Below, in pieces: positions 1 through 64,000 of a stretch of DNA of 64,000 bases. The stretch's first letter is position 1, and every line of letters starts with the position of its first letter. A program made the position numbers and the translations under genes. Source of the DNA: Vagococcus zengguangii (GTDB lineage: Bacteria; Bacillota; Bacilli; Lactobacillales; Vagococcaceae); NCBI RefSeq assembly GCF_005145005.1, contig NZ_CP039712.1, positions 651,001 to 715,000 on the forward strand, in the 5' to 3' direction. The notes under the pieces are model-generated. The model saw only the letters and a list, made by a program, of their open reading frames with translations, was not told where the DNA came from and made no database searches.

Positions 1-3000
1 CTTACGATTAGACAACAAAGCAACTGGCGAAATCAAATCACAAGAAGTATTCTTTGGTGATTTCCCTCTAATGACTGAAATGGGAACATTCATCATCAAT
101 GGTGCTGAACGTGTTATCGTTTCTCAGTTAGTTCGTTCTCCAGGTGTATACTACCATAGTAAATTAGACAAAAATGGTCGCGAAAGCTTTGGGACAACAG
201 TTATTCCTAACCGTGGTGCTTGGTTAGAATTAGAAACAGATGCTAAAGATATTTCTTATGTACGTATTGACCGTACACGTAAAATTCCTTTAACTGTTTT
301 AATTCGTGCCCTAGGTTACGGTTCTGATGACACTATCTTAGAAATGTTAGGCGATAACGAAAGCTTACGTTTAACAATTGAAAAAGATATTCACAAAAAC
401 GCTTCAGACTCTCGTGCTGAAGAAGGATTAAAAGACATTTACGAACGTTTACGTCCAGGTGAGCCCAAAACAGCTGACAGCTCTCGTAGTCTGTTATACA
501 CTCGCTTCTTCGACCCAAAACGCTATGATTTAGCTGCTGTAGGTCGTTACAAAGTAAACAAAAAACTAAGCTTAAAAACACGCTTATTAAACCAAGTGTT
601 AGCTGAAACATTAGTTGATGCTGAAACTGGTGAAATTATCGTTGAAAAAGGTACTGAAATCACACATGAAGTGATGGCTGATTTAGCACCTCATTTAGAT
701 AAAGGTTTAAACAACGTAACATACTATCCAACTGAAGATGGCGTTATTACTGATCCGATGACGATTCAAGTTATTAAAGTAGTCTCACCTAAAGACCCAG
801 ATCGCGTGATTAACGTGATTGGTAACGGTCAAATTGGAGATGAAACACGCGTTATCACACCTGCTGACATTATTGCTGAAATCAACTACTTCTTTAATTT
901 ACAAGAAGGCGTTGGTCAAACAGATGATATCGACCATTTAGGTAACCGTCGTATTCGTGCCGTTGGTGAATTATTACAAAACCAATTCCGTATTGGTTTA
1001 GCTCGTATGGAGCGTGTGGTACGTGAACGTATGTCTATTCAAGATACAGACACATTAACACCACAACAATTAATTAACATTCGTCCAGTCGTAGCTGCGA
1101 TTAAAGAATTCTTTGGTTCTTCTCAGTTATCACAGTTCATGGACCAAACTAACCCACTTGGTGAGTTAACACATAAACGTCGTCTATCTGCCTTAGGGCC
1201 TGGTGGTTTGACTCGTGACCGTGCTGGTTATGAAGTCCGAGACGTTCACTATTCTCACTATGGTCGTATGTGTCCGATTGAAACGCCTGAGGGACCAAAT
1301 ATCGGGTTAATCAATAGTTTGTCAAGTTATGCGAAAATCAACAAATATGGTTTCATCGAAACACCATATCGTCGTGTTGACCGTAAAACTGGTAAAGTAA
1401 CCGATCAAATTGATTACTTAACAGCGGATGAAGAAGATCATTACATGGTAGCGCAAGCGAACTCACCATTAAATGAAGACGGCTCATTCGTAAACGATGT
1501 TGTAATGGCTCGTATCCAAAGTGATAACTTAGAAGTTTCAATTGAAAAAGTTGACTACATGGACGTTTCTCCTAAACAGGTAGTTGCGGTTGCGACATCA
1601 TGTATTCCTTTCTTGGAAAACGATGACTCTAACCGTGCCTTAATGGGTGCGAACATGCAGCGTCAGGCGGTTCCTTTAATCCAACCACGTGCGCCATTCG
1701 TTGGTACAGGTATGGAATATAAAGCAGCCCATGACTCAGGTTCAGCTTTAGTAGCAAAACATGATGGTGTCGTTGAATTTGTTGATGCGAATGAAATTCG
1801 TGTTCGTCGTTCAAACGGTACTTTAGATAAATATGCTGTTACAAAATTCCGTCGTTCAAACGCAGGTATGTGTTACAACCAACGCCCAATCGTTAAATTA
1901 GGTGAAGTGATTGATGCTGGTGATACATTAGCAGATGGACCATCTATGGAAGAAGGCGAAATGGCTTTAGGTCAAAACGTTTTAGTTGCCTTCATGACAT
2001 GGGAAGGTTACAACTACGAGGATGCAATCATCATGAGCCGTCGTTTAGTCAAAGATGACGTGTACACATCGATTCATATTGAAGAATACGAATCAGAAGC
2101 ACGTGATACTAAACTTGGACCTGAGGAAATTACTCGTGAAATTCCAAACGTTGGGGAAGATGCACTTAAAAACCTTGACGAAATGGGTATTATCCGTATT
2201 GGTGCTGAAGTTGTCGATGGAGATATCTTAGTTGGTAAAGTAACACCTAAAGGGGTAACTGAATTATCAGCTGAAGAGCGTTTATTACATGCAATCTTCG
2301 GTGAAAAAGCTCGTGAAGTTCGTGATACTTCATTACGTGTACCACATGGTGGTGGCGGTATCGTTCACGATGTTAAAATCTTTACACGCGAAGGTGGCGA
2401 CGAATTATCACCTGGCGTTAACATGTTAGTACGTGTTTACATTGTACAAAAACGTAAAATCCATGAAGGGGATAAGATGGCCGGACGTCACGGTAATAAA
2501 GGGGTAGTTTCTCGAATTATGCCGGAAGAAGATATGCCATTCTTACCAGATGGAACACCTGTGGATATCATGTTGAATCCATTAGGGGTACCGTCACGTA
2601 TGAACATCGGTCAGGTATTAGAGTTACATTTAGGTATGGCTGCTCGTCAATTAGGCATCCACGTTGCAACACCAGTATTTGATGGAGCTTCGGAAGAAGA
2701 TGTTTGGGAAACAGTTAAAGAAGCTGGAATGGCATCTGATGCTAAGACAGTTCTTTATGATGGACGTACAGGTGAAGCCTTCGATAACCGTATCTCTGTT
2801 GGTGTGATGTACATGCTGAAACTTGCTCATATGGTTGATGACAAGTTACATGCTCGTTCTACTGGACCTTACTCATTAGTAACGCAACAACCACTTGGAG
2901 GTAAAGCTCAATTTGGTGGACAACGTTTTGGTGAGATGGAGGTTTGGGCACTTGAAGCTTACGGTGCGGCTTACACATTACAAGAAATCTTAACTTACAA

Positions 3001-3265
3001 GTCTGATGACGTTGTTGGACGTGTGAAAACATATGAAGCGATTGTTAAAGGAGAGCCAATTCCAAAACCTGGTGTTCCTGAATCATTCCGCGTATTAGTG
3101 AAAGAATTACAATCATTAGGTCTAGATATGCGTGTACTTGATGCTGAAGATCAAGAAATTGAACTTCGCGACATGGACGACGATGAAGACGACATGATTA
3201 CAGTTGATGCATTAACTAAGTATGCTCAAGAGCACGCTGAAAAAAATGCTGAGAAAAAAGACTAG
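1..3265 (+). CDS. rpoB: RNA polymerase beta subunit (5' end outside window)
   Basis: Beta subunit of the core RNA polymerase; with beta' it forms the catalytic channel. The frame is open from base 2, giving 1087 visible codons; roughly the first hundred residues of the family lie upstream. The ATG at 71 is internal, because the preceding codons already read as RpoB ([17 protein letters not shown]). The rifampicin-binding segment (about 1115-1206) reads [15 protein letters not shown] then [13 protein letters not shown], the usual drug-sensitive form. The [12 protein letters not shown] motif near 2470-2510 lies by the active centre. The C-terminus is acidic and Lys-rich. rpoC follows after 55 bases with no terminator between them, so the two are co-transcribed. 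Confidence 0.98.
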
Positions 3266-3320
3266 TTCAAACAAATTGTATTGTGCTGTGTTTTAAAGAA
3301 GGAAATGGAGGGAACACCTT

Positions 3321-6300
3321 TTGATCGATGTAAATAAATTCGAAAGTATGCAAATTGGTTTAGCTTCTCCAGAAAAAATTAGAAGCTGGTCTTATGGTGA
3401 GGTTAAAAAACCTGAAACAATAAATTATCGTACATTAAAACCTGAACGTGACGGTTTATTCTGCGAACGCATTTTCGGTCCTAGCAAGGACTGGGAATGT
3501 GCTTGCGGTAAGTACAAACGTATCCGTTATAAAGGAATCGTCTGTGACCGTTGTGGAGTAGAAGTAACGCGCTCAAAAGTACGTCGTGAAAGAATGGCGC
3601 ATATCGAGTTAGCAGCTCCTGTTTCTCACATCTGGTACTTTAAAGGTATTCCAAGTCGTATGGGTCTAATCTTAGATATGAGCCCACGTGCGTTAGAAGA
3701 AGTTATCTACTTTGCTTCATACGTTGTTACGGAGCCTGGTGATACAACATTAGAGAAAAAACAATTATTAACAGAACGCGAATACCGCGAAAAACGTCAA
3801 CAATACGGTCAATCTTTCCAAGCTGCTATGGGTGCAGAAGCGATTCAAACCTTGCTTGAAAATGTTGATTTAGAAAAAGAAGTAGCAGAACTTAAAGAAG
3901 AGTTGAAAACTGCTTCAGGTCAAAAACGTACGCGTGCCGTTCGTCGTCTAGATATTTTAGAAGCATTCCGTCAATCAGGAAACAATCCTGCATGGATGAT
4001 TATGAATGTAATCCCGGTTATTCCTCCAGATTTACGTCCAATGGTTCAATTAGAAGGTGGACGTTTTGCGGCTAGTGACTTGAATGATTTATATCGTCGT
4101 GTGATTAACCGTAATAACCGTTTGAAACGCTTATTAGATTTAATGGCGCCAAACATTATCGTTCAAAACGAAAAACGTATGCTACAAGAAGCGGTGGACG
4201 CTTTAATCGATAATGGTCGTCGTGGCCGTCCAGTTGTTGGACCTGGTAACCGCCCATTGAAATCTCTTTCTCACATGTTGAAAGGGAAACAAGGTCGTTT
4301 CCGTCAAAACTTATTAGGTAAACGTGTTGACTATTCTGGTCGTTCGGTTATCGTCGTAGGTCCATTCTTAAAGATGTACCAATGTGGTCTTCCAAAAGAA
4401 ATGGCGATTGAATTATTTAAACCATTCGTAATGCGTGAATTAGTCCAACGTGAATTAGCAAGCAACATTAAGAATGCTAAACGTAAAATCGAACGTTTAG
4501 AAGATGATGTGTGGGATGTATTAGAAGATGTTATTAGAGAACATCCAGTTTTACTTAACCGCGCACCTACTCTACATAGACTTGGTATCCAAGCGTTCGA
4601 ACCTGTCTTAGTTGAAGGTCGTGCTATTCGTCTTCACCCATTAGTATGTGAAGCCTACAATGCCGATTTCGATGGAGACCAAATGGCGGTTCACGTTCCA
4701 TTGAACGATGAAGCGCAAGCAGAAGCTCGTTTGTTAATGTTAGCGGCTCAAAATATCTTGAACCCTAAAGATGGTAAACCAGTTGTTACACCGTCTCAGG
4801 ATATGGTATTAGGTAACTACTACTTAACAATGGAAGAAGCGGGTCGTGAAGGTGAAGGAATGGTATTCCGTGACTTGAACGAAGCTATCTTAGCTTATAA
4901 GAATGGTTATGTGCATTTACATACACGAGTTGGTTTACAAACATCAGCACTTAAAGACAAACCATTTACTGAATGGCAAAAAGATCGTATTTTATTAACA
5001 ACAGTTGGTAAAATCATGTTCAACGAAATTATGCCAAAAGAATTCCCATACTTAAATGAACCAACTGACTATAACTTAGTCGTTGAAACACCAAATAAAT
5101 ACTTTGTTGAACCAGGTACGGATATTAAAGCGGCTATCGAAGCACAAGAAATTATCTTACCATTCAAGAAAAAACATTTAGGTAACATTATCGCTGAAGT
5201 CTTCAAACGTTTCAAAATTACTGAAACATCACGTATGTTAGATAGAATGAAGGACTTAGGTTACACTCATTCAACACATGCTGGTATTACAGTAGGAGCT
5301 GCGGACATTTCTAAATTACAAGAAAAAGCAGCGATGATTGATGAAGCACACAAACAAGTTGAAAATGTTACAAAACAATTCCGTCGTGGTTTAATCACAG
5401 ATGACGAACGTTATGAACGCGTAATTGGTGTGTGGAACAAAGTTAAAGATGAAATTCAGAAGAAACTGATGGAAACTTTAGATGACCGTAACCCAATCTT
5501 CATGATGAGTGACTCGGGTGCCCGTGGTAATATCTCTAACTTTACGCAGTTAGCGGGTATGCGTGGATTGATGGCCGCTCCAAGTGGACGTATCATGGAA
5601 TTACCAATCGTTTCTAACTTCCGTGAAGGATTATCCGTTTTAGAGATGTTTATCTCTACCCATGGTGCTCGTAAAGGGATGACCGATACAGCCTTGAAGA
5701 CTGCCGATTCAGGTTACTTAACTCGTCGTTTAGTAGACGTAGCACAAGATGTTGTTATTCGTGAATCTGACTGTGGAACTGACCGTGGTTTAGAAATCTC
5801 AGCGATTCGTGAAGGTAATGAAATTATTGAACCGTTAGATGAGCGTATGTTAGGTCGTTATGCTCATAAGACTGTTATTCATCCAGAAACTGGCGAAGTG
5901 TTAGTGGCTAAAGGTGAATTAATTGACGAAGATAGAACAAAAGCAATCATGGAAGCTGGTATTGAAAAATTAACCATCCGTTCAGTCTTTGCATGTAATA
6001 CATCGCATGGTGTATGTAAAAAATGTTACGGACGTAACATGGCAACTGGTTCTGAAGTTGAAGTTGGTGAAGCAGTAGGTACTATTGCAGCCCAATCAAT
6101 CGGTGAGCCAGGTACTCAGTTAACAATGCGTACGTTCCATACCGGTGGGGTAGCCGGTGATGATATCACTCAAGGTTTACCTCGTATCCAAGAGATCTTT
6201 GAAGCACGTAACCCTAAAGGACAAGCTGTTATTACTGAAGTAACAGGTATTGTTTCTGAAATTAGCGAAGACCCAGCAACACGTACTCGTGAAATCACCG

Positions 6301-6974
6301 TAACTGGTAAAACAGATACAAGAACATACACTGTCCCTTATACTGCGAAACTTAAAGTTCAAGAGGGCGATGAAATTCATCGTGGTGATGCGTTAATGTA
6401 CGGTTCAATTGAGCCAAAACAATTATTACAAGTTCGCGACGTTATTTCAGTTGGAACTTACCTATTAGGTGAAGTACAAAAAGTATACCGTATGCAAGGG
6501 GTAGAAATTGGCGACAAACACGTAGAGGTAATGGTTCGACAAATGTTACGTAAAGTTCGTGTAATGGATCCAGGTGATACTGATATCTTACCTGGTACGT
6601 TAGTTGATATTGCGGACTTCAAAGCAAGCAACTACCAAACATTAATCTCAGGTGGTATTCCTGCGACTGCACGTCCAGTGTTAATGGGTATTACGAAAGC
6701 TTCTATTGAAACGAACAGTTTCTTATCAGCTGCGTCATTCCAGGAAACAACACGTGTGTTAACAGATGCTGCTATCCGCGGAAAACGCGATACTTTATTA
6801 GGATTGAAAGAAAATGTTATCATCGGTAAGATTATTCCTGCCGGTACAGGTATGGCTAAATACCGTAACATGGAGCCTAAAGAAGTTGGAGTAGCAAGCG
6901 AAAACGTTTATAGCATTAGCGATATCGAAGCTAAAATGGCTGCCGAAGACGCTCTAAATGTAAACGAAGATTAA
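3321..6974 (+). CDS. rpoC: RNA polymerase beta' subunit
   Basis: Beta' subunit of RNA polymerase, 1217 residues, complete. The start is TTG at 3321, preceded by GGAGGG at 3307-3312; the product begins [17 protein letters not shown], as expected for the family. The N-terminal zinc site is Cys60, Cys62, Cys75 and Cys78. The catalytic Mg-binding loop [15 protein letters not shown] lies near residue 445. A second cysteine cluster ([12 protein letters not shown]) lies in the C-terminal third, followed by the trigger-loop region [14 protein letters not shown]. Second gene of the rpoBC unit, ending in a strong terminator. No sign of truncation. Confidence 0.98.
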
Positions 6975-6982
6975 GATAAATT

Positions 6983-7019
6983 AAAAAGCTTAGAGGAAAT
7001 TTTCCTCTAAGCTTTTTTG
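6983..7019. terminator. Bidirectional terminator rpoC / universal stress gene
   Basis: Nearly perfect stem AAGCTTAGAGGAAA / TTTCCTCTAAGCTT with A and T runs on the two flanks, placed between convergent genes. It can stop transcription from both directions. Confidence 0.9.
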
Positions 7020-7023
7020 TGTA

Positions 7024-7455
7024 TTATTGACGAACAATTAACACGCTACAATGAGCGTTTGAGCTTGCATAGTGTGCAATTGAACCTAGCACACTTTCGC
7101 TAATCATATGTTTACCAGTAGCGCCTAAAACGATTAAATCGGCTTTTAAGTCGGTTGGTAAGGTTAAGGACAGCATTTTTTTTGGTGAGCCTTCTACTAC
7201 TAGCGTAAAGACATCATTAAACTCGTTATTTTCTGCTTGTTCTTTTAAATTGGCTAGGTTCTCTTCTGCCTCGGTAGTAAGCGCGTTTAAAGCGTCTTCA
7301 GGTAGGTAATTAGCGATATTGTTAATGACATGGATAGCAAATAATTTTGCGTGGTACATTTTTGCAATTGAAACGGCTTCTTTAAACGCAATGTGTGAAC
7401 TTTCTGAACCATCAATTCCTACGATAATGGTATTATAATGTCTTTCTATTGTCAT
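7024..7455 (-). CDS. Universal stress protein, UspA family
   Basis: Single-domain cytoplasmic UspA-type nucleotide-binding protein of 143 residues, the normal length. The N-terminus has the family signature IIVGIDGSESSHIAF. The C-terminus carries the ATP-binding pattern G-x2-G-x9-G-S (GATGKHMISESVLGS) followed by CSVLIVRQ. The start is preceded by a good ribosome binding site (GGAGG, read on the minus strand). It converges on rpoC with a shared terminator and is divided from the next upstream minus-strand gene by only 44 bases. The family is usually induced by starvation or stress; the specific role here cannot be read from sequence. Confidence 0.93.
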   Translation of the reverse strand: MTIERHYNTIIVGIDGSESSHIAFKEAVSIAKMYHAKLFAIHVINNIANYLPEDALNALTTEAEENLANLKEQAENNEFNDVFTLVVEGSPKKMLSLTLPTDLKADLIVLGATGKHMISESVLGSIAHYASSNAHCSVLIVRQ

Positions 7456-7499
7456 AATAATGCCTCCTTAATGTTGTTTATTCCATAGAATAGCGCAAT

Positions 7500-8225
7500 T
7501 TAATCAATAGAATGCTTAGGTGATGATTGAGTTAATGAAAAAATGCTACTATTTGAAATATTAAAGTAATGGTCACTCAATTGTTTAAGCTCATTAATGG
7601 CTTCTTTTGCTCTAGAACGTTGTGAGTCGTTAATTGCTTCAATGACAAGAATGGCCTCAGTCGTTTCTTCGGTTAGCATTGTACGCTGAGCCTCACGCCA
7701 ATTTAGACAGCGACAAATGGCGCCATCATCATCGTAATAAATAATTTCCTCTGGTAAAGCCGGTGCATCAGTATCAGCACCTAATGGAAAGAAGGGTTCC
7801 CCACCTTGAGCTTTTCCTAAATGGAAGTCACCAGCAATTTTATCAAAGTCTTCCCCGCCGCATGGTACGGCATATTTTAGTGAGATACTGTTATAAAGAT
7901 CGACAAGCGGATTAATAGATTGGAATTCATGACCTTGATTTGCACGTTTTAGAAGGGCTTCAATGGATGAACGCGCACCTTTTTTAGTTTTAAATTTAGA
8001 AAAGGCTTGCCGCCATTCTTGAATAACATCATTTTGACTAAAATTTTCATCAGGTAAGAAGTATTGGGCCTCTTGTGTCGCTTTTTTTAGAAGCTCATTA
8101 AGATAAGCTTCTTTGGTGTTATCGTGGTGATTATCTATAATGGGTAAATGTAAGAAATAAATTTCTGCATCAGGAAAAATTTCCCAAAAAGAAGGCTCAA
8201 TGATAAAGTTTTTCAATAAATTCAC
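7500..8225 (-). CDS. Stand-alone B3/B4 (tRNA-synthetase editing-like) domain protein
   Basis: 241-residue protein that matches the B3/B4 domain family, related to the editing module of phenylalanyl-tRNA synthetase beta. Supporting stretches are NPLVDLYNSISLKYAVPCGG and GDFHLGKAQGGEPFFPLG, then the LPEEIIYYDDDGAICRCLNW segment and a C-terminal part with TTEAILVIEAIND. No catalytic synthetase or tRNA-anticodon domain is attached. Family members are thought to act on mischarged tRNA or amino-acid conjugates, but most are uncharacterised, so the substrate is unknown. It lies immediately downstream of the tRNA-Thr gene on the same strand, separated by that gene's terminator. Confidence 0.8.
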   Translation of the reverse strand: MNLLKNFIIEPSFWEIFPDAEIYFLHLPIIDNHHDNTKEAYLNELLKKATQEAQYFLPDENFSQNDVIQEWRQAFSKFKTKKGARSSIEALLKRANQGHEFQSINPLVDLYNSISLKYAVPCGGEDFDKIAGDFHLGKAQGGEPFFPLGADTDAPALPEEIIYYDDDGAICRCLNWREAQRTMLTEETTEAILVIEAINDSQRSRAKEAINELKQLSDHYFNISNSSIFSLTQSSPKHSID

Positions 8226-8345
8226 TCCCTTTAGTTTTTTAAACGCTTTCTTTATATGTATATTATAGCTTTATCAACTGAAAAGGGAAAATGATTTGGT
8301 TTAGAAAAGGCACTTTAATTCATAATCAAAAGGTGATTAGAGGAC

Positions 8346-8382
8346 AAAAAAACCAATTTGCTAGAATACTAACAAATTGGTT
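8346..8382 (-). terminator. Terminator of the tRNA-Thr transcript
   Basis: Ten-base perfect stem AACCAATTTG / CAAATTGGTT (8351-8360 with 8373-8382) followed, on the minus strand, by a T run. It lies 13 bases after the tRNA 3' end. Confidence 0.88.
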
Positions 8383-8394
8383 ACGTTATAATGA

Positions 8395-8467
8395 AGCCAC
8401 CTGCCGGGCTTGAACCGGCGACCCCCACCTTACCATGGTGGTGCTCTACCAACTGAGCTAAGGCGGC
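8395..8467 (-). tRNA. tRNA-Thr (anticodon GGU)
   Basis: Complete cloverleaf on the minus strand, 73 bases. Acceptor arm GCCGCCT / AGGTGGC, D arm GCTCAGTTGGTAGAGC, anticodon stem CCACC / GGTGG with loop ATGGTAA (anticodon GGT), T arm GCCGG-TTCAAGC-CCGGC. The 3' CCA is not encoded (TCA follows). Single tRNA gene with its own promoter and terminator. Confidence 0.95.
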
Positions 8468-8491
8468 AAAAAAGACTGCCTACAATTTGAT

Positions 8492-8520
8492 AGTATAGCG
8501 TATTGTTATACTGTTTTCAA
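8492..8520 (-). promoter_or_regulatory. Promoter of tRNA-Thr
   Basis: On the minus strand TTGAAA (8515-8520), a 17-base spacer and TATACT (8492-8497), ending 24 bases before the tRNA 5' end. Close to the vegetative consensus. Confidence 0.8.
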
Positions 8521-8620
8521 TAGTAAAATATGACTATAGGTTGTTTTTTTTATAAAAAAATAAGTCAGATGTAACCGGCCTATGATAAGATAGTAGTAAA
8601 CAGGATTAAAGAGGCTAATT

Positions 8621-9094
8621 ATGAACAAAAGAGAAATAAACAGGTTAACTCCTCAACAATTAAGACCTATCCGTTATGAGTTGCTATTAGATGCAGATCC
8701 TAATACCGCGTTAGTACAAGACTATGTAGCAAAAGGTCTGATTTTAGAATTAACAATAGAGAATCAATTGGTCGGGATAATGATACTTTCACCAATGTCT
8801 ACAAAAGGTAAAGCATCATTAGAAATTAAAAATATTAGCATTCTAGCGGATTTTCAGCACCAAGGTCATGGCACTTTTTTATTGAACTATGCCATTAACT
8901 ATGCCAATAATAAGAATTATCAAGCTCTTTATATCGGTACAGGCACCACTAGTTTTAGCCAATTAGCGCTATATCAAACGCATGGTTTTAGGTTTGATGA
9001 AATAAAAAAAGACTTTTTTTGCGCATATCCGGAACCAATTATTGAAAATAATTTAAGACTATATGATATGATTTTACTAAAAAAAGAGTTGTAA
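8621..9094 (+). CDS. GNAT-family N-acetyltransferase
   Basis: 157-residue single-domain acetyltransferase. The acetyl-CoA binding motif Q-x-x-G-x-G is visible in FQHQGHGTFLLNYAI, followed by the typical YIGTGTTSFSQLALYQTHGFR segment in which the substrate side closes. The ATG at 8621 follows GAGG at a suitable distance. It is monocistronic, bounded upstream by the divergent tRNA-Thr promoter and downstream by its own terminator. The acceptor substrate cannot be inferred; the fold covers small molecules, ribosomal proteins and antibiotics alike. Confidence 0.88.
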   Translation: MNKREINRLTPQQLRPIRYELLLDADPNTALVQDYVAKGLILELTIENQLVGIMILSPMSTKGKASLEIKNISILADFQHQGHGTFLLNYAINYANNKNYQALYIGTGTTSFSQLALYQTHGFRFDEIKKDFFCAYPEPIIENNLRLYDMILLKKEL

Positions 9095-9121
9095 AAAAAT
9101 GAGCTAAACTAGCCGTTTTTT
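9093..9121 (+). terminator. Terminator after the GNAT gene
   Basis: A run / GCTA stem / TAGC / T run hairpin (AAAAAATGAGCTA with TAGCCGTTTTTT) starting inside the stop codon of the acetyltransferase. Confidence 0.7.
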
Positions 9122-9185
9122 GTAATATAGTATTTTTAGATTAATTCGTGTATAATGGAGGAGTTATGGGAAAAGGGGGATATAA

Positions 9186-10514
9186 ATGACTGATAAAATC
9201 GAACCCAAAGAATTACACCTTGATCCGGAATCAATTAGGAATCCGCAAAGTGTCCATAATAAGCATTCATTTAACGAAACAATCATAGCTAGTGTCGGTG
9301 AAAATGAGAGTCAAGAACATCAGTCTAGAGCTAGCTATCATCAAGAGATAATAAAAAAATCAGAGCCTTCAGAGGATTTTGAAGTAAAGGATGAAACAAC
9401 GCGCATGAGAAGACAACAAGCACGAGAAAAAGAGAATCGTATGGTAAGAAAAATCGTCATCACGTTAGTAAGTGCCTTAGTGATATTGGCCATGATTTTA
9501 GGCTTTTCTGTTTATCGTTATTGGCAGACAGGTACACAACCTTTAAACGCAAATGATTCAACTTTAAAACAAGTTGAAATTCCAATCGGAACGAGCAATA
9601 AAGGGATTGGAAATATTTTAGAAAAAAATAAAATCATTAAAAGTGGACTAGTTTTCAACTATTATATGAAGATGGAAAATCAGACTGATTTTAAAGGTGG
9701 TTTCTATCAGATGTCTCCAGATATGACGCTAGACGACATTGCGGCGCTATTAAAAGAAGGTGGGACGGAAGAACCACTTGCTTTAGCAGATGGTAAAATC
9801 AGTGTACCAGAAGGCTATAGCTTAGAGCAGGTTGCAGAAGTAGTAAATGAAGCAACCGATATTTCAGCTGAAGAGTTTATCAAAACAGCTAATGACGAAG
9901 CGTTCTTAAAAGAATTATATGAGGCTTATCCCGAACTATTAGCAAGTACTAAAGCTGCAAAAGATGTTCGTTATCATTTAGAAGGCTATTTATTCCCAGC
10001 AACGTATAATTACTATAAAGACAAAACAGCTAAAGATATTATTACTGAAATGGTAGATAAGACGAATCAAGTATTAACTACTCGTCAAGAACAGATTAAT
10101 GCGTCTCATCATTCAATTCAAGAGATCTTAACATTAGCCTCTTTAGTTGAAAAAGAAGGCGTAACGTCTCCTGATAGACGAAATATTGCGAAAGTCTTTC
10201 TAAATCGTTTAGATATTGGCATGAGAATCGAATCAGATATTACTATCTTGTATGCTTTGCAAAAGCATAAAGTTCATTTGAGCTATGAAGACTTAGAAGT
10301 AGATTCACCTTATAATTTATATCGTAATGATGGGTTAGGACCGGGGCCATTTAATAACCCTGGACTAGATGCAATTGATGCAGTTCTAAATCCTGCTGAC
10401 AATAATTATTATTATTTCTTAGCGAATGTTGAAACAGGTAAAGTTTATTTTGCCGAAACATATGAAGAACATTTGCAATTAAAAGAAGAGCATATTGATA
10501 ATTTGAACAATTAG
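9186..10514 (+). CDS. mltG: Endolytic murein transglycosylase MltG
   Basis: Membrane-bound lytic transglycosylase that cuts nascent glycan strands and so sets their length. 442 residues: a hydrophilic charged cytoplasmic N-terminus (about 1-88), one membrane helix (about 89-111), then the extracellular LysM-like and YceG catalytic domains. The catalytic glutamate is in LTLASLVEKEG near residue 321, followed by VFLNRLDIGMRIESD. The PGPFNNPGLDAIDAVLNP motif marks the C-terminal end of the family. A TATAAT at 9151-9156 and the AAAGGGGG site immediately upstream serve expression. Lactobacillales members typically carry this long cytoplasmic extension. greA follows after a terminator. Confidence 0.95.
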   Translation: MTDKIEPKELHLDPESIRNPQSVHNKHSFNETIIASVGENESQEHQSRASYHQEIIKKSEPSEDFEVKDETTRMRRQQAREKENRMVRKIVITLVSALVILAMILGFSVYRYWQTGTQPLNANDSTLKQVEIPIGTSNKGIGNILEKNKIIKSGLVFNYYMKMENQTDFKGGFYQMSPDMTLDDIAALLKEGGTEEPLALADGKISVPEGYSLEQVAEVVNEATDISAEEFIKTANDEAFLKELYEAYPELLASTKAAKDVRYHLEGYLFPATYNYYKDKTAKDIITEMVDKTNQVLTTRQEQINASHHSIQEILTLASLVEKEGVTSPDRRNIAKVFLNRLDIGMRIESDITILYALQKHKVHLSYEDLEVDSPYNLYRNDGLGPGPFNNPGLDAIDAVLNPADNNYYYFLANVETGKVYFAETYEEHLQLKEEHIDNLNN

Positions 10515-10555
10515 TAGTTTACAAACCAAATAAAGAGTGGTAATGTTTTAATCAT

Positions 10556-10600
10556 AAAAAGAAGTGCTTTTTCGTGACAATCGAAAAAGCTCTTCTTTTC
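10556..10600 (+). terminator. Terminator after mltG
   Basis: Stem GAAGTGCTTTTTCG / CGAAAAAGCTCTTC around a short loop, ending in TTTTC. It separates mltG from greA. Confidence 0.85.
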
Positions 10601-10639
10601 ATTTAAATTTGAAAGCAATATAAAGGAGTTAGTAAATAC

Positions 10640-11113
10640 ATGGTGGAAAAAGTTTATCCAATGACCCTTGAAGGGAAAGCAAGTTTGGAAAAAGAGTTAG
10701 AGGAATTAAAAACGGTTAAGCGTAAAGAAATCGTTGAACGTATCAAAATAGCGAGAAGTTTTGGAGACTTATCAGAAAATTCTGAATACGATTCAGCGAA
10801 AGATGAACAAGCGTTTGTTGAAGGTCGTATTACAACATTAGAAAATATGATTCGTTTCGCTGAAATTATCGATGCAGATGCAGTAGCGGCAGATGAAGTA
10901 ACAATTGGTCGTACAGTGACATTCGTTGAATTACCAGATGGCGAAGAAGAAGAATATACAATCGTTGGTAGTGCCGAAGCAGATCCATTTGCAGGTAAAA
11001 TTTCAAATGATTCACCAATCGCTAAGGCGTTAATCGGGAAAAAATTAGATGACGAAGTAGTTATCTCAACACCTGGTGGCGACATGTCAGTTAAAATTAC
11101 AAAAATTTCATAA
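10640..11113 (+). CDS. greA: Transcript cleavage factor GreA
   Basis: Binds the secondary channel of RNA polymerase and stimulates cleavage of backtracked RNA. 157 residues, the normal length. The N-terminal coiled-coil finger carries the acidic tip [12 protein letters not shown] (Asp43 and Glu46 region). The C-terminal FKBP-like domain ends with [27 protein letters not shown] lies 11 bases before the ATG at 10640; a second ATG at 10670 would cut into the coiled coil and is rejected. Monocistronic between two terminators. Confidence 0.97.
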
Positions 11114-11143
11114 ACATAAACCTCGAGTAATCGAGGTTTATAA

Positions 11144-11175
11144 GAGGCGTGATTCCAAATAGTCACGTCTTTTTG
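11144..11175 (+). terminator. Terminator after greA
   Basis: AGGCGTGA / TCACGTCT stem followed by TTTTTG. A second, stronger hairpin without a T run (AAACCTCGA / TCGAGGTTT, 11117-11140) lies just before it, between the greA stop codon and the terminator. Confidence 0.8.
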
Positions 11176-11184
11176 TTTTCCTCG

Positions 11185-11249
11185 GACTTTAGTCTTAGAG
11201 GATAATCAGTCTAACTACACTAAACAAATCAAGCAATAAAAGGTATAAT
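11185..11249 (+). promoter_or_regulatory. Putative liaFSR promoter with upstream dyad
   Basis: A perfect palindrome GACTTTAGTC (11185-11194) lies about 50 bases upstream of TATAAT at 11244-11249; the -35 region (TAAACA) is poor. The ACT-N2-AGT core resembles half-sites described for VraR, the staphylococcal LiaR relative, so autoregulation by LiaR is a reasonable inference. Not proven by sequence alone. Confidence 0.45.
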
Positions 11250-11283
11250 AAAGCAAGAATATCATAGAATAGGAGTATGCTTG

Positions 11284-12027
11284 ATGAAAAATTCATGGAG
11301 AATTTTTATTATAATTGAATTGTTAATGCTACTATTTGTTTTATATAAAGTAGTAAATGAAACCCAAGCGTTAATTTTTTTGATTTTTGGTGTGATTAAT
11401 ATTGTTTTTGCTTTAAAACGTCAACGTCGAAGTAGTTTTAATCTATTTCAGTTGATTATGGGAGCCGTCGTCGTCATGATGAGTTTATTGACAAGCGGAC
11501 CAGTTATTTGGTTCATGTTAGTTTTTGCTATATTATTCTTTGGATTAGTTGGTGTAGAAACGTCAGGTCTTAGTGTGTTAGAACATTTAGATTTAGTTCC
11601 TTGGAAAGATAAGCAAATGATTAATGTTGAATCTGTGGAACCCGAATTGAAAAACGGCAAAAGGTTTAAGCGTCAGTTATTTGGTAATCAACGAATTGGC
11701 TCAACGGTCTATGAATGGGATGATATTAATTTATCGGTATTTTCAGGAGATACGATTATAGATTTAGGTAACACGATTCTTCCTAAAGAGGATAATGTCA
11801 TCATTATTCGTAAAGGATTCGGTCGTACCCGCATTATTGTGCCGATGGGGGTCGGTGTGATGGTTGAACATGCGACAGTCAGTGGAAAATTAGTATTTGA
11901 TGAACAAAGCTATGCGATGAAGAATGAAGCGATTAAAATATTTAGTCATGATTATGATGAAAATGTCCGTCGTGTAAAAATTGTGACCAACACGTTACTA
12001 GGGGATGTAGAGGTAGTAAGAATATGA
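11284..12027 (+). CDS. liaF: LiaF, membrane regulator of the LiaSR system
   Basis: Inhibitory partner of the LiaS kinase in the cell-envelope stress response. 247 residues: four short hydrophobic segments in the first 95 residues, then the soluble LiaF C-terminal domain (GSTVYEWDDINLSVFSGDT, IIRKGFGRTRIIVPMGVGV, ending [12 protein letters not shown]). Two starts are possible; ATG at 11284 lies 9 bases after AGGAG (11270-11274) and is preferred to the TTG at 11281. It overlaps liaS by four bases (ATGA), giving translational coupling. Confidence 0.93.
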   Translation: MKNSWRIFIIIELLMLLFVLYKVVNETQALIFLIFGVINIVFALKRQRRSSFNLFQLIMGAVVVMMSLLTSGPVIWFMLVFAILFFGLVGVETSGLSVLEHLDLVPWKDKQMINVESVEPELKNGKRFKRQLFGNQRIGSTVYEWDDINLSVFSGDTIIDLGNTILPKEDNVIIIRKGFGRTRIIVPMGVGVMVEHATVSGKLVFDEQSYAMKNEAIKIFSHDYDENVRRVKIVTNTLLGDVEVVRI

Positions 12028-13094
12028 AAAATAAAACGAATTATCTCTTTCTTTTTATTTATATTTTCCTATTTACCTTTATCATTTTATTGTTTACATC
12101 GTTTATCGTGCTGACCTCAATGGGACGTAAGTTGTGGATGAAAGCTTTATTTGATTTGTCCGTCTCAATTATCCCTTTATTCTTTTTCTTGATGTTAATG
12201 TCGTTATTAATTGCATTAGTGATTACGATTGTGTCATACTTTATACAGAGAAAACAGTATTTTGAGATTGAAGAGAAAATTGAACAATTAGCGCGTGGTA
12301 ATTACGATCATCAAGTGTTTATTGCAGATGAACAAGACGGTTATCTTGAAGATGAATTATCTCTTCATATTGAATCGTTGCGTAAACAAATGTCAGAAAT
12401 GTCTAAAGAGTTACAAGTCCTTTCTAGTCGACCATATTTAGTTGAAGGCGAATCAAAAGAGGAAATATTGCGGACAGAACGTCATCGTTTAGCTCGTGAA
12501 CTACATGATTCAGTCAGTCAACAATTATTTGCGGCTTCGATGATGTTATCTGCTTTAGTAGAATATACGAAGAAAAATCAAGGTGATGAAAAATTAATGA
12601 AACAGCTTGATACGATTGAAGACATCATCAATGCCTCACAATCAGAAATGCGTGCGTTATTGTTACATTTACGTCCAATTAATTTGGAAGGCAAGAGTTT
12701 ACAAAAAGGAATTGAACAGTTATTACGAGAGTTACAAACCAAAATTAATATCGAACTTGTCTGGGATATTCAAGATATTCCGTTACCTACTACGGTTGAG
12801 GATAACTTATTTAGAATTATTCAAGAGTTGTTTTCTAATACACTTCGTCATGCCAAAGCGAAACGTTTAGAAGTCTATATGAAAAAACAAGAAGAAATGT
12901 TATCATTACGTGTAATTGATGACGGTGTCGGATTTGATACCAGTCAATCGAAAGTTGGAAGTTACGGCTTAACAAACATTCGAGAACGTGTAAACCAAAT
13001 GGGGGGCACATGTAAAATTATCAGTTTTAAAAATAAAGGAACAAGTATTGATATTCGGGTTCCTGTGGTAGGGGAGAGTGTAATAAATGATTAA
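12024..13094 (+). CDS. liaS: LiaS sensor histidine kinase
   Basis: NarL-type sensor kinase of the envelope stress system, 356 residues. Two membrane helices near residues 8-30 and 47-73 enclose a very short outside loop, typical of intramembrane-sensing kinases. A linker follows, then the HisKA_3 domain with the phospho-acceptor in [17 protein letters not shown] (His near residue 160). The ATPase domain shows [16 protein letters not shown] and [12 protein letters not shown]. It overlaps liaF by four bases and liaR by eight, so the three genes form one tightly coupled operon. Confidence 0.95.
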
Positions 13095-13719
13095 GGTGAT
13101 GCTTGTCGATGATCACGAAATGGTTAGATTGGGTGTTTCATCTTATTTATCAATTCAAGATGATATCGAAGTGATAGCCGAAGCCGAAAATGGTCGTATT
13201 GGCTATGAGAAAGCCCTTGAATACAAACCTGACGTTATCTTGATGGATTTAGTCATGGATGAAATGGATGGCATTGAAGCGACCAAATTAATACTAAATG
13301 ATTGGACAGAAGCCAAAATTATTATCGTGACTAGCTTTATTGATGATGAAAAAGTATACCCTGCAATTGAAGCAGGAGCGGCGGGCTATTTATTGAAAAC
13401 TTCATCAGCTAGTGAAATAGCTGATGCGATTCGTTCGACCCATCGTGGTGAAAGAGTTTTAGAACCAGAAGTAACTGGCATGATGATGGAACGCTTAACG
13501 AAAAAAAATGACCCTGTTTTACACGATGAATTAACGAACCGTGAATCAGAAATCTTATTACTTATTTCTGAAGGCAAAAGTAATCAAGAAATTGCCGATG
13601 AATTATTTATTACGTTAAAAACCGTTAAAACACATGTATCAAATATTCTATCTAAATTAGAAGTAGAAGACCGTACGCAAGCGGCGATTTACGCCTTCAA
13701 GCACGGAATTGTAAAGTAA
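13087..13719 (+). CDS. liaR: LiaR response regulator
   Basis: NarL/LuxR-family response regulator of the cell-envelope stress response, 210 residues. The receiver domain has DD at residues 8-9, the phosphorylated aspartate at residue 54 ([12 protein letters not shown]) and a Lys in LLKTSSA. The C-terminal LuxR helix-turn-helix reads [20 protein letters not shown] and [14 protein letters not shown]. In Enterococcus, mutations in liaFSR change susceptibility to daptomycin and activate liaXYZ; a liaXYZ homologue occurs at 60.5-62.9 kb of this window, a likely regulatory target. Confidence 0.95.
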
Positions 13720-13734
13720 AGTGAGGAACAAGTG

Positions 13735-14397
13735 ATGAAGCAAAGTTTTGCAATTATTGGATTAGGTCGTTTCGGTGCTAGTGTTTGTACGACCTTAGTT
13801 GAAACTGGTCAAGAGGTATTAGCAATTGACCGTGATGAGGACCGTGTAAATGAGTACATGGATATCGCTACACATGCGGTTGTTGCAAATGCTGAAGATG
13901 AGATGGCTCTGCGCTCATTAGGCTTACGTAACTTTGATCATGTAATTATTGCGATTGGTGAAGATATTCAAGCGAGTATTTTAGTGACATTAATGGCTAA
14001 AGAGATGGGTGTTAAACGCGTTACAGCAAAAGCACAAAATTTATATCATGCCAAAGTGTTGGAAAAAGTTGGTGCGGACCATGTTGTCCATCCAGAAAGA
14101 GATATGGGAGAGCGTGTCGCCCATCATTTAATTTCAAAAAATATTTTAGATTATTTAGAATTATCAGAAGAATATTCGATTGCAGAAATTCGTATTGAAA
14201 ATCATAAATTTGTTGATCGTACGTTACTTGAGTTAAATTTACGCCAAAGATTTGGACTAAACGTCGTTGCAATTAAGCGCGAGGGTGTAAAATTAATTGT
14301 GTCACCTTCAGCTGATGAGATGGTACGCTTAAATGATACGCTGTTCGTTATTGGTGAGACAGTCGACGTGGAACGTTTTGATGAAATCATGAACTAA
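13735..14397 (+). CDS. ktrA: KtrA/TrkA-type potassium channel gating subunit
   Basis: Cytoplasmic RCK protein that gates a KtrB-type K+ channel. 220 residues. The N-terminal Rossmann domain has IIGLGRFGAS with the acidic LAIDRDEDRV strand end that selects nucleotide; the RCK_C domain starts near residue 135. ATG at 13735 is preferred to GTG at 13732 because it lies 8 bases after AGG. No ktrB lies beside it; the membrane subunit must be elsewhere. It follows liaR by only 15 bases without a terminator, so it may be read from the lia promoter. RCK_C domains of this family can bind cyclic di-AMP. Confidence 0.9.
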   Translation: MKQSFAIIGLGRFGASVCTTLVETGQEVLAIDRDEDRVNEYMDIATHAVVANAEDEMALRSLGLRNFDHVIIAIGEDIQASILVTLMAKEMGVKRVTAKAQNLYHAKVLEKVGADHVVHPERDMGERVAHHLISKNILDYLELSEEYSIAEIRIENHKFVDRTLLELNLRQRFGLNVVAIKREGVKLIVSPSADEMVRLNDTLFVIGETVDVERFDEIMN

Positions 14398-14423
14398 GAA
14401 CTCTTTTTTAGGGTTCTTTTTTT
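14397..14423 (+). terminator. Terminator after ktrA
   Basis: AAGAACTC / GGGTTCTT stem with a T-rich loop and seven to eight T residues. It also closes the liaFSR-ktrA transcript. Confidence 0.82.
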
Positions 14424-14500
14424 GAGCGCGAAAAACGTCAAAATATGCACTCTATGTTATGATTAATGTACAAAGCGTTGAAGAAAGTGTGGTAAAGTAG

Positions 14501-14791
14501 ATGAAAATTACTGTAACAGATAAAGCAGAAAAATGGTTCCGTGATGAATTAGGCGTTGAAAATGGTGGGTATGTTCACTTTTTTGGTAAATACGGTGGTG
14601 GGACAAATGTTCATGCTGGATTTTCAACTGGTATGCGTGTAGAGGAGCCTGCTGATGCGGTAGTCACAATGGAACAAAATGGTATTACTTATTTTATCGA
14701 CAGCACAGATGAGTGGTTCTTTGCTGATTACGATTTAACGGTTGATTTTGACGAACAAAAAGATGAACCTATTTATACTTATTCAGAATAA
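14501..14791 (+). CDS. yneR: YneR-like HesB-related small protein
   Basis: 96-residue protein matching the YneR group of HesB/IscA-like proteins: MKITVTDKAEKWFRDELG, HFFGKYGGGTNVHAGFSTG and YFIDSTDEWFF. True IscA proteins bind iron or Fe-S clusters through three conserved cysteines; this protein contains no cysteine at all, so Fe-S scaffold function is unlikely to work by that chemistry. Role unknown. Its stop codon lies 5 bases before a terminator shared with the convergent DUF1189 gene. Confidence 0.85.
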   Translation: MKITVTDKAEKWFRDELGVENGGYVHFFGKYGGGTNVHAGFSTGMRVEEPADAVVTMEQNGITYFIDSTDEWFFADYDLTVDFDEQKDEPIYTYSE

Positions 14792-14796
14792 AAAAT

Positions 14797-14827
14797 AACT
14801 AGTCGCGATTGCGGCTAGTTGTTTTTG
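14797..14827. terminator. Bidirectional terminator yneR / DUF1189
   Basis: AACTAGTCGC / GCGGCTAGTT stem with A and T flanks. Its right arm contains the stop codon of the minus-strand DUF1189 gene. Confidence 0.85.
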
Positions 14828-15639
14828 TCTTGAGAGTTGATAATTTGTTTTTTTATTTGTCTAATATTATGAGCGTAGATAACTACGGTTACCATAATGA
14901 TTAACGACAGTGAATCTAGAGAGGGAAAGAATATTGAAAGAATTGTTGAGGCAATGACGGGTAAAGTTGATGCTACCATAAATAATTTGTACGAATTATT
15001 TAACTTTAGGCCTAACACACGCGCTCGTTCAAATGTATGACCAATTAGTGTGCCGAGTAGTAAGTATAGGGCAAAAGTGATCATTGTTGGGATCCATGTT
15101 AATAATAGGATGGTTAGCGCTAGAATAGTTCTTTGAGAAGCACCGATTTGAGCGGTTTTAAAAACGACTTGGCTGAAATAGTCTTGGTCGATGTTTTTGT
15201 AGCTAATCGTCAAAATATTTTTACCAATCAAACTGATAAACGGATTATTATCATTAACCGCAATCATTAACTCATCTTTTAAGTAACCCAATCCAATTTG
15301 GTTACCAACTAAGCGATCCTTAACGTCTTTAGCTGTCAATTTATCTTCGGGGTCAAACACATACAATAGGTAATCAGATTCATAAAGAAAGCTGTCACTC
15401 GCTTCTTTAGTAGCAAGTTGATTGTCTTCAAATGTGAACGCTGGTGTTTGTCTAACGATTTCTTGGATACTATTTTCTACTTGTTTTGTTTGGTTAAACG
15501 TTAAAAACATTAACGGTAAACTTAAAATAAGCGTTAAAAGTAAGAAATAGGGAATGACCACTTTTTTTGATAAACGATTTGACAAAAAAAGGTTTTGTGG
15601 ATGCAATATAGCTTCCTTAAATAATTTGAAAATGTTCAT
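14815..15639 (-). CDS. DUF1189 family membrane protein
   Basis: 274-residue integral membrane protein. Membrane helices are visible near residues 28-48 (VVIPYFLLLTLILSLPLMFL), 170-200 (LALTILLLTWIPTMITFALY) and two more near the C-terminus (about 219-255); between the first and second is an extracellular domain of roughly 115 residues. The layout and the N-terminal LFKEAILHPQNLFLS match DUF1189. Function unknown for the family. AGGAG lies 10 bases before the ATG. It is divergent from sodA. Confidence 0.8.
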   Translation of the reverse strand: MNIFKLFKEAILHPQNLFLSNRLSKKVVIPYFLLLTLILSLPLMFLTFNQTKQVENSIQEIVRQTPAFTFEDNQLATKEASDSFLYESDYLLYVFDPEDKLTAKDVKDRLVGNQIGLGYLKDELMIAVNDNNPFISLIGKNILTISYKNIDQDYFSQVVFKTAQIGASQRTILALTILLLTWIPTMITFALYLLLGTLIGHTFERARVLGLKLNNSYKLFMVASTLPVIASTILSIFFPSLDSLSLIIMVTVVIYAHNIRQIKKQIINSQDKNN

Positions 15640-15728
15640 AGATAGATTACTCCTAATTAATAGTTATTCTATAATTGTATATGTTTATAAGCTAAATTAC
15701 AAAATAAATTCACTCTTAAGCATTACTA

Positions 15729-15757
15729 TTGTCAAACGAGTGATTAAATGATACATT
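15729..15757 (+). promoter_or_regulatory. Promoter of sodA
   Basis: TTGTCA (15729-15734), exactly 17 bases, TACATT (15752-15757) with an upstream TG-like extension (ATGA). About 40 bases before the sodA start. Confidence 0.65.
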
Positions 15758-15796
15758 TTTTTATGTAGGATAAAAAAACTTTTAGGAGGAACTACC

Positions 15797-16405
15797 ATGA
15801 CATACCAATTACCAGAACTACCATATGCATATGATGCATTAGAACCACATATTGATGAATTAACGATGCATTTACATCACGATAAACACCATAACACATA
15901 CGTTACTAACTTAAACGCAGCAATCGAAAAATATCCAGAATTAGCTGAAAAATCAATCGACGAATTAGTCGCTGACTTAGCTAACGTACCTGCTGATATC
16001 CAAACAGCTGTACGTAACAACGGTGGTGGCCATGCCAACCATACTTTCTTCTGGGAAATTATGGGACCAAACGGTGGTGGTGAACCAACTGGCGAAATTA
16101 AAGAAGCAATCGACGCTAAATTTGGTAGCTATGAAGCTTTCCAAGCAGAATTTACTGCAGCAGCAACTGGCCGTTTCGGTTCAGGATGGGCATGGTTAGT
16201 TGTAAATAACGGCGAATTAGAAGTTATGTCAACTGCTAACCAAGACTCACCTTTATCAGAAGGTAAAACACCTGTATTAGGTATCGATGTTTGGGAACAT
16301 GCTTACTACAAAAAATATAGTAACGTGCGTCCTGATTACATTAAAGCATTCTTTAATGTTATTAACTGGGATGAAGTTAACAAACGTTACGCAGCTGCAA
16401 AATAA
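15797..16405 (+). CDS. sodA: Superoxide dismutase, Mn/Fe family
   Basis: Cytoplasmic enzyme that converts superoxide to oxygen and hydrogen peroxide. 202 residues, complete. Metal ligands are visible: His27 in [13 protein letters not shown], the His in HANHTFFW, and Asp and His in [11 protein letters not shown]. The [12 protein letters not shown] and [11 protein letters not shown] stretches favour the manganese type, but Mn and Fe forms cannot be separated safely by eye. AGGAGG at 15783-15788. Monocistronic, with its own promoter and terminator. Confidence 0.96.
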
Positions 16406-16420
16406 TTAGAAGATAACATT

Positions 16421-16455
16421 AAAAGGTGTGACTAAATAGTCACACCTTTTTTTGG
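16421..16455 (+). terminator. Terminator after sodA
   Basis: Perfect AAAAGGTGTGACTA / TAGTCACACCTTTT hairpin continuing into a T run. Confidence 0.92.
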
Positions 16456-16541
16456 TTTTTATGTCATAGAATTGAGGATTAGCACCGGTATTTTCATGGA
16501 AATATGCTATAATAAGATGAATTCTAAAGGAGGTCTTGAAA

Positions 16542-16832
16542 ATGACTAATGAAAATGAACATCAATTAGCATTGTCTGTTTTGAATAATGAAGCCAATAA
16601 GATTAGAACATTAATTAATAGTCAACGTAATCACCTTTGTATCTCTCAGTGTAAGGCCTTTGAAGAGGTGGTAGATACACAAATGTATGGTTTTAGTCGT
16701 CAAATAGATTTTGCTACTAAAATGAATATATTAAACCCTGAAGAAGGACAATTAATTTTGGCAGATTTAGAGCGTGAATTAAATAAAGTCTATGTCGATG
16801 TCTATGAAACACAAAAGGAAATGCAAGAATAG
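16542..16832 (+). CDS. ylaN: YlaN family protein
   Basis: Small helical cytoplasmic protein, 96 residues, matching YlaN (DUF1507): ALSVLNNEANKIRTLI, then SQCKAFEEVVDTQMYGFSRQ. The start is ATG at 16542, 8 bases after the excellent site AGGAGG (16528-16533); the in-frame TTG at 16536 is only 2 bases away and is rejected. In B. subtilis YlaN takes part in iron homeostasis with Fur and the gene lies just upstream of ftsW, as here. A TATAAT lies at 16507-16514. It begins the ylaN-ftsW-pyc run. Confidence 0.92.
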   Translation: MTNENEHQLALSVLNNEANKIRTLINSQRNHLCISQCKAFEEVVDTQMYGFSRQIDFATKMNILNPEEGQLILADLERELNKVYVDVYETQKEMQE

Positions 16833-16845
16833 AGGAGTGTAGTTA

Positions 16846-18015
16846 GTGGTAAATAAGCCAAAGAAACGTTATTTTTTAGATTACGGAATTTTAATTCCGT
16901 ACATTGCTTTGTCAATCATCGGGGTTGTGATGGTTTATAGCGCAACTGCTTATCGTTTAATTAATGCAGGTGCTAATGAGTTTAGTGGGGGAATAAAACA
17001 GGCGGCGTTTTTTATCGTCGGGTTGATTTTAATTTATATCATTTACCACATGAAAATTGATTTTTTACGTAACAAGCGAGTCATTAATATTAGTTTAGCC
17101 GCGATTATTGGGATGCTAATGTTAACGCTTATTATCGGAACGGCGTTAGGGGGAGCTAAGGGTTGGATTACTGTAGCGGGTGTTCAAATTCAACCGGTTG
17201 AATTCTTAAAAATTATCGTCATTTGGTATTTATCCAATGTCGTAGCCTCGCGTCAAGCAGAAATTCAAAGAAGCTTTACACAGTCATTCTTTGGTCCGAT
17301 GATTGCGATTGGCATTAGTGTTTTTCTATTGCTATTACAGCCAGATACTGGTGGTGCAGCTATTGTAGTCTTACTGACATTGGTTATGTTATTAGCGAGT
17401 GGTATCAGTTATTGGTACGGTATCGCTGTAACGGGTGGCGGTGTAGCACTAAGTGTGATTGCTATCGAGTTTGTGACGTTAATTGGGAAATATTTTTTAC
17501 CAGAATATATCGTTAACCGTTTCTTAGTTTTTAGAAATCCATTTATCGATCCCTACGCTTCAGGGATGCAGATGATTCAATCGTATTATGCGATGTTTAA
17601 TGGTGGTCTTTTTGGACGTGGATTAGGGAATAGCATCCAGAAAAAAGGCTTCCTACCTGTTGCCGAATCAGATTTTATTTTTTCAATTATTATTGAAGAG
17701 TTAGGCTTAATTGCGGCAATTATCATTTTATGTATCTTGCTGTTTTTAATTTTACGTATTTTAGCCGTCGGAATTAGTGCCACAAGTACATTTAATTCTA
17801 TGATGTGTATCGGAATTAGTGCGATGATGTTGATTCAAACGTTTATCAATGTCGGTGGTATTACCGGTTTAATTCCCATGACTGGTGTAACATTTCCCTT
17901 TATAAGTCAAGGGGGATCAAGTTTTATTGCTCTATCAATTGGCGTTGGATTAGCACTAAATATTCGCGCTGATGAATTACGAAAAAAACATCAACGTCAT
18001 ATCGAAGCATTATAG
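16846..18015 (+). CDS. ftsW: FtsW, septal peptidoglycan glycosyltransferase
   Basis: SEDS-family polymerase that joins lipid II at the division septum together with a class B PBP. 389 residues with about ten membrane helices. Family motifs: LLLLQPDTGGAAIVVLL, FNGGLFGRGLGNS, FIFSIIIEELGL and PMTGVTFPFISQGGSS. GTG start at 16846, preceded by GAGGAG. The position between ylaN and pyc matches B. subtilis and favours FtsW over the paralogue RodA. Confidence 0.95.
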   Translation: MVNKPKKRYFLDYGILIPYIALSIIGVVMVYSATAYRLINAGANEFSGGIKQAAFFIVGLILIYIIYHMKIDFLRNKRVINISLAAIIGMLMLTLIIGTALGGAKGWITVAGVQIQPVEFLKIIVIWYLSNVVASRQAEIQRSFTQSFFGPMIAIGISVFLLLLQPDTGGAAIVVLLTLVMLLASGISYWYGIAVTGGGVALSVIAIEFVTLIGKYFLPEYIVNRFLVFRNPFIDPYASGMQMIQSYYAMFNGGLFGRGLGNSIQKKGFLPVAESDFIFSIIIEELGLIAAIIILCILLFLILRILAVGISATSTFNSMMCIGISAMMLIQTFINVGGITGLIPMTGVTFPFISQGGSSFIALSIGVGLALNIRADELRKKHQRHIEAL

Positions 18016-18041
18016 TTAGCTAAATAAAGGAGACTGTAGCC

Positions 18042-21000
18042 ATGAAAAAAGTGTTAGTAGCAAATCGTGGAGAGATCGCGATTAGAATTTTCCGTGCATG
18101 TACGGAATTAGGTATTCCCACTGTAGGAATTTATGCGATAGAAGATGAAGAATCTATTCACCGTTTTAAAGCTGATGAAGCCTACGTAGTTGGAGAAGGC
18201 AAAAAGCCGATTGATGCCTATTTAGATATCGAAGACATTATTCGCATCGCTAAAGAAACAGGAGCTGATGCGATTCATCCTGGTTATGGTTTATTATCTG
18301 AAAATCTAACATTTGCCATGCGTTGTGAAGCAGAAGGAATTAAATTTATTGGTCCTTCAACGGAACATTTAGATATGTTCGGTGATAAAATTAAAGCCAA
18401 AGAAGCGGCCATTAGTGCCGGCTTACAATCAATTCCAGGTTCAGATGGCCCCGTTACATCAGTTGATGATGTCTATGCGTTTGGTCAAGCCTATGGTTAT
18501 CCGGTAATGATTAAAGCAGCGCTCGGTGGGGGTGGTCGTGGTATGCGAATTGTGCAATCCGAAGAGGAAGTAGCCGACGCTTTCCACCGTGCAAGTAGTG
18601 AAGCAAAAGCAGCTTTCGGTAGTGATGAAGTATATGTTGAAAAATATATTCAAAACCCTAAACATATTGAAGTTCAAATCTTAGGTGACGAGCACGGTAA
18701 TGTCGTTCATTTATTTGAACGCGACTGTTCGATTCAACGTCGTCATCAAAAAGTTGTTGAAATTGCCCCATGTATTTCTTTACCACTAGCACTTCGTCAA
18801 GAAATTTGTGACGCAGCCGTTCAGTTGATGAAACATGTGGCGTATTATAATGCCGGGACTGTCGAGTTTTTAGTCGAGGGTGACAAGTTTTACTTTATCG
18901 AGGTCAATCCGCGCGTCCAAGTTGAGCATACGATTACTGAAATGATTACTGATATTGATATTGTAGTGTCACAAATCGAAATTGCTCAAGGAAAATCATT
19001 AGCTGAAATAGGTATTCCTGAACAAGCCGATTTAACGTTTAGAGGGGCGGCGATTCAATGTCGTATCACAACGGAAGACCCAAGTAACGACTTCATGCCA
19101 GATACGGGTAAAATTGATACGTACCGTTCACCAGGTGGAATGGGCATTCGTTTAGATGTTGGGAACGCTTATGCTGGTGCTGAGGTTACACCTTATTTTG
19201 ACTCGTTATTGGTTAAAGTATGTACATATGGGAATACCTTCAACAAAGCTGTTTCAACCATGCAACGTGCTTTGAAAGAATTCCGAATTCGAGGTGTTAA
19301 AACGAATATCCGTTTCTTAGAAAACGTCTTAGCTCACGACTCATTCCAAAGTGGTGAGTTTAATACAACCTTTATTGATACAACACCTGAGTTATTTGAT
19401 TTTCCACGTGTTTCAGATCGCAGTAATAAAATGTTGAAGTATATTGGTGAAGTGACAATTAATGGCTTCCCTGGTATTAATGAAGAGCGAAAACCAGCCT
19501 TTGAAAAACCTAAAGAAGTCTTTATTCAATCCACACGAAATATTCCGGTTACGGCAAAGACTATTTTAGATACACAAGGTGCCGAAGCTGTTAGTGAGTG
19601 GGTCAAAAATCAAGATGCGTTGTTATTAACTGATACAACGTTTAGAGATGCTCATCAAAGTTTATTAGCAACACGTGTGCGTACTAAGGATCTAGTAGGT
19701 ATTGCTCGTCAAAGTGAATTAGCAATGCCGCATCTTTTTTCAAGTGAGATGTGGGGCGGCGCGACGTTTGATGTGGCCTATCGTTTCTTAAACGAGGATC
19801 CGTGGGAACGTTTGAAACTCATTCGTGAAGCAATGCCTAATACATTGTTACAAATGTTATTCCGTGGTTCAAATGCTGTCGGTTACCAAAACTATCCAGA
19901 CAATGTGATTGAAGGATTTATTAAACAAGCCGCTCAAAATGGTGTGGATGTCTTCAGAATATTTGATAGCTTAAACTGGTTACCGCAAATGGAGAAAAGT
20001 ATTCAAGCTGTTCGAGATAACGGGAAAATTGCCGAAGGAACCATTTGTTACACAGGTGATGTTTTATCAACAACGAGAACCAAATATGATATTAATTACT
20101 ATGTTGAAATGGCTTTAGAATTGGAAAAAATGGGCGCGCATATTATCGGAATAAAAGATATGGCGGGGTTATTGAAACCACAAGCAGCCTATCATCTAAT
20201 TAGTGCCTTGAAAGATAAGGTTTCATTACCAATTCATTTGCATACACATGATACAAGTGGTAATGGAATTATTACTTACTCAGCTGCTACACGTGCTGGT
20301 GTCGATATTGTCGATGTGGCTATCAGCTCATTAAGTGGTAATACGAGCCAACCAAGTATGGGAAGTTTGTACTATGCCCTAGGTGAAGGTGAGCGTACGC
20401 CAGCTATTAATATGAAAAATGTTCAACAAATTAATCATTATTGGGAAAGTGTTCGTCGTTATTATGCTCCGTTTGAAAACGGCATGAACGCACCACATAC
20501 GGAAGTCTATCAACACGAAATGCCAGGTGGTCAATATTCTAACTTGCAACAACAAGCCAAAGCGGTTGGATTAGAAGATCGTTGGTATGAAGTGAAACAA
20601 GTTTACGCAGATGTTAACCAAATGTTTGGAGATATTGTGAAAGTGACACCTTCTTCAAAAGTAGTCGGCGATATGGCGTTATTTATGATTCAAAACAATT
20701 TAACTGAAGAATTAATTTACGAAAAAGGCGATACCTTGAGTTTCCCTGATTCAGTTGTGAGTTTCTTTCAAGGTGATTTAGGACAGCCAACGGGAGGCTT
20801 CCCACCGCAACTTAAAGAGGTTATTTTACAAGGAAAACCATCGATTGAAGTACGTCCTGGTAGCTTAGCAAAACCGATTGATTTTGACGAAACGAAAATG
20901 GAATTAGCTAAATTAATTGGCTATGAACCATCGCAAGAAGAAGTGTTAAGTTATATTATGTACCCGCAAGTTTTTCTAGATTATCGTAAAATGAACGACC

Positions 21001-21467
21001 AATTTGGTGAAGTAACTATCTTAGATACACCAACGTTCTTCTATGGCATGCGTCTAAATGAAACGATTAATATTGAATTATCAAAAGGAAAAGTATTCAA
21101 AGTTCGCTTAGATGAAATTGGAGAACCTGATTTAGAAGGTAACCGTACATTATTCTTTAATTTCAATGGTCAACGTCGAGAAATTGTTATAAATGACACG
21201 CATGTGAAGTCACAAGTTGTTTTAAAAGCGAAAGCTGAACCAACGAATAAACAACATATTGGGGCAACTATGCCAGGTTCTGTATTAGAGGTACTTGTTA
21301 CAAAAGGCGAGTCTGTTACAAAAGGTCAAACCTTAATGGTTACGGAGGCAATGAAGATGGAAACGAGCCTACAAGCGCCATTTGACGGTGTCATTACTGC
21401 GGTTCATGCGCAAGCTGGTGAACCAATTAGAACAGGTGATTTATTAATTGAAATTAGTCCTAAATAA
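18042..21467 (+). CDS. pyc: Pyruvate carboxylase
   Basis: Biotin enzyme that makes oxaloacetate from pyruvate, bicarbonate and ATP; anaplerotic supply for aspartate synthesis. 1141 residues, the full-length single-chain form. Order: biotin carboxylase with ATP-grasp (about 1-450; KAALGGGGRGMR, VEFLVEGDKFYFIEVNPRVQ), carboxyltransferase TIM barrel (about 530-800; DTTFRDAHQSLLATRVR, HLHTHDTSGNG with metal-binding histidines), central PYC/OADA domain, and biotinyl domain with the biotinylated Lys near residue 1105 (TEAMKMET). AGGAG before the ATG. No terminator separates it from ftsW. Relatives are controlled by cyclic di-AMP directly or through CbpB/DarB, whose gene lies at 58.9 kb. Confidence 0.97.
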   Translation: MKKVLVANRGEIAIRIFRACTELGIPTVGIYAIEDEESIHRFKADEAYVVGEGKKPIDAYLDIEDIIRIAKETGADAIHPGYGLLSENLTFAMRCEAEGIKFIGPSTEHLDMFGDKIKAKEAAISAGLQSIPGSDGPVTSVDDVYAFGQAYGYPVMIKAALGGGGRGMRIVQSEEEVADAFHRASSEAKAAFGSDEVYVEKYIQNPKHIEVQILGDEHGNVVHLFERDCSIQRRHQKVVEIAPCISLPLALRQEICDAAVQLMKHVAYYNAGTVEFLVEGDKFYFIEVNPRVQVEHTITEMITDIDIVVSQIEIAQGKSLAEIGIPEQADLTFRGAAIQCRITTEDPSNDFMPDTGKIDTYRSPGGMGIRLDVGNAYAGAEVTPYFDSLLVKVCTYGNTFNKAVSTMQRALKEFRIRGVKTNIRFLENVLAHDSFQSGEFNTTFIDTTPELFDFPRVSDRSNKMLKYIGEVTINGFPGINEERKPAFEKPKEVFIQSTRNIPVTAKTILDTQGAEAVSEWVKNQDALLLTDTTFRDAHQSLLATRVRTKDLVGIARQSELAMPHLFSSEMWGGATFDVAYRFLNEDPWERLKLIREAMPNTLLQMLFRGSNAVGYQNYPDNVIEGFIKQAAQNGVDVFRIFDSLNWLPQMEKSIQAVRDNGKIAEGTICYTGDVLSTTRTKYDINYYVEMALELEKMGAHIIGIKDMAGLLKPQAAYHLISALKDKVSLPIHLHTHDTSGNGIITYSAATRAGVDIVDVAISSLSGNTSQPSMGSLYYALGEGERTPAINMKNVQQINHYWESVRRYYAPFENGMNAPHTEVYQHEMPGGQYSNLQQQAKAVGLEDRWYEVKQVYADVNQMFGDIVKVTPSSKVVGDMALFMIQNNLTEELIYEKGDTLSFPDSVVSFFQGDLGQPTGGFPPQLKEVILQGKPSIEVRPGSLAKPIDFDETKMELAKLIGYEPSQEEVLSYIMYPQVFLDYRKMNDQFGEVTILDTPTFFYGMRLNETINIELSKGKVFKVRLDEIGEPDLEGNRTLFFNFNGQRREIVINDTHVKSQVVLKAKAEPTNKQHIGATMPGSVLEVLVTKGESVTKGQTLMVTEAMKMETSLQAPFDGVITAVHAQAGEPIRTGDLLIEISPK

Positions 21468-21499
21468 TCAATTAAACGAAGAAGAAATGAGGGAGAGAT

Positions 21500-22603
21500 A
21501 TGAAACGCATCAAAGATTTTTTAATCGCTTTTCTGTTGTTTATACTGATTAGCTATGCTGCACCTGTATTTTTCCCACAAACTTCTTCTTCCGTTAAAAA
21601 TAAAGAAGGAAGCAACGAACAAATAATCGATAAAGAGCCAACGTTTATCCAAGGCAAGCTGACAGCAGAAGGCTATTCTAAATGGATAGGTAAAACCGCC
21701 GATAAGTTTCGTGAGCAATTTGGTGAACCTGGATTAAAACGTGCAGTGAGTCAGACTCAAGAGTGGTGGTCTTATGGAGAAAAGTCTGAGGATTACTATG
21801 AAGTACTTGTGGTGAATAATATTATCGAATCTATTCTGATTGTTGGTCAAAACGTCGAAACAGATGGTCTACATACGGGTATGAGGATGGATGATTTGAC
21901 GATGATGACGACCATCTATTCGAATTTTAGTTTTGATTACGAACGTGAGAATTATATAATCGAATTAAGTGAAGAAGATATGAATTACCAACCGTTAATT
22001 GCTTTTGATAATGGTACTTTTGCAATGGTTCATTTTAGTCAAGTAACGGGTGAAGTGATTGCGATTCGTTATTTATCAGCTTTAGATTTGTTAACGTTGA
22101 TGCCTTATCAGCTATTGTCCGGTAATTTATTAGATGTGAGTGATTCATTATTAAACTTAGCAGAAATAAACGATCAAGAGCGAGCGGCTCATTTTGTCGG
22201 ATTACTAAATGTTTTGCGTCAAACGCATGAGCTAAGTGAATTATCGGTTGATGAAGAGCTAAATCAACTAGCTGCTAAATTCGCCCAACAATTTTTACAG
22301 CACCAGGATCAAATATTGAGTGAAGAACGTTATGAAACGATGCTTGAAGAACAAATTAACCATACGTATGAACGGGCCTTTTATTTAGATAAAGATGAAC
22401 TCAGTGCTTTAGAAAAATTAACGGAAAGTAATAAGCGTGAAGAATTATCACCGTTTATTTATATGCCAAATCATGATACATCCTTTGTGGCGATACATGG
22501 TTACGGAGAACTGGCTTATATATTGCCATTAGATGATGAAGCATTTAATCATATCGGGGTGGCTTTTAAAGATGATTTTATCGTGGTATTATTAAAACCA
22601 TAA
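21500..22603 (+). CDS. CAP-domain secreted/membrane protein (YlbC-like)
   Basis: 367 residues. One N-terminal membrane anchor or uncleaved signal (about 7-26, FLIAFLLFILISYAAPVFF), then a CAP-associated N-terminal region (GKTADKFREQFGEPGLKR, EWWSYGEKSEDYYEVLVVNN) and a C-terminal CAP/SCP-like domain (LLNVLRQTHELSELSVDEEL). The usual CAP histidines and the G-E-N-I motif are not obvious, so the fold may be kept without the classical active cavity. Matches B. subtilis YlbC in domain order and position between pyc and ylbF. Role unknown. Confidence 0.83.
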   Translation: MKRIKDFLIAFLLFILISYAAPVFFPQTSSSVKNKEGSNEQIIDKEPTFIQGKLTAEGYSKWIGKTADKFREQFGEPGLKRAVSQTQEWWSYGEKSEDYYEVLVVNNIIESILIVGQNVETDGLHTGMRMDDLTMMTTIYSNFSFDYERENYIIELSEEDMNYQPLIAFDNGTFAMVHFSQVTGEVIAIRYLSALDLLTLMPYQLLSGNLLDVSDSLLNLAEINDQERAAHFVGLLNVLRQTHELSELSVDEELNQLAAKFAQQFLQHQDQILSEERYETMLEEQINHTYERAFYLDKDELSALEKLTESNKREELSPFIYMPNHDTSFVAIHGYGELAYILPLDDEAFNHIGVAFKDDFIVVLLKP

Positions 22604-22627
22604 GCTTGGATTAAATGAGGTGATGAA

Positions 22628-23056
22628 ATGATTTATACAGAAGAAACGATTCTAGTTGAAGAAAAAACGCAAGTATTAATAGAAGCTATTACTCAAAGTG
22701 CGACCTTATCAAAATTAGTGGATCATCGAATCACTATCGAATGTTCTGAAGAAATAAAGCAAAAAGTCAATCATTTCGTGCAAGCAAAAAACGCCTTTGA
22801 GCAAGTTGAAGCTTATGGGAAATTTGCCCCTGATTATACAGAGAAACGTCGTGCAATGCGCAAAATGAAACGTGCGCTTGATACAGATGAAGCTGTGATG
22901 AATTATCGTATGTGTGAAAGTGATTTACAAGAAACGCTTGATTTGGTCTCATATCAGTTAGCGCAAATTGTCTCACCAGATATTAAGATTGATGCAGGAA
23001 ATCCGTTCTTTGAGTTTGCTCAAAGAGGATGTGGAGGAAGTTGTCATGTTGGATGA
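22628..23056 (+). CDS. ylbF: YlbF family regulator (Y-complex subunit)
   Basis: 142-residue helical protein of the YlbF/YmcA group. In B. subtilis YlbF, YmcA and YaaT form the Y-complex, which directs RNase Y to mRNA maturation and carries Fe-S clusters. The C-terminal tail FAQRGCGGSCHVG holds two cysteines in the position expected for cluster binding. GAGGTGATGAAATG provides the ribosome site. ylbG overlaps its last 11 bases. ymcA and yaaT are not in the window. Confidence 0.88.
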   Translation: MIYTEETILVEEKTQVLIEAITQSATLSKLVDHRITIECSEEIKQKVNHFVQAKNAFEQVEAYGKFAPDYTEKRRAMRKMKRALDTDEAVMNYRMCESDLQETLDLVSYQLAQIVSPDIKIDAGNPFFEFAQRGCGGSCHVG

Positions 23057-23429
23057 AATTCAAGTGAATCATTTAGAGGAAGTAAATCAAGTTGATGGAG
23101 TAACCGAAGCTGCTGTGCAAGAGACCTTGCCGTGGAAAAAACGTCGTAGTTTAACGGTCTGGGTGTACACGATGCGTCCGCTAAGACAACTACGTAAATT
23201 TGGCTTAGTGCAACATATTTCTAAAAAAATGAAATATGTTGTCATTTACATGGACGAAGTGGATATCGAAAAAAATAGTGAAGCGATTGAAAAACTACAT
23301 TTTGTACGCCGAGTGGATAAGTCTTATCGACCAGATGTTGCAACGACTTATAGTAAAACTGATGTACAAGATGATGGGTTTGAAGTCGAAGAATTAGGCA
23401 CAACCATCAAGCTAGCAGAACCGGTCTAA
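23046..23429 (+). CDS. ylbG: YlbG family protein
   Basis: 127-residue protein containing the YlbG domain (SLTVWVYTMRPLRQLRKFG, HISKKMKYVVIYMDEVDIE, HFVRRVDKSYRPDV). The start is ATG at 23046, 8 bases after GGAGG and overlapping the ylbF stop region; the longer open frame to 22968 only shadows ylbF. The protein is longer than B. subtilis YlbG (about 90 residues), with an acidic N-terminal extension of about 35 residues and a tail of about 30. Function unknown; coupled to ylbF. Confidence 0.86.
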   Translation: MLDEIQVNHLEEVNQVDGVTEAAVQETLPWKKRRSLTVWVYTMRPLRQLRKFGLVQHISKKMKYVVIYMDEVDIEKNSEAIEKLHFVRRVDKSYRPDVATTYSKTDVQDDGFEVEELGTTIKLAEPV

Positions 23430-23466
23430 GTAAGTGCTAGTAACGGATATTATAGCAATAAATAAC

Positions 23467-23500
23467 AGAAAGGTTGTGGCGTCAGTCACAGCCCTTCTTT
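23467..23500 (+). terminator. Possible weak terminator/hairpin after ylbG
   Basis: GGTTGTG / CACAGCC stem with an AGAA / TTCT extension, followed only by CTTCTTTATAT. The T tract is interrupted, so termination would be partial at best; rsmD starts shortly after. Confidence 0.45.
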
Positions 23501-23516
23501 ATATAGGAGTGTAAAC

Positions 23517-24080
23517 ATGAGAATTGTAGCTGGAGAATACGGCGGTCGCCGTTTGAAAACATTATCGGGTGATAATACCCGACCAACCTCAGATAAAATA
23601 AAAGGCGCTATGTTTAATATGCTAGGTCAGTATTTTGACGGTGGCATTGTATTAGATTTATTTGCTGGCAGTGGTAATTTATCACTAGAGGCATTGTCAC
23701 GTGGCTGTGATCATGCTTATTGTATCGATAAAAACTTTCAAGCTATCTCGATTATTAAAGAAAATGTTGGCTTAGTTAAAGCTGAAAAACACGTAACGAT
23801 TATGAAAAAGTCTGCTGAAGCGGCCTTACAAGAGTTTGCGGCTAAGCAACAAGTGTTTGATTTAGTTTTTCTTGACCCGCCTTATAAAGATCAAAAGATT
23901 GTTGAACAAATCAACTTTATGTTGGAAAACGGACTATTAGCCGAAGGGGCTAAAGTTGTGTGTGAGACAGACAAAATGTTTGATTTAGGTGAGATTGAAG
24001 GGTTAACCTGTTTGAAAAATCAGTTATATGGGAATACTCGTATCACGATTTATAAGAGGGAGCGTGTTGCTGATGAATAA
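23517..24080 (+). CDS. rsmD: 16S rRNA (guanine-966 N2)-methyltransferase RsmD
   Basis: Rossmann-fold SAM methyltransferase of 187 residues, acting on small-subunit rRNA during 30S assembly. N-terminal MRIVAGEYGGRRLKT and TRPTSDKIKGAMFNML are family hallmarks; the SAM loop is LDLFAGSGNLSLEALSRG and the catalytic motif is FLDPPYK. The start ATG follows AGGAG by 7 bases. coaD begins within the last 8 bases of this gene, the common rsmD-coaD coupling. Confidence 0.95.
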   Translation: MRIVAGEYGGRRLKTLSGDNTRPTSDKIKGAMFNMLGQYFDGGIVLDLFAGSGNLSLEALSRGCDHAYCIDKNFQAISIIKENVGLVKAEKHVTIMKKSAEAALQEFAAKQQVFDLVFLDPPYKDQKIVEQINFMLENGLLAEGAKVVCETDKMFDLGEIEGLTCLKNQLYGNTRITIYKRERVADE

Positions 24081-24561
24081 ACTGGCGCTATTTCCCGGAA
24101 GTTTTGATCCATTTACGAAAGGTCATTTAGATACAGTTGAACGTGCTGCCCAGATGTTTGAACAAGTGACGGTTGCTATTATGACAAACACAAATAAAAA
24201 GTCATTATTTACTAAAGAAGAGAAATTAACGTTGACCCAAGCAGCTTTAGCTCATTTACCCAATGTGAAAGTGATGGCAAGTGAGCTTGACTTAACCGTC
24301 AATTTAGCGCGCGACTTAGGGGCAACAGTATTAATACGCGGTATTCGTAACACGACCGATTATGAGTATGAGAAAAGCATCGCGCATATGAACCATGATT
24401 TGGCTCCAGAAATTGAAACGGTATTTTTATTATCACCACCCGCTTTGAGTCAGATTAGTTCAAGTCTAATTAAAGAAATCACAACGTTTGGTGGCGATGT
24501 TTCGGCTTATTTACCAACTAATATTCATCAAGCCGTCTTGAGTAAATATCAACAAAAATAA
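24073..24561 (+). CDS. coaD: Phosphopantetheine adenylyltransferase
   Basis: Penultimate step of coenzyme A synthesis: transfers AMP from ATP to 4'-phosphopantetheine. 162 residues. The nucleotidyltransferase motif T-x-G-H is in GSFDPFTKGHLD at the N-terminus and the second motif is SSSLIKEI near residue 130. Start at ATG 24073 (MNKLALFPGSFDP), where the family begins. The in-frame GTG, TTG and CTG codons just before it lie nearer the GAGGGAG site (24057-24063) and could also be used. The window also holds coaE, the last step. Confidence 0.95.
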   Translation: MNKLALFPGSFDPFTKGHLDTVERAAQMFEQVTVAIMTNTNKKSLFTKEEKLTLTQAALAHLPNVKVMASELDLTVNLARDLGATVLIRGIRNTTDYEYEKSIAHMNHDLAPEIETVFLLSPPALSQISSSLIKEITTFGGDVSAYLPTNIHQAVLSKYQQK

Positions 24562-24572
24562 ATGGGGGCTAT

Positions 24573-25634
24573 GTGAATAAGATGAATCAACGAAGAAAAT
24601 CGAAAACACCATTATTTTTTTGTATTATTATCGCGTGCTTAGTCATGATGATAGGACTATTTTTGCCATTACCTTATTATATTGAAATGCCAGGTAGTGC
24701 GGAAGATGTCCAACAATTTGTGACTATCGATGGTAAAAAGAATGAAAATACTGGCGCTTATTTATTAACCACAGTCGGCATTCGTCAAGCCTCGCCAGTG
24801 ACGTTATTGGCAGCCAAGTTCAATGAGTTTCAAGAAATCGAGACGAAGGAAGAACTGTTTGGAGATAATAACAGTGATGAATATGATGTGATTGGTCAAC
24901 TCCAAATGACCTCATCTGAGAATATGGCAAAAAAAGTGGCTCTTGATTTAGCTAAAGAACCGTATGAATTTGTCTATGAGGGGGTCTTCGTCCATTCGGT
25001 GGTGGAGGGTTCAGATTTTGAAGGTAAACTACAAGTTGGTGATGTGGTCTATCAAGTAGATGACCAAGCCTTCGAATCGTCAGAACAATTTATGGACTAT
25101 GTAAAAAATAAAAAGCTTGGTGAGACAGTGACGTTAAAAATTAAACGTGATGATCAAGAAAAAAACGTCTCAGGAAAATTAATTAAATTAGAAGAAACAA
25201 ACAAAGTTGGAATTGGCATTACGCTGTCTGATAAAACAAGCTTAAAATCTGAACGAAACATTGATTTTGATGTAGACGGTATTGGTGGTCCTTCGGCGGG
25301 CCTAATGTTTACCTTAGAAATTTATGAAGGCCTAATAGATAAATCACTTCGAAATGGTCACGTGATTGCTGGGACAGGTGAAATTCGTAGTAATGGCGAT
25401 GTCGGCATGATTGGTGGCATTGATAAGAAAATTGTGGCGGCTGACAAAGCGGGAGCAGAATTCTTTTTTGCACCAAGTGAGGATTATTCTGATGAAGTCT
25501 TAAAAGAAAATCCAGAGTTAAAAAACAATTATCAAGTCGCTAAAGAAACAGCTGAAAAAATTAAAACAAAGATAAAAATCATCCCGGTTAAAAATGTTGA
25601 AGACGCGCTTGCATTTTTGAAAACACTTGAATAG
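24573..25634 (+). CDS. SepM/YlbL-type membrane serine protease (PDZ + Lon catalytic domain)
   Basis: 353-residue membrane-anchored extracellular protease. Membrane helix about residues 13-33; PDZ domain (EGVFVHSVVEGSDFEGK, LQVGDVVYQVDD); C-terminal Lon-type Ser/Lys dyad domain with Ser in GIGGPSAGLMF and Lys in GGIDKKIVAADKAG. In Streptococcus mutans SepM trims the competence pheromone; in Bacillus YlbL is linked to the DNA damage response, so the substrate here is open. GTG start at 24573 after GGGGG; ATG at 24582 is the alternative. Same position relative to coaD as in B. subtilis. Confidence 0.9.
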   Translation: MNKMNQRRKSKTPLFFCIIIACLVMMIGLFLPLPYYIEMPGSAEDVQQFVTIDGKKNENTGAYLLTTVGIRQASPVTLLAAKFNEFQEIETKEELFGDNNSDEYDVIGQLQMTSSENMAKKVALDLAKEPYEFVYEGVFVHSVVEGSDFEGKLQVGDVVYQVDDQAFESSEQFMDYVKNKKLGETVTLKIKRDDQEKNVSGKLIKLEETNKVGIGITLSDKTSLKSERNIDFDVDGIGGPSAGLMFTLEIYEGLIDKSLRNGHVIAGTGEIRSNGDVGMIGGIDKKIVAADKAGAEFFFAPSEDYSDEVLKENPELKNNYQVAKETAEKIKTKIKIIPVKNVEDALAFLKTLE

Positions 25635-25642
25635 TATAGGAA

Positions 25643-25671
25643 GACAGTGGCTGAAATGGTCGCTGTTTTTT
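25643..25671 (+). terminator. Terminator after the SepM-like gene
   Basis: ACAGTGGC / GTCGCTGT hairpin followed by TTTTTTC. It closes the rsmD-coaD-protease transcript. Confidence 0.75.
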
Positions 25672-25672
25672 C

Positions 25673-25701
25673 TTGTTTAATTGGGAAAAAAAGCTTAAGA
25701 T
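25673..25701 (+). promoter_or_regulatory. Putative promoter of recD2
   Basis: TTGTTT (25673-25678), 17-base spacer, TAAGAT (25696-25701). It begins at the end of the preceding terminator. Confidence 0.45.
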
Positions 25702-25742
25702 GAAACATAGAGAAAATAAGGAATAGACCAAGGAGGGAAGAA

Positions 25743-28256
25743 ATGGAAACAGAAGCACTTTATATTACTGGCTCATTGATTGCCATTTTTTTCCAAAATC
25801 CAAGTAATTTTTACAAGGTAATGTTGATTGGCGTGGAAGAAACGAATACGCCGTATGAAGAGTTAGAAATCGTCGTGACTGGGAGTTTTGGTGACATGAT
25901 TGAAGGCGAGACCTATCAATTTATTGGGCACCTAGTCGATCATCCCAAATACGGCAAACAATTTCAAGTTGAAACGTATAAAAAAATTCAACCTACGACA
26001 GAAAATGGACTAGTTGAGTATTTATCAAGCGACAAATTCCCAGGCATTGGTCATAAAACTGCCGAAAAAATTGTCGAAACGCTAGGTGATAAAGTCATCG
26101 ATATTATTATGAATGAACCTGAGCGTTTACTTGAAGTAGATGGTATGACCAAAAAACGCCAACAAGTCTTAACAGAGGGTGTCCGTGAAAATTACGGGAT
26201 GGAGCAGGTGATTGTTTCGCTTCATGATTACGGTTTTGGTAGCCAGCTTTCAATGGCAATTTATCAAAAGTATAAAGGGGAAACGCTAGAGCTGATTCAA
26301 GAAAATCCGTATCGTCTCTGTGAAGACATAGAAGGGATTGGCTTTAAAAAAGCGGACCAATTAGCGGAAAATATTGGGATTGAAGCAACCTCTGCGCCAC
26401 GAATCCAAGCCGCCATTCAATTTGAGTTGCTTCAAAGCTCACTCAATGATGGCAATACGTATCAAGAAGCCGAAGTATTGTTGGAACGCACCATTAATTT
26501 ATTAGAAACGAGCCGCCCTGTTGAAATCACGCCTAATTTAGTGGCAGATCAAATTATTCAGTTAGTGGATGAGGCAAAAATTCAACAAGAAGGCACAAAG
26601 TTATTTGAAAATAGTTTGTATTTCTCAGAATACGGCATCGCGACTTCCATTAAACGTTTGTTGTCTCGTAAAAAGCGGATCAGATACGAAGAGGAAGCTA
26701 TCGATACCATTATTGAGCAACTGGAAAAACAAAATAAAATGCGTTACGGAGATTCGCAAATTTTGGCGTTAAAAGAAGCCATCCGCTCGCCTTTGTTTGT
26801 TTTAACGGGTGGACCGGGTACTGGGAAGACAACGGTTATTAATGGTATTGTTTCGTTATTTGCAGGCTTAAATGATTTATCGCTAGATATCAATGACTAT
26901 CATAACGAAGTCTTTCCTATTTTGTTAGCCGCACCAACAGGTAGAGCTGCGAAGCGCATGAATGAAACGACAGGTTTACCAGCAAGTACGATTCATCGTT
27001 TACTAGGCCTGAATGCTGGTGAAAAAATTAATATTGAAGAGATTGAGAAATTAGAAGGTGGCTTGTTAATTGTTGACGAGATGTCGATGGTGGATACATG
27101 GTTAGCCAATATGTTACTAAAGGCTATTCCAACGAATATGCAAGTCATTTTTGTAGGCGATAAGGATCAATTGCCGTCGGTTGGTCCCGGTCAAGTGTTG
27201 CATGACTTCTTACAAGTCTCGGAGATTCCAAGTTGCGAATTGACTGATATTTATCGTCAAGGGGATGGCTCAACGATTATTTCGTTAGCCCATGGAATTA
27301 AAAACGGTAAATTACCTGCTGATTTAACTAAGAATCAACCAGACCGCTCGTTTTTCTCATGTAACGCGGTTCAAATCGAGCCGATTATTCGTCAAATAGT
27401 GACAAAAGCTCAGACGAAAGGTTTTACTGCTCAAGATATTCAAGTCTTGGCACCGATGTATCGCGGAGTGGCAGGGATTGACAACATTAACGCGATGATG
27501 CAAGAAATCTTTAATGCTAATCCAAATGGTTCACGTAAAGAAGTGAAGTGGAATGATAAAGTTTACCGTATTGGTGATAAAGTGTTGCAGCTTGTGAATG
27601 AGCCTGAACTTAATGTCTTTAACGGTGATATGGGGGTCATTACCGGAATTATCTATGCAAAAGATTCAGAAAACAAGGTCGATGAATTAGTGATTCAATT
27701 TGATCAAAATGAAGTGACGTACGGTCGTAATGAATGGAGCAAAATTACATTAGCTTATTGCTGTTCGATTCATAAGTCGCAAGGTAGTGAGTTTAAAATG
27801 GTCATCATTCCAATGGTGAATCAATACTCACGCATGCTCCAACGTAATTTACTTTATACTGGTATCACGCGTAGTAAAGAGCTGTTAATCATGCTAGGAG
27901 AGCCCTCAGCGTTTGTGAAAGCAACTGACAACGAAGGAACTAACCGTTTGACGTATTTATTGCCAAGAATCGTTGAAGCCTTAGAATTAGACCCGCACGT
28001 CTACATTGAAAGCAGTGAAGAAACAGACGTGTCAACTGAACCAGTGCAAGAAGAAACAGTTGAAGAGGTGGTAGTAGAAAATCCCGCTGCCCCTGAGATA
28101 TCACTAAACGAAGAAGTTTCAATATCAACCGAAAAGCATGTTGATACGAGCATCACGTATATTTTGACAGAAAAATTAGTCGCACAAGGAAGCATATCGC
28201 CTTTGATTGGGATGGCAGAAGGCATTACGCCTTATGATTTTGAACCATCAAAGTGA
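25743..28256 (+). CDS. recD2: ATP-dependent DNA helicase RecD2
   Basis: SF1B 5'-3' helicase of the RecBC-independent RecD2 type, involved in repair and replication-fork restart. 837 residues. N-terminal OB-like domain, then helix-hairpin-helix repeats (FPGIGHKTAEKIVETLG; EGIGFKKADQLAENIG). Walker A GGPGTGKTTVI lies near residue 355, Walker B LLIVDEMSMVD, and C-terminal motifs include IHKSQGSEF and LLYTGITRSKELLIM. After the helicase core is an acidic Glu/Val/Thr-rich linker and a conserved-looking end (ISPLIGMAEGITPYDF). GAGGGAAG before the ATG. Monocistronic. Confidence 0.95.
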   Translation: METEALYITGSLIAIFFQNPSNFYKVMLIGVEETNTPYEELEIVVTGSFGDMIEGETYQFIGHLVDHPKYGKQFQVETYKKIQPTTENGLVEYLSSDKFPGIGHKTAEKIVETLGDKVIDIIMNEPERLLEVDGMTKKRQQVLTEGVRENYGMEQVIVSLHDYGFGSQLSMAIYQKYKGETLELIQENPYRLCEDIEGIGFKKADQLAENIGIEATSAPRIQAAIQFELLQSSLNDGNTYQEAEVLLERTINLLETSRPVEITPNLVADQIIQLVDEAKIQQEGTKLFENSLYFSEYGIATSIKRLLSRKKRIRYEEEAIDTIIEQLEKQNKMRYGDSQILALKEAIRSPLFVLTGGPGTGKTTVINGIVSLFAGLNDLSLDINDYHNEVFPILLAAPTGRAAKRMNETTGLPASTIHRLLGLNAGEKINIEEIEKLEGGLLIVDEMSMVDTWLANMLLKAIPTNMQVIFVGDKDQLPSVGPGQVLHDFLQVSEIPSCELTDIYRQGDGSTIISLAHGIKNGKLPADLTKNQPDRSFFSCNAVQIEPIIRQIVTKAQTKGFTAQDIQVLAPMYRGVAGIDNINAMMQEIFNANPNGSRKEVKWNDKVYRIGDKVLQLVNEPELNVFNGDMGVITGIIYAKDSENKVDELVIQFDQNEVTYGRNEWSKITLAYCCSIHKSQGSEFKMVIIPMVNQYSRMLQRNLLYTGITRSKELLIMLGEPSAFVKATDNEGTNRLTYLLPRIVEALELDPHVYIESSEETDVSTEPVQEETVEEVVVENPAAPEISLNEEVSISTEKHVDTSITYILTEKLVAQGSISPLIGMAEGITPYDFEPSK

Positions 28257-28303
28257 AATTAAATGCTTAAACTAATTTGATAAACTAAAGATAGAATGAG
28301 AGA

Positions 28304-28332
28304 AAACAAGGTCAAAGATGGCCTTGTTTTTT
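28304..28332 (+). terminator. Terminator after recD2
   Basis: AACAAGGTC / GGCCTTGTT hairpin with a T run. The ATG at 28318 of a longer open frame is inside this hairpin and is not a start. Confidence 0.88.
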
Positions 28333-28333
28333 G

Positions 28334-28361
28334 TTGAACATTCATATAAATATGGTATGAT
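28334..28361 (+). promoter_or_regulatory. Promoter of the DUF805 gene
   Basis: TTGAAC (28334-28339), 16-base spacer, TATGAT (28356-28361), about 30 bases before the start codon. Confidence 0.6.
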
Positions 28362-28392
28362 AAAAAAACAGAGAAAGAAGGAGATTCAAAAA

Positions 28393-28923
28393 ATGAAAAA
28401 AAAGAGTTATTTCCAGGTTATAAAAAATTTTTATAAGAATTATGTCAATTTTAGTGATTGCACAACTAGAAGGGACTATTGGTTACCTGTATTGAGCTAC
28501 TATGCACTCTCTTTGGTGGGGATAATCTTGTCACTAGTTATTTTCACTGTCAATCAAACAGAGGTAACGGTAAGTGAAGGCGTTGAAACGGTTGTGAAGC
28601 AAGCGAGTGCACCATCTATCATTAATATCCTAGCCATTGGACTGCTTATATTTTGGATTGTTATTTCATTTGTTTCTATTATTCCAATGTTCAGTGGGGT
28701 AGTTCGTCGCTATCGAGATGCTGGCTTAAATAATCGTGGAATTGTATGGTTAGTCATTTTAAGTGTTATATTTTCAACTACGGGAGCATCAGCTCAAAGT
28801 AATAACTTTGTCCAATTTATTTCATTTTTATGTGGTTTAATTACTTTTATTGTCTTATTACTGCCGAGCGATTATTTAACAAGTAAATCAAGCTCGTTTG
28901 CCCGATATTTTTATCGTCAGTAA
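28393..28923 (+). CDS. DUF805 family membrane protein
   Basis: 176-residue integral membrane protein. The start is ATG at 28393 after AAGGAG; this places MKKKSYFQVIKNFYKNYVNF at the N-terminus, as in the family. DUF805 marks are SDCTTRRDYWLPVLSYY and GVVRRYRDAGLNNRGIVWL. About four membrane helices: 35-58, 83-108, 121-139 and 147-164. The family has no established function. Expressed alone, with its own promoter; no clear terminator follows. Confidence 0.85.
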   Translation: MKKKSYFQVIKNFYKNYVNFSDCTTRRDYWLPVLSYYALSLVGIILSLVIFTVNQTEVTVSEGVETVVKQASAPSIINILAIGLLIFWIVISFVSIIPMFSGVVRRYRDAGLNNRGIVWLVILSVIFSTTGASAQSNNFVQFISFLCGLITFIVLLLPSDYLTSKSSSFARYFYRQ

Positions 28924-29004
28924 TCAGATTTTTGTTGTTTTTTTTCTAGGGTTGTTTCTTTAATTATGGTACACTTGGTATGTTAAAGAAAGGGGTTGAC
29001 TTAT

Positions 29005-29946
29005 ATGGGAGAATCTACAGAACGTAAACAGTTTAGATTTCCAGCTTTTTCAGATAAAGAAGGTGTCAAATTAACCACTCAACCTAAACGAAAAATATTT
29101 GAAGACCATGAACCGGTCATTATTACTAAATATCAAACAGTGATGACGAACAAGATTGAAGAGTTACGTCACTTAGATGAAATCGAAAAATTAAACGAAG
29201 CCAATCAAGTGGAGGAAGTCCAATTAGAACCAACTAAAGAAAAAAATTGGGAGCCAAAGCCAGTAAAAAAAGAAAAGGCGACAAAAGGTTTAGCTATCAA
29301 AGGTTCATCACCATTGCCTACTAAAAACAATAAAACAACATTTGCAGCAAGCTATCAACCACCCATTACGAAACGAGTGACTCAAGAGGTTAAAAGCTGG
29401 TTGCCAGAAGACGTGGAAGAGCGTATTGATAAGCATGCGGCCTTAGAAGAAAAATTATCGAAAACACGTTTTGCTGAAGAAAAAGAAAAGTTTGTCCCAA
29501 AGCCAATTCCGCAACAAATGTATGGCGAGGATCCATCAGTTGTCGAAGCACAGCAAAAAATGGCACTCGCTAAACAAATGGTGGAAGCTAAACGAGACTA
29601 CCTGATTCTAGCTAATGATGACGAGCAAGAGATACCTGAATTAACTGAGCAAACAAGCGATATCAGTCTTGAGATGGAGGAATTATCTAGCGAAAAGACT
29701 TATAATGAAGAAGAGTTAAATGAATCAAGAAGTAAACGTACCGTTCCTCAAGCGATGAAAAAGGACTTGATTTCCGAACCAAAAATTAGCACATTTTCTA
29801 CTAAAAATGATGTGGAAACACCAGTTTTTAAAAAGAAAAACGGCCACGAAGAAAATACTCGCACGCGTTTAGACAAATCTTTAGCGGGCATTATGTCCGA
29901 TGAAGGAAAATTAACGAATAGTCGCTATTTCGAATTAGACGACTAG
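29005..29946 (+). CDS. Charged, probably disordered protein upstream of murC (unknown)
   Basis: 313 residues, not recognised. Start at ATG 29005, 9 bases after AAGGGG; the in-frame TTG at 28996 is adjacent to that site and less likely. Composition is dominated by Glu, Lys, Thr and Pro, with no hydrophobic segment or signal peptide, and predicted helix-prone stretches (MTNKIEELRHLDEIEKLNEA; ALEEKLSKTRFAEEKEKF). Short order-prone patches are FRFPAFSDKEGVKL, PKPIPQQMYGEDP and RTRLDKSLAGIM. In Bacillus the gene beside murC encodes the FtsK-like translocase SftA, which has a long disordered linker; this ORF could be a relic or functional counterpart of that part, but that is speculation. Confidence 0.75.
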   Translation: MGESTERKQFRFPAFSDKEGVKLTTQPKRKIFEDHEPVIITKYQTVMTNKIEELRHLDEIEKLNEANQVEEVQLEPTKEKNWEPKPVKKEKATKGLAIKGSSPLPTKNNKTTFAASYQPPITKRVTQEVKSWLPEDVEERIDKHAALEEKLSKTRFAEEKEKFVPKPIPQQMYGEDPSVVEAQQKMALAKQMVEAKRDYLILANDDEQEIPELTEQTSDISLEMEELSSEKTYNEEELNESRSKRTVPQAMKKDLISEPKISTFSTKNDVETPVFKKKNGHEENTRTRLDKSLAGIMSDEGKLTNSRYFELDD

Positions 29947-30000
29947 TGAGTTAAGTTAACAGGGAACAAGTGTTATGATCTGCTAATTATGTACATTCAT

Positions 30001-30036
30001 GAGGCCGTGACGAAGTCTGTGTTACGGCTTCTTTTA
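30001..30036 (+). terminator. Terminator after the unknown charged protein
   Basis: GAGGCCGT / ACGGCTTC stem with a 15-base loop and a CTTTTA tail. Moderate strength. Confidence 0.6.
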
Positions 30037-30064
30037 GTAGTTATTTTTTCTTAGGGACTAGTTC

Positions 30065-30093
30065 TTGAAAAAAAAATGAAAATGTATGATAAT
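30065..30093 (+). promoter_or_regulatory. Promoter of murC
   Basis: TTGAAA (30065-30070), 17-base spacer, GATAAT (30088-30093). Confidence 0.6.
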
Positions 30094-30145
30094 GGTAGTC
30101 GGATTTGATGTTACGAATAGTAGCATACAGAAAAGAGGATAAATA

Positions 30146-31483
30146 ATGGATATTAATAAAGAGAAGATTTATCATTTTGTAGGTATTAAAGGGTCAGGTA
30201 TGAGTGCTTTAGCACTAATTTTGCACGAAAAAGGCTTTAAGGTACAAGGATCAGATATTGAAGACTATGTGTTCACTCAACGTGAATTAGAAAAAAACAA
30301 CGTATTAATTCTACCATTTAACGCGGATAATATTAAAGAGAACATGATTGTCATTGCGGGAAATGCTTTTTTAGATACACATGACGAAATCGTAACGGCT
30401 AAAAACTTAGGAGTTGAAGTCATCCGTTATCATAAATTTATTGGTGAATTCATTAAGAAATTCACGAGTATTGCAGTGACAGGTTCTCATGGGAAAACAA
30501 CGACATCAGGTTTATTATCCCATGTTTTCAGTGGTATTAAACCAACAAGTTATTTAATTGGGGATGGAACCGGGCACGGGGTTAAAGGGGCAGAATATTT
30601 TGCCTTTGAAGCATGTGAATACCGTCGTCACTTCTTAGCTTACCAACCTGATTATGCGATTATTACCAACGTTGACTTTGATCACCCAGACTATTATCAA
30701 GGGATTGATGATGTTTTTGATGCGTTCCAAACGTTCGCTAAAGAAGTTAAAAAAGGCATCGTGGCTTTTGGTGAAGATGAGCAATTGAAAAAATTAGTGG
30801 CAGATGCGCCAATTTATTATTATGGGACAAGTGAACACAATGATTTCAAAGCGATTAATATTGAGCGCACGACAACAGGTTCGTCTTTTGAAGTTGAATT
30901 TAAAGGTCAAATCATCGGGAAGTTTGAAGTGCCATCATTTGGTATTCACAACGTTTACAATGCACTAGCGGTTATTGCCCTAAGCCATTTAGAAGGTTTA
31001 GATGACAAGGAAGTAGCCAAAGAATTATTAACGTTTAACGGTGTGAAACGTCGCTTTACTGAGAAAAAAGTGAGTGATATGATTATTGTGGATGATTATG
31101 CGCACCATCCAGCTGAAATTCAAGCAACCATCGATGGTGCTCGTCAAAAATATCCTGAAAAAGAAATTATTGCCGTTTTCCAACCTCATACGTTCACACG
31201 TACGGTTGCATTAATTGACGAATTCGCGGCATCATTAGATTTAGCAGATAAAGTTTATTTATGTGATATTTTCGGCTCAGCTCGTGAAACACAAGGTGAA
31301 GTAAAAATTGAAGATTTAGGCGCTAAAATTTCAAAAGGTGGTTCTGTTATTAAAGAACAAAATGTCTCACCATTATTAGATCATGAAGATGCGGTGATTA
31401 TTTTCATGGGTGCTGGTGATGTGCAAAAATTTGAAATTGCTTATGAAAAATTATTAACAAATACAAGTCGTAACAATATGTAA
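30146..31483 (+). CDS. murC: UDP-N-acetylmuramate--L-alanine ligase
   Basis: Adds L-alanine to UDP-MurNAc, the first amino acid of the peptidoglycan stem peptide. 445 residues, standard length. N-terminal UDP-binding loop [21 protein letters not shown] loop [13 protein letters not shown]; central motif [12 protein letters not shown]-terminal [14 protein letters not shown] and [12 protein letters not shown] before the ATG. A promoter lies directly upstream. The BI-1 family gene follows after 20 bases without a terminator. Confidence 0.97.
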
Positions 31484-31503
31484 ATTATAAAGGAGTGTTG
31501 TTG

Positions 31504-32205
31504 TTGAACAATCATTTAGAATCAAATCAAGTTGTATCGAATAAAGGCACATTAGGAGAGTTTTACACACGCGTTTATGCGATTTTAGCAGTAGGTGTCA
31601 TGTTAAGTAGTGTGACAGCTTATGCTGTATCGACAGTTTTTTATGAGCAAATGGCAAGTTTCTTAGCTAATGTTCCATTTGGTTTTGGTATACTGTGGAT
31701 TATCGAAATAGCTTTAGTATTGTTTTTAGGATTTAAATCTTTTACAAAACCGGTCATGGCCACAGGTGGTTTCTTACTATATTCTTTCATTAATGGAATT
31801 ACATTAAGTGTCACTTTAATGGCTTATGGTGTTGAAACAATGGGACAAGCTTTCCTAGCAGCTTCAGCAACCTTTGCAGCGATGGCGATTTTTGGTAGTC
31901 GTACGAAAAAAGATTTATCACCACTTGGTAGAGCGGCTTATATCGCGCTAATCGGGATTATCATCTCAATGGTGATTAATTTCTTCATTGGTAGCTCAGC
32001 GTTTGATTTATTTGTCACTTGTTTAACGATTTTAGTGTTTGCTGGTTTAACAGCGTATGATCATCAAATGATCAAAACATACTATTATAACGCGCAACAA
32101 AATCAATTGAGTCTAACAGGTGTTGCAGTATTCTGTGCTTTGCAGCTGTATATGGACTTTATCAATTTATTAATTGCTTTTGCGAAAATTTTTAGCAGAG
32201 ATTAA
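31504..32205 (+). CDS. Bax inhibitor-1/YccA family membrane protein
   Basis: 233 residues with seven hydrophobic segments, matching the BI-1/YccA (TMBIM) family; the short loops and the C-terminal SLTGVAVFCALQLYMDFINL are typical. Bacterial members include the calcium channel YetJ and FtsH-associated YccA; which applies here is not decidable. Several GTG/TTG codons cluster at the start; TTG at 31504 is best spaced (8 bases) from AGGAG at 31491-31495. Likely co-transcribed with murC and followed by a very strong terminator. Confidence 0.88.
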   Translation: MNNHLESNQVVSNKGTLGEFYTRVYAILAVGVMLSSVTAYAVSTVFYEQMASFLANVPFGFGILWIIEIALVLFLGFKSFTKPVMATGGFLLYSFINGITLSVTLMAYGVETMGQAFLAASATFAAMAIFGSRTKKDLSPLGRAAYIALIGIIISMVINFFIGSSAFDLFVTCLTILVFAGLTAYDHQMIKTYYYNAQQNQLSLTGVAVFCALQLYMDFINLLIAFAKIFSRD

Positions 32206-32212
32206 TGACATT

Positions 32213-32257
32213 TAAAGACAGGTTGTTTGGCAAATTGTCCAACAACCTGTCTTTTCT
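32213..32257 (+). terminator. Terminator after the BI-1 family gene
   Basis: AAAGACAGGTTGTT / AACAACCTGTCTTT, 14 paired bases with a short internal extension, then TTCTCTTTG. Very stable. Confidence 0.9.
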
Positions 32258-32259
32258 CT

Positions 32260-32288
32260 TTGTTCAACCCACTAAACTTTGTTAGAAT
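32260..32288 (+). promoter_or_regulatory. Promoter of polA
   Basis: TTGTTC (32260-32265), 17-base spacer, TAGAAT (32283-32288). Confidence 0.6.
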
Positions 32289-32316
32289 AGAGTCAATAGC
32301 TTAAAGGAGAAGAAGA

Positions 32317-34971
32317 ATGTCTAATAAAAATAAATTATTACTAGTTGATGGCAATAGTGTGGCTTTTCGTGCCTTTTTTGCCCTTTATCAATCACTAAGT
32401 CGTTTTAAAAACAGCAGTGGTTTACATACGAATGCTATTTATGCTTTCCATAACATGATTCTTAATGTAATGGAAAAAGAAAATCCTACGCATATGTTGG
32501 TAGCGTTTGATGCAGGTAAAACAACGTTCCGTCATGAGACCTTTGAAGAGTATAAAGCGGGTCGTTCAAAAACACCAAGTGAATTCAAAGAACAAATGCC
32601 TTATATACGTGAAATGTGTACGGCATTAGGGATTAAATATTATGAACTTGAAAATTATGAAGCGGATGATATTATCGGTACTTTAGCCAAAGGCGTTTCA
32701 AAAGATGAATTTGAGGTTGTGGTATTATCTGGAGATAAAGACTTAACGCAGCTAGCTGAAGAGCACATTCGCGTTGAAGTGACGGTGAAAGGCGTTAGTG
32801 AATTAGAGTCTTACACACCTGAACATATCCGTGAAAAATACGGATTAGAACCAATGCAAATTGTCGATATGAAAGGTCTAGCAGGTGATAGCTCAGATAA
32901 CCTGCCAGGTGTCACTGGTATTGGGGAGAAAACAGCCATTACGTTATTAAAAGAATATGGCAGTGTCGAAGGTGTTTATGAACACATCGATGAGATGAAA
33001 AAAAGTAAACGTAAAGAAAACTTAATTAACGATAGAGAACAAGCGTTAATGTGTAAACAATTAGCCACAATTAATATTCATACGCCGATTGAAGTGACGG
33101 TCGATGAATTAAAGTATGAAGGAAAAGATTTAGAAAAATTAGTCGCCCTTTATAAAGAAATGGATTTTAAAACATTTTTATCAAAATTAGACACTGAAGA
33201 TTATCATGATGTTAGTGAAGAATTGGAAGACATTAAGTATGAGCTTGTAACGGAACCTACTGCTGAGATGTTTGAAGATGGTATGAGTGTTTATTTAGAA
33301 ATGTTAGAAGATAATTATCACTTAGCAGATATCATTGGTGTATCATGGGGGAATGAAACGAATCGATATGTCGCGATTGGTGATGATATTTTAAGTCACC
33401 AAGCAATGATTGCTTGGTTGGAAGAAGAGAAACTGACAAAACTGACTTATGACGCTAAAGCTTTACTTGTAGCGCTAAACCGTTATGGGATACAAGCTAA
33501 AGGTATCCAGTTCGATAGCTTATTAGCGGCTTATTTATTAGATACAAACGACAAGAGTGAGGATTTGGCAGAAGTGGCTTATCACTATAATTATAAAGCC
33601 ATCGAAACAGATGAAAAAGTCTATGGTAAAGGTGTTAAACGTGGCGTACCTGAAGAGGATGTCTTAACGGCTCACTTAGCGAGAAAAATTGCGACCTTAA
33701 ATTATTTAGCCCCAGTATTAAAAGCACAATTAGCTGAAAAAAATCAAGAAGAACTGTTTTATGAGATGGAGCTACCGTTATCATTTGTTTTAGCGAAGAT
33801 GGAAATTCAAGGGATTCGTGTCAATGCGCAAACGTTGATGACTATGCAACAAGAATTTGCAGTGACGTTAGCTGAAATCGAAGCGCGCATTTATGAATTA
33901 GCTGGAGAAGAATTTAATATAAATTCACCTAAGCAATTAGGCGTGATTTTGTTTGAAAAAATGCAATTGCCAGTCATTAAGAAAACGAAAACGGGTTATT
34001 CAACCGCCGTTGACGTCTTGGAGCAATTAAGAGATCAAGCCCCGATTGTTGATGAAATCCTACATTATCGTCAAATCGCGAAAATTCAATCAACGTATGT
34101 AGAAGGGTTATTGAAAGTTATCAATCCTAATGATAATAAAATCCATACGCGATACGTGCAAACCTTGACGCAAACAGGACGCTTAAGTTCAGTTGATCCT
34201 AACTTACAAAATATTCCGATTCGTTTAGAAGAAGGGCGAAAAATTCGTCAAGCATTCATTCCGCGTGAAGAAAACTGGGGAATTTTCTCAGCCGATTATT
34301 CACAAATTGAACTACGCGTGTTAGCGGATATTTCTCAAGATGAACATTTGCGTCAAGCTTTTATTGAAGATCAAGATATTCACACAAGTACAGCGATGCG
34401 TGTCTTTGATATTCAAGATCCAGAAGCAGTTGATGGCAATATTCGTCGTCAAGCTAAAGCGGTAAACTTCGGGGTAGTTTATGGCATTAGTGACTACGGC
34501 TTATCACAAAACTTAGGGATTACGCGTAAAGAAGCGAAAGAATTTATTGATACTTACTTTGAAAAATACCCAGGTGTTAAAAGGTACATGAAAGAAATCG
34601 TGCGTGAAGCCAAAGAACAAGGTTATGTTGAAACCTTATGGCACCGACGACGTTATTTACCGGACATTAATTCACGCAATTTTAATGTACGGTCATTTGC
34701 TGAGCGTACAGCGATTAATACCCCTATCCAAGGTAGTGCCGCTGACATCTTGAAACTAGCGATGATTGAAATTGATCAACGCCTTGCTAAAGAAGATTTA
34801 CAAGCGACAATGTTACTACAAGTACACGATGAGCTAGTTTTTGAAGCGCCAAAAGAAGAAATCCCAGCACTTGAAGCATTAGTAAAAGACGTCATGGAAA
34901 ATATTGGAGCCTTTAGTGTCCCATTAAAAGCGGATAGTAGTTATGGCCCAACATGGTACGAAGCGAAGTAA
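32317..34971 (+). CDS. polA: DNA polymerase I
   Basis: Removes RNA primers and fills gaps in replication and repair. 884 residues. N-terminal 5'-3' exonuclease (about 1-290; LLVDGNSVAFRAFFAL, YEADDIIGTLA, GDSSDNLPGVTGIGEKTA). The middle domain (about 300-470) has lost the proofreading acidic residues: the position of the usual D-x-E reads VYLEMLEDN. The polymerase domain is intact: DPNLQNIPIR, SADYSQIELRVLA, RRQAKAVNFGVVYG and QVHDELVFE. AAAGGAG before the ATG. It heads the polA-mutM-coaE string. Confidence 0.97.
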   Translation: MSNKNKLLLVDGNSVAFRAFFALYQSLSRFKNSSGLHTNAIYAFHNMILNVMEKENPTHMLVAFDAGKTTFRHETFEEYKAGRSKTPSEFKEQMPYIREMCTALGIKYYELENYEADDIIGTLAKGVSKDEFEVVVLSGDKDLTQLAEEHIRVEVTVKGVSELESYTPEHIREKYGLEPMQIVDMKGLAGDSSDNLPGVTGIGEKTAITLLKEYGSVEGVYEHIDEMKKSKRKENLINDREQALMCKQLATINIHTPIEVTVDELKYEGKDLEKLVALYKEMDFKTFLSKLDTEDYHDVSEELEDIKYELVTEPTAEMFEDGMSVYLEMLEDNYHLADIIGVSWGNETNRYVAIGDDILSHQAMIAWLEEEKLTKLTYDAKALLVALNRYGIQAKGIQFDSLLAAYLLDTNDKSEDLAEVAYHYNYKAIETDEKVYGKGVKRGVPEEDVLTAHLARKIATLNYLAPVLKAQLAEKNQEELFYEMELPLSFVLAKMEIQGIRVNAQTLMTMQQEFAVTLAEIEARIYELAGEEFNINSPKQLGVILFEKMQLPVIKKTKTGYSTAVDVLEQLRDQAPIVDEILHYRQIAKIQSTYVEGLLKVINPNDNKIHTRYVQTLTQTGRLSSVDPNLQNIPIRLEEGRKIRQAFIPREENWGIFSADYSQIELRVLADISQDEHLRQAFIEDQDIHTSTAMRVFDIQDPEAVDGNIRRQAKAVNFGVVYGISDYGLSQNLGITRKEAKEFIDTYFEKYPGVKRYMKEIVREAKEQGYVETLWHRRRYLPDINSRNFNVRSFAERTAINTPIQGSAADILKLAMIEIDQRLAKEDLQATMLLQVHDELVFEAPKEEIPALEALVKDVMENIGAFSVPLKADSSYGPTWYEAK

Positions 34972-34985
34972 AATATAGTGATTGA

Positions 34986-35076
34986 AGGCGCACTTAACTT
35001 TCGAGTGATATGTTAACGATGACGAAAATTTAAAAAAATTTGAGAATCCTACCATATCACCGAGGAAGTTGCGCCT
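34986..35076 (+). repeat. Long imperfect inverted repeat between polA and mutM
   Basis: Outer arms AGGCGCA / TGCGCCT (34986-34992 with 35070-35076) and inner arms GTGATATG / CATATCAC (35005-35012 with 35053-35060), linked by AACTT / AAGTT and TCG / CGA, enclose an A-rich 40-base loop. No T run follows, so it is not an ordinary terminator. The 9-base word AGTGATTGA occurs on both sides (34977-34985 and 35095-35103). It may be a structured RNA in the polA 3' region or a remnant of a small mobile element; I do not recognise it. Confidence 0.6.
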
Positions 35077-35163
35077 GAGATCCGGATTGAATAAAGTGAT
35101 TGAGGAATTGTTTAGCTCCAAGAAACATGCATTTTTTATTTATCTTTATAGGACAAATTTATT

Positions 35164-35197
35164 TAAGGAGATGTGACACGTTCACACCTCCTTTATT
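35164..35197 (+). terminator. Terminator immediately before mutM
   Basis: AAGGAGATGTGA / TTCACACCTCCTT hairpin followed by TATTTA. It ends only about 20 bases before the mutM start codon, too close for another promoter in between. Confidence 0.75.
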
Positions 35198-35216
35198 TAG
35201 AAAGAAGTGATTTTTT

Positions 35217-36047
35217 ATGCCAGAATTACCAGAAGTTGAAGCGGTGAGAACCGGTTTAGAATTATTAGTTTTAGGCAAAACGGTGGCCGAGGTTGACGTA
35301 TTATGGCCAAGTATTATTGAAGCGCCAGCAGTTGAAGAATTTATTCATCAATTGATAGGCCAATCTATTGAAGCGATGCATCGTCGCGGGAAATTTTTAA
35401 TTTTTAAGTGGACTAATTTTGATATGGTTTCTCATTTACGCATGGAAGGTAAATATGAAGTTCATCAACAAGGTGAGCCGATTGCCAAACATACCCATGT
35501 CATTTTTAAGTTTACCGATGGTTCAGAGTTACGATACTTAGATGTTCGCAAATTTGGACGCATGACGTTAATGCCAAAAGATACGGCGTTACAATATAAA
35601 GGTATCACTAAGTTGGGACCGGAGCCGACGCCAGACGTGTTTACCTTAGCTCCTTTTAAATCTAGCTTGAAACGTCATCATAAAGCTATTAAACCATTAC
35701 TACTAGAGCAAAAGTTAGTGACGGGTTTAGGTAATATTTATGTTGATGAAGCGTTATTTGAAGCGAAAATTCATCCGGAACAACCAGCTGATTCGTTAAC
35801 ACCAACCGAAGTGGTACACTTATATCAAAGTATAATCGACGTGTTAGCACGTGCCGTTGAAGCTGGTGGTACCACGATTCGCACGTATAAAAATGCCTTG
35901 GGAGAGGCTGGTAAATTCCAAGTATCATTAAACGCATACGGCTTAACAGGTGAACCATGCCGACGTTGCGGGACAGCGATTATTAAAACGAAAGTCGCTC
36001 AACGTGGTACACATTTTTGCCCTAATTGTCAAAAAATTCATCGTTAA
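35217..36047 (+). CDS. mutM: Formamidopyrimidine-DNA glycosylase
   Basis: Base-excision repair enzyme that removes 8-oxoguanine and ring-opened purines and nicks the site. 276 residues. Catalytic Pro2-Glu3 in MPELPEVEAVRTGL, the conserved Lys in RRGKFLIF, the helix-two-turn-helix (GLGNIYVDEALF) and the C-terminal zinc finger with four cysteines (PCRRCGTAI, HFCPNCQ). Only a weak ribosome site (AGAAG) precedes the ATG. Downstream gene coaE follows after 12 bases. Expression must read through, or start upstream of, the hairpin at 35164-35197. Confidence 0.96.
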   Translation: MPELPEVEAVRTGLELLVLGKTVAEVDVLWPSIIEAPAVEEFIHQLIGQSIEAMHRRGKFLIFKWTNFDMVSHLRMEGKYEVHQQGEPIAKHTHVIFKFTDGSELRYLDVRKFGRMTLMPKDTALQYKGITKLGPEPTPDVFTLAPFKSSLKRHHKAIKPLLLEQKLVTGLGNIYVDEALFEAKIHPEQPADSLTPTEVVHLYQSIIDVLARAVEAGGTTIRTYKNALGEAGKFQVSLNAYGLTGEPCRRCGTAIIKTKVAQRGTHFCPNCQKIHR

Positions 36048-36059
36048 AGGAGTGAGACT

Positions 36060-36662
36060 ATGACGTTTGTATTAGGGTTAACGGGTGGTATTTCGACAGG
36101 GAAATCTACGGTTAGCCAAATGTTCAGCGCACAACAAATACCCGTAATTGATGCTGATTTAATTGCCCGTGAAGTTGTGGAACCAGGTACCACAGGGTTA
36201 AAAAAAATTACAGAAGTATTTGGTCAGACTGTGTTACAAGCAGATGGGAGTTTGCATCGCAAAAAATTGGGGGAACTAGTTTTCTCGAGTCCAGAGAAGT
36301 TGGCTCAATTAAACGACATTCTAGGATTAGAAATTAGACAAGTTATTTTAGCGCGAATTGATGCGTTTAAAAAGCTAGCAGTACCATTAGTAGTGGTAGA
36401 TATTCCATTATTATACGAGAGTGGCTATGAAGCTATTATGGACGCGGTGATGGTCGTATATGTGCCCCAAGAGCTGCAATTAGACCGACTGATGAAACGT
36501 GACCACCTAACCCCAGAGCAAGCTCAGGCGCGCTTAGAAAGCCAATGGCCCATTGATAGTAAAAAAGAACGCGCGGATATTTTAATCGATAATAGTGGTT
36601 CAATCACCGAAACTAAAAATCAAGTAGACAACTGGTTACAAAAAAATAGAGAAACCTTATAA
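36060..36662 (+). CDS. coaE: Dephospho-CoA kinase
   Basis: Last step of coenzyme A synthesis: phosphorylates the ribose 3'-hydroxyl of dephospho-CoA. 200 residues. P-loop GLTGGISTGKSTV at the N-terminus, DADLIAREVVEPG substrate region and the VVDIPLLYESGYE motif with the lid region following. AAAGGAG before the ATG. The mutM-coaE pairing is common in Firmicutes. No clear terminator follows; nrdR has its own -10 region. Confidence 0.95.
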   Translation: MTFVLGLTGGISTGKSTVSQMFSAQQIPVIDADLIAREVVEPGTTGLKKITEVFGQTVLQADGSLHRKKLGELVFSSPEKLAQLNDILGLEIRQVILARIDAFKKLAVPLVVVDIPLLYESGYEAIMDAVMVVYVPQELQLDRLMKRDHLTPEQAQARLESQWPIDSKKERADILIDNSGSITETKNQVDNWLQKNRETL

Positions 36663-36776
36663 AATAAGGGATTTTGAACTATACCAACAACCGGAAATCA
36701 TGGTACAATGAAGACAGTTAAATAGTAAATAATCATGTTTATTATAGATAAAATAATCTAAATTGAGGTGAAAAAA

Positions 36777-37265
36777 ATGCAATGTCCAAAATGTCAGTAT
36801 AATGGTTCACGTGTGGTTGATAGTCGTCCCTCTGATGAAAATCGTGCGATTCGCAGAAGACGTGAGTGTGAAAGTTGTGGCTTTCGCTTCACAACCTTTG
36901 AAAGAATTGAAGCAACGCCGGTGTTAGTCATTAAAAAAGATGGTAAACGCGAAGAATTTAATCGCGAAAAAATCTTACGTGGCCTAATTCGTTCGGCCGA
37001 AAAACGTCCAGTTTCGTTGGAACAGATGGAAAACGTCGTGGATAAAGTAGAAAATCGTGTGCGTTCATTAGGCGAAAATGAAGTGCCAACTACCTTGATT
37101 GGTGAATATGTGATGGAATATTTAGTTGATTTAGATGAAATTGCTTATATTCGATTCGCAAGTGTTTATCGTCAATTTAAAGACGTAAGTGTCTTTATTG
37201 AAGAAATGCAAGAAATGGTTAATAAGGGGCAAGAAGAAGCGCCTCCAGAAACCGCAACAGAGTAG
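36777..37265 (+). CDS. nrdR: Transcriptional repressor NrdR
   Basis: Zinc-finger ATP-cone repressor of ribonucleotide reductase genes. 162 residues. The zinc ribbon is Cys3, Cys6, Cys31 and Cys34 ([20 protein letters not shown]); the ATP-cone begins near residue 46 ([20 protein letters not shown]). ATG at 36777 is chosen because GAGGTG lies 6 bases before it and Cys3 must be near the terminus; the GTG at 36768 is part of that ribosome site. An extended -10 (TGGTACAAT, 36701-36709) lies upstream. It leads into dnaB-dnaI, as in B. subtilis. Confidence 0.96.
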
Positions 37266-37275
37266 GGGATGTAGT

Positions 37276-38682
37276 ATGAAAGATAACGGACGAGAATTGA
37301 AGGCAAAAGACACCTTCTTTGTTCAACTAACAGAATTAATTTCTGAGGTGGATTTAAAAGTTTTAAATACGCTGTATCGTCCATTACTTGGCAGTAAAGC
37401 GTTTGGCTTGTACAACGCGCTTTACTTGATGACACCTAACTATCCGTTTGAAAGTTTTGAAACGTTTCATGCTGATTTATTTTCTGAATGTGATTTAGGT
37501 CGGATTGATTTTTTAGAAGCACGTAAGAAGCTAGAAGCACTAGGCTTATTACGTGTGTTTGTGAAGCAAGAGGATGAAGCTCAAACGTATATGTATCGTG
37601 TTGAAAAACCCATGAGCTACTATGCTTTTTTAAAAGATGACATGTTGTCATTAATGCTGTTAGATCGGGTAGGACAAAGGCGATTTGAACGCTTGATGCA
37701 AGAAATTCCTCAGCGTGCACAATTACCAGATGGATATGTCGAAACCACGCATCAATTTGTTGATGTGTATCAACCAAGTCGCATAGGTGTTTCAGCAAAA
37801 CCTGAAGTGATTAAGACAGTCCAACAAACACTTTCACAAAGTCAGAAAAAACAATTTATATATCCTGAAACTTTTGATTGGATGCATTTTGAACAGTTAA
37901 TGGCACGCTATCACTTGGCAGATGGCCACTTGTTGACAGTTAAAGATGAATTGTTAGCTATTCATCAACAATATGGCTTTGACGAGATGACGCTACGAAA
38001 TTATTTAGCCAATTACATTGACTACACAACCAATCAAATTGAGTTGAAGAAATTTAAGTATGCGCTAGTTAATCGGCCAGCAACGCCTTCAAAAGAACAA
38101 AGAAATCAGGCGTCAACTAGTGAGCAAGTAACGCTTCAAGTAGAGGCACAACCAGCGCTTGCGACTGGTATGGAAGCTTTAAATGAGCAAGAGCGCGCCC
38201 TTGTTTACTCAAGCAATGAATACGCCCCTATGGAGTTTTTAGAAGCTATTAAGGCAGATAAAAAAGGTTCGGTTGTGATTACTGAACGTTGGGCAATTGA
38301 AAAACTAGTGAAGCAATCTGGCTTACCTAATAATGTGATTAATATTTTAATTCATTATTTACTGTCAGTTCAAAACAAGCCCACCTTTGAAGAAATTACT
38401 GCCTTTAAAATAGCGAATGATTGGTCTCAATCAGGTGTTAAAACACCGGTTGATGCACTTATCCGCACAAAAAAAACGTATCAAGAAAAGCAACATAAAA
38501 ATCAAAATCAAGCGATCCAATACAATAATAAGTCTTATAATAATAAACCTGTTCGTAAAGAAACTTTACCGGATTGGGTTAATAAAGAAGTAAAAGAGAC
38601 TAAAATGTCTTCTGAAAAACAAGCGTTAATGCGTGAAAAATTACGTCAGATGCGCCAAAAGGGAAAAGATGGTGAGAAATAA
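37276..38682 (+). CDS. dnaB: Replication initiation / helicase-loading protein DnaB (Gram-positive type)
   Basis: Gram-positive DnaB, which together with DnaD and DnaI loads the replicative helicase; it is not the helicase itself. 468 residues. N-terminal winged-helix DDBH1 domain (DLKVLNTLYRPLLGSKAFGLYN) and C-terminal DDBH2 (VITERWAIEKLVKQSGLPNN, NVINILIHYLL), then a basic Asn/Lys-rich tail. ATG at 37276 after GGGG; the longer open frame upstream overlaps nrdR and is a shadow. It ends in TAATG shared with dnaI. Confidence 0.94.
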   Translation: MKDNGRELKAKDTFFVQLTELISEVDLKVLNTLYRPLLGSKAFGLYNALYLMTPNYPFESFETFHADLFSECDLGRIDFLEARKKLEALGLLRVFVKQEDEAQTYMYRVEKPMSYYAFLKDDMLSLMLLDRVGQRRFERLMQEIPQRAQLPDGYVETTHQFVDVYQPSRIGVSAKPEVIKTVQQTLSQSQKKQFIYPETFDWMHFEQLMARYHLADGHLLTVKDELLAIHQQYGFDEMTLRNYLANYIDYTTNQIELKKFKYALVNRPATPSKEQRNQASTSEQVTLQVEAQPALATGMEALNEQERALVYSSNEYAPMEFLEAIKADKKGSVVITERWAIEKLVKQSGLPNNVINILIHYLLSVQNKPTFEEITAFKIANDWSQSGVKTPVDALIRTKKTYQEKQHKNQNQAIQYNNKSYNNKPVRKETLPDWVNKEVKETKMSSEKQALMREKLRQMRQKGKDGEK

Positions 38683-39611
38683 TGGGAAATCTAGGCGATG
38701 AAATGAAAAAAGTCATTCAACAAAACGCCTGGCAAGATCGGTATCAACATTTAATTGATACTGTCATGCAGGACCGCTATGTTCAACAATTTTTGTTGGA
38801 ACATCAAGAGAAAATTACAGATGAATTACTTGAGAAAAGTTATGCTAAATTATATGAATTTGTCCAAGAAAGACGAAAATATGACGAAGGTAATCCTTCC
38901 ATGATAGCGCCTGGTTATGAGCCACAACTATTTCTTAATTATCGTTCCATTGATGTGACGTATGTACCAACGAAAGAATTGTTGGCCAAACAAGAAGCTG
39001 ATGCGATTAAACGCCGTGTTAAAGCAATTGATATTCCTAAGGATGTTCGTGAAGCAACCTTTGACGATTTTGAGTTAACGGATGAACGTGAATATGCCTA
39101 TCTTGAGTGTGTGGATTTTGTGAATCATTATATCGAACAACCTAAAGTCTTTCGACAAGGATTATATTTACAAGGCTCATTTGGTGTGGGGAAAACCTAT
39201 TTACTAGGCGCTATCGCGAATGAATTAGCGCAATCTGGCTTTCATACAACGTTGATTCATTTTCCAACCTTTGCTGTTGAAATGAAACAAGCAATTGGTA
39301 ACAATTCATTAAATGACAAGCTAGAAGAAGTGAAGAAAGCCCCCATTCTAATGATCGATGATATCGGAGCAGATTCAATGAGTGCGTGGATTCGTGACGA
39401 TATTTTAGGGGTTATTTTACAATACCGTATGCAAGAACAATTACCAACCTTTTTTAGCTCTAATTTTGATATGGAACAGTTGGAAAATCAACATTTACGC
39501 CAGTCACAACGCGGTGATGATGAGCCGTTGAAAGCTAAACGGATTATGGAACGCGTTAGATATTTGGCTAAAGAAATTAAGATGATAGGTATTAATCGTC
39601 GTATTCAATAA
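38682..39611 (+). CDS. dnaI: Primosomal protein DnaI (helicase loader ATPase)
   Basis: AAA+ ATPase that loads the hexameric replicative helicase onto DNA. 309 residues. N-terminal helicase-binding domain (about 1-105), then the AAA+ core with Walker A QGSFGVGKTYLLG near residue 166, Walker B ILMIDDIGAD and the sensor region FFSSNFDM. Its start codon overlaps the dnaB stop by one base, so translation is coupled. After the stop no strong terminator is seen before the yceD promoter. Confidence 0.95.
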   Translation: MGNLGDEMKKVIQQNAWQDRYQHLIDTVMQDRYVQQFLLEHQEKITDELLEKSYAKLYEFVQERRKYDEGNPSMIAPGYEPQLFLNYRSIDVTYVPTKELLAKQEADAIKRRVKAIDIPKDVREATFDDFELTDEREYAYLECVDFVNHYIEQPKVFRQGLYLQGSFGVGKTYLLGAIANELAQSGFHTTLIHFPTFAVEMKQAIGNNSLNDKLEEVKKAPILMIDDIGADSMSAWIRDDILGVILQYRMQEQLPTFFSSNFDMEQLENQHLRQSQRGDDEPLKAKRIMERVRYLAKEIKMIGINRRIQ

Positions 39612-39648
39612 ATTTATCACAATTCGTGAAGCTGTCAAGAAAATTTCA

Positions 39649-39677
39649 TTGACAAAGATTTGACTAGCTAGTATAAT
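39649..39677 (+). promoter_or_regulatory. Consensus promoter of yceD-rpmF
   Basis: Perfect vegetative promoter: TTGACA (39649-39654), 17-base spacer, TATAAT (39672-39677). The strongest-looking promoter in the window, fitting a ribosomal protein operon. Confidence 0.9.
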
Positions 39678-39707
39678 AATTTTTGTTGCGCAAGGAGAGT
39701 GGAAACA

Positions 39708-40268
39708 GTGAAATGGTCATTAATGGAACTAAGACGTTATAAAGACGAACCCTTAGTAATAGACACAACAATTGAATTAGCCGATACGTTATTAAAACGT
39801 GACGAAACAATTTTAGCTGTTGGACCAGCCAGAGTGGTAGGAACGATGAATGTTGAACCGCGCGAGTATATTGCACAAGTTCAAGTTGATGTCGTGTTAA
39901 CTTTACCATCAAGTCGCTCACTTCAGCCAGTTGAATATCCAATGTCAATCGCATTCGATGAAATCTATATGACTCCAGAAGAATACGCATTGGTTAAAGG
40001 AACAGACGGCTACGAACATGCTATCGTTTTAGATAGCACAACTATCGATTTGCGCGAAGCAATTGAGGACTATATTTTGCTGAATATTCCGTTACAGGTA
40101 TTAACGGAAGAAGAAATGGCTTCTGATGATTTACCAAGTGGTGATTCATGGACAATTATGTCTGAAGAAGATTATTTATATCAACAAATGGAAACTCAAG
40201 CCCAAACAATTGATCCTCGTCTTGCAAAATTATCAGCTTTGTTAGATAATAACGAAGAATCTGAATAA
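39708..40268 (+). CDS. yceD: YceD family (DUF177) protein
   Basis: 186-residue acidic protein of the YceD/DUF177 family, associated with 23S rRNA accumulation and regularly paired with rpmF. GTG at 39708 is chosen (MKWSLMELRRYKDEP), 10 bases after AAGGAG; the GTG at 39699 touches that site. The C-terminus is very acidic (LTEEEMASDDLPSGD). rpmF follows 64 bases later across a small UUCG hairpin. The molecular function is not settled. Confidence 0.92.
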   Translation: MKWSLMELRRYKDEPLVIDTTIELADTLLKRDETILAVGPARVVGTMNVEPREYIAQVQVDVVLTLPSSRSLQPVEYPMSIAFDEIYMTPEEYALVKGTDGYEHAIVLDSTTIDLREAIEDYILLNIPLQVLTEEEMASDDLPSGDSWTIMSEEDYLYQQMETQAQTIDPRLAKLSALLDNNEESE

Positions 40269-40286
40269 TCGTAAGATTGGAATAGA

Positions 40287-40306
40287 TTTACTGCTTCGGC
40301 AGTAAA
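40287..40306 (+). other. UUCG-tetraloop hairpin between yceD and rpmF
   Basis: Perfect 8-base stem TTTACTGC / GCAGTAAA closed by TTCG. Only AAAATG follows, so it is not a normal terminator; it may stabilise or mark a processing site for the rpmF mRNA. Confidence 0.7.
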
Positions 40307-40332
40307 AATGAGTTAAGGAGGTGTAGTTCAAG

Positions 40333-40515
40333 ATGGCAGTACCTGCAAGAAGAACTTCAAAAGCTAAAAAAGCAAAACGTCGTACTCACTACAAATTATC
40401 AGTACCTGGAATGAGCACATGCTCAAACTGTGGCGAAATGAAACGCAGCCACCATGTATGTCCTGAATGTGGTCAATATGATGGAAAAGATGTTGTAAAC
40501 ACAACAGCTGAATAA
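40333..40515 (+). CDS. rpmF: 50S ribosomal protein L32
   Basis: 60-residue ribosomal protein of the large subunit. N-terminal [20 protein letters not shown] is the L32 signature; the zinc-binding cysteines are kept ([17 protein letters not shown]), so this is the zinc-dependent form rather than the cysteine-free paralogue used under zinc limitation. AAGGAGG at 40315-40321. Ends at a strong terminator. Confidence 0.97.
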
Positions 40516-40537
40516 TACATTTTTTTAGAAAATGTTT

Positions 40538-40575
40538 AAAACCGTTAGACAACCATGGAGTCTAGCGGTTTTTTG
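40538..40575 (+). terminator. Terminator after rpmF
   Basis: AAACCGTTAGAC / GTCTAGCGGTTT stem followed by TTTTTG. Confidence 0.9.
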
Positions 40576-40671
40576 TATCTAGATTAGTTTATTAAGTTTT
40601 AATTAATCAGACTTTAATGTATAATAGATTAGGAAAACGTGTAATCAATGATTACTTTTAGGAGGAACAAC

Positions 40672-42087
40672 ATGTCTAAACAACAAATCGGTGTCGTCGG
40701 TATGGCGGTAATGGGAAAAAATTTAGCATTAAATATTGAAAGCCGTGGTTATTCAGTGTCAATCTTTAACCGTTCAGCTTCAAGAACAGAAGAAGCAATT
40801 GCAGAAAATCCTGGAAAAAATTTAGTTCCAACCTATACAATTGAAGAATTTGTTGACTCTTTAGAAACACCAAGAAAAATTATGTTAATGGTACAAGCAG
40901 GTGCGGCGACTGATGCAACTATTCAAAGTTTATTACCTCACTTAGATAAAGGGGATATTTTAATTGATGGCGGAAATACTTTCTTCCAAGATACCATCAG
41001 ACGTAACGAAGAATTAGCAAACTCAGGAATTAACTTTATCGGGACAGGGGTTTCTGGCGGAGAAGAAGGCGCATTAAAAGGGCCTGCTATCATGCCTGGT
41101 GGTCAAAAAGAAGCCTATGAATTAGTGGCACCAATCTTTGAACAAATCGCTGCAAAAGCTGAAGATGGTGAACCATGTGTGACGTATATTGGACCAAATG
41201 GTGCGGGTCATTATGTGAAAATGGCGCACAATGGGATTGAATATGGTGACATGCAATTAATCGCTGAATCATATGATTTAATGTCACGTTTATTAGGCCT
41301 TTCAGTTGATGAAATGGCTGACATCTTCAAAGAGTGGAATGAAGGGGAATTAGATAGCTACTTAATCGAAATTACGGCTGACATTTTAACTCACAAAGAT
41401 GACGAAACAGGCAAACCATTAGTCGATGTGATTTTAGATGCGGCTGGTAATAAAGGGACAGGTAAATGGACAAGCCAAAGTGCCTTAGACTTAGGTGTGC
41501 CACTACCATTAATTACTGAATCAGTATTTGCGCGTTACATTTCAGCCATGAAAGAAGAACGTGTGGAAGCAAGCACTAAAATCAAAGGGTTAGATGTTCA
41601 ACCGTTTGAAGGGGATAAGAAAGAACTAGTTGAAAAAATTCGTGAAGCATTATACTTCAGTAAAATCATGAGCTATGCGCAAGGTTTCGCACAATTACGT
41701 ATTGCAAGTGAAGAATACGGTTGGGAGTTAAACTATGGTGAAATTGCGAAGATTTTCCGTGCAGGTTGTATTATCCGCGCGAAATTCTTACAAAAAATTA
41801 CCGATGCTTATGCAAACAATCCAGAATTGAAAAACTTATTATTAGATGAGTATTTCAATGAAGTCACACAAAAATACCAAAAATCAGTGCGTGAAGTGGT
41901 GGCGTTAGCCGTTCAAGCAGGTGTTCCTGTACCAACCTTCTCTTCTGCGATTGCTTACTATGATTCATATCGTAGTGCTGATTTACCAGCTAACATTATC
42001 CAAGCGCAACGTGACTACTTCGGTGCTCACACTTATAAACGTAAAGATAAAGAAGGCATCTTCCACCACGATTGGTATACAAAATAG
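40672..42087 (+). CDS. gnd: 6-phosphogluconate dehydrogenase, decarboxylating
   Basis: Oxidative pentose phosphate pathway: 6-phosphogluconate to ribulose 5-phosphate plus CO2 and NADPH. 471 residues. Rossmann loop [22 protein letters not shown] after strand two (favouring NADP), active-site [15 protein letters not shown] and [16 protein letters not shown]-terminal [14 protein letters not shown] at 40672, 6 bases after AGGAGG; the ATG at 40648 is upstream of that site and is rejected. TATAAT at 40620-40625. Confidence 0.97.
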
Positions 42088-42143
42088 TCTGACAATCGAT
42101 TAACGATTAATAAGTTAGTAAGAAAATTATACTCACACGTTGA

Positions 42144-42189
42144 AGAGGTGGTCCTATAAATGAGTGGCAACTTTTGGACCATCTTTTTA
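42144..42189 (+). terminator. Terminator after gnd
   Basis: GAGGTGGTCC / GGACCATCTT stem with a 22-base loop and a TTTTTA tail. Confidence 0.72.
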
Positions 42190-42274
42190 AATTAATGAAA
42201 TAGTATTACTTAGCGTAAATCGATATAGCATAATATGGCTTATCGGTGAAGAACAGAGAAAGGAATTAGTCTGA

Positions 42275-42961
42275 ATGAACCGTATTTTAATTATCGAAGA
42301 TGAAAAGAACCTAGCGCGTTTTGTTGAACTAGAACTAAAACATGAAGGCTATGAAGTAGAGGTTCATTACAATGGGCGCACAGGCTTAGAAGCAGCCTTA
42401 AACAGTAGTTGGGATGCTATCTTATTAGACTTGATGTTACCAGAGTTAAATGGTTTAGAAGTGTGCCGTAGAGTACGACAAGCCAAAGATACACCAATCA
42501 TTATGATGACCGCACGTGATTCAGTGATTGACCGTGTATCAGGATTAGATCACGGAGCGGATGATTATATTGTTAAACCATTTGCTATTGAAGAGTTATT
42601 AGCACGTTTACGAGCGTTACTACGCCGAATTGATTTTGAAGGAGATCGTAATGTTGTGAAACAAACAACATTAGAGTATCGAGATTTGACGATTGAAAAA
42701 GAAAATCGCGTCGTTCGTCGAAATAACGACATTATAGAATTAACAAAACGTGAATATGAATTATTATTAACATTGATGGAAAATATCAACGTCGTGTTAG
42801 CACGTGATGTTCTACTTAAAAAAGTTTGGGGTTATGAAACAGAAGTTGAAACGAACGTAGTGGATGTATACATCCGTTATCTACGTAATAAAATTGATTT
42901 ACCAGGTGAGGACAGCTATATTCAAACTGTTCGCGGGACTGGTTATGTCATGCGTTCATAA
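42275..42961 (+). CDS. OmpR-family response regulator (CovR/CsrR-ArlR-like)
   Basis: 228 residues. Receiver with the phosphorylated Asp52 ([12 protein letters not shown]) and [19 protein letters not shown], then an OmpR/PhoB winged helix ([46 protein letters not shown]). It is strikingly close to streptococcal CovR (CsrR) through [10 protein letters not shown] and [19 protein letters not shown], and also resembles staphylococcal ArlR. These regulators control surface and virulence genes; targets here are unknown. Its stop overlaps the kinase start by one base. Confidence 0.93.
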
Positions 42962-44457
42962 TGAACAAAGAATCAAATAAACTAGCTAAAGTTCACTTCC
43001 ACTTAAGTATGAGTGGTAAGTGGACTTTACTTACATCTTTATTTGTATTAATTTGTGTGATTGTCTTTTCATCAGTCACCTATCAAAAAAGTATTGATAC
43101 CCTAATCGAAGTAGAACGAGAAAATATTAACGCGACGATAGACGATGTTGCGAATCGGTTGAAAATTTCAAATAATGAATTATCCATTCGTAACACAGCC
43201 TACTATTTGTCTGATGAGCACAGTGTGTTGGGATCGGACCCGACCGAACGAACATTAGAAGCGAACTTAATTCGTCTGAATTCATTTATTTCAGAATTAT
43301 CTCAACCAGAATTAAGTGTTTCCGTTTATAATACGGAGCAACATTTAGTTTTTGAAACTAAAAATACGAAACATGCTTATTATGGCAGTGAGAAAAGAGA
43401 GGTTTCACAAAAAATTGTAGATGGAAAAACAGGCTTCTTAGCGACTGAACCTGTCTATTCCAAAGAAAAAGGCGAAAAAATCGGCTATATACAATTATTT
43501 TATGATTTGAGTCAGGTAGATTCCGTTAAGAATAATTTGATTCGCTTGATGTTTTGGTTAAGTTTAATCAGTATTATTGTGAGTGCCTTATTTGGCTTAG
43601 CGCTGTCTCATTACTTTATGCGACCACTTAAGAAAATCACAGAAGTCATTAATGAAATTAAAACAGATCCCCAAACAGAAGCGCGTATGCCAGTTGAGGA
43701 AATGAAAGATGAGTTCGCTGACTTAGCAATCATTTTTAACGATATGATGGACCGTATGCAACGTTTTATCGAACAGCAACAGCAATTTGTGGGAGATGTC
43801 TCACATGAGCTTAGAACGCCTGTTGCGGTGATTGAAGGGCATTTAAAGTTGTTAAATCGTTGGGGTAAGGATGACCCAGAAATTTTGGAAGAATCTTTGG
43901 GTGCGTCTTTACAAGAAATTAGCCGTATGAAAAGCCTGGTTCAAGAAATGCTTGATCTTTCAAGAGCAGGACAAATTGATTTACATCATAAGCATGATGT
44001 TTCAAATGCGAAAGAAGTCATTCATCAAGTGTATAATAACTTTGTGATGCTCTATCCAGATTTTAAATTTGTGTTAGACGATGATATATTAGAAGAAAAA
44101 GAAGTCAAAATTTATCGTAATCATTTAGAACAAATCTTAATTATTATTTTAGATAATGCGGTTAAGTATTCTATGAATCGTAAAGAAGTGTTATTATCGA
44201 TTTCAACGACGTATGATTATTTAGAAATCGCGATTCAAGATTATGGTGAAGGGATAAGCGAGGCTGATTTAGAGCAAGTCTTTAATCGTTTTTATCGTGT
44301 GGATAAAGCGCGTAGCCGTCATAAAGGCGGAAATGGCCTAGGTTTATCAATTGCCAAGCAGTTAGTTGAAACTTATGATGGTAAAATTAAAGTTGAAAGT
44401 GTCCTTGAAAAAGGTTCAACATTCAGAATTAGTTTGCCATTAGCTAATAAAGAATAG
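42961..44457 (+). CDS. HAMP-containing sensor histidine kinase (CovS/ArlS-like)
   Basis: 498 residues. Membrane helices about 20-40 and 193-215 flank an extracellular sensor domain of some 150 residues; HAMP follows (YFMRPLKKITEVINEIK). HisKA carries the phospho-acceptor His282 in VGDVSHELRTPVAVIEGHL; ATPase boxes are DNAVKYS, DYGEGISEADLE and KGGNGLGLSIAKQLVE. TAATG overlap with its regulator gives a fixed ratio. Strong terminator directly after. Confidence 0.94.
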   Translation: MNKESNKLAKVHFHLSMSGKWTLLTSLFVLICVIVFSSVTYQKSIDTLIEVERENINATIDDVANRLKISNNELSIRNTAYYLSDEHSVLGSDPTERTLEANLIRLNSFISELSQPELSVSVYNTEQHLVFETKNTKHAYYGSEKREVSQKIVDGKTGFLATEPVYSKEKGEKIGYIQLFYDLSQVDSVKNNLIRLMFWLSLISIIVSALFGLALSHYFMRPLKKITEVINEIKTDPQTEARMPVEEMKDEFADLAIIFNDMMDRMQRFIEQQQQFVGDVSHELRTPVAVIEGHLKLLNRWGKDDPEILEESLGASLQEISRMKSLVQEMLDLSRAGQIDLHHKHDVSNAKEVIHQVYNNFVMLYPDFKFVLDDDILEEKEVKIYRNHLEQILIIILDNAVKYSMNRKEVLLSISTTYDYLEIAIQDYGEGISEADLEQVFNRFYRVDKARSRHKGGNGLGLSIAKQLVETYDGKIKVESVLEKGSTFRISLPLANKE

Positions 44458-44460
44458 CAG

Positions 44461-44500
44461 AAGAGGCAGTCACCTTTTAGTTGGTGGCTGCCTCTTTTTA
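44461..44500 (+). terminator. Terminator after the CovS-like kinase gene
   Basis: AAGAGGCAGTCACC / GGTGGCTGCCTCTT hairpin plus T run; 14 paired bases. Confidence 0.93.
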
Positions 44501-44528
44501 TCATAAAGATTAATAATAATTGTAGGTT

Positions 44529-44960
44529 TTAAATAGATTTATAGTAAGGTTGCATCATCATGCTACCTTTTGCGAAAGGTTGGTCAACTGCAACATAACC
44601 TAATTTCTCATAGAATTTCCAAGCAGAATCACGTGCGTTTAAAACAATACTGTGATAGCCTTGTTGGCGAGCAATATTTTCAGCATATGTCATAATTGAT
44701 TTGCCAATGTTTTTGCCACGATAGTCTGGTGAAACGGCGACTTGTTTAATTTGGGCTTGATGTGGATTGTCAGTGTTGTCTAAAAAGAGTGTTGCAACAA
44801 CTTTTTGATCAATGACGGCAACTAGGTGGATGGCTAATTCTTCATCAACTGGCGCATCGGTAATTAACGTCAAATTACTTGGAATGTTTAATTGTTCATT
44901 TCTTAAATTGATACCTTCAAAATATTCTTTACTTAACCATTGAATTTTCTTTAATTGCAT
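44529..44960 (-). CDS. GNAT-family N-acetyltransferase (second)
   Basis: 143 residues, single acetyltransferase domain. The acetyl-CoA motif is in KQVAVSPDYRGKNIGKSIM (R-G-x-x-I-G form) and the C-terminal part shows HSIVLNARDSAWKFYEKLGY. GGAGG precedes the ATG. A TATAAT (minus strand, 45013-45018) may give it a separate promoter, but it also lies downstream of the M-box ORF on the same strand, 133 bases away, with only a weak hairpin between. Substrate unknown. Confidence 0.88.
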   Translation of the reverse strand: MQLKKIQWLSKEYFEGINLRNEQLNIPSNLTLITDAPVDEELAIHLVAVIDQKVVATLFLDNTDNPHQAQIKQVAVSPDYRGKNIGKSIMTYAENIARQQGYHSIVLNARDSAWKFYEKLGYVAVDQPFAKGSMMMQPYYKSI

Positions 44961-45093
44961 AATAAGTTATCCTCCAAACATGAAATAAAATTGGTCAGAT
45001 AAGTAGCCTCATTATTATACAATGGCGCAACAAATAAACAGGCAAGAGCTGCTGTTTTTACGCTTACTTTAAATAATTGAGTGCTAACTTTCT

Positions 45094-45210
45094 CTACATA
45101 AAAATGCGTTGTGAAAGAAAGTTTGCGGCTGATTTTATAACAGACGCATAAAGACTTTCTTTCATGGTTATGGCGGGTCCTGAGGTATCGTTACTATGAT
45201 TTTGGTCCAT
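45094..45210 (-). CDS. 38-residue ORF downstream of the M-box (unknown small protein)
   Basis: Small ORF, ATG at 45210, stop TAG at 45094-45096. It has one of the best ribosome sites in the window, AAGGAGG with 8 bases to the ATG. The peptide begins MDQNHSNDTSGPAITMKESL and ends NFLSQRIFM; polar N-terminal half, mildly amphipathic C-terminal half, no clear membrane helix or lipobox. Not recognised. It sits directly after an M-box riboswitch and its terminator, where a magnesium transporter is normally found. A different frame stays open through the end of the ORF to 44951, so an ancestral frameshift is possible. It could be a real small protein, a leader peptide or a gene remnant. Confidence 0.55.
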   Translation of the reverse strand: MDQNHSNDTSGPAITMKESLYASVIKSAANFLSQRIFM

Positions 45211-45244
45211 TACAAAATCCTCCTTCTCTTTAAAAATAGGCAAT

Positions 45245-45284
45245 AAAAAATCCTTGTAATGCGAAAAAAACACAACACAAGAAT
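45245..45284 (-). terminator. Regulated terminator of the M-box leader
   Basis: On the minus strand CTTGTGTTGTG / CGCATTACAAG stem (10 of 11 positions pair, counting wobbles) followed by GATTTTTT. It lies between the riboswitch and the 38-codon ORF, the usual place for a magnesium-controlled terminator. Confidence 0.8.
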
Positions 45285-45294
45285 GGTCTTACCG

Positions 45295-45467
45295 TTATGA
45301 TTTCTTCGTTGAGTTTTAGCACTATACAACGTAAAAAACACCGTAATGTTTTTAGGTACCTTTAGAAAAGCCTTAATTCAACTATTCATGTTTTACCCAT
45401 TGGCATCTTTCGATGTTTCTGGGCAGCACCCTATGTTTGTATAGACGCCTCGCCTAACAAAATCGTT
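45295..45467 (-). promoter_or_regulatory. M-box (ykoK leader) magnesium riboswitch
   Basis: On the minus strand the leader contains the conserved M-box words in order: GTTAGGCGAGGCGTCTATAC, GGTGCTGCCCAGAAAC, ATCGAAAGATGCCAATGGGT, AATTAAGGC and finally TATAGTGCTAAAACTCAACG. The two ends can pair to form P1. M-box RNAs bind Mg2+ and usually stop transcription of mgtE, corA-like or P-type Mg transporter genes when magnesium is plentiful. Here the downstream feature is a 38-codon ORF. Confidence 0.9.
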
Positions 45468-45488
45468 AATATTATTTTTACAAATAGA

Positions 45489-45517
45489 AATATATCACGT
45501 TCGAAAAGTTTGTGCAA
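45489..45517 (-). promoter_or_regulatory. Promoter of the M-box transcript
   Basis: Minus strand TTGCAC (45512-45517), 17-base spacer, TATATT (45489-45494) with TG one base before it. The first transcribed bases would lie about 15 bases before the M-box. Confidence 0.7.
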
Positions 45518-45527
45518 TTATAAAAAA

Positions 45528-45562
45528 TCAAAAACCCTAAGAATTTTTTCTTAGGGTTTTTG
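45528..45562 (-). terminator. Terminator after yidC
   Basis: AAAAACCCTAAGAA / TTCTTAGGGTTTTT perfect stem followed, on the minus strand, by GATTTTTTAT. It starts right after the yidC stop codon and insulates the M-box promoter. Confidence 0.92.
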
Positions 45563-45563
45563 T

Positions 45564-46508
45564 TTACTTCTTAATATTTTGTTTTTTACCAGCGTTTAAG
45601 CCTTTTGATGATGATTGTGTTAATTTTTTAGTTGCTGATTTAGTTGCTGGTTGAGCTTCTTTTACTTCTTTAACTGCAACAGGTTTGATAGGGTTTAATT
45701 TCATTTCTTCTTCGATTTGTTTACGAATTTTTGGTTTTTGAATTAAGTTAGTATATAAAGATTGTAAGCAACTAACTAAACCACCGATTACCCAGTACAA
45801 TGTTACCCCTGCAGGTGAACCTAATGAAATCATCACGATCATTAATGGCGACATGAATGTCATCATTTTCATTTGTTTCTTCTGGTCTTCAGACATGCCA
45901 ATCATACTAATGTAGCTTTGTGCTAAGTAGGCAATACCCGCTAGAGCTACCAAGATATAGCTAGGTTTTGATAAATCAATGCCTAGGAACGGTGCGGCAT
46001 TTTCAATACCAGGTGCAAACTTAATTGAGTAGAACAAAGCAGTAAAGACTGGCATTTGAATTAATAATGGTAAACAACCAATGCCACCAAACATGCTAAT
46101 ATTGTTGTCTTTGTAAAATTGTTGCATTTCTTTTTGTGCTTCCATCTGCTCTTGAGGGTTAGTAGCCTCTTTCAAACGAGCTTGCAAGGCATCAATTTGA
46201 GGTTTAACATATTGCATTTTTTCAGACATGTAAGTTGATTTTTTGGTTTGATTAACCATCAACGGGAACAAGATAAAACGTACGATAATCGTGATAGCGA
46301 TAATTGCTAATCCATAATTACCGTTAAACTTGTCTACGAACATGCTGATGAATTTCCCCATTGGTGCAACTAATAAATTGTAAACCCAACCGTCACCAGT
46401 TGGTGTGCCTTTGTTTGGCCCATCTTTATAGATATCCACACAGCCAGATAGCGTTAGCATTAACGTAAATAAGCCACCTGCTGCAATCCATTTTTTAATA
46501 TTTTTCAT
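45564..46508 (-). CDS. yidC: YidC/OxaA membrane protein insertase (lipoprotein form)
   Basis: Inserts membrane proteins alone or with Sec. 314 residues. Lipoprotein signal with lipobox LTLSGC, lipidated Cys23. Five membrane helices follow, including the family segments GLAIIAITIIVRFILFPLMV, GCLPLLIQMPVFTALFY and GVTLYWVIGGLVSCLQS. The C-terminal tail is Lys-rich, as in ribosome-binding forms. Lactobacillales have two YidC copies; this one, next to acyP, cannot be assigned as 1 or 2 with certainty. No clear terminator lies between acyP and yidC. Confidence 0.95.
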   Translation of the reverse strand: MKNIKKWIAAGGLFTLMLTLSGCVDIYKDGPNKGTPTGDGWVYNLLVAPMGKFISMFVDKFNGNYGLAIIAITIIVRFILFPLMVNQTKKSTYMSEKMQYVKPQIDALQARLKEATNPQEQMEAQKEMQQFYKDNNISMFGGIGCLPLLIQMPVFTALFYSIKFAPGIENAAPFLGIDLSKPSYILVALAGIAYLAQSYISMIGMSEDQKKQMKMMTFMSPLMIVMISLGSPAGVTLYWVIGGLVSCLQSLYTNLIQKPKIRKQIEEEMKLNPIKPVAVKEVKEAQPATKSATKKLTQSSSKGLNAGKKQNIKK

Positions 46509-46581
46509 TCAATTCTCCTTAGTAATTTATTCACATAACATTACTATGATAATGCAAAATGTATTTTTTTTCAATCTTTCC

Positions 46582-46857
46582 CTAATGAGTCACTCGGAAT
46601 TTTAAAGAATCTTTAATGGATGGATCTTCGGTAATCTTATAATTATCAACGCGTCCACTAGGTGAAGGTGAGTTTTTGACAGCGGTTAAAAATTTTTCCA
46701 TTGTCACGTTGTCAGCTATAGCTTCAATCGTAACCGAACCATCTAATTCATTTCTGACGGTACCATAAACACCTAGTTGATCAGCGACCATTTTGGTCAT
46801 GTAACGAAAGCCAACCCCTTGAACTCTTCCTGACACATTAATTCTTAGTTTTTTCAT
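46582..46857 (-). CDS. acyP: Acylphosphatase
   Basis: Small enzyme that hydrolyses acyl phosphates. 91 residues with the catalytic Arg18 and Asn36 in the motifs GRVQGVGFRYMT and YGTVRNELDGSV, and the C-terminal FRVTH. The start is placed at 46857 (MKKLRINVSG), after GGAGGAG; the longer open frame adds residues not seen in the family. A TATAAT (minus strand, 46888-46893) lies just upstream. Divergent from the methyltransferase gene. Confidence 0.94.
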   Translation of the reverse strand: MKKLRINVSGRVQGVGFRYMTKMVADQLGVYGTVRNELDGSVTIEAIADNVTMEKFLTAVKNSPSPSGRVDNYKITEDPSIKDSLKFRVTH

Positions 46858-46983
46858 GTTCTTTCTCCTCCAATTATTCGTTAGTTTATTATACCAAAGT
46901 CCGGCCAAAAACTAAAAGAATCCTCAGTCTAGCGACACGTTCTAATCCGTGCTATAATCGTTGAGAGTAAAGGGGTGCTAATG

Positions 46984-47751
46984 ATGAAAGAAATTACTTC
47001 TGCACAAAATACAACAATTAAAGAAACCAAAAAATTATTAAAAAATAAATACCGTCAGCAGTCAGGCTGCTACATGATTGAGGGCGAACACTTAGTTGAA
47101 GAAGCAATAAAACATGGTCAACGTTTAGATAAATTATTTATGACCAAAGACTTCATGGTCAACAATGAAGTTAACGAGTGGCTAACACAAGCCGATGAGG
47201 TCTACGAAGTATCAGAAGCAGCGATTAAAGCTATTTCTTCGCTGCCAACCCCTCAAGGAATTGTAGCTGTACTAAAACAAACGAGCCAAGTGTTAGAATT
47301 ACCATTACAAGCGCCAGTATTATTATTAGATAATGTGCAAGATCCAGGTAATGTTGGTACCATGATACGTACAGCTGATGCAGCAGGCTATGCGGGTGTT
47401 GTTTTAGGTAAAGGGTGCGCTGATTTTTACAGCAATAAGGTACAACGTGCTTTGCAAGGCAGTCATTTCCATTTACCGGTAGTTCAAGCAGATTTAAACA
47501 CTTTAATTCCAGAATTACGCTCTCAAGGGGTGGAGGTTTACGCCACTGCGTTAGACAAACAGGCCAAGTCATATCGAGAGTTAACGCCTACACAACCTTT
47601 CGCCATTGTCATGGGAAATGAAGGACAAGGTGTGTCAGCTGATGTCATTAAAGCTAGTACGCAGACTATTTATATTCCAATGCCAGGTCAAGCAGAATCA
47701 CTGAATGTCGCAGTTGCAGCCGGAATCTTAATGTTTGCTTATCCAATTTAA
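46984..47751 (+). CDS. TrmH-family (SpoU) RNA 2'-O-methyltransferase
   Basis: 255-residue SPOUT methyltransferase. An N-terminal substrate-binding domain (MKEITSAQNTTIKETKKLL, GCYMIEGEHLVEEAI) precedes the trefoil-knot domain with motif 1 NVQDPGNVGTMIRTADAAG, motif 2 VMGNEGQGVS and motif 3 IPMPGQAESLNVAVAAGI. Starts at 46975, 46981 and 46984 are possible; the last is 8 bases from AAAGGGG. An extended -10 TGCTATAAT (46950-46958) lies upstream. The rRNA or tRNA target cannot be told from sequence. Confidence 0.9.
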   Translation: MKEITSAQNTTIKETKKLLKNKYRQQSGCYMIEGEHLVEEAIKHGQRLDKLFMTKDFMVNNEVNEWLTQADEVYEVSEAAIKAISSLPTPQGIVAVLKQTSQVLELPLQAPVLLLDNVQDPGNVGTMIRTADAAGYAGVVLGKGCADFYSNKVQRALQGSHFHLPVVQADLNTLIPELRSQGVEVYATALDKQAKSYRELTPTQPFAIVMGNEGQGVSADVIKASTQTIYIPMPGQAESLNVAVAAGILMFAYPI

Positions 47752-47860
47752 ATGTTACGAATTAATTAAGAATCATTAAAATGATAGTTTTGTGAAAACC
47801 ATCGTGTTAAAATATTAATGTTGTTTGTCGTCCCAGGATTAATTAAAGGTGGGAAATGAA

Positions 47861-48358
47861 TTGAATTTAGATTGGAAAAATGATTTAGAATATATGTCCT
47901 ATGTTGAGGATTTAATTGAACGTGAAGAAGTTCAAAAATTAGCTGAGTTTAAGCAGCATCGTACAGCAACTAGACTAAGTCATTCCATCAGTGTGTCATA
48001 TCTTAGCTATCGTGTTGCCAAACGTTTAAATGGTAATGCCCGTGCAACTGCGCGTGCTGGTTTATTACACGATTTATTTTATTATGACTGGCGTGATACC
48101 AAATTTGATGAAGGGACACATGCGTATGTGCATCCTCGAATCGCGGTAAAGAACGCTGAAAAATTAACCGAATTATCAGATTTAGAACGAGATATTATTA
48201 TTAAACATATGTGGTTAGCTACTATTGCGCCGCCAAAGTATAAAGAAAGTTACATCGTGACATTTGTTGATAAATATTGTGCGATTCATGAAGGAGTAGT
48301 ACCCTCTATGCGTTCAATGAAAAAACGCGTCAAACAAATGTTTAGTTATAGTGCTTAA
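47861..48358 (+). CDS. HD-domain phosphohydrolase
   Basis: 165 residues. The HD signature is present: His in RLSHSISVSYLSYRVAKRL and the His-Asp pair in AGLLHDLFYYDW, with a later conserved His in IIIKHMW and Asp in TFVDKYC. These point to a metal-dependent phosphohydrolase. TTG at 47861 is chosen (MNLDWKNDLEYMS) since it lies 8 bases after GGTGGG; the GTG at 47849 lies inside that site. Substrate unknown. Ends at a terminator. Confidence 0.83.
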   Translation: MNLDWKNDLEYMSYVEDLIEREEVQKLAEFKQHRTATRLSHSISVSYLSYRVAKRLNGNARATARAGLLHDLFYYDWRDTKFDEGTHAYVHPRIAVKNAEKLTELSDLERDIIIKHMWLATIAPPKYKESYIVTFVDKYCAIHEGVVPSMRSMKKRVKQMFSYSA

Positions 48359-48384
48359 TATTGTAACTATCAGATAGTTATTTG

Positions 48385-48417
48385 GAAAGTTGTGGCTGAT
48401 GAGCTGCAACTTTTTTT
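48385..48417 (+). terminator. Terminator after the HD-domain gene
   Basis: AAAGTTG..GC / GC..CAACTTT stem followed by seven T residues. A small perfect palindrome AACTATC-A-GATAGTT (48365-48379) precedes it. Confidence 0.8.
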
Positions 48418-48484
48418 CTGAACAGATTAGGTGAAAAAGTCTAGCTAGTTATGCTATAATAATGTAATTAAAGGAGTGGATCAT

Positions 48485-48823
48485 ATGTTGCCAGAACAAA
48501 CATTTCAAATGTGTCCTAAGTTCGAGAAGACTTTTGAATTTTTAGGAAAAAGATGGAACGGATTGATTATTGACGTTCTACTAGAAGAAGGCACGCAACG
48601 ATTCGGTGAATTAGCAGACAAGATTCCTAATATTAGTGATCGTGTGCTAGTTGAGCGCTTGAAAGAATTAGAACTTAATGGAATCGTTGAAAGAATGGCA
48701 GATGCCAATCATGGAAAAAAAGTCGAATACCGATTAACAGATAAAGGATTAGAATTACAACCTGTTATGGGAGCTATTCAAGAATGGGCTGAAAAGTGGA
48801 TGGGGACTTGTTTCGAAGGTTGA
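48485..48823 (+). CDS. HxlR-family transcriptional regulator
   Basis: 112-residue winged-helix protein of the HxlR type. Conserved Cys in FQMCPKFEKTFEFLGKRWNG, the winged-helix core RFGELADKIPNISDRVL and LVERLKELELNGIVER, and the wing VEYRLTDKGLELQPVM. Some relatives sense aldehydes or oxidants through that N-terminal cysteine. ATG at 48485, 9 bases after AAAGGAG. An extended -10 TGCTATAAT lies at 48452-48460. The next gene on this strand is the pheST leader, so the regulated target is not evident. Confidence 0.88.
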   Translation: MLPEQTFQMCPKFEKTFEFLGKRWNGLIIDVLLEEGTQRFGELADKIPNISDRVLVERLKELELNGIVERMADANHGKKVEYRLTDKGLELQPVMGAIQEWAEKWMGTCFEG

Positions 48824-48848
48824 CCGACACCCAATTTTCTTGTAAACT
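48820..48848 (+). promoter_or_regulatory. Promoter of the pheST T-box transcript
   Basis: TTGACC (48820-48825), 17-base spacer, TAAACT (48843-48848). The -35 box overlaps the stop codon of the HxlR gene. Transcription would begin just before the T-box. Confidence 0.65.
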
Positions 48849-48870
48849 AAATAAAGATAATTTAAACAAA

Positions 48871-49099
48871 GATGGAAAAGAGTAATTAAACGAATAGTTA
48901 AGGGAGAAGTTGCCATGGACTGTAAGCAGCTTTACTATAGACTTTAATGAAGTTCACTTCCGGAGTTACTTAGCCAATATCTAAGTCGGTGTGTCAAACA
49001 TCGTTAACAATAATTAAGGATAGACCTATTTAAATTAGTCTATCAAACTAGGATGGTACCGCGAAGCTTCGTTCCTTATTAGGAATGAGGCTTTTTTTA
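48871..49099 (+). promoter_or_regulatory. T-box leader, phenylalanine-specific
   Basis: tRNA-sensing leader upstream of pheST. The stem I loop-E partner AGTA (48881-48884) faces GAA, followed by specifier codon TTC at 48953-48955 (Phe) in TGAAGTTCACTTCC. The antiterminator T-box sequence AGGATGGTACCGCG lies at 49050-49063; its TGGT can pair with the ACCA end of uncharged tRNA-Phe. The terminator hairpin follows. Uncharged tRNA-Phe should raise transcription of the synthetase genes. Confidence 0.93.
49064..49099 (+). terminator. T-box terminator before pheS
   Basis: GCTTCGTTCC / GGAATGAGGC hairpin and a T run; mutually exclusive with the antiterminator at 49050-49063 and following bases. Confidence 0.88.
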
Positions 49100-49128
49100 T
49101 AAACAAAAATAGTAAAAGGAGTCTACTC

Positions 49129-50181
49129 ATGTCATTAAAAGAGCAATTAGAACAATTACAGACTGAAACTCTGGCTAATATCGAAGCGGTTCAAACATTA
49201 ACTGAACTAAATGATATTCGTGTCAGCATTTTAGGGAAAAAAGGACCTTTGACAGAAGTGTTAAGAGGGATGAAAGATTTATCAGCTGAAGAGCGCCCAG
49301 TAGTCGGAGGTTTCGCTAACGAGATTAAAGCAACTGTTGCAGAAGCTATCGAAGCTAAAAAAGAAGTTTTAGAGTCAGCAGCTTTAAACGCAGCCTTAGC
49401 AGCTGAAACAATTGATGTTACTTTGTCTGGTCGTCAAGCTAAACAAGGGACACGTCACATTTTAACGCAAACGATCGAAGAAATTGAAGATATTTTTATT
49501 GGTCTAGGTTACCAAGTCGTAGAAGGTTATGAAGTCGAAGTTGATGAATACAACTTTGAACGTATGAACTTGCCGAAAAATCACCCAGCTCGTGATATGC
49601 AAGATTCTTTCTATATTACCGAGGAATTATTATTACGTACCCATACATCACCTGTTCAAGCGCGTACGATGGAAGTTCATGATTTCTCTAAAGGACCATT
49701 ACGTATGATTAGTCCTGGTAAAGTATTCCGTCGTGATAGCGATGATGCGACTCACAGCCATCAATTCCACCAAATCGAAGGTTTAGTGATTGATGAGAAC
49801 GTGACGATGGGTGACTTAAAAGGTACATTAGAAGTGATGATGAAAAAAATGTTTGGTGAAGAGCGTGAAATTCGTCTACGTCCTAGTTACTTCCCATTTA
49901 CAGAACCATCAGTTGAAGTGGACGTTAGCTGTTTCAAATGTGGCGGCGAAGGCTGTAACGTATGTAAGAAAACCGGTTGGATTGAGATTTTAGGCGCAGG
50001 AATGGTTCACCCACGTGTACTTGAAATGTCAGGTATTGATTCTAAAAAATATAGCGGTTTTGCTTTTGGTTTAGGACCTGACCGTGTAGCAATGCTACGT
50101 CACGGTGTAACAGATATTCGTGCGTTCTATCAAAATGACTTACGATTCATCGAACAATTCAAAGTAAAGGAGTCAAACTAG
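49129..50181 (+). CDS. pheS: Phenylalanyl-tRNA synthetase alpha subunit
   Basis: Catalytic subunit of the alpha2-beta2 enzyme charging tRNA-Phe. 350 residues. N-terminal coiled coil (about 1-85), then the class II core: motif 1 region [17 protein letters not shown], motif 2 [20 protein letters not shown] followed by [10 protein letters not shown], and motif 3 [17 protein letters not shown]. The Ala in FAFGLG is the usual residue at the position controlling para-substituted Phe exclusion. Ends one base before the pheT start. Confidence 0.97.
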
Positions 50182-52596
50182 ATGTTAGTATCATATAAAT
50201 GGCTACAAGATTATTTAGATTTATCAAACACAACCCCCGCTGAATTAGCGGACAAAATGTCTCGTACTGGGATTGAAGTCGAAGAAGTCAACGTTCCTTC
50301 AGAAGGTTTGAAAAAAATCGTGGTAGGACATGTCAAAGAACGTCGCGACCATGAAAATAGCGATCACTTATCAGTGTGTCAAGTCGATGTCGGTGAAGAA
50401 GAAGATTACCAAATCGTTTGTGGTGCACCTAATGTTGATGCTGGTCAAAAAGTAATCGTTGCATTACCTGGTGCTCGTATCGTAGATAACATTAAAATTA
50501 AAAAAAGCAAGATGCGTGGCGAAGTGTCAATGGGGATGATCTGTTCTTTAGAAGAATTAGGTTACTCAGAATCAGTCGTGCCAAAAGCTTATAGCGACGG
50601 TATTTACATCTTACCTGAAACAGCAGTGCCCGGTGAAGAAGTCTTCCCATACTTAGCGATGGATGACGCTATCATCGAATTATCGATCACACCAAACCGT
50701 GCTGATGCGTTAAGCATGCGTGGTGTGGCACACGAAGTAGGAGCAATTTACCGTCAAACACCTAATTTCAAAGCAACTGAATTAGTTGAAGATACAATGG
50801 ATTCAGTTGAGAACTATTTATCAGTTAAAGTTGAAGATACAAATGATACCCCTAACTATCGTATGCGTGTGGTTAAAGATGTAACAATTAAAGAGAGCCC
50901 AATGTGGTTACAAACTCGTTTGATGAATGCAGGCATTCGTCCACATAACAACATTGTCGACGTAACAAATTATGCATTATTATTATATGGTCAACCATTA
51001 CACGCTTTTGATTACGATAAAATCGGATCTAAAGAAGTCTTCATTCGTCGTGGTCATGAAGGCGAAAGCTTCACTACTCTAGATGGCGTAGAACGTGTGG
51101 TAGGACCTGAAAACATCATGGTGACAAACGGTCAAGTCTCAATGGCCTTAGCTGGTGTGATGGGCGGCTTAGATTCAGAAGTAACCGAAACAACGACAAC
51201 TGTTGCGATTGAAGGCGCAAGTTTTGATCCAACCACAACACGTAAAACGTCAGCGCAATTCAATTTAAGAAGTGAATCAAGTTCACGTTTTGAAAAAGGC
51301 ATTAACTTAGGAACAATCGAAGAAGCATTAGCGTTTGCAGCAGCGTTAATGGCTGAACTAGGTGAAGGAACAGTTGTTGCTGGTGAAATCGTCGCAAGTG
51401 AAACCATTCCTGCTAATCCAGTCGTGACCATTACGTTAGCTAAGATTAACGGTTCTTTAGGAACAGATTTAAGCGTGTCAGACGTTAATGACATTATCGA
51501 AGCATTAGGTTTTGACTACCAAGTTGAAGGTGAAACCTATGCGATCACCATTCCTTCTCGTCGTTGGGATATTACGATTGAAGAAGATATTGTGGAAGAA
51601 GTGGCACGTATTTACGGCTACGACAACTTGCCTTCAACTTTACCAAGTGGCGAAAGTTTACCAGGTGCTTTAACCATCAATCAACGTCGTGTACGTCGTT
51701 TGCGTGATGTGTTAGAAGGTTCAGGTCTTTCAGAAGCGATTAGCTATGCGTTAGTAACAGAAACTCAAGCGCAAGAATTCGTGCAAGATAAAGCAGAAAC
51801 CGTTAAATTACAATCACCTATGAGTGAAGATCATGCGGTAATGCGTCGCAGTTTAATTAGCGGACTATTAACCGATGTCGCTTACAACGTCGCTCGTAAA
51901 AACTTAAACGTGGCGCTTTATGAAGTTGGCAATGTCTTCAAATATGTAGAAGGTCAAAAATTACCACAACAAGATAAACATTTAGCGATGGCTCTAAGTG
52001 GCCTATGGTCTGAAAAATCTTGGAACTCAACCAACCAATTAGTTGATTTCTACTTGTTAAAAGGCATTGTTGAAAAAGCCTTAGAAACAATAGGTGCAAC
52101 GGATGTTCGTTTTGTGGCAACACAAGCCATAAACGAAATGCACCCAGGCCGTACGGCTGAAATTTTCGTCGGTGAAACAGCGATTGGTTTTGTCGGACAA
52201 GTTCACCCATCAACGGCTAAAGCTTACGACATTCGCGAAACATATGTGTGTGAAGTCAACTTAGATACGTTATTTGCTCAAGACTTAGCAGGTGAAGCGT
52301 ACCATGAAGTAGGAAAATATCCTTCAGTGTCACGTGATATTGCCTTATTAGTGAACAAGTCAGTCTCAAGCCAAGACTTAATCGATGTGATTCAAGCAAA
52401 CGGCGGTAAGTATTTAACAAATGTTGCCTTATTCGATGTCTTCGAAGGAGAAAAACTAGGTCTAGATAAAAAATCAATGGCTTACTCATTAACGTTTGAA
52501 AACTCAGAAGCAACTTTAGTCGATGAAGAAATCACTGCGGTAATGGAAAAAATTACAAGCCAATTAGTAGAAAACTGCCAAGCAGAAATTCGCTAA
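50182..52596 (+). CDS. pheT: Phenylalanyl-tRNA synthetase beta subunit
   Basis: 804-residue tRNA-binding and editing subunit. Order: N-terminal tRNA-binding OB domain (about 40-150; [31 protein letters not shown]), B3/B4 editing domain (about 210-390; [20 protein letters not shown]), B5 domain (about 410-475, ending [11 protein letters not shown]), catalytic-like core, and the FDX-ACB tRNA anticodon-binding domain at the C-terminus ([19 protein letters not shown]). It directly abuts pheS with no gap. The operon ends at a strong terminator. Confidence 0.97.
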
Positions 52597-52617
52597 TTGA
52601 TTTAAATAGTTAACGTG

Positions 52618-52645
52618 AAAAGATGGCCTTGTGCCATCTTTTTTG
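52618..52645 (+). terminator. Terminator after pheT
   Basis: AAAAGATGGC / GCCATCTTTT hairpin with a CTTGT loop and a T run. Confidence 0.9.
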
Positions 52646-52754
52646 TATTTGTGATTAAATAATTAGAAAATTTTACCTTTTAGTCAAAACAAGGTATATT
52701 AAGATAGTAATTAAATTATTGGTGGCTGATAAAGCCAAAAGGAGAGTTTTGTTA

Positions 52755-53945
52755 GTGGAACGAACAGTTGGGACTATTACTAGAGGATTAAGATGTCCAA
52801 TTATTAAAGCAGGCGATAATATTGAACAAATCGTTGTGGATAGCGTCTTAAATTCAGCACAAGCAGAAGGATTTACAATTGGAGAACGCGATATCGTAGC
52901 GATTACGGAATCAATAGTAGCGCGTGCACAAAATAATTACGCAACGATTGATCAAATTGGGCAAGATATTAAACAAAAATTTGGAGATGAAACGATTGGT
53001 GTGTTATTTCCTATTCTAAGCCGTAACCGTTTTTCAAATTGTTTACGCGGGATTGCTAGAGGCGCAAAAAAAATCGTCATTATGTTAAGCTATCCATCAG
53101 ATGAAGTGGGGAATCACTTAGTTTCATTAGACTTATTGGATGAAAAAGGAGTAAATCCTTGGACAGATGAGTTAACAGAAAAAGAATTTCGTGAGTTATT
53201 TGGCTACAACAAACACACCTTCACAGGCGTCGACTACATCGAATATTACAAAGAATTAGTCGAAGCAGAAGGTGCTGAGTGTGAAGTGATCTTTTCACAA
53301 AAGCCGAAAACTATTTTGAAATATACGAATCATATATTAACGTGTGATATTCATACGCGCTACCGTACTAAACGTATTTTAGAACAAAACGGAGCGAAGA
53401 AAGTTTATACCTTAGATGATATTCTTTCAGAATCAATCGATGGTAGTGGCTACAATGAGCAATATGGCTTGTTAGGGTCAAATAAATCAACTGAAGACGC
53501 AGTGAAATTATTCCCACGTGAATGCCAACCAGTCGTTGATAAAATTCAAGATTTAATGAAAGAAGCAACAGGTCAAACCATCGAAGTGATGATTTATGGT
53601 GACGGTGCTTTCAAAGACCCGGTTGGGGAAATTTGGGAATTAGCGGATCCAGTGGTTTCACCAGCTTATACAGCAGGATTAGATGGTACGCCGAACGAAG
53701 TGAAATTGAAATATTTAGCTGACAATAACTTTTCTGAACTTTCAGGTGAAACATTGGAAGCAGCAATTAAACAACATATTAATGAAAAAGATGATGATTT
53801 AGTTGGGGCGATGGAAGCGCAAGGAACAACCCCACGTCGTTTAACTGATTTAATCGGTTCATTAGCTGACTTAACATCAGGTAGTGGTGACAAAGGAACA
53901 CCGATTGTCTTTATCCAAGGTTATTTTGACAACTTCACTAAATAA
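52755..53945 (+). CDS. CofE-like (F420-0:gamma-glutamyl ligase family) protein
   Basis: 396 residues, matching the F420 ligase fold: N-terminal VGTITRGLRCPIIKAGDNIE, GERDIVAITESIVARAQNNY, and later MIYGDGAFKDPVGEIWELAD. CofE adds glutamate to coenzyme F420-0 in archaea and actinobacteria. Lactobacillales are not known to make F420, and nothing else of that pathway is visible nearby, so the real substrate is unknown. GTG at 52755 is chosen, 10 bases after AGGAG; the TTG at 52749 is the alternative and the frame to 52719 extends past the ribosome site. Monocistronic. Confidence 0.82.
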   Translation: MERTVGTITRGLRCPIIKAGDNIEQIVVDSVLNSAQAEGFTIGERDIVAITESIVARAQNNYATIDQIGQDIKQKFGDETIGVLFPILSRNRFSNCLRGIARGAKKIVIMLSYPSDEVGNHLVSLDLLDEKGVNPWTDELTEKEFRELFGYNKHTFTGVDYIEYYKELVEAEGAECEVIFSQKPKTILKYTNHILTCDIHTRYRTKRILEQNGAKKVYTLDDILSESIDGSGYNEQYGLLGSNKSTEDAVKLFPRECQPVVDKIQDLMKEATGQTIEVMIYGDGAFKDPVGEIWELADPVVSPAYTAGLDGTPNEVKLKYLADNNFSELSGETLEAAIKQHINEKDDDLVGAMEAQGTTPRRLTDLIGSLADLTSGSGDKGTPIVFIQGYFDNFTK

Positions 53946-53981
53946 TTATAAATGTTATTTAATTTGTGGTAATGTTATTAT

Positions 53982-54016
53982 AAGATAACTGTTTTCGGAC
54001 GGTTATCTTTTTTTTT
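53982..54016 (+). terminator. Terminator after the CofE-like gene
   Basis: AAGATAACTGT / ACGGTTATCTT stem followed by nine T residues. The following 160 bases to the next start codon are AT-rich; TTGTCA at about 54085 and nearby TATAT words suggest a promoter that I cannot place exactly. Confidence 0.87.
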
Positions 54017-54178
54017 GTTTTGTATTTTATCTGTAGCGTGTCTGATTTAACCGTTGTAATATAATTATGTATTGTTTTTGATTTGTCAAGTTCATTTTAT
54101 ATATATTAAATGCAATAGATTGAGCTAATGAAGGGAAGTAGAAGATGGTATTATTTAGAAAAATAAGGAGGGAACACC

Positions 54179-55942
54179 ATGAAAAAAATTATTTTACCTA
54201 CATTATTAGCCGGATTAGTTTTAACAGCGGGTCAGACATTAGCTGATTCAACTGAATCTAGCACGGATCAAATTTTGACAACGGAAGTATCAAGTGAAAC
54301 AGAACAAGAGTTAACATCTGAAGAAGTAACAAGTGAAACGGAACAAGATTTAACAACTGAAGAAACTTCAACTGAAAGTTTAGAAGTGACAACAGGGACT
54401 ACATCAGAAGAAGTAGAACAACCACAAACGAATAACCAAAATGATGATAAAGATCTTATTACTAACTTAATCGCAAATACTTTATTTAAATTAGCATTTG
54501 ATAAAGCAGGCGGTGAAAGTTTATGGGTAGAAAACGGCATTGATTGGATGGCAACGGATCGTGCAGATTATACTGAATCTTATAAACAAGCCATTGCTTG
54601 GTATAATGAGCAACCTAAAGAGGAATTATCATTAGCAAGTGGGGCAGTAGGTTACTACTTAGCCAATGGGGATTCTAATAAAACCGTTATTTTAGCGCAT
54701 GGCTATCGTGGTTCTCACTCAATTATGGGACCATGGGCAAAAATGTACTATGATTTAGGATATAATGTTTTGACACCTGACGCACAAGGGATTACTACAG
54801 GTGGAAAAAATTATATTGATTTCGGTTGGAATGAAAAATCTAACTATGTTAACTGGGTGAACTTAGTTAACGAAATGAATAATCAAGAGGGAACTATCTT
54901 ATTAAGTGGTGTTTCAATGGGAGCTGCAACTGTCTTAATGACAGCAGGGGAACAGTTACCAGAGAACGTAATTGGTGTGATTGCTGATTCGGCCTATACA
55001 TCTTTAGAGGATGAATTAAATTATATTATCGAAAACATTTCGACAATTATCGATATGGGTTCTGTTAAATTACAAAATAAAGGTGGCTTAGATGGCTTAC
55101 TTGATCCAGAAAAATTAAAAGAAGCCCTACCTCTAGTTGATGAAAAAGTTCAAACTAACTTAGGTTTTGCTATGGCAGAGGTTTCTACTGTTAATCAAGT
55201 ACAAAAAGCAACAATTCCAGTAGGATTAATTCATAATTCAGATGATACATTTATTCCTCAAGCATTTGAAAACACATTATTTGATAACATTTCAGCTACT
55301 AAATATATTTATCAATCACCAGTTGGTAATCATATCGGTGGTATTAACATGTCATACACTGATTATGTTGCAACAGTAAAAAATTACATCGAATTTTTCG
55401 AAGCAGGAGCAGATGCTAAATTATTTAGTGAGCCAATCACACAAGTGGTTACATTTGTAGACAAAGATGGTAATGTACTAGCTGAGCCACAAACATTCCA
55501 TGGTCAACCAGGCGAATCATTTGAAATTGTTTTACCAGAAATTGAAGGCTATGAATTAGCTGGTGACTATCAAACACAGTATACGTTTGGTGAAGAACAA
55601 CAAGATATTTCAATTGATATTGTTTATACAGAGTTACCAGAAGAACCAGAAGAAAGTACACCAGAGGAAAGCACCGACAGTAGTGAAGAAACGGGAGATA
55701 GTTCTGTCGAAGATTTATCATCAGAAGATTCATCGACAGAAGAAAGTACAATAAGCAGTGAGGAAACAGAAACGTCAGATTCTTTAGATAAAGGAACTGT
55801 TTCATCAAATAACAATAATGATTCTTCATTACCACAAACTGGTGAAGTAGTAGGTACAAGTCTAGCAATTGTTGGTTCGTTATTCGTCTTTGTTGCTGCT
55901 TTCTTGAATAGAAAAACATTAAGTAAATTAGTAAAAAAATAA
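54179..55942 (+). CDS. LPXTG-anchored alpha/beta hydrolase with MucBP-like domain
   Basis: 587-residue surface enzyme. Signal peptide (about 1-22, ending TLAD); Ser/Thr/Glu-rich stalk with a duplicated 13-residue unit (about 36-61); alpha/beta hydrolase (about 95-410) with oxyanion segment ILAHGYRGS, nucleophile in GVSMGAA (Ser near 245), Asp in NSDDTFIP and His in PVGNHIGG; one MucBP-like domain (about 420-485; VTFVDKDGNVLAEPQTFHG); Ser/Glu-rich spacer; sortase signal LPQTGE near residue 551, then a membrane helix and the KLVKK tail. AAGGAGG before the ATG. The substrate is unknown; esterase or acyl-hydrolase activity at the cell wall is likely. Confidence 0.93.
   Translation: MKKIILPTLLAGLVLTAGQTLADSTESSTDQILTTEVSSETEQELTSEEVTSETEQDLTTEETSTESLEVTTGTTSEEVEQPQTNNQNDDKDLITNLIANTLFKLAFDKAGGESLWVENGIDWMATDRADYTESYKQAIAWYNEQPKEELSLASGAVGYYLANGDSNKTVILAHGYRGSHSIMGPWAKMYYDLGYNVLTPDAQGITTGGKNYIDFGWNEKSNYVNWVNLVNEMNNQEGTILLSGVSMGAATVLMTAGEQLPENVIGVIADSAYTSLEDELNYIIENISTIIDMGSVKLQNKGGLDGLLDPEKLKEALPLVDEKVQTNLGFAMAEVSTVNQVQKATIPVGLIHNSDDTFIPQAFENTLFDNISATKYIYQSPVGNHIGGINMSYTDYVATVKNYIEFFEAGADAKLFSEPITQVVTFVDKDGNVLAEPQTFHGQPGESFEIVLPEIEGYELAGDYQTQYTFGEEQQDISIDIVYTELPEEPEESTPEESTDSSEETGDSSVEDLSSEDSSTEESTISSEETETSDSLDKGTVSSNNNNDSSLPQTGEVVGTSLAIVGSLFVFVAAFLNRKTLSKLVKK
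54284..54361 (+). repeat. Two tandem 39-base repeats coding for the Glu-rich stalk
   Basis: Units 54284-54322 and 54323-54361 differ at a handful of positions and encode EVSSETEQELTSE and EVTSETEQDLTTE. An in-frame duplication inside the surface protein stalk. Confidence 0.8.
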
Positions 55943-55975
55943 TTATTTTAAATTTATGTATGAATAATAAAGATA

Positions 55976-56015
55976 TTGGTCCCTTAACATAGTAAATGTT
56001 AGGGGACTATTTTGT
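55976..56015 (+). terminator. Terminator after the LPQTG hydrolase gene
   Basis: GGTCCCTTAACAT / ATGTTAGGGGACT hairpin followed by ATTTTGTG; long stem, modest T tract. Confidence 0.75.
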
Positions 56016-56097
56016 GCTTTATTACTTATCAATCACTTGCATGTTTGTCAAAAAAAGTAGACAATAGAAGATATTATGATTGAAATGGGTGAAGGAG

Positions 56098-56916
56098 ATG
56101 GCAACTAGAGCCATAGGGTTTATTGATTCAGGTGTTGGGGGGCTAACCGTTGTAAAAGAAGCGTTAAAGCAACTGCCAAATGAAAAAATCATGTATTTAG
56201 GTGACACAGCCCGTTGTCCTTATGGTCCACGACCAGTTGAACAAGTCGTTCAATTTACATGGGAGATGACCAATTTTTTAGTGAAAAAAAATATAAAAAT
56301 GTTAGTAATTGCCTGTAATACGGCGACAGCTGTTGCTTTGGATGAAATTAAAGCGGCTCTTGATATTCCCGTTGTCGGTGTTATTTTACCTGGCAGTCGA
56401 GCGAGCTTGAAGCAAACGAAAAATAATCGGATTGGGATGATTGGGACTATCGGTACTGTCAATAGTCATTCGTACTTAAATGCAATTAAGAATAAATCGC
56501 CACAGACTGAAGTTATCGAACTAGCTTGTCCTAAGTTTGTACCATTAGTTGAAAGCAAAAGTTATCAAACATCTCTTGCAAAAAAAGTGGTAGCTGAAAC
56601 GTTACAACCGTTAATCAATCAAAAAATTGATACGCTAATTCTGGGATGCACACATTATCCGTTGTTGCGTCCAATTGTTCAAAATGTGATAGGTGATAAC
56701 GTTACACTGGTTGATTCAGGTGCAGAAACCATTAGTGACGTGAGTATGTTGCTAGATTATTTTGATATCCAAGCGCCAGTTTCAAATGAAACACCACAAC
56801 ATGAATTTTATACGACGGCTTCAACTAAAATGTTTGAAGAAATTGCTATGGATTGGCTACCATTATCTGATATTCATGTACAAAAAATTAGTCTAGGTGA
56901 GGAAAAGAGGAATTAG
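56098..56916 (+). CDS. murI: Glutamate racemase
   Basis: Makes D-glutamate for peptidoglycan. 272 residues from ATG 56098. N-terminal [20 protein letters not shown] with the Asp and Ser of the active site, catalytic Cys in VIACNTATA and second Cys in [13 protein letters not shown]. Start is uncertain: ATG 56098 fits family length but its AAGGAG ends directly at the codon; TTG 56080 (adding MKWVKE) has a weak AGAAG 9 bases upstream. The rph-rdgB fusion begins 1 base after the stop. Confidence 0.94.
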
Positions 56917-56917
56917 A

Positions 56918-58264
56918 GTGAGACATGATGCACGTCAAGAAAATCAATTAAGAGAAGTAACGATTGAAACAGAAGTATTGAAACACGCAGAAGGTTCAGT
57001 GATGATTAGCTTTGGAGAAACTAAGGTGTTATGTGCCGCAACTGTAGAAGAGTCAGTCCCACCGTTTTTAAGAGGTTCAGGTAAAGGGTGGGTGACAGCT
57101 GAGTATAGCATGTTGCCACGTGCAACCAATACGCGTAATCGTCGTGAAAGCTCAAAAGGAAAATTAACTGGACGTACAATGGAAATTCAACGTTTAATTG
57201 GTCGTGCTTTACGAGCAGTGGTTGATTTAGAAAAATTAGGGGAACAATCAATCATTGTCGATTGTGATGTGATTCAAGCAGACGGAGGCACACGTACAGC
57301 GAGCATTACGGGTGCTTTTGTCGCGCTAGCAATTGCGATTAATAAAGAAATCGCAAAAGGGACCATCAAAGAAAATCCAATTAAAGAACATTTAGCCGCA
57401 ATTAGTGTCGGTATTTTACCAAGTGGGGCTGCCGTTTTAGACTTGGATTACGTTGAAGATGTTGAAGCAGCCGTAGACATGAATTTAGTCATGACAGAAA
57501 CGGGTGAATTCGTTGAAGTGCAAGGAACAGGAGAAGAGCATACTTATACGCGTGCACAGTTACTTGAGATGCTTGATTTAGGGGACTTAGGCATTCGTGA
57601 ATTGATTCGTCTACAAAAAGAAGCGCTAGCGGCAACTAAATTACCAGAATATGAACAAGTTAGTGATAAAGAAATTGTCATTGCAACGAATAATTTAGGT
57701 AAAGCCAAAGAATTTGAAGCGATTTTTGGTGCAAAAGGCTACACTATTAAAACGTTACAAGACTTTCCAGAAATTCCTGAAGTGATTGAAACGGGTAAAA
57801 CATTTGCCGAAAATGCCGCGCTAAAAGCTGAAACGATTGCTGAACGTTTGAATTGCTTAGTTTTAGCGGATGATTCTGGTTTAATGGTTGATGCTTTAAA
57901 TGGTCAACCCGGTGTTTATTCCGCTCGATTTGCAGGTCCAGGTCACAATGATGCGGCTAATAATGCTAAACTATTGCATGAATTAACGGATGTGCCATCT
58001 GAAAAACGTACGGCTAAATTCCACTGCACCTTAGCTTTAGCAGCTCCAGGTAAAGATACATTGTTCGTTGAAGGGGAAGTATTAGGACGTATCTTAAGTA
58101 TTCCACGTGGTGATAACGGTTTTGGTTATGATCCTTTATTCTATGTGGAGGAATTTGACAAATCAATGGCGGAATTAAGTGCTGAAGAGAAAAATAAAAT
58201 CAGTCACCGAGCAATTGCTATACAAAACTTAGCAACAGTTTGGGATAAGTGGCAAGAGGGGTAA
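56918..58264 (+). CDS. Fused RNase PH and XTP/dITP diphosphatase (RdgB/Ham1)
   Basis: 448 residues joining two enzymes. Residues about 1-240 are RNase PH, a phosphorolytic 3' exonuclease maturing tRNA ends ([52 protein letters not shown]). Residues about 252-448 are the house-cleaning pyrophosphatase ([51 protein letters not shown]). The linker is short ([14 protein letters not shown]), with no frame break. GTG at 56918, 7 bases after GAGG. In B. subtilis these are adjacent genes rph and ysnA; fused forms are typical of Enterococcus-like bacteria. Confidence 0.95.
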
Positions 58265-58270
58265 ACAGAT

Positions 58271-58786
58271 ATGAAGTATTTAGTCGTCAGTGATAATCAC
58301 GGGCAACGTGATATTTTAGTAGAATTAGTTAATAAATACCGTGGAAAAGTTGACGCCATGTTTCATTGTGGCGATTCAGAACTAGAACCGACCGATGAGT
58401 TATGGCATGAAATGCTAGTCGTAACCGGCAACTGTGATTTTGATCGTCGCTATAAAAAGTTTCAAGAAGTAACAATTGGAACGGATAAAATTTATATGAC
58501 ACACGGCCATTTATCAGCCGTTCGTATGGATTTGCGTAGCCTTTTTTATGAAGCAAAGGAACAAGAAGCTAATATTGCATTATACGGTCATACGCATGTG
58601 TTACATGCAGAAGTGGCGGAGGATTTATTAATCGTTAATCCTGGTAGTATTAGCCAACCACGCTATCCGTATAAAGTTAAAACTTATGCGCTTATTGAAA
58701 GTGACCTCGAACAATATTGTGTGACTTATTATAATGAAAAACATGAATTAATCGAGGAATTAACCAAAACATTTTCAAGAAATTAA
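58271..58786 (+). CDS. YfcE/MJ0936-type metallophosphoesterase
   Basis: 171-residue calcineurin-like phosphoesterase. Metal-binding motifs in order: VSDNHGQRD, FHCGDSE, TGNCDFD, MTHGH and YGHTH. It corresponds to B. subtilis YsnB, which follows rph-ysnA, so gene order is conserved. Relatives hydrolyse phosphodiesters in vitro; the physiological substrate is unknown. Six bases from the fusion gene, so the murI-rph/rdgB-ysnB set is one operon. Confidence 0.92.
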   Translation: MKYLVVSDNHGQRDILVELVNKYRGKVDAMFHCGDSELEPTDELWHEMLVVTGNCDFDRRYKKFQEVTIGTDKIYMTHGHLSAVRMDLRSLFYEAKEQEANIALYGHTHVLHAEVAEDLLIVNPGSISQPRYPYKVKTYALIESDLEQYCVTYYNEKHELIEELTKTFSRN

Positions 58787-58873
58787 TAAAAAATTATTAA
58801 GCTAATAAAAATCGATGGTTTCTTTTGTCGCACATGGTATAATAAATTCGTATGAAAAAGGAGGCCAGCAAGT

Positions 58874-59365
58874 ATGATTATTAGTGAGCTACAAGAAATA
58901 CTACTGGAAAAGAAAGAACATTTTCTAATTGAAAGTGAACGGGTAGCGTCAGTTTTAGATAAGCACCCCTTAAGTCATGCTTTTTTAATTTTAACCAAAG
59001 TAAAATATTCTAAAATTCCTGTATTAAATAGTCAAGATGAGCTAGTAGGCTTTATTGGGTTAGCCGATATTGTGAATCAAATGCTAGCAATTGATGGCGT
59101 AGATTTTAATTTACTTGAAGGCAAGATTGTTGCGGATGTAATGGAGAAAGAAGTACGCAGTGTTTCAACCATTGATGATATTGAATTGTTGTTACATTTG
59201 GCTGTGGATCATTCATTTATACCAGTTCGTGACGAACAAAATCGTTTTTTAGGTATTGTGACACGTCGAGAACTTCTTAAAGCTGTTAATCATCTATTAC
59301 ATACCTTAGATGATGAATATGTCTTAACCTCAAAAGAACACGTTTATAAATTAGTAGCAGAATAA
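58874..59365 (+). CDS. cbpB: Cyclic di-AMP-binding CBS-domain protein CbpB
   Basis: 163 residues with two CBS modules and little else: first about 20-85 (HAFLILTKVKYSKIPVLNSQ, ELVGFIGLADIV), second about 90-145 (VMEKEVRSVSTIDDIELLL, FIPVRDEQNRFLGIVTRREL). This layout matches CbpB/DarB (B. subtilis YkuL), which binds cyclic di-AMP and, when free of ligand, contacts Rel and pyruvate carboxylase. AAAGGAGG before the ATG; extended -10 TGGTATAAT at 58835-58843. Monocistronic. Confidence 0.88.
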   Translation: MIISELQEILLEKKEHFLIESERVASVLDKHPLSHAFLILTKVKYSKIPVLNSQDELVGFIGLADIVNQMLAIDGVDFNLLEGKIVADVMEKEVRSVSTIDDIELLLHLAVDHSFIPVRDEQNRFLGIVTRRELLKAVNHLLHTLDDEYVLTSKEHVYKLVAE

Positions 59366-59405
59366 ATATAAGGGGCAGCCGTTTTATACGGACGCCCCTT
59401 ATTAG
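59366..59405. terminator. Bidirectional terminator cbpB / sdpI
   Basis: AATATAAGGGGC..CCGT / ACGG..GCCCCTTATT hairpin between convergent genes, with A and T runs. Confidence 0.88.
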
Positions 59406-59407
59406 TT

Positions 59408-60076
59408 TTATTGCTTATTCAGTTGTTTTTTTCGGTAAAAGCGGTAAGAATAGTAAATCGGATATAAAGCCATGACTAATATAATTACGATTTCAATTAT
59501 GATTAATGGTAACGACAGATTGATTATAAACATCAAGAGACCACAAATCGTCGTTAAAATCCCACCGATGACCATGCAGATGGCTGCAACACGATTGGTA
59601 TGGTACCAGTTTTCATCATCGTCTAAGGCCCAACGTGTCCGTACACCGTAAGAATAATTATGTTGGTTTTTTGGCGAAAAATTCCCTAGTACGACAAATA
59701 GGATGCCTATAAAGGTAATAACTATCGCGTTAATATTTACTTGATAGCCTAAAGCGTCAGCATAACTAATGAATGACACTAACCAACTCATTATAGGCAT
59801 CAACCAAAGTACCACTAAGATGGAGTTGGGTGCGATATTTTTTTTCTTAGGATCAATTGCCGTGATAATAAGCGTAAACACTTGAACTGCGACTAGTAAA
59901 CAAGGTAAACCAAAAACGGCTATTGGTTTACTGGTCCATCCGTTTGGCTGATTATTCATATTAAAATGCGTGGCAATTTTATCAGGTAATGGCTCCCACA
60001 TTATCACACCAAATAAGATTGGGGCTAAAGTTAGTAATATGGTGAGAATGATTAATTTTTTATATGATTTCCACAT
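59408..60076 (-). CDS. sdpI: SdpI-family membrane protein (DUF1648)
   Basis: 222 residues with six hydrophobic segments. N-terminal DUF1648 part (MWEPLPDKIATHFNMNNQPN followed by GW) and C-terminal SdpI signature YSYGVRTRWALDDDENWYHT. In B. subtilis SdpI gives immunity to the SdpC killing factor and signals through SdpR. Start at 60076, 7 bases after AAGGAGG; the longer frame overlaps the repressor gene. No sdpABC toxin genes occur in the window, so it may protect against foreign toxins or act otherwise. Confidence 0.88.
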   Translation of the reverse strand: MWKSYKKLIILTILLTLAPILFGVIMWEPLPDKIATHFNMNNQPNGWTSKPIAVFGLPCLLVAVQVFTLIITAIDPKKKNIAPNSILVVLWLMPIMSWLVSFISYADALGYQVNINAIVITFIGILFVVLGNFSPKNQHNYSYGVRTRWALDDDENWYHTNRVAAICMVIGGILTTICGLLMFIINLSLPLIIIEIVIILVMALYPIYYSYRFYRKKQLNKQ

Positions 60077-60078
60077 TG

Positions 60079-60342
60079 TTATTCCTCCTTTAAATTGGTC
60101 ATCCATAACATGACTTCCTCAAGGACTGAGGTGTTTAGTTCGTAATAAATAAATTTACCTTCGCGTGTGTCACGAATTAAACCAGCTTCTTTTAAGATAG
60201 AAAGATGCCTTGAAACGGCAGCCATCGAAATATTAAAATTTTCACTAATTTCACCGGCGCTTAGGCGTGATGTTTTTAATAAGCTTAATATTTCACGTCG
60301 TGTAGGATCAGCGAGGGCTTTTAAGGTTATTTGTAAACTCAT
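60079..60342 (-). CDS. sdpR: ArsR/SdpR-family transcriptional repressor
   Basis: 87-residue winged-helix repressor: LKALADPTRREILSLLK, then LSAGEISENFNISMAAVSRH and the wing TREGKFIYYEL. No metal-binding cysteine motif (ELCVCDL type) is present, so it is not a metal sensor; the match is to SdpR-type autorepressors. ATG 60342, 7 bases after AAGGAGG. The stop codon is 2 bases before the sdpI start, so the pair is translationally linked. An operator lies immediately upstream. Confidence 0.9.
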   Translation of the reverse strand: MSLQITLKALADPTRREILSLLKTSRLSAGEISENFNISMAAVSRHLSILKEAGLIRDTREGKFIYYELNTSVLEEVMLWMTNLKEE

Positions 60343-60362
60343 CAGCCAACCTCCTTCATTTA

Positions 60363-60386
60363 ACATTTAACTTAATTGTTAAATGT
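60363..60386 (-). promoter_or_regulatory. Operator palindrome of sdpR-sdpI
   Basis: Perfect inverted repeat ACATTTAAC-TTAATT-GTTAAATGT, 9-base arms, lying directly downstream of the -10 box and covering the expected transcription start. Typical of an ArsR-family autorepression site. Confidence 0.8.
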
Positions 60387-60415
60387 ATTGTAAAATATAT
60401 AATAACGGATGTCAA
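60387..60415 (-). promoter_or_regulatory. Promoter of sdpR-sdpI
   Basis: Minus strand TTGACA (60410-60415), 17-base spacer, TACAAT (60387-60392): near-consensus and immediately followed by the operator. Confidence 0.82.
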
Positions 60416-60556
60416 ATTATTAATAATTGAGATGAAGATATCTCTAATTAATTAGATGGAGAAATAAATCCATCTTAGGACCTATGACTTTTGTGCGAAA
60501 AATTGTGATAATAGTCTTGTAAGGTCGTTAGGTTTAGCTAAAGGAGGCTATTAATT

Positions 60557-62161
60557 ATGAAAGAACGCGAAAGAATTTTAGAATTAGTCAAAAAAGGTGT
60601 TATCACTTCAGAAGAAGCGTTGATTTTATTAGAAAATTTAGCAACGGAGAAAGATGAACAATCAATCGATGAAGTTGCAAAATTATTAGCAGAAGAAAAA
60701 CAATCAGTCGTTGACTTATTCGAAGAAGAAATGGATAGTTTGGAAGAAGAAGTATCAAATAACGTAGCTGATAGTGAAGCAGTGGATCAACAACGTTTAG
60801 AACGAATTTTAGACGAGTTAGTCGCACAAGCTAATGAAGCAAGTGTTAAATTAGATACAATTAATGTAGAAATTGAAGCGTTAGAAGAACAAATTAACGC
60901 GAAAAAAGAACAATTAGTGGTGATTAATACACTTGAAGATTTAGAAGAATTAGACGAAGAAAAAATTGCAGATCGTCGTCAGCTAGAAATTGACTTAGGG
61001 CAATTGAAACAGGAGCTAGCTGTTAAAGAATTATTTAAAGAAGAATTAGAAACAGAATTAAAAACTATCAAAAAAGATCGTCAAGCTTATACAAAAGAAC
61101 AATGGGCAGAACGTTTTGAAATTCCAGAAAATTGGGAAAAACACGTCGATGAAATTGGACAAAAACTAATGGAGTCAGCTGACAAATTAGGTGATAAAGG
61201 TGAAAAACTTGGTCGCAAATTAGGCGACAAAGGTGTTAAGTTAGGTCATTTAATTAAATCAACAGTGGCAAGTGTTTACACTAAAGTTAACGATAACGTG
61301 GAATGGAAAGACATCAATGTTAAAGTTCCAGGAGTTACTAGCAACAGCTTTACTCATGAATTTAACTATGAGAATATTACCGCTTCAGTCATTGATGTTA
61401 AATTAGCTAACGGTTCGGTTGAATTTAAAACATGGGATTCAGACGATTTAAAAGTCGAAGCTGATATTAAATTGTACGGTAAGTTTGACTCAGAAGAATT
61501 ATATGATGCCTTCATGGAAAGAAGTCAAATCATGGTAGATGAGGAAAAAATCCAATTCTACGTACCAAATAAACGTGTGAAGGCCAATTTAGTCTTCTAC
61601 TTACCGAAAAAAGTTTATGACTATTTAGCTGTTAATATTTTAAATGGTGATTTAAAAGCCAACGAACTTGAGTTGAAAGATGCCTTTGTAAAAAATACAA
61701 ATGGCGACATGACACTGACTAAATTCTCTGCTACAATGTTAGAAGTTAAAGGTGTCAATGGCGATGTGACCATCAAAGATTCAAACATTTTAGATTTTAT
61801 TTCAGAAAACATTAATGGTGACTACGTTTTACAAGCTGATATCCAAAACACTAATATTTCAAGTGTCAATGGCGAAGTAAAATTAACAGCACAGTCAACG
61901 GCGGTTAAAAAAGTTGAAGTTAACTTAGTCAACGGTACGATTAAAGTGGCCTTACCGGTTGCTAATAGTGTTGAATTATATGCGAAAACAAGTACGGGTG
62001 CGATTAAGAGCCGTTTAACTAATATGGAAACAGTTCGTGAAAGATCAGAAAAAACAAATCAATATATGCAATTACGACGTATCACTACGGAACCAACGGT
62101 CGATGTCCAATTAAGCACAACGACGGGGACGATTTACTTAAAAGATACGTTAGAGGATTAA
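60557..62161 (+). CDS. liaX: LiaX-like protein (N-terminal helical region, C-terminal DUF4097)
   Basis: 534 residues, close to E. faecalis LiaX in size and order. N-terminal short SHOCT-like helix pair (KERERILELVKKGVITSEEA), a long acidic coiled coil (about 45-185), an internal repeat KLGDKGEKLGRKLGDKGVKL (about 213-232), then a beta-rich DUF4097 domain (about 255-534) with recurring NGDVTI-like turns (VKGVNGDVTIKDSN, NGDYVLQ, VNGEVKL). In E. faecalis LiaX senses antimicrobial peptides and daptomycin outside the cell and restrains LiaFSR-driven membrane remodelling. No signal peptide is visible here. AAGGAGG before the ATG; extended -10 TGTGATAAT at 60504-60512. First gene of liaXYZ. Confidence 0.88.
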   Translation: MKERERILELVKKGVITSEEALILLENLATEKDEQSIDEVAKLLAEEKQSVVDLFEEEMDSLEEEVSNNVADSEAVDQQRLERILDELVAQANEASVKLDTINVEIEALEEQINAKKEQLVVINTLEDLEELDEEKIADRRQLEIDLGQLKQELAVKELFKEELETELKTIKKDRQAYTKEQWAERFEIPENWEKHVDEIGQKLMESADKLGDKGEKLGRKLGDKGVKLGHLIKSTVASVYTKVNDNVEWKDINVKVPGVTSNSFTHEFNYENITASVIDVKLANGSVEFKTWDSDDLKVEADIKLYGKFDSEELYDAFMERSQIMVDEEKIQFYVPNKRVKANLVFYLPKKVYDYLAVNILNGDLKANELELKDAFVKNTNGDMTLTKFSATMLEVKGVNGDVTIKDSNILDFISENINGDYVLQADIQNTNISSVNGEVKLTAQSTAVKKVEVNLVNGTIKVALPVANSVELYAKTSTGAIKSRLTNMETVRERSEKTNQYMQLRRITTEPTVDVQLSTTTGTIYLKDTLED

Positions 62162-62183
62162 TTAAGAAAGAGGAGATAACAAT

Positions 62184-62501
62184 ATGAAAAAACGCTTAAC
62201 AAAATCAACTGATAATGTGGTAGTTTCAGGGGTGCTAGGAGGGATTGGTGAATACTTAGGAATCGATCCTACAGTCATTCGTGTTATCTTCTTAGCAAGT
62301 GTCCTATTCTCATTTGGTTCACCGATTCCACTATACCTTATTTTAATGTTAGTTATCCCAACCAATGGGACTAAAAAAAATACGCAACGCCAATTTTACG
62401 GAGATAGCTCAACTTACTACGGCAATGATCGTCAAGGACAACCACAACGTCCACGTAAAGAAGCTAAAAAAGTTGAGGAAGATGAGTGGAGTGATTTCTA
62501 G
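62184..62501 (+). CDS. liaY: PspC-domain protein (LiaY-like)
   Basis: 105 residues. PspC domain in the first 60 (SGVLGGIGEYLGIDPTVIRV, one membrane helix FLASVLFSFGSPIPLYLILM) and a hydrophilic, basic then acidic tail (about 62-105). In E. faecalis LiaY belongs to the LiaR-controlled liaXYZ operon and helps anionic phospholipid redistribution. Ribosome site AGGAG before the ATG; its TAG overlaps the next GTG by one base. Confidence 0.88.
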   Translation: MKKRLTKSTDNVVVSGVLGGIGEYLGIDPTVIRVIFLASVLFSFGSPIPLYLILMLVIPTNGTKKNTQRQFYGDSSTYYGNDRQGQPQRPRKEAKKVEEDEWSDF

Positions 62502-62863
62502 TGAGCCAAACAATTAAACGTTTATTATTAAATGCCATCTTATTTATGGCCCTAGCCTATCTGTTTCCCAATATGCTATATGTTAATGGTTTGGGAACAG
62601 CGCTAATAGCAAGTGTTGTGTTCTCGATTTTGAACACGCTTCTTAAACCAATTTTACAAATATTAAGTTTCCCCATCACTATTTTGACATTTGGTCTGTT
62701 TAGTTTAGTGATAAATGCGAGTATCTTAATGATGACAGGTTACTTTATGGGTCAAGGTGTCTTTTATGTAAATGGTTTGGGCTCAGCATTGTTACTAACT
62801 ATTACCATTTCATTGGTTAATGCGTTGTTGCAAGTTAATAAAAGTAATAAATATACAGAATAG
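62501..62863 (+). CDS. liaZ: Phage-holin family 4 (YvlD-like) membrane protein (LiaZ-like)
   Basis: 120 residues with four membrane helices and almost no soluble part: LLLNAILFMALAYLFPNMLY, TALIASVVFSILNTLLKPIL, ILTFGLFSLVINASILMMTG, and SALLLTITISLVNALL. Matches the YvlD/holin-4 family. GTG start overlapping the liaY stop. With liaX and liaY it completes the LiaXYZ-type operon; a holin function is not implied by the family name. Confidence 0.88.
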   Translation: MSQTIKRLLLNAILFMALAYLFPNMLYVNGLGTALIASVVFSILNTLLKPILQILSFPITILTFGLFSLVINASILMMTGYFMGQGVFYVNGLGSALLLTITISLVNALLQVNKSNKYTE

Positions 62864-62887
62864 GTTCGTCCTGTTTCTGACAGTTAA

Positions 62888-62923
62888 AAGAAACCCGCTT
62901 AATCATGAGATTAGGCGGGTTTT
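62888..62923. terminator. Bidirectional terminator liaZ / rqcH
   Basis: AAAAGAAACCCGCTTAATC / GATTAGGCGGGTTTT hairpin between convergent genes. Confidence 0.9.
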
Positions 62924-62926
62924 GTG

Positions 62927-64000
62927 TTAGACAGGTTTAGATTTTAATTGTTCAACTTTCTTTTGCTCAGGCGTTACATATAGTGTGCGCTGATTTTCAT
63001 AAATAACAAAGCCTGGTTTAGCACCGTTTGGTTTGTGGACAAACTTAGCAGCGACATAGTCAACAGGGACTTGGCTAGATAAACGATACTTAGAATGATA
63101 GGCAGCTAATATAGCGGCTTCTTCTAGTGTTTCATCGCTAGGTTGACTTGATTTAATAATGACGTGTGAACCAGGAATATCTTTAGCGTGCAACCAAATA
63201 TCGGTTTTATTAGCGATTTTAAATGTTAGTTGATCGTTTTGTAAGTTGTTTTTACCAACTAAAATTTCGGTACCGTCGTGACTCCAAAAGACATCTGGTT
63301 TAGAAGGTTTTACTTTTTTTGTTTGTTTCTGACGATTTTTAATATAACCGGCAGCCACTAATTCTTCCCGAATAACGTTAATATCACTTGGAGAAGCTAG
63401 ATCTAACTGGCTAATGAGTGAATCAAGATATAGTTGTTCTTGTTTGGCTAGTTCTAATTGTTCTTGAATTTGCTCAGCACCATTTTTTAGTTTGTTATAA
63501 CGTTTATAATATTTTTGTGCATTTTGAGAAGGGGATAATTGTGGGTCTAAAGCAATTTCTAAAGGCTCATTACTGTAGTAATTGTTCAAAGTGATGGTAG
63601 ACATCCCATTCGTTAATAAATGCAAGTATGACGTTAGTAGTTCACCTTTAATGCGATAATTATCAGCCTTTTCAGTTGCTTGTAGTTCTTTGGTTAGAAT
63701 CGTAATCTTTTTCTTATTACGCTTCATTTCAGCCGCCATTTTTTTGATTAATTCGCCGGCTTGTTGTTTGACACGGTCGCGCTCCGCTTTTCCAAAATAA
63801 AAAGCATCTAACAGTTCGCTTAATGAGTTGAATTTTTGACCGTCAGTTTCTAGATAGTTAAACGTTGTGGCGCTGAAATATTCTTTATTATCTACTCGAT
63901 ACCACGTCGCATTCACGGGGCTAGAAATAAATTGTTCCCAAGCCTTTAGTTTTTCATTTGGTCGTTGCATTAGTTGATAGATAACTTCACTAGCCGTGTC
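62927..64000 (-). CDS. rqcH: RqcH/FbpA NFACT protein (5' end outside window)
   Basis: C-terminal 357 residues of a protein normally about 560-570 long; the frame stays open to the window edge, and the ATG at 63970 is internal. Visible parts: helix-hairpin and long coiled-coil arm (DRVKQQAGELIKKMAAEMKR, KITILTKELQATEKA), then the NFACT-R domain (FWSHDGTEILVGKNNLQND, KTDIWLHAKDIPGSHVIIKS, YEEN-free end PGFVIYENQRTLYV). RqcH binds stalled 50S-peptidyl-tRNA and adds alanine tails for degradation; older names call it fibronectin-binding protein. Convergent with liaZ. Confidence 0.93.
   Translation of the reverse strand, partial: DTASEVIYQLMQRPNEKLKAWEQFISSPVNATWYRVDNKEYFSATTFNYLETDGQKFNSLSELLDAFYFGKAERDRVKQQAGELIKKMAAEMKRNKKKITILTKELQATEKADNYRIKGELLTSYLHLLTNGMSTITLNNYYSNEPLEIALDPQLSPSQNAQKYYKRYNKLKNGAEQIQEQLELAKQEQLYLDSLISQLDLASPSDINVIREELVAAGYIKNRQKQTKKVKPSKPDVFWSHDGTEILVGKNNLQNDQLTFKIANKTDIWLHAKDIPGSHVIIKSSQPSDETLEEAAILAAYHSKYRLSSQVPVDYVAAKFVHKPNGAKPGFVIYENQRTLYVTPEQKKVEQLKSKPV

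Follow-up and report, generated by a model that had tools for sequence, protein, structure and literature searches.

A leader ORF between an M-box riboswitch and a GNAT gene of Vagococcus zengguangii, a candidate second tier of magnesium control

M-boxes, the Mg2+ riboswitches of the ykoK leader type, have been treated as complete switches placed directly ahead of transporter genes, and in enteric bacteria ribosome-based sensing of Mg2+ is associated with the leaders mgtL and mgtQ. MgtL of the enteric mgtA gene is a short leader peptide of acidic and proline-rich composition. In Salmonella, mgtQ is located between mgtC and mgtB, and tests in vivo revealed that ribosomes abort translation because of Asp2 and Glu5, whereby the mgtB ribosome site becomes free (PMC8092293). 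A short translated ORF after an M-box is known from Mycobacterium tuberculosis, where the pe20 M-box is accompanied by uORF2/rv1805A with mgtC in the operon, and the rv1805A peptide was described as specific to mycobacteria (PMC12810186).

In the present study an M-box of Vagococcus zengguangii was analyzed, in which a leader ORF comes between riboswitch and downstream gene. It lies in a window of 64,000 nucleotides (assembly GCF_005145005.1, contig NZ_CP039712.1, positions 651,001 to 715,000). This ORF and mgtQ are alike in being short, in a strong ribosome site, an acidic residue 2 and alternative RNA hairpins, which are predicted in the present case; however, mgtQ belongs to a Mg2+ operon without a described upstream M-box (PMC8092293), whereas here the M-box is present and the gating from leader to downstream gene is predicted to be weak. 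In the pe20 leader of M. tuberculosis an anti-ribosome-site segment upstream can mask the start region, which recalls helix A of the leader described below, but that system combines a translational platform and Rho with a peptide conserved in its amino acids, whereas the locus from Bacilli displays a predicted intrinsic terminator, a different peptide and mainly RNA-level constraint (PMC12810186). A short ORF behind an M-box is hence already known, while its version in Bacilli, a GNAT gene as target and acidic leaders are apparently new; no report of leader ORFs behind M-boxes in Bacilli, of GNAT as an M-box gene or of acidic leaders behind M-boxes was found in a literature coverage that was incomplete, so that this absence is weak evidence.

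Layout of the locus and the gene behind the M-box

A sequence-only reading of the stretch had placed on the minus strand the promoter TTGCAC-17-TATATT, a complete M-box, a terminator and, after AAGGAGG-8-ATG, an ORF of 38 residues, with no transporter directly behind the M-box, all of which was confirmed (Table 1). The Rfam search with RF00380 recovered the aptamer in full length (model positions 1-169 of 169) with 139.4 bits, above the gathering score of 44. In the nearest relative, G003, the promoter is conserved, and the same M-box and ORF are present at the matching place. The hairpin with U7 that follows the aptamer (predicted fold -16.1 kcal/mol) was missed by a simple terminator scan because it is A+U-rich; its outer stem CAUAAC/GUUGUG and U7 are retained in G003, and the expression platform is predicted to be able to end transcription. 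Eight nucleotides separate AAGGAGG from the ATG, after which 38 sense codons and a stop follow. Full aptamer and terminator-type expression platform are shared with the RF00380 family, whereas the downstream gene is not directly a transporter but, with the leader ORF intervening, a GNAT gene.

Table 1. Positions of the features of the M-box locus in the window, with the evidence for each.
Feature	Position	Strand	Evidence
Promoter TTGCAC-17-TATATT, extended -10 (TG)	45489..45517	-	Sequence and scan; spacing identical in G003
M-box (ykoK leader) Mg2+ riboswitch aptamer	45295..45468	-	RF00380, 139.4 bits; 96% identity in G003
Terminator-like hairpin and U7, expression platform	45264..45299	-	Sequence and fold
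Shine-Dalgarno AAGGAGG of leader ORF	45219..45225	-	Sequence
38-codon leader ORF MDQNHSNDTSGPAITMKESLYASVIKSAANFLSQRIFM	45094..45210	-	Sequence; kept in G003; 0/3000 shuffles
Helix A left arm GATTTTGTAATGGAC, leader ribosome-site edge and start codon	45205..45219	-	15 bp with right arm
Helix A right arm GTCTGTTATAAAATC, inside leader ORF	45131..45145	-	Pairing and folds
Segment 1 TGAAAGAAAGT	45154..45164	-	Folds; 11 bp with segment 2
Segment 2 ACTTTCTTTCA	45112..45122	-	Folds; pairs with segment 1 or 3
Segment 3 GAGAAAGTT, at leader stop codon	45086..45094	-	Folds
GNAT N-acetyltransferase, likely M-box-controlled gene	44529..44960	-	Pfam PF00583, E=1.3e-17; M-box/GNAT synteny in relatives

The GNAT gene encodes 143 residues and starts 133 nt beyond the leader ORF on the same strand; no terminator was found between the two by scan, and in the profile search no specific GNAT subfamily reached its cut-off. 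The earlier reading had let the M-box lead to the ORF in place of a transporter: the ORF is indeed present, but the M-box leads on to the GNAT gene, which had not been seen. We infer a shared transcript of leader ORF and GNAT, although GNAT may have a separate promoter, and GNAT is tied to Mg2+ solely by the mgtC and mgtA operons of relatives. M-box and GNAT occur together in the window species, G003, V. lutrae (G002), V. salmoninarum (G012), V. allomyrinae (G020) and V. fluvialis (G024). V. fluvialis, G028 and G381 have the gene order M-box, GNAT, mgtA, V. bubulae and numerous genomes from other genera have M-box, mgtC, GNAT, and beyond the Vagococcus species M-box plus GNAT are conserved in other families as well. 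This repeated association suggests that GNAT is a member of the M-box regulon, a link by which the GNAT family would gain a place in Mg2+ physiology.

Conservation of the leader ORF and folds of its RNA

None of 3000 dinucleotide shuffles of the stretch contained an ATG-initiated ORF of 30 or more codons behind an equally good Shine-Dalgarno sequence, and the ribosome site, from which the sequence-only reading had argued for translation, belongs to a real and probably translated ORF. Near relatives for comparison are few (four genomes in the genus). A search for the peptide, as proposed by that reading, succeeded in G003, where the ORF is intact without indels and the peptide 81% identical, and yielded no other convincing match, so that only one of the 148 other genomes searched carries it; weak matches in other genomes (L005-L011) had no M-box nearby and look like chance. 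Between window and G003, DNA identity falls from 96% in the M-box to 90% in the leader ORF and 67% just past the leader stop, and the leader ORF is conserved to the same degree as the promoter. Silent changes in the ORF affect 4 of 24.8 sites and replacement changes 8 of 89.2 sites, which corresponds to rates per site of 0.16 and 0.09, respectively. For the same pair dS reached 1.39 in GNAT and 1.51 in yidC, silent sites being near saturation; silent changes amounted to 63% in GNAT, compared to 4/25 sites in the leader. Since the leader DNA is held far tighter than the neighbouring genes and the amino acids drift, the constraint is placed mainly at the level of RNA, a pattern that points to a region acting in cis as RNA more than to a protein-coding one.

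The peptide found no family match in profile searches, and no membrane-spanning hydrophobic stretch is evident in its 38 residues when the sequence is judged by eye. It is mildly acidic, with D2 and D8 only, and not proline-rich. At the corresponding place V. lutrae has the ORF MDDANGPSQLHTYIKTYGNHLMVAVS, whose peptide is quite different from that of the window, V. salmoninarum has MMDEYESITWKEQKLSSTDLTANF and V. allomyrinae MDGSISITRKEQENSSTDSTTTS, and in these three species a further short ORF is located between leader and GNAT. Across the leaders of relatives, position, ribosome site and early Asp are kept, but the peptide is not.

Within the leader, the left arm of helix A (GATTTTGTAATGGAC) begins at the final G of the ribosome site, extends across the start codon and can pair over 15 bp with GTCTGTTATAAAATC (P=0.007 against shuffles). 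In G003 the 15 bp are kept through two changes (P=0.002), in V. lutrae 14 bp are formed (P=0.012), and V. salmoninarum and V. allomyrinae possess 9 bp each of other sequences (P=0.040 and P=0.042, respectively), so that helix A is present in five of five GNAT leaders despite sequence turnover, with P of 0.002-0.042 each. Many mgtA leaders contain a helix A of 15-18 bp; P<0.01 was reached in 16 of 57 leaders, which are related to each other, so that a combined P would not be a true probability. The hairpin of segments 1 and 2 crosses helix A, and the two do not coexist in a nested fold. For window and G003, respectively, the predicted energy is -35.3 and -33.5 kcal/mol with helix A, compared to -28.3 and -28.5 kcal/mol in the competing state; helix A is hence predicted to be favoured by 7.0 and 5.0 kcal/mol, respectively.

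The predicted response of the next gene in the window is little: accessibility of the GNAT ribosome site was 0.39 with the leader free and 0.50 with the leader blocked. Two general rules were considered and rejected. That leader occupancy uniformly hides or frees the next ribosome site did not hold over 53 leaders (mean accessibility 0.44 free and 0.48 blocked, P=0.79), the direction of the effect varying between leaders, and an anti-ribosome-site segment shared by leader and next gene was found in only 15 of these 53.

Acidic-start leaders and the proposed two-tier control

In Lactobacillales, most M-boxes that belong to Mg2+-transporter genes are followed by a short ORF with an acidic start, and comparable leaders (MDSPSSSR, MDIGPSPR, MDGDPRSYR) stand behind M-boxes of other Bacilli. 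In 62 leaders ahead of mgtA or GNAT, which were chosen by ribosome site alone and blind to acidity, Asp or Glu occupies residue 2 in 60%, whereas shuffles gave 8%; two or more acidic residues among positions 2-5 occur in 52%, whereas shuffles gave 4.4%. Both values were only 3% at the 37 M-boxes that precede FtsW/RodA, PAP2, LCP or MgtC genes, and the contrast between these gene classes at genus level had P=0.004. Where GNAT intervenes, the acidic leader remains with mgtA (L026, L027, L155), and therefore the leader is seen as a module of its own. Like MgtL, many of these loci have an acidic and proline-rich short leader before mgtA, a likeness drawn by description; the window peptide, in contrast, is not rich in proline and not strongly acidic, ranks with the weaker members of the acidic-start class and belongs to a separate lineage. 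In the sister mgtA leader of the window genome the first 19 codons, compared to G003, gave rates of 0.72 for silent and 0.05 for replacement changes, with only nine silent sites; so low a replacement divergence next to the silent one clearly indicates that the peptide is selected and hence translated. Across related bacteria there are statistical signs of selection on the first leader residues as well as on the RNA helix.

The M-box, the conserved ORF, its synteny with GNAT, the RNA-level constraint and the recurring helix A were obtained by computation, and on them a control of GNAT in two tiers can be modelled. With plentiful Mg2+ the aptamer would fold and the terminator would stop transcription. 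In the second tier, the 38-codon ORF would act in cis as a leader ORF: the 15-bp helix A, which joins the start-codon region to a stretch further along the ORF, would lock the start. As helix A would exclude hairpin 1:2, the leader RNA would have two possible shapes; which of them is adopted would depend on a ribosome on the leader, and this shape would set expression of the downstream gene. Ribosome occupancy would presumably flip the leader RNA, with GNAT expression as output. That the ORF is such a cis-acting leader, a second switch at the level of translation under the riboswitch, we regard as rather probable. More speculatively, acidic residues at the leader start could abort translation at low Mg2+ and turn the ribosome into a second Mg2+ sensor; sensing by ribosome destabilisation in analogy to Salmonella mgtQ is put forward tentatively. 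The case for such sensing is weakest for the peptide of the window, which has D2 and D8 only, and the effect of occupancy has no common direction; neither claim is therefore put more strongly. It is likewise a doubtful, though conceivable, extension that in Lactobacillales and further Bacilli the transcripts of Mg2+ genes under an M-box carry an acidic-start leader ORF as a second, ribosome-based Mg2+ sensor, in which failure of translation at low Mg2+ flips a self-locking RNA and so sets transporter or GNAT expression. If the ribosome acts as a second sensor, Gram-positive bacteria would have arrived along a different path at the kind of ribosome-based Mg2+ sensing that enteric mgtL and mgtQ provide.

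The good ribosome site and the conserved RNA could also be accounted for without ribosome destabilisation, if the leader worked by plain translational coupling or mRNA protection and the M-box alone sensed Mg2+, with helix A simply limiting leader translation. However, leaders that start acidic occur specifically behind M-boxes of genes for Mg2+ transporters and GNAT, and the sister mgtA leader is under constraint in its amino acids, so that coupling or protection is considered possible but not favoured.

The sequence-only reading had offered a new small protein made under Mg2+ shortage, comparable to MgtS, with GNAT then merely next in the operon, or else a leader whose transporter was lost or moved. 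For a small functional protein speak the strong ribosome site, the intact ORF in G003 and the M-box of M. tuberculosis, which directly controls the conserved small ORF rv1805A (PMC12810186); yet the comparison of silent and replacement changes, which that reading had suggested, turned against protein-level selection on the window ORF, as the two rates are similar and the silent sites strongly held. With the differing peptide of V. lutrae, the single convincing match among 148 genomes and neither a membrane segment evident nor a family match found, a small protein is judged unlikely. In the case of a remnant, the M-box would have served a transporter lost since then and the ORF would be debris or a chance product, for which the absence of a transporter directly downstream could be cited. 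The conserved GNAT gene downstream contradicts it, given that the M-box/GNAT arrangement is kept in different genera and that mgtC or mgtA accompany GNAT in M-box operons, as do the promoter-like conservation of the leader and the shuffles that never yielded a comparable ORF. Moreover, the host genome (G000, 2.19 Mb) contains one other M-box, 36 kb away, followed by the short ORF MDDSQSEQEIMTQKEKPPSYLDEEHHTSPQISG and mgtA; as mgtA has its own M-box, the transporter is not missing from the M-box set of this genome and the M-box of the window serves another gene. A remnant is thus regarded as very improbable.

Further observations on M-box transcripts

The GNAT gene of the window starts in frame. 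All eight M-box-controlled mgtC genes examined (L025, L100, L119, L139, L144, L149, L151, L159) have the ATG behind the ribosome site in the -1 frame relative to mgtC (ATG NNT TTT T), whereas mgtC homologues outside the M-box group in Bacilli mostly start in frame. Twenty GNAT orthologues from three families (L168-L183, L185-L187, L189) likewise start with ATGGTAAAAC or a close variant, among these one TTG start and one ATGGTAAAGC, and have the GNAT frame at -1; the start sequences of M-box mgtC or GNAT are ATGAATTTTTA or ATGGTAAAACA. Frameshifting at codon 3 or reinitiation could explain the offset, and an overlapping TGATG in some genomes would favour reinitiation over frameshift. The conserved -1 offset at codon 3 of these mgtC and GNAT genes of relatives is a possible third control at the level of translation.

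In L110-L115 an ORF of 46-48 residues lies about 77-226 nt after the M-box, with a hydrophobic start and an acidic/proline part (..DEPDPT.., ..DFDPHPT..), and no transporter was found downstream of these M-boxes; they are better candidates for a small Mg2+ protein than the window ORF. The loci L050, L051, L056, L059-L063, L074 and L096 contain, between leader and mgtA, a small ORF (about 30-42 residues, e.g., MIHTNLSGILFFMVGCFLWIQQVGKKV) that includes a membrane-like stretch; it overlaps mgtA or lies close to it and is possibly an MgtS- or KdpF-like partner. V. lutrae (L013/L015) possesses tandem M-boxes ahead of mgtA, and the stop codon of the intervening ORF MENSDCSCRCLGMDTDDPAPDRKSWTFR is located inside the second M-box. 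Finally, M-boxes precede cell-envelope genes (PAP2-like, FtsW/RodA, LCP family) instead of transporters in the genera g25, g33, g40 and others, at the loci L085, L087-L095, L097, L098, L102, L104, L105, L107, L146, L150 and L152-L154.
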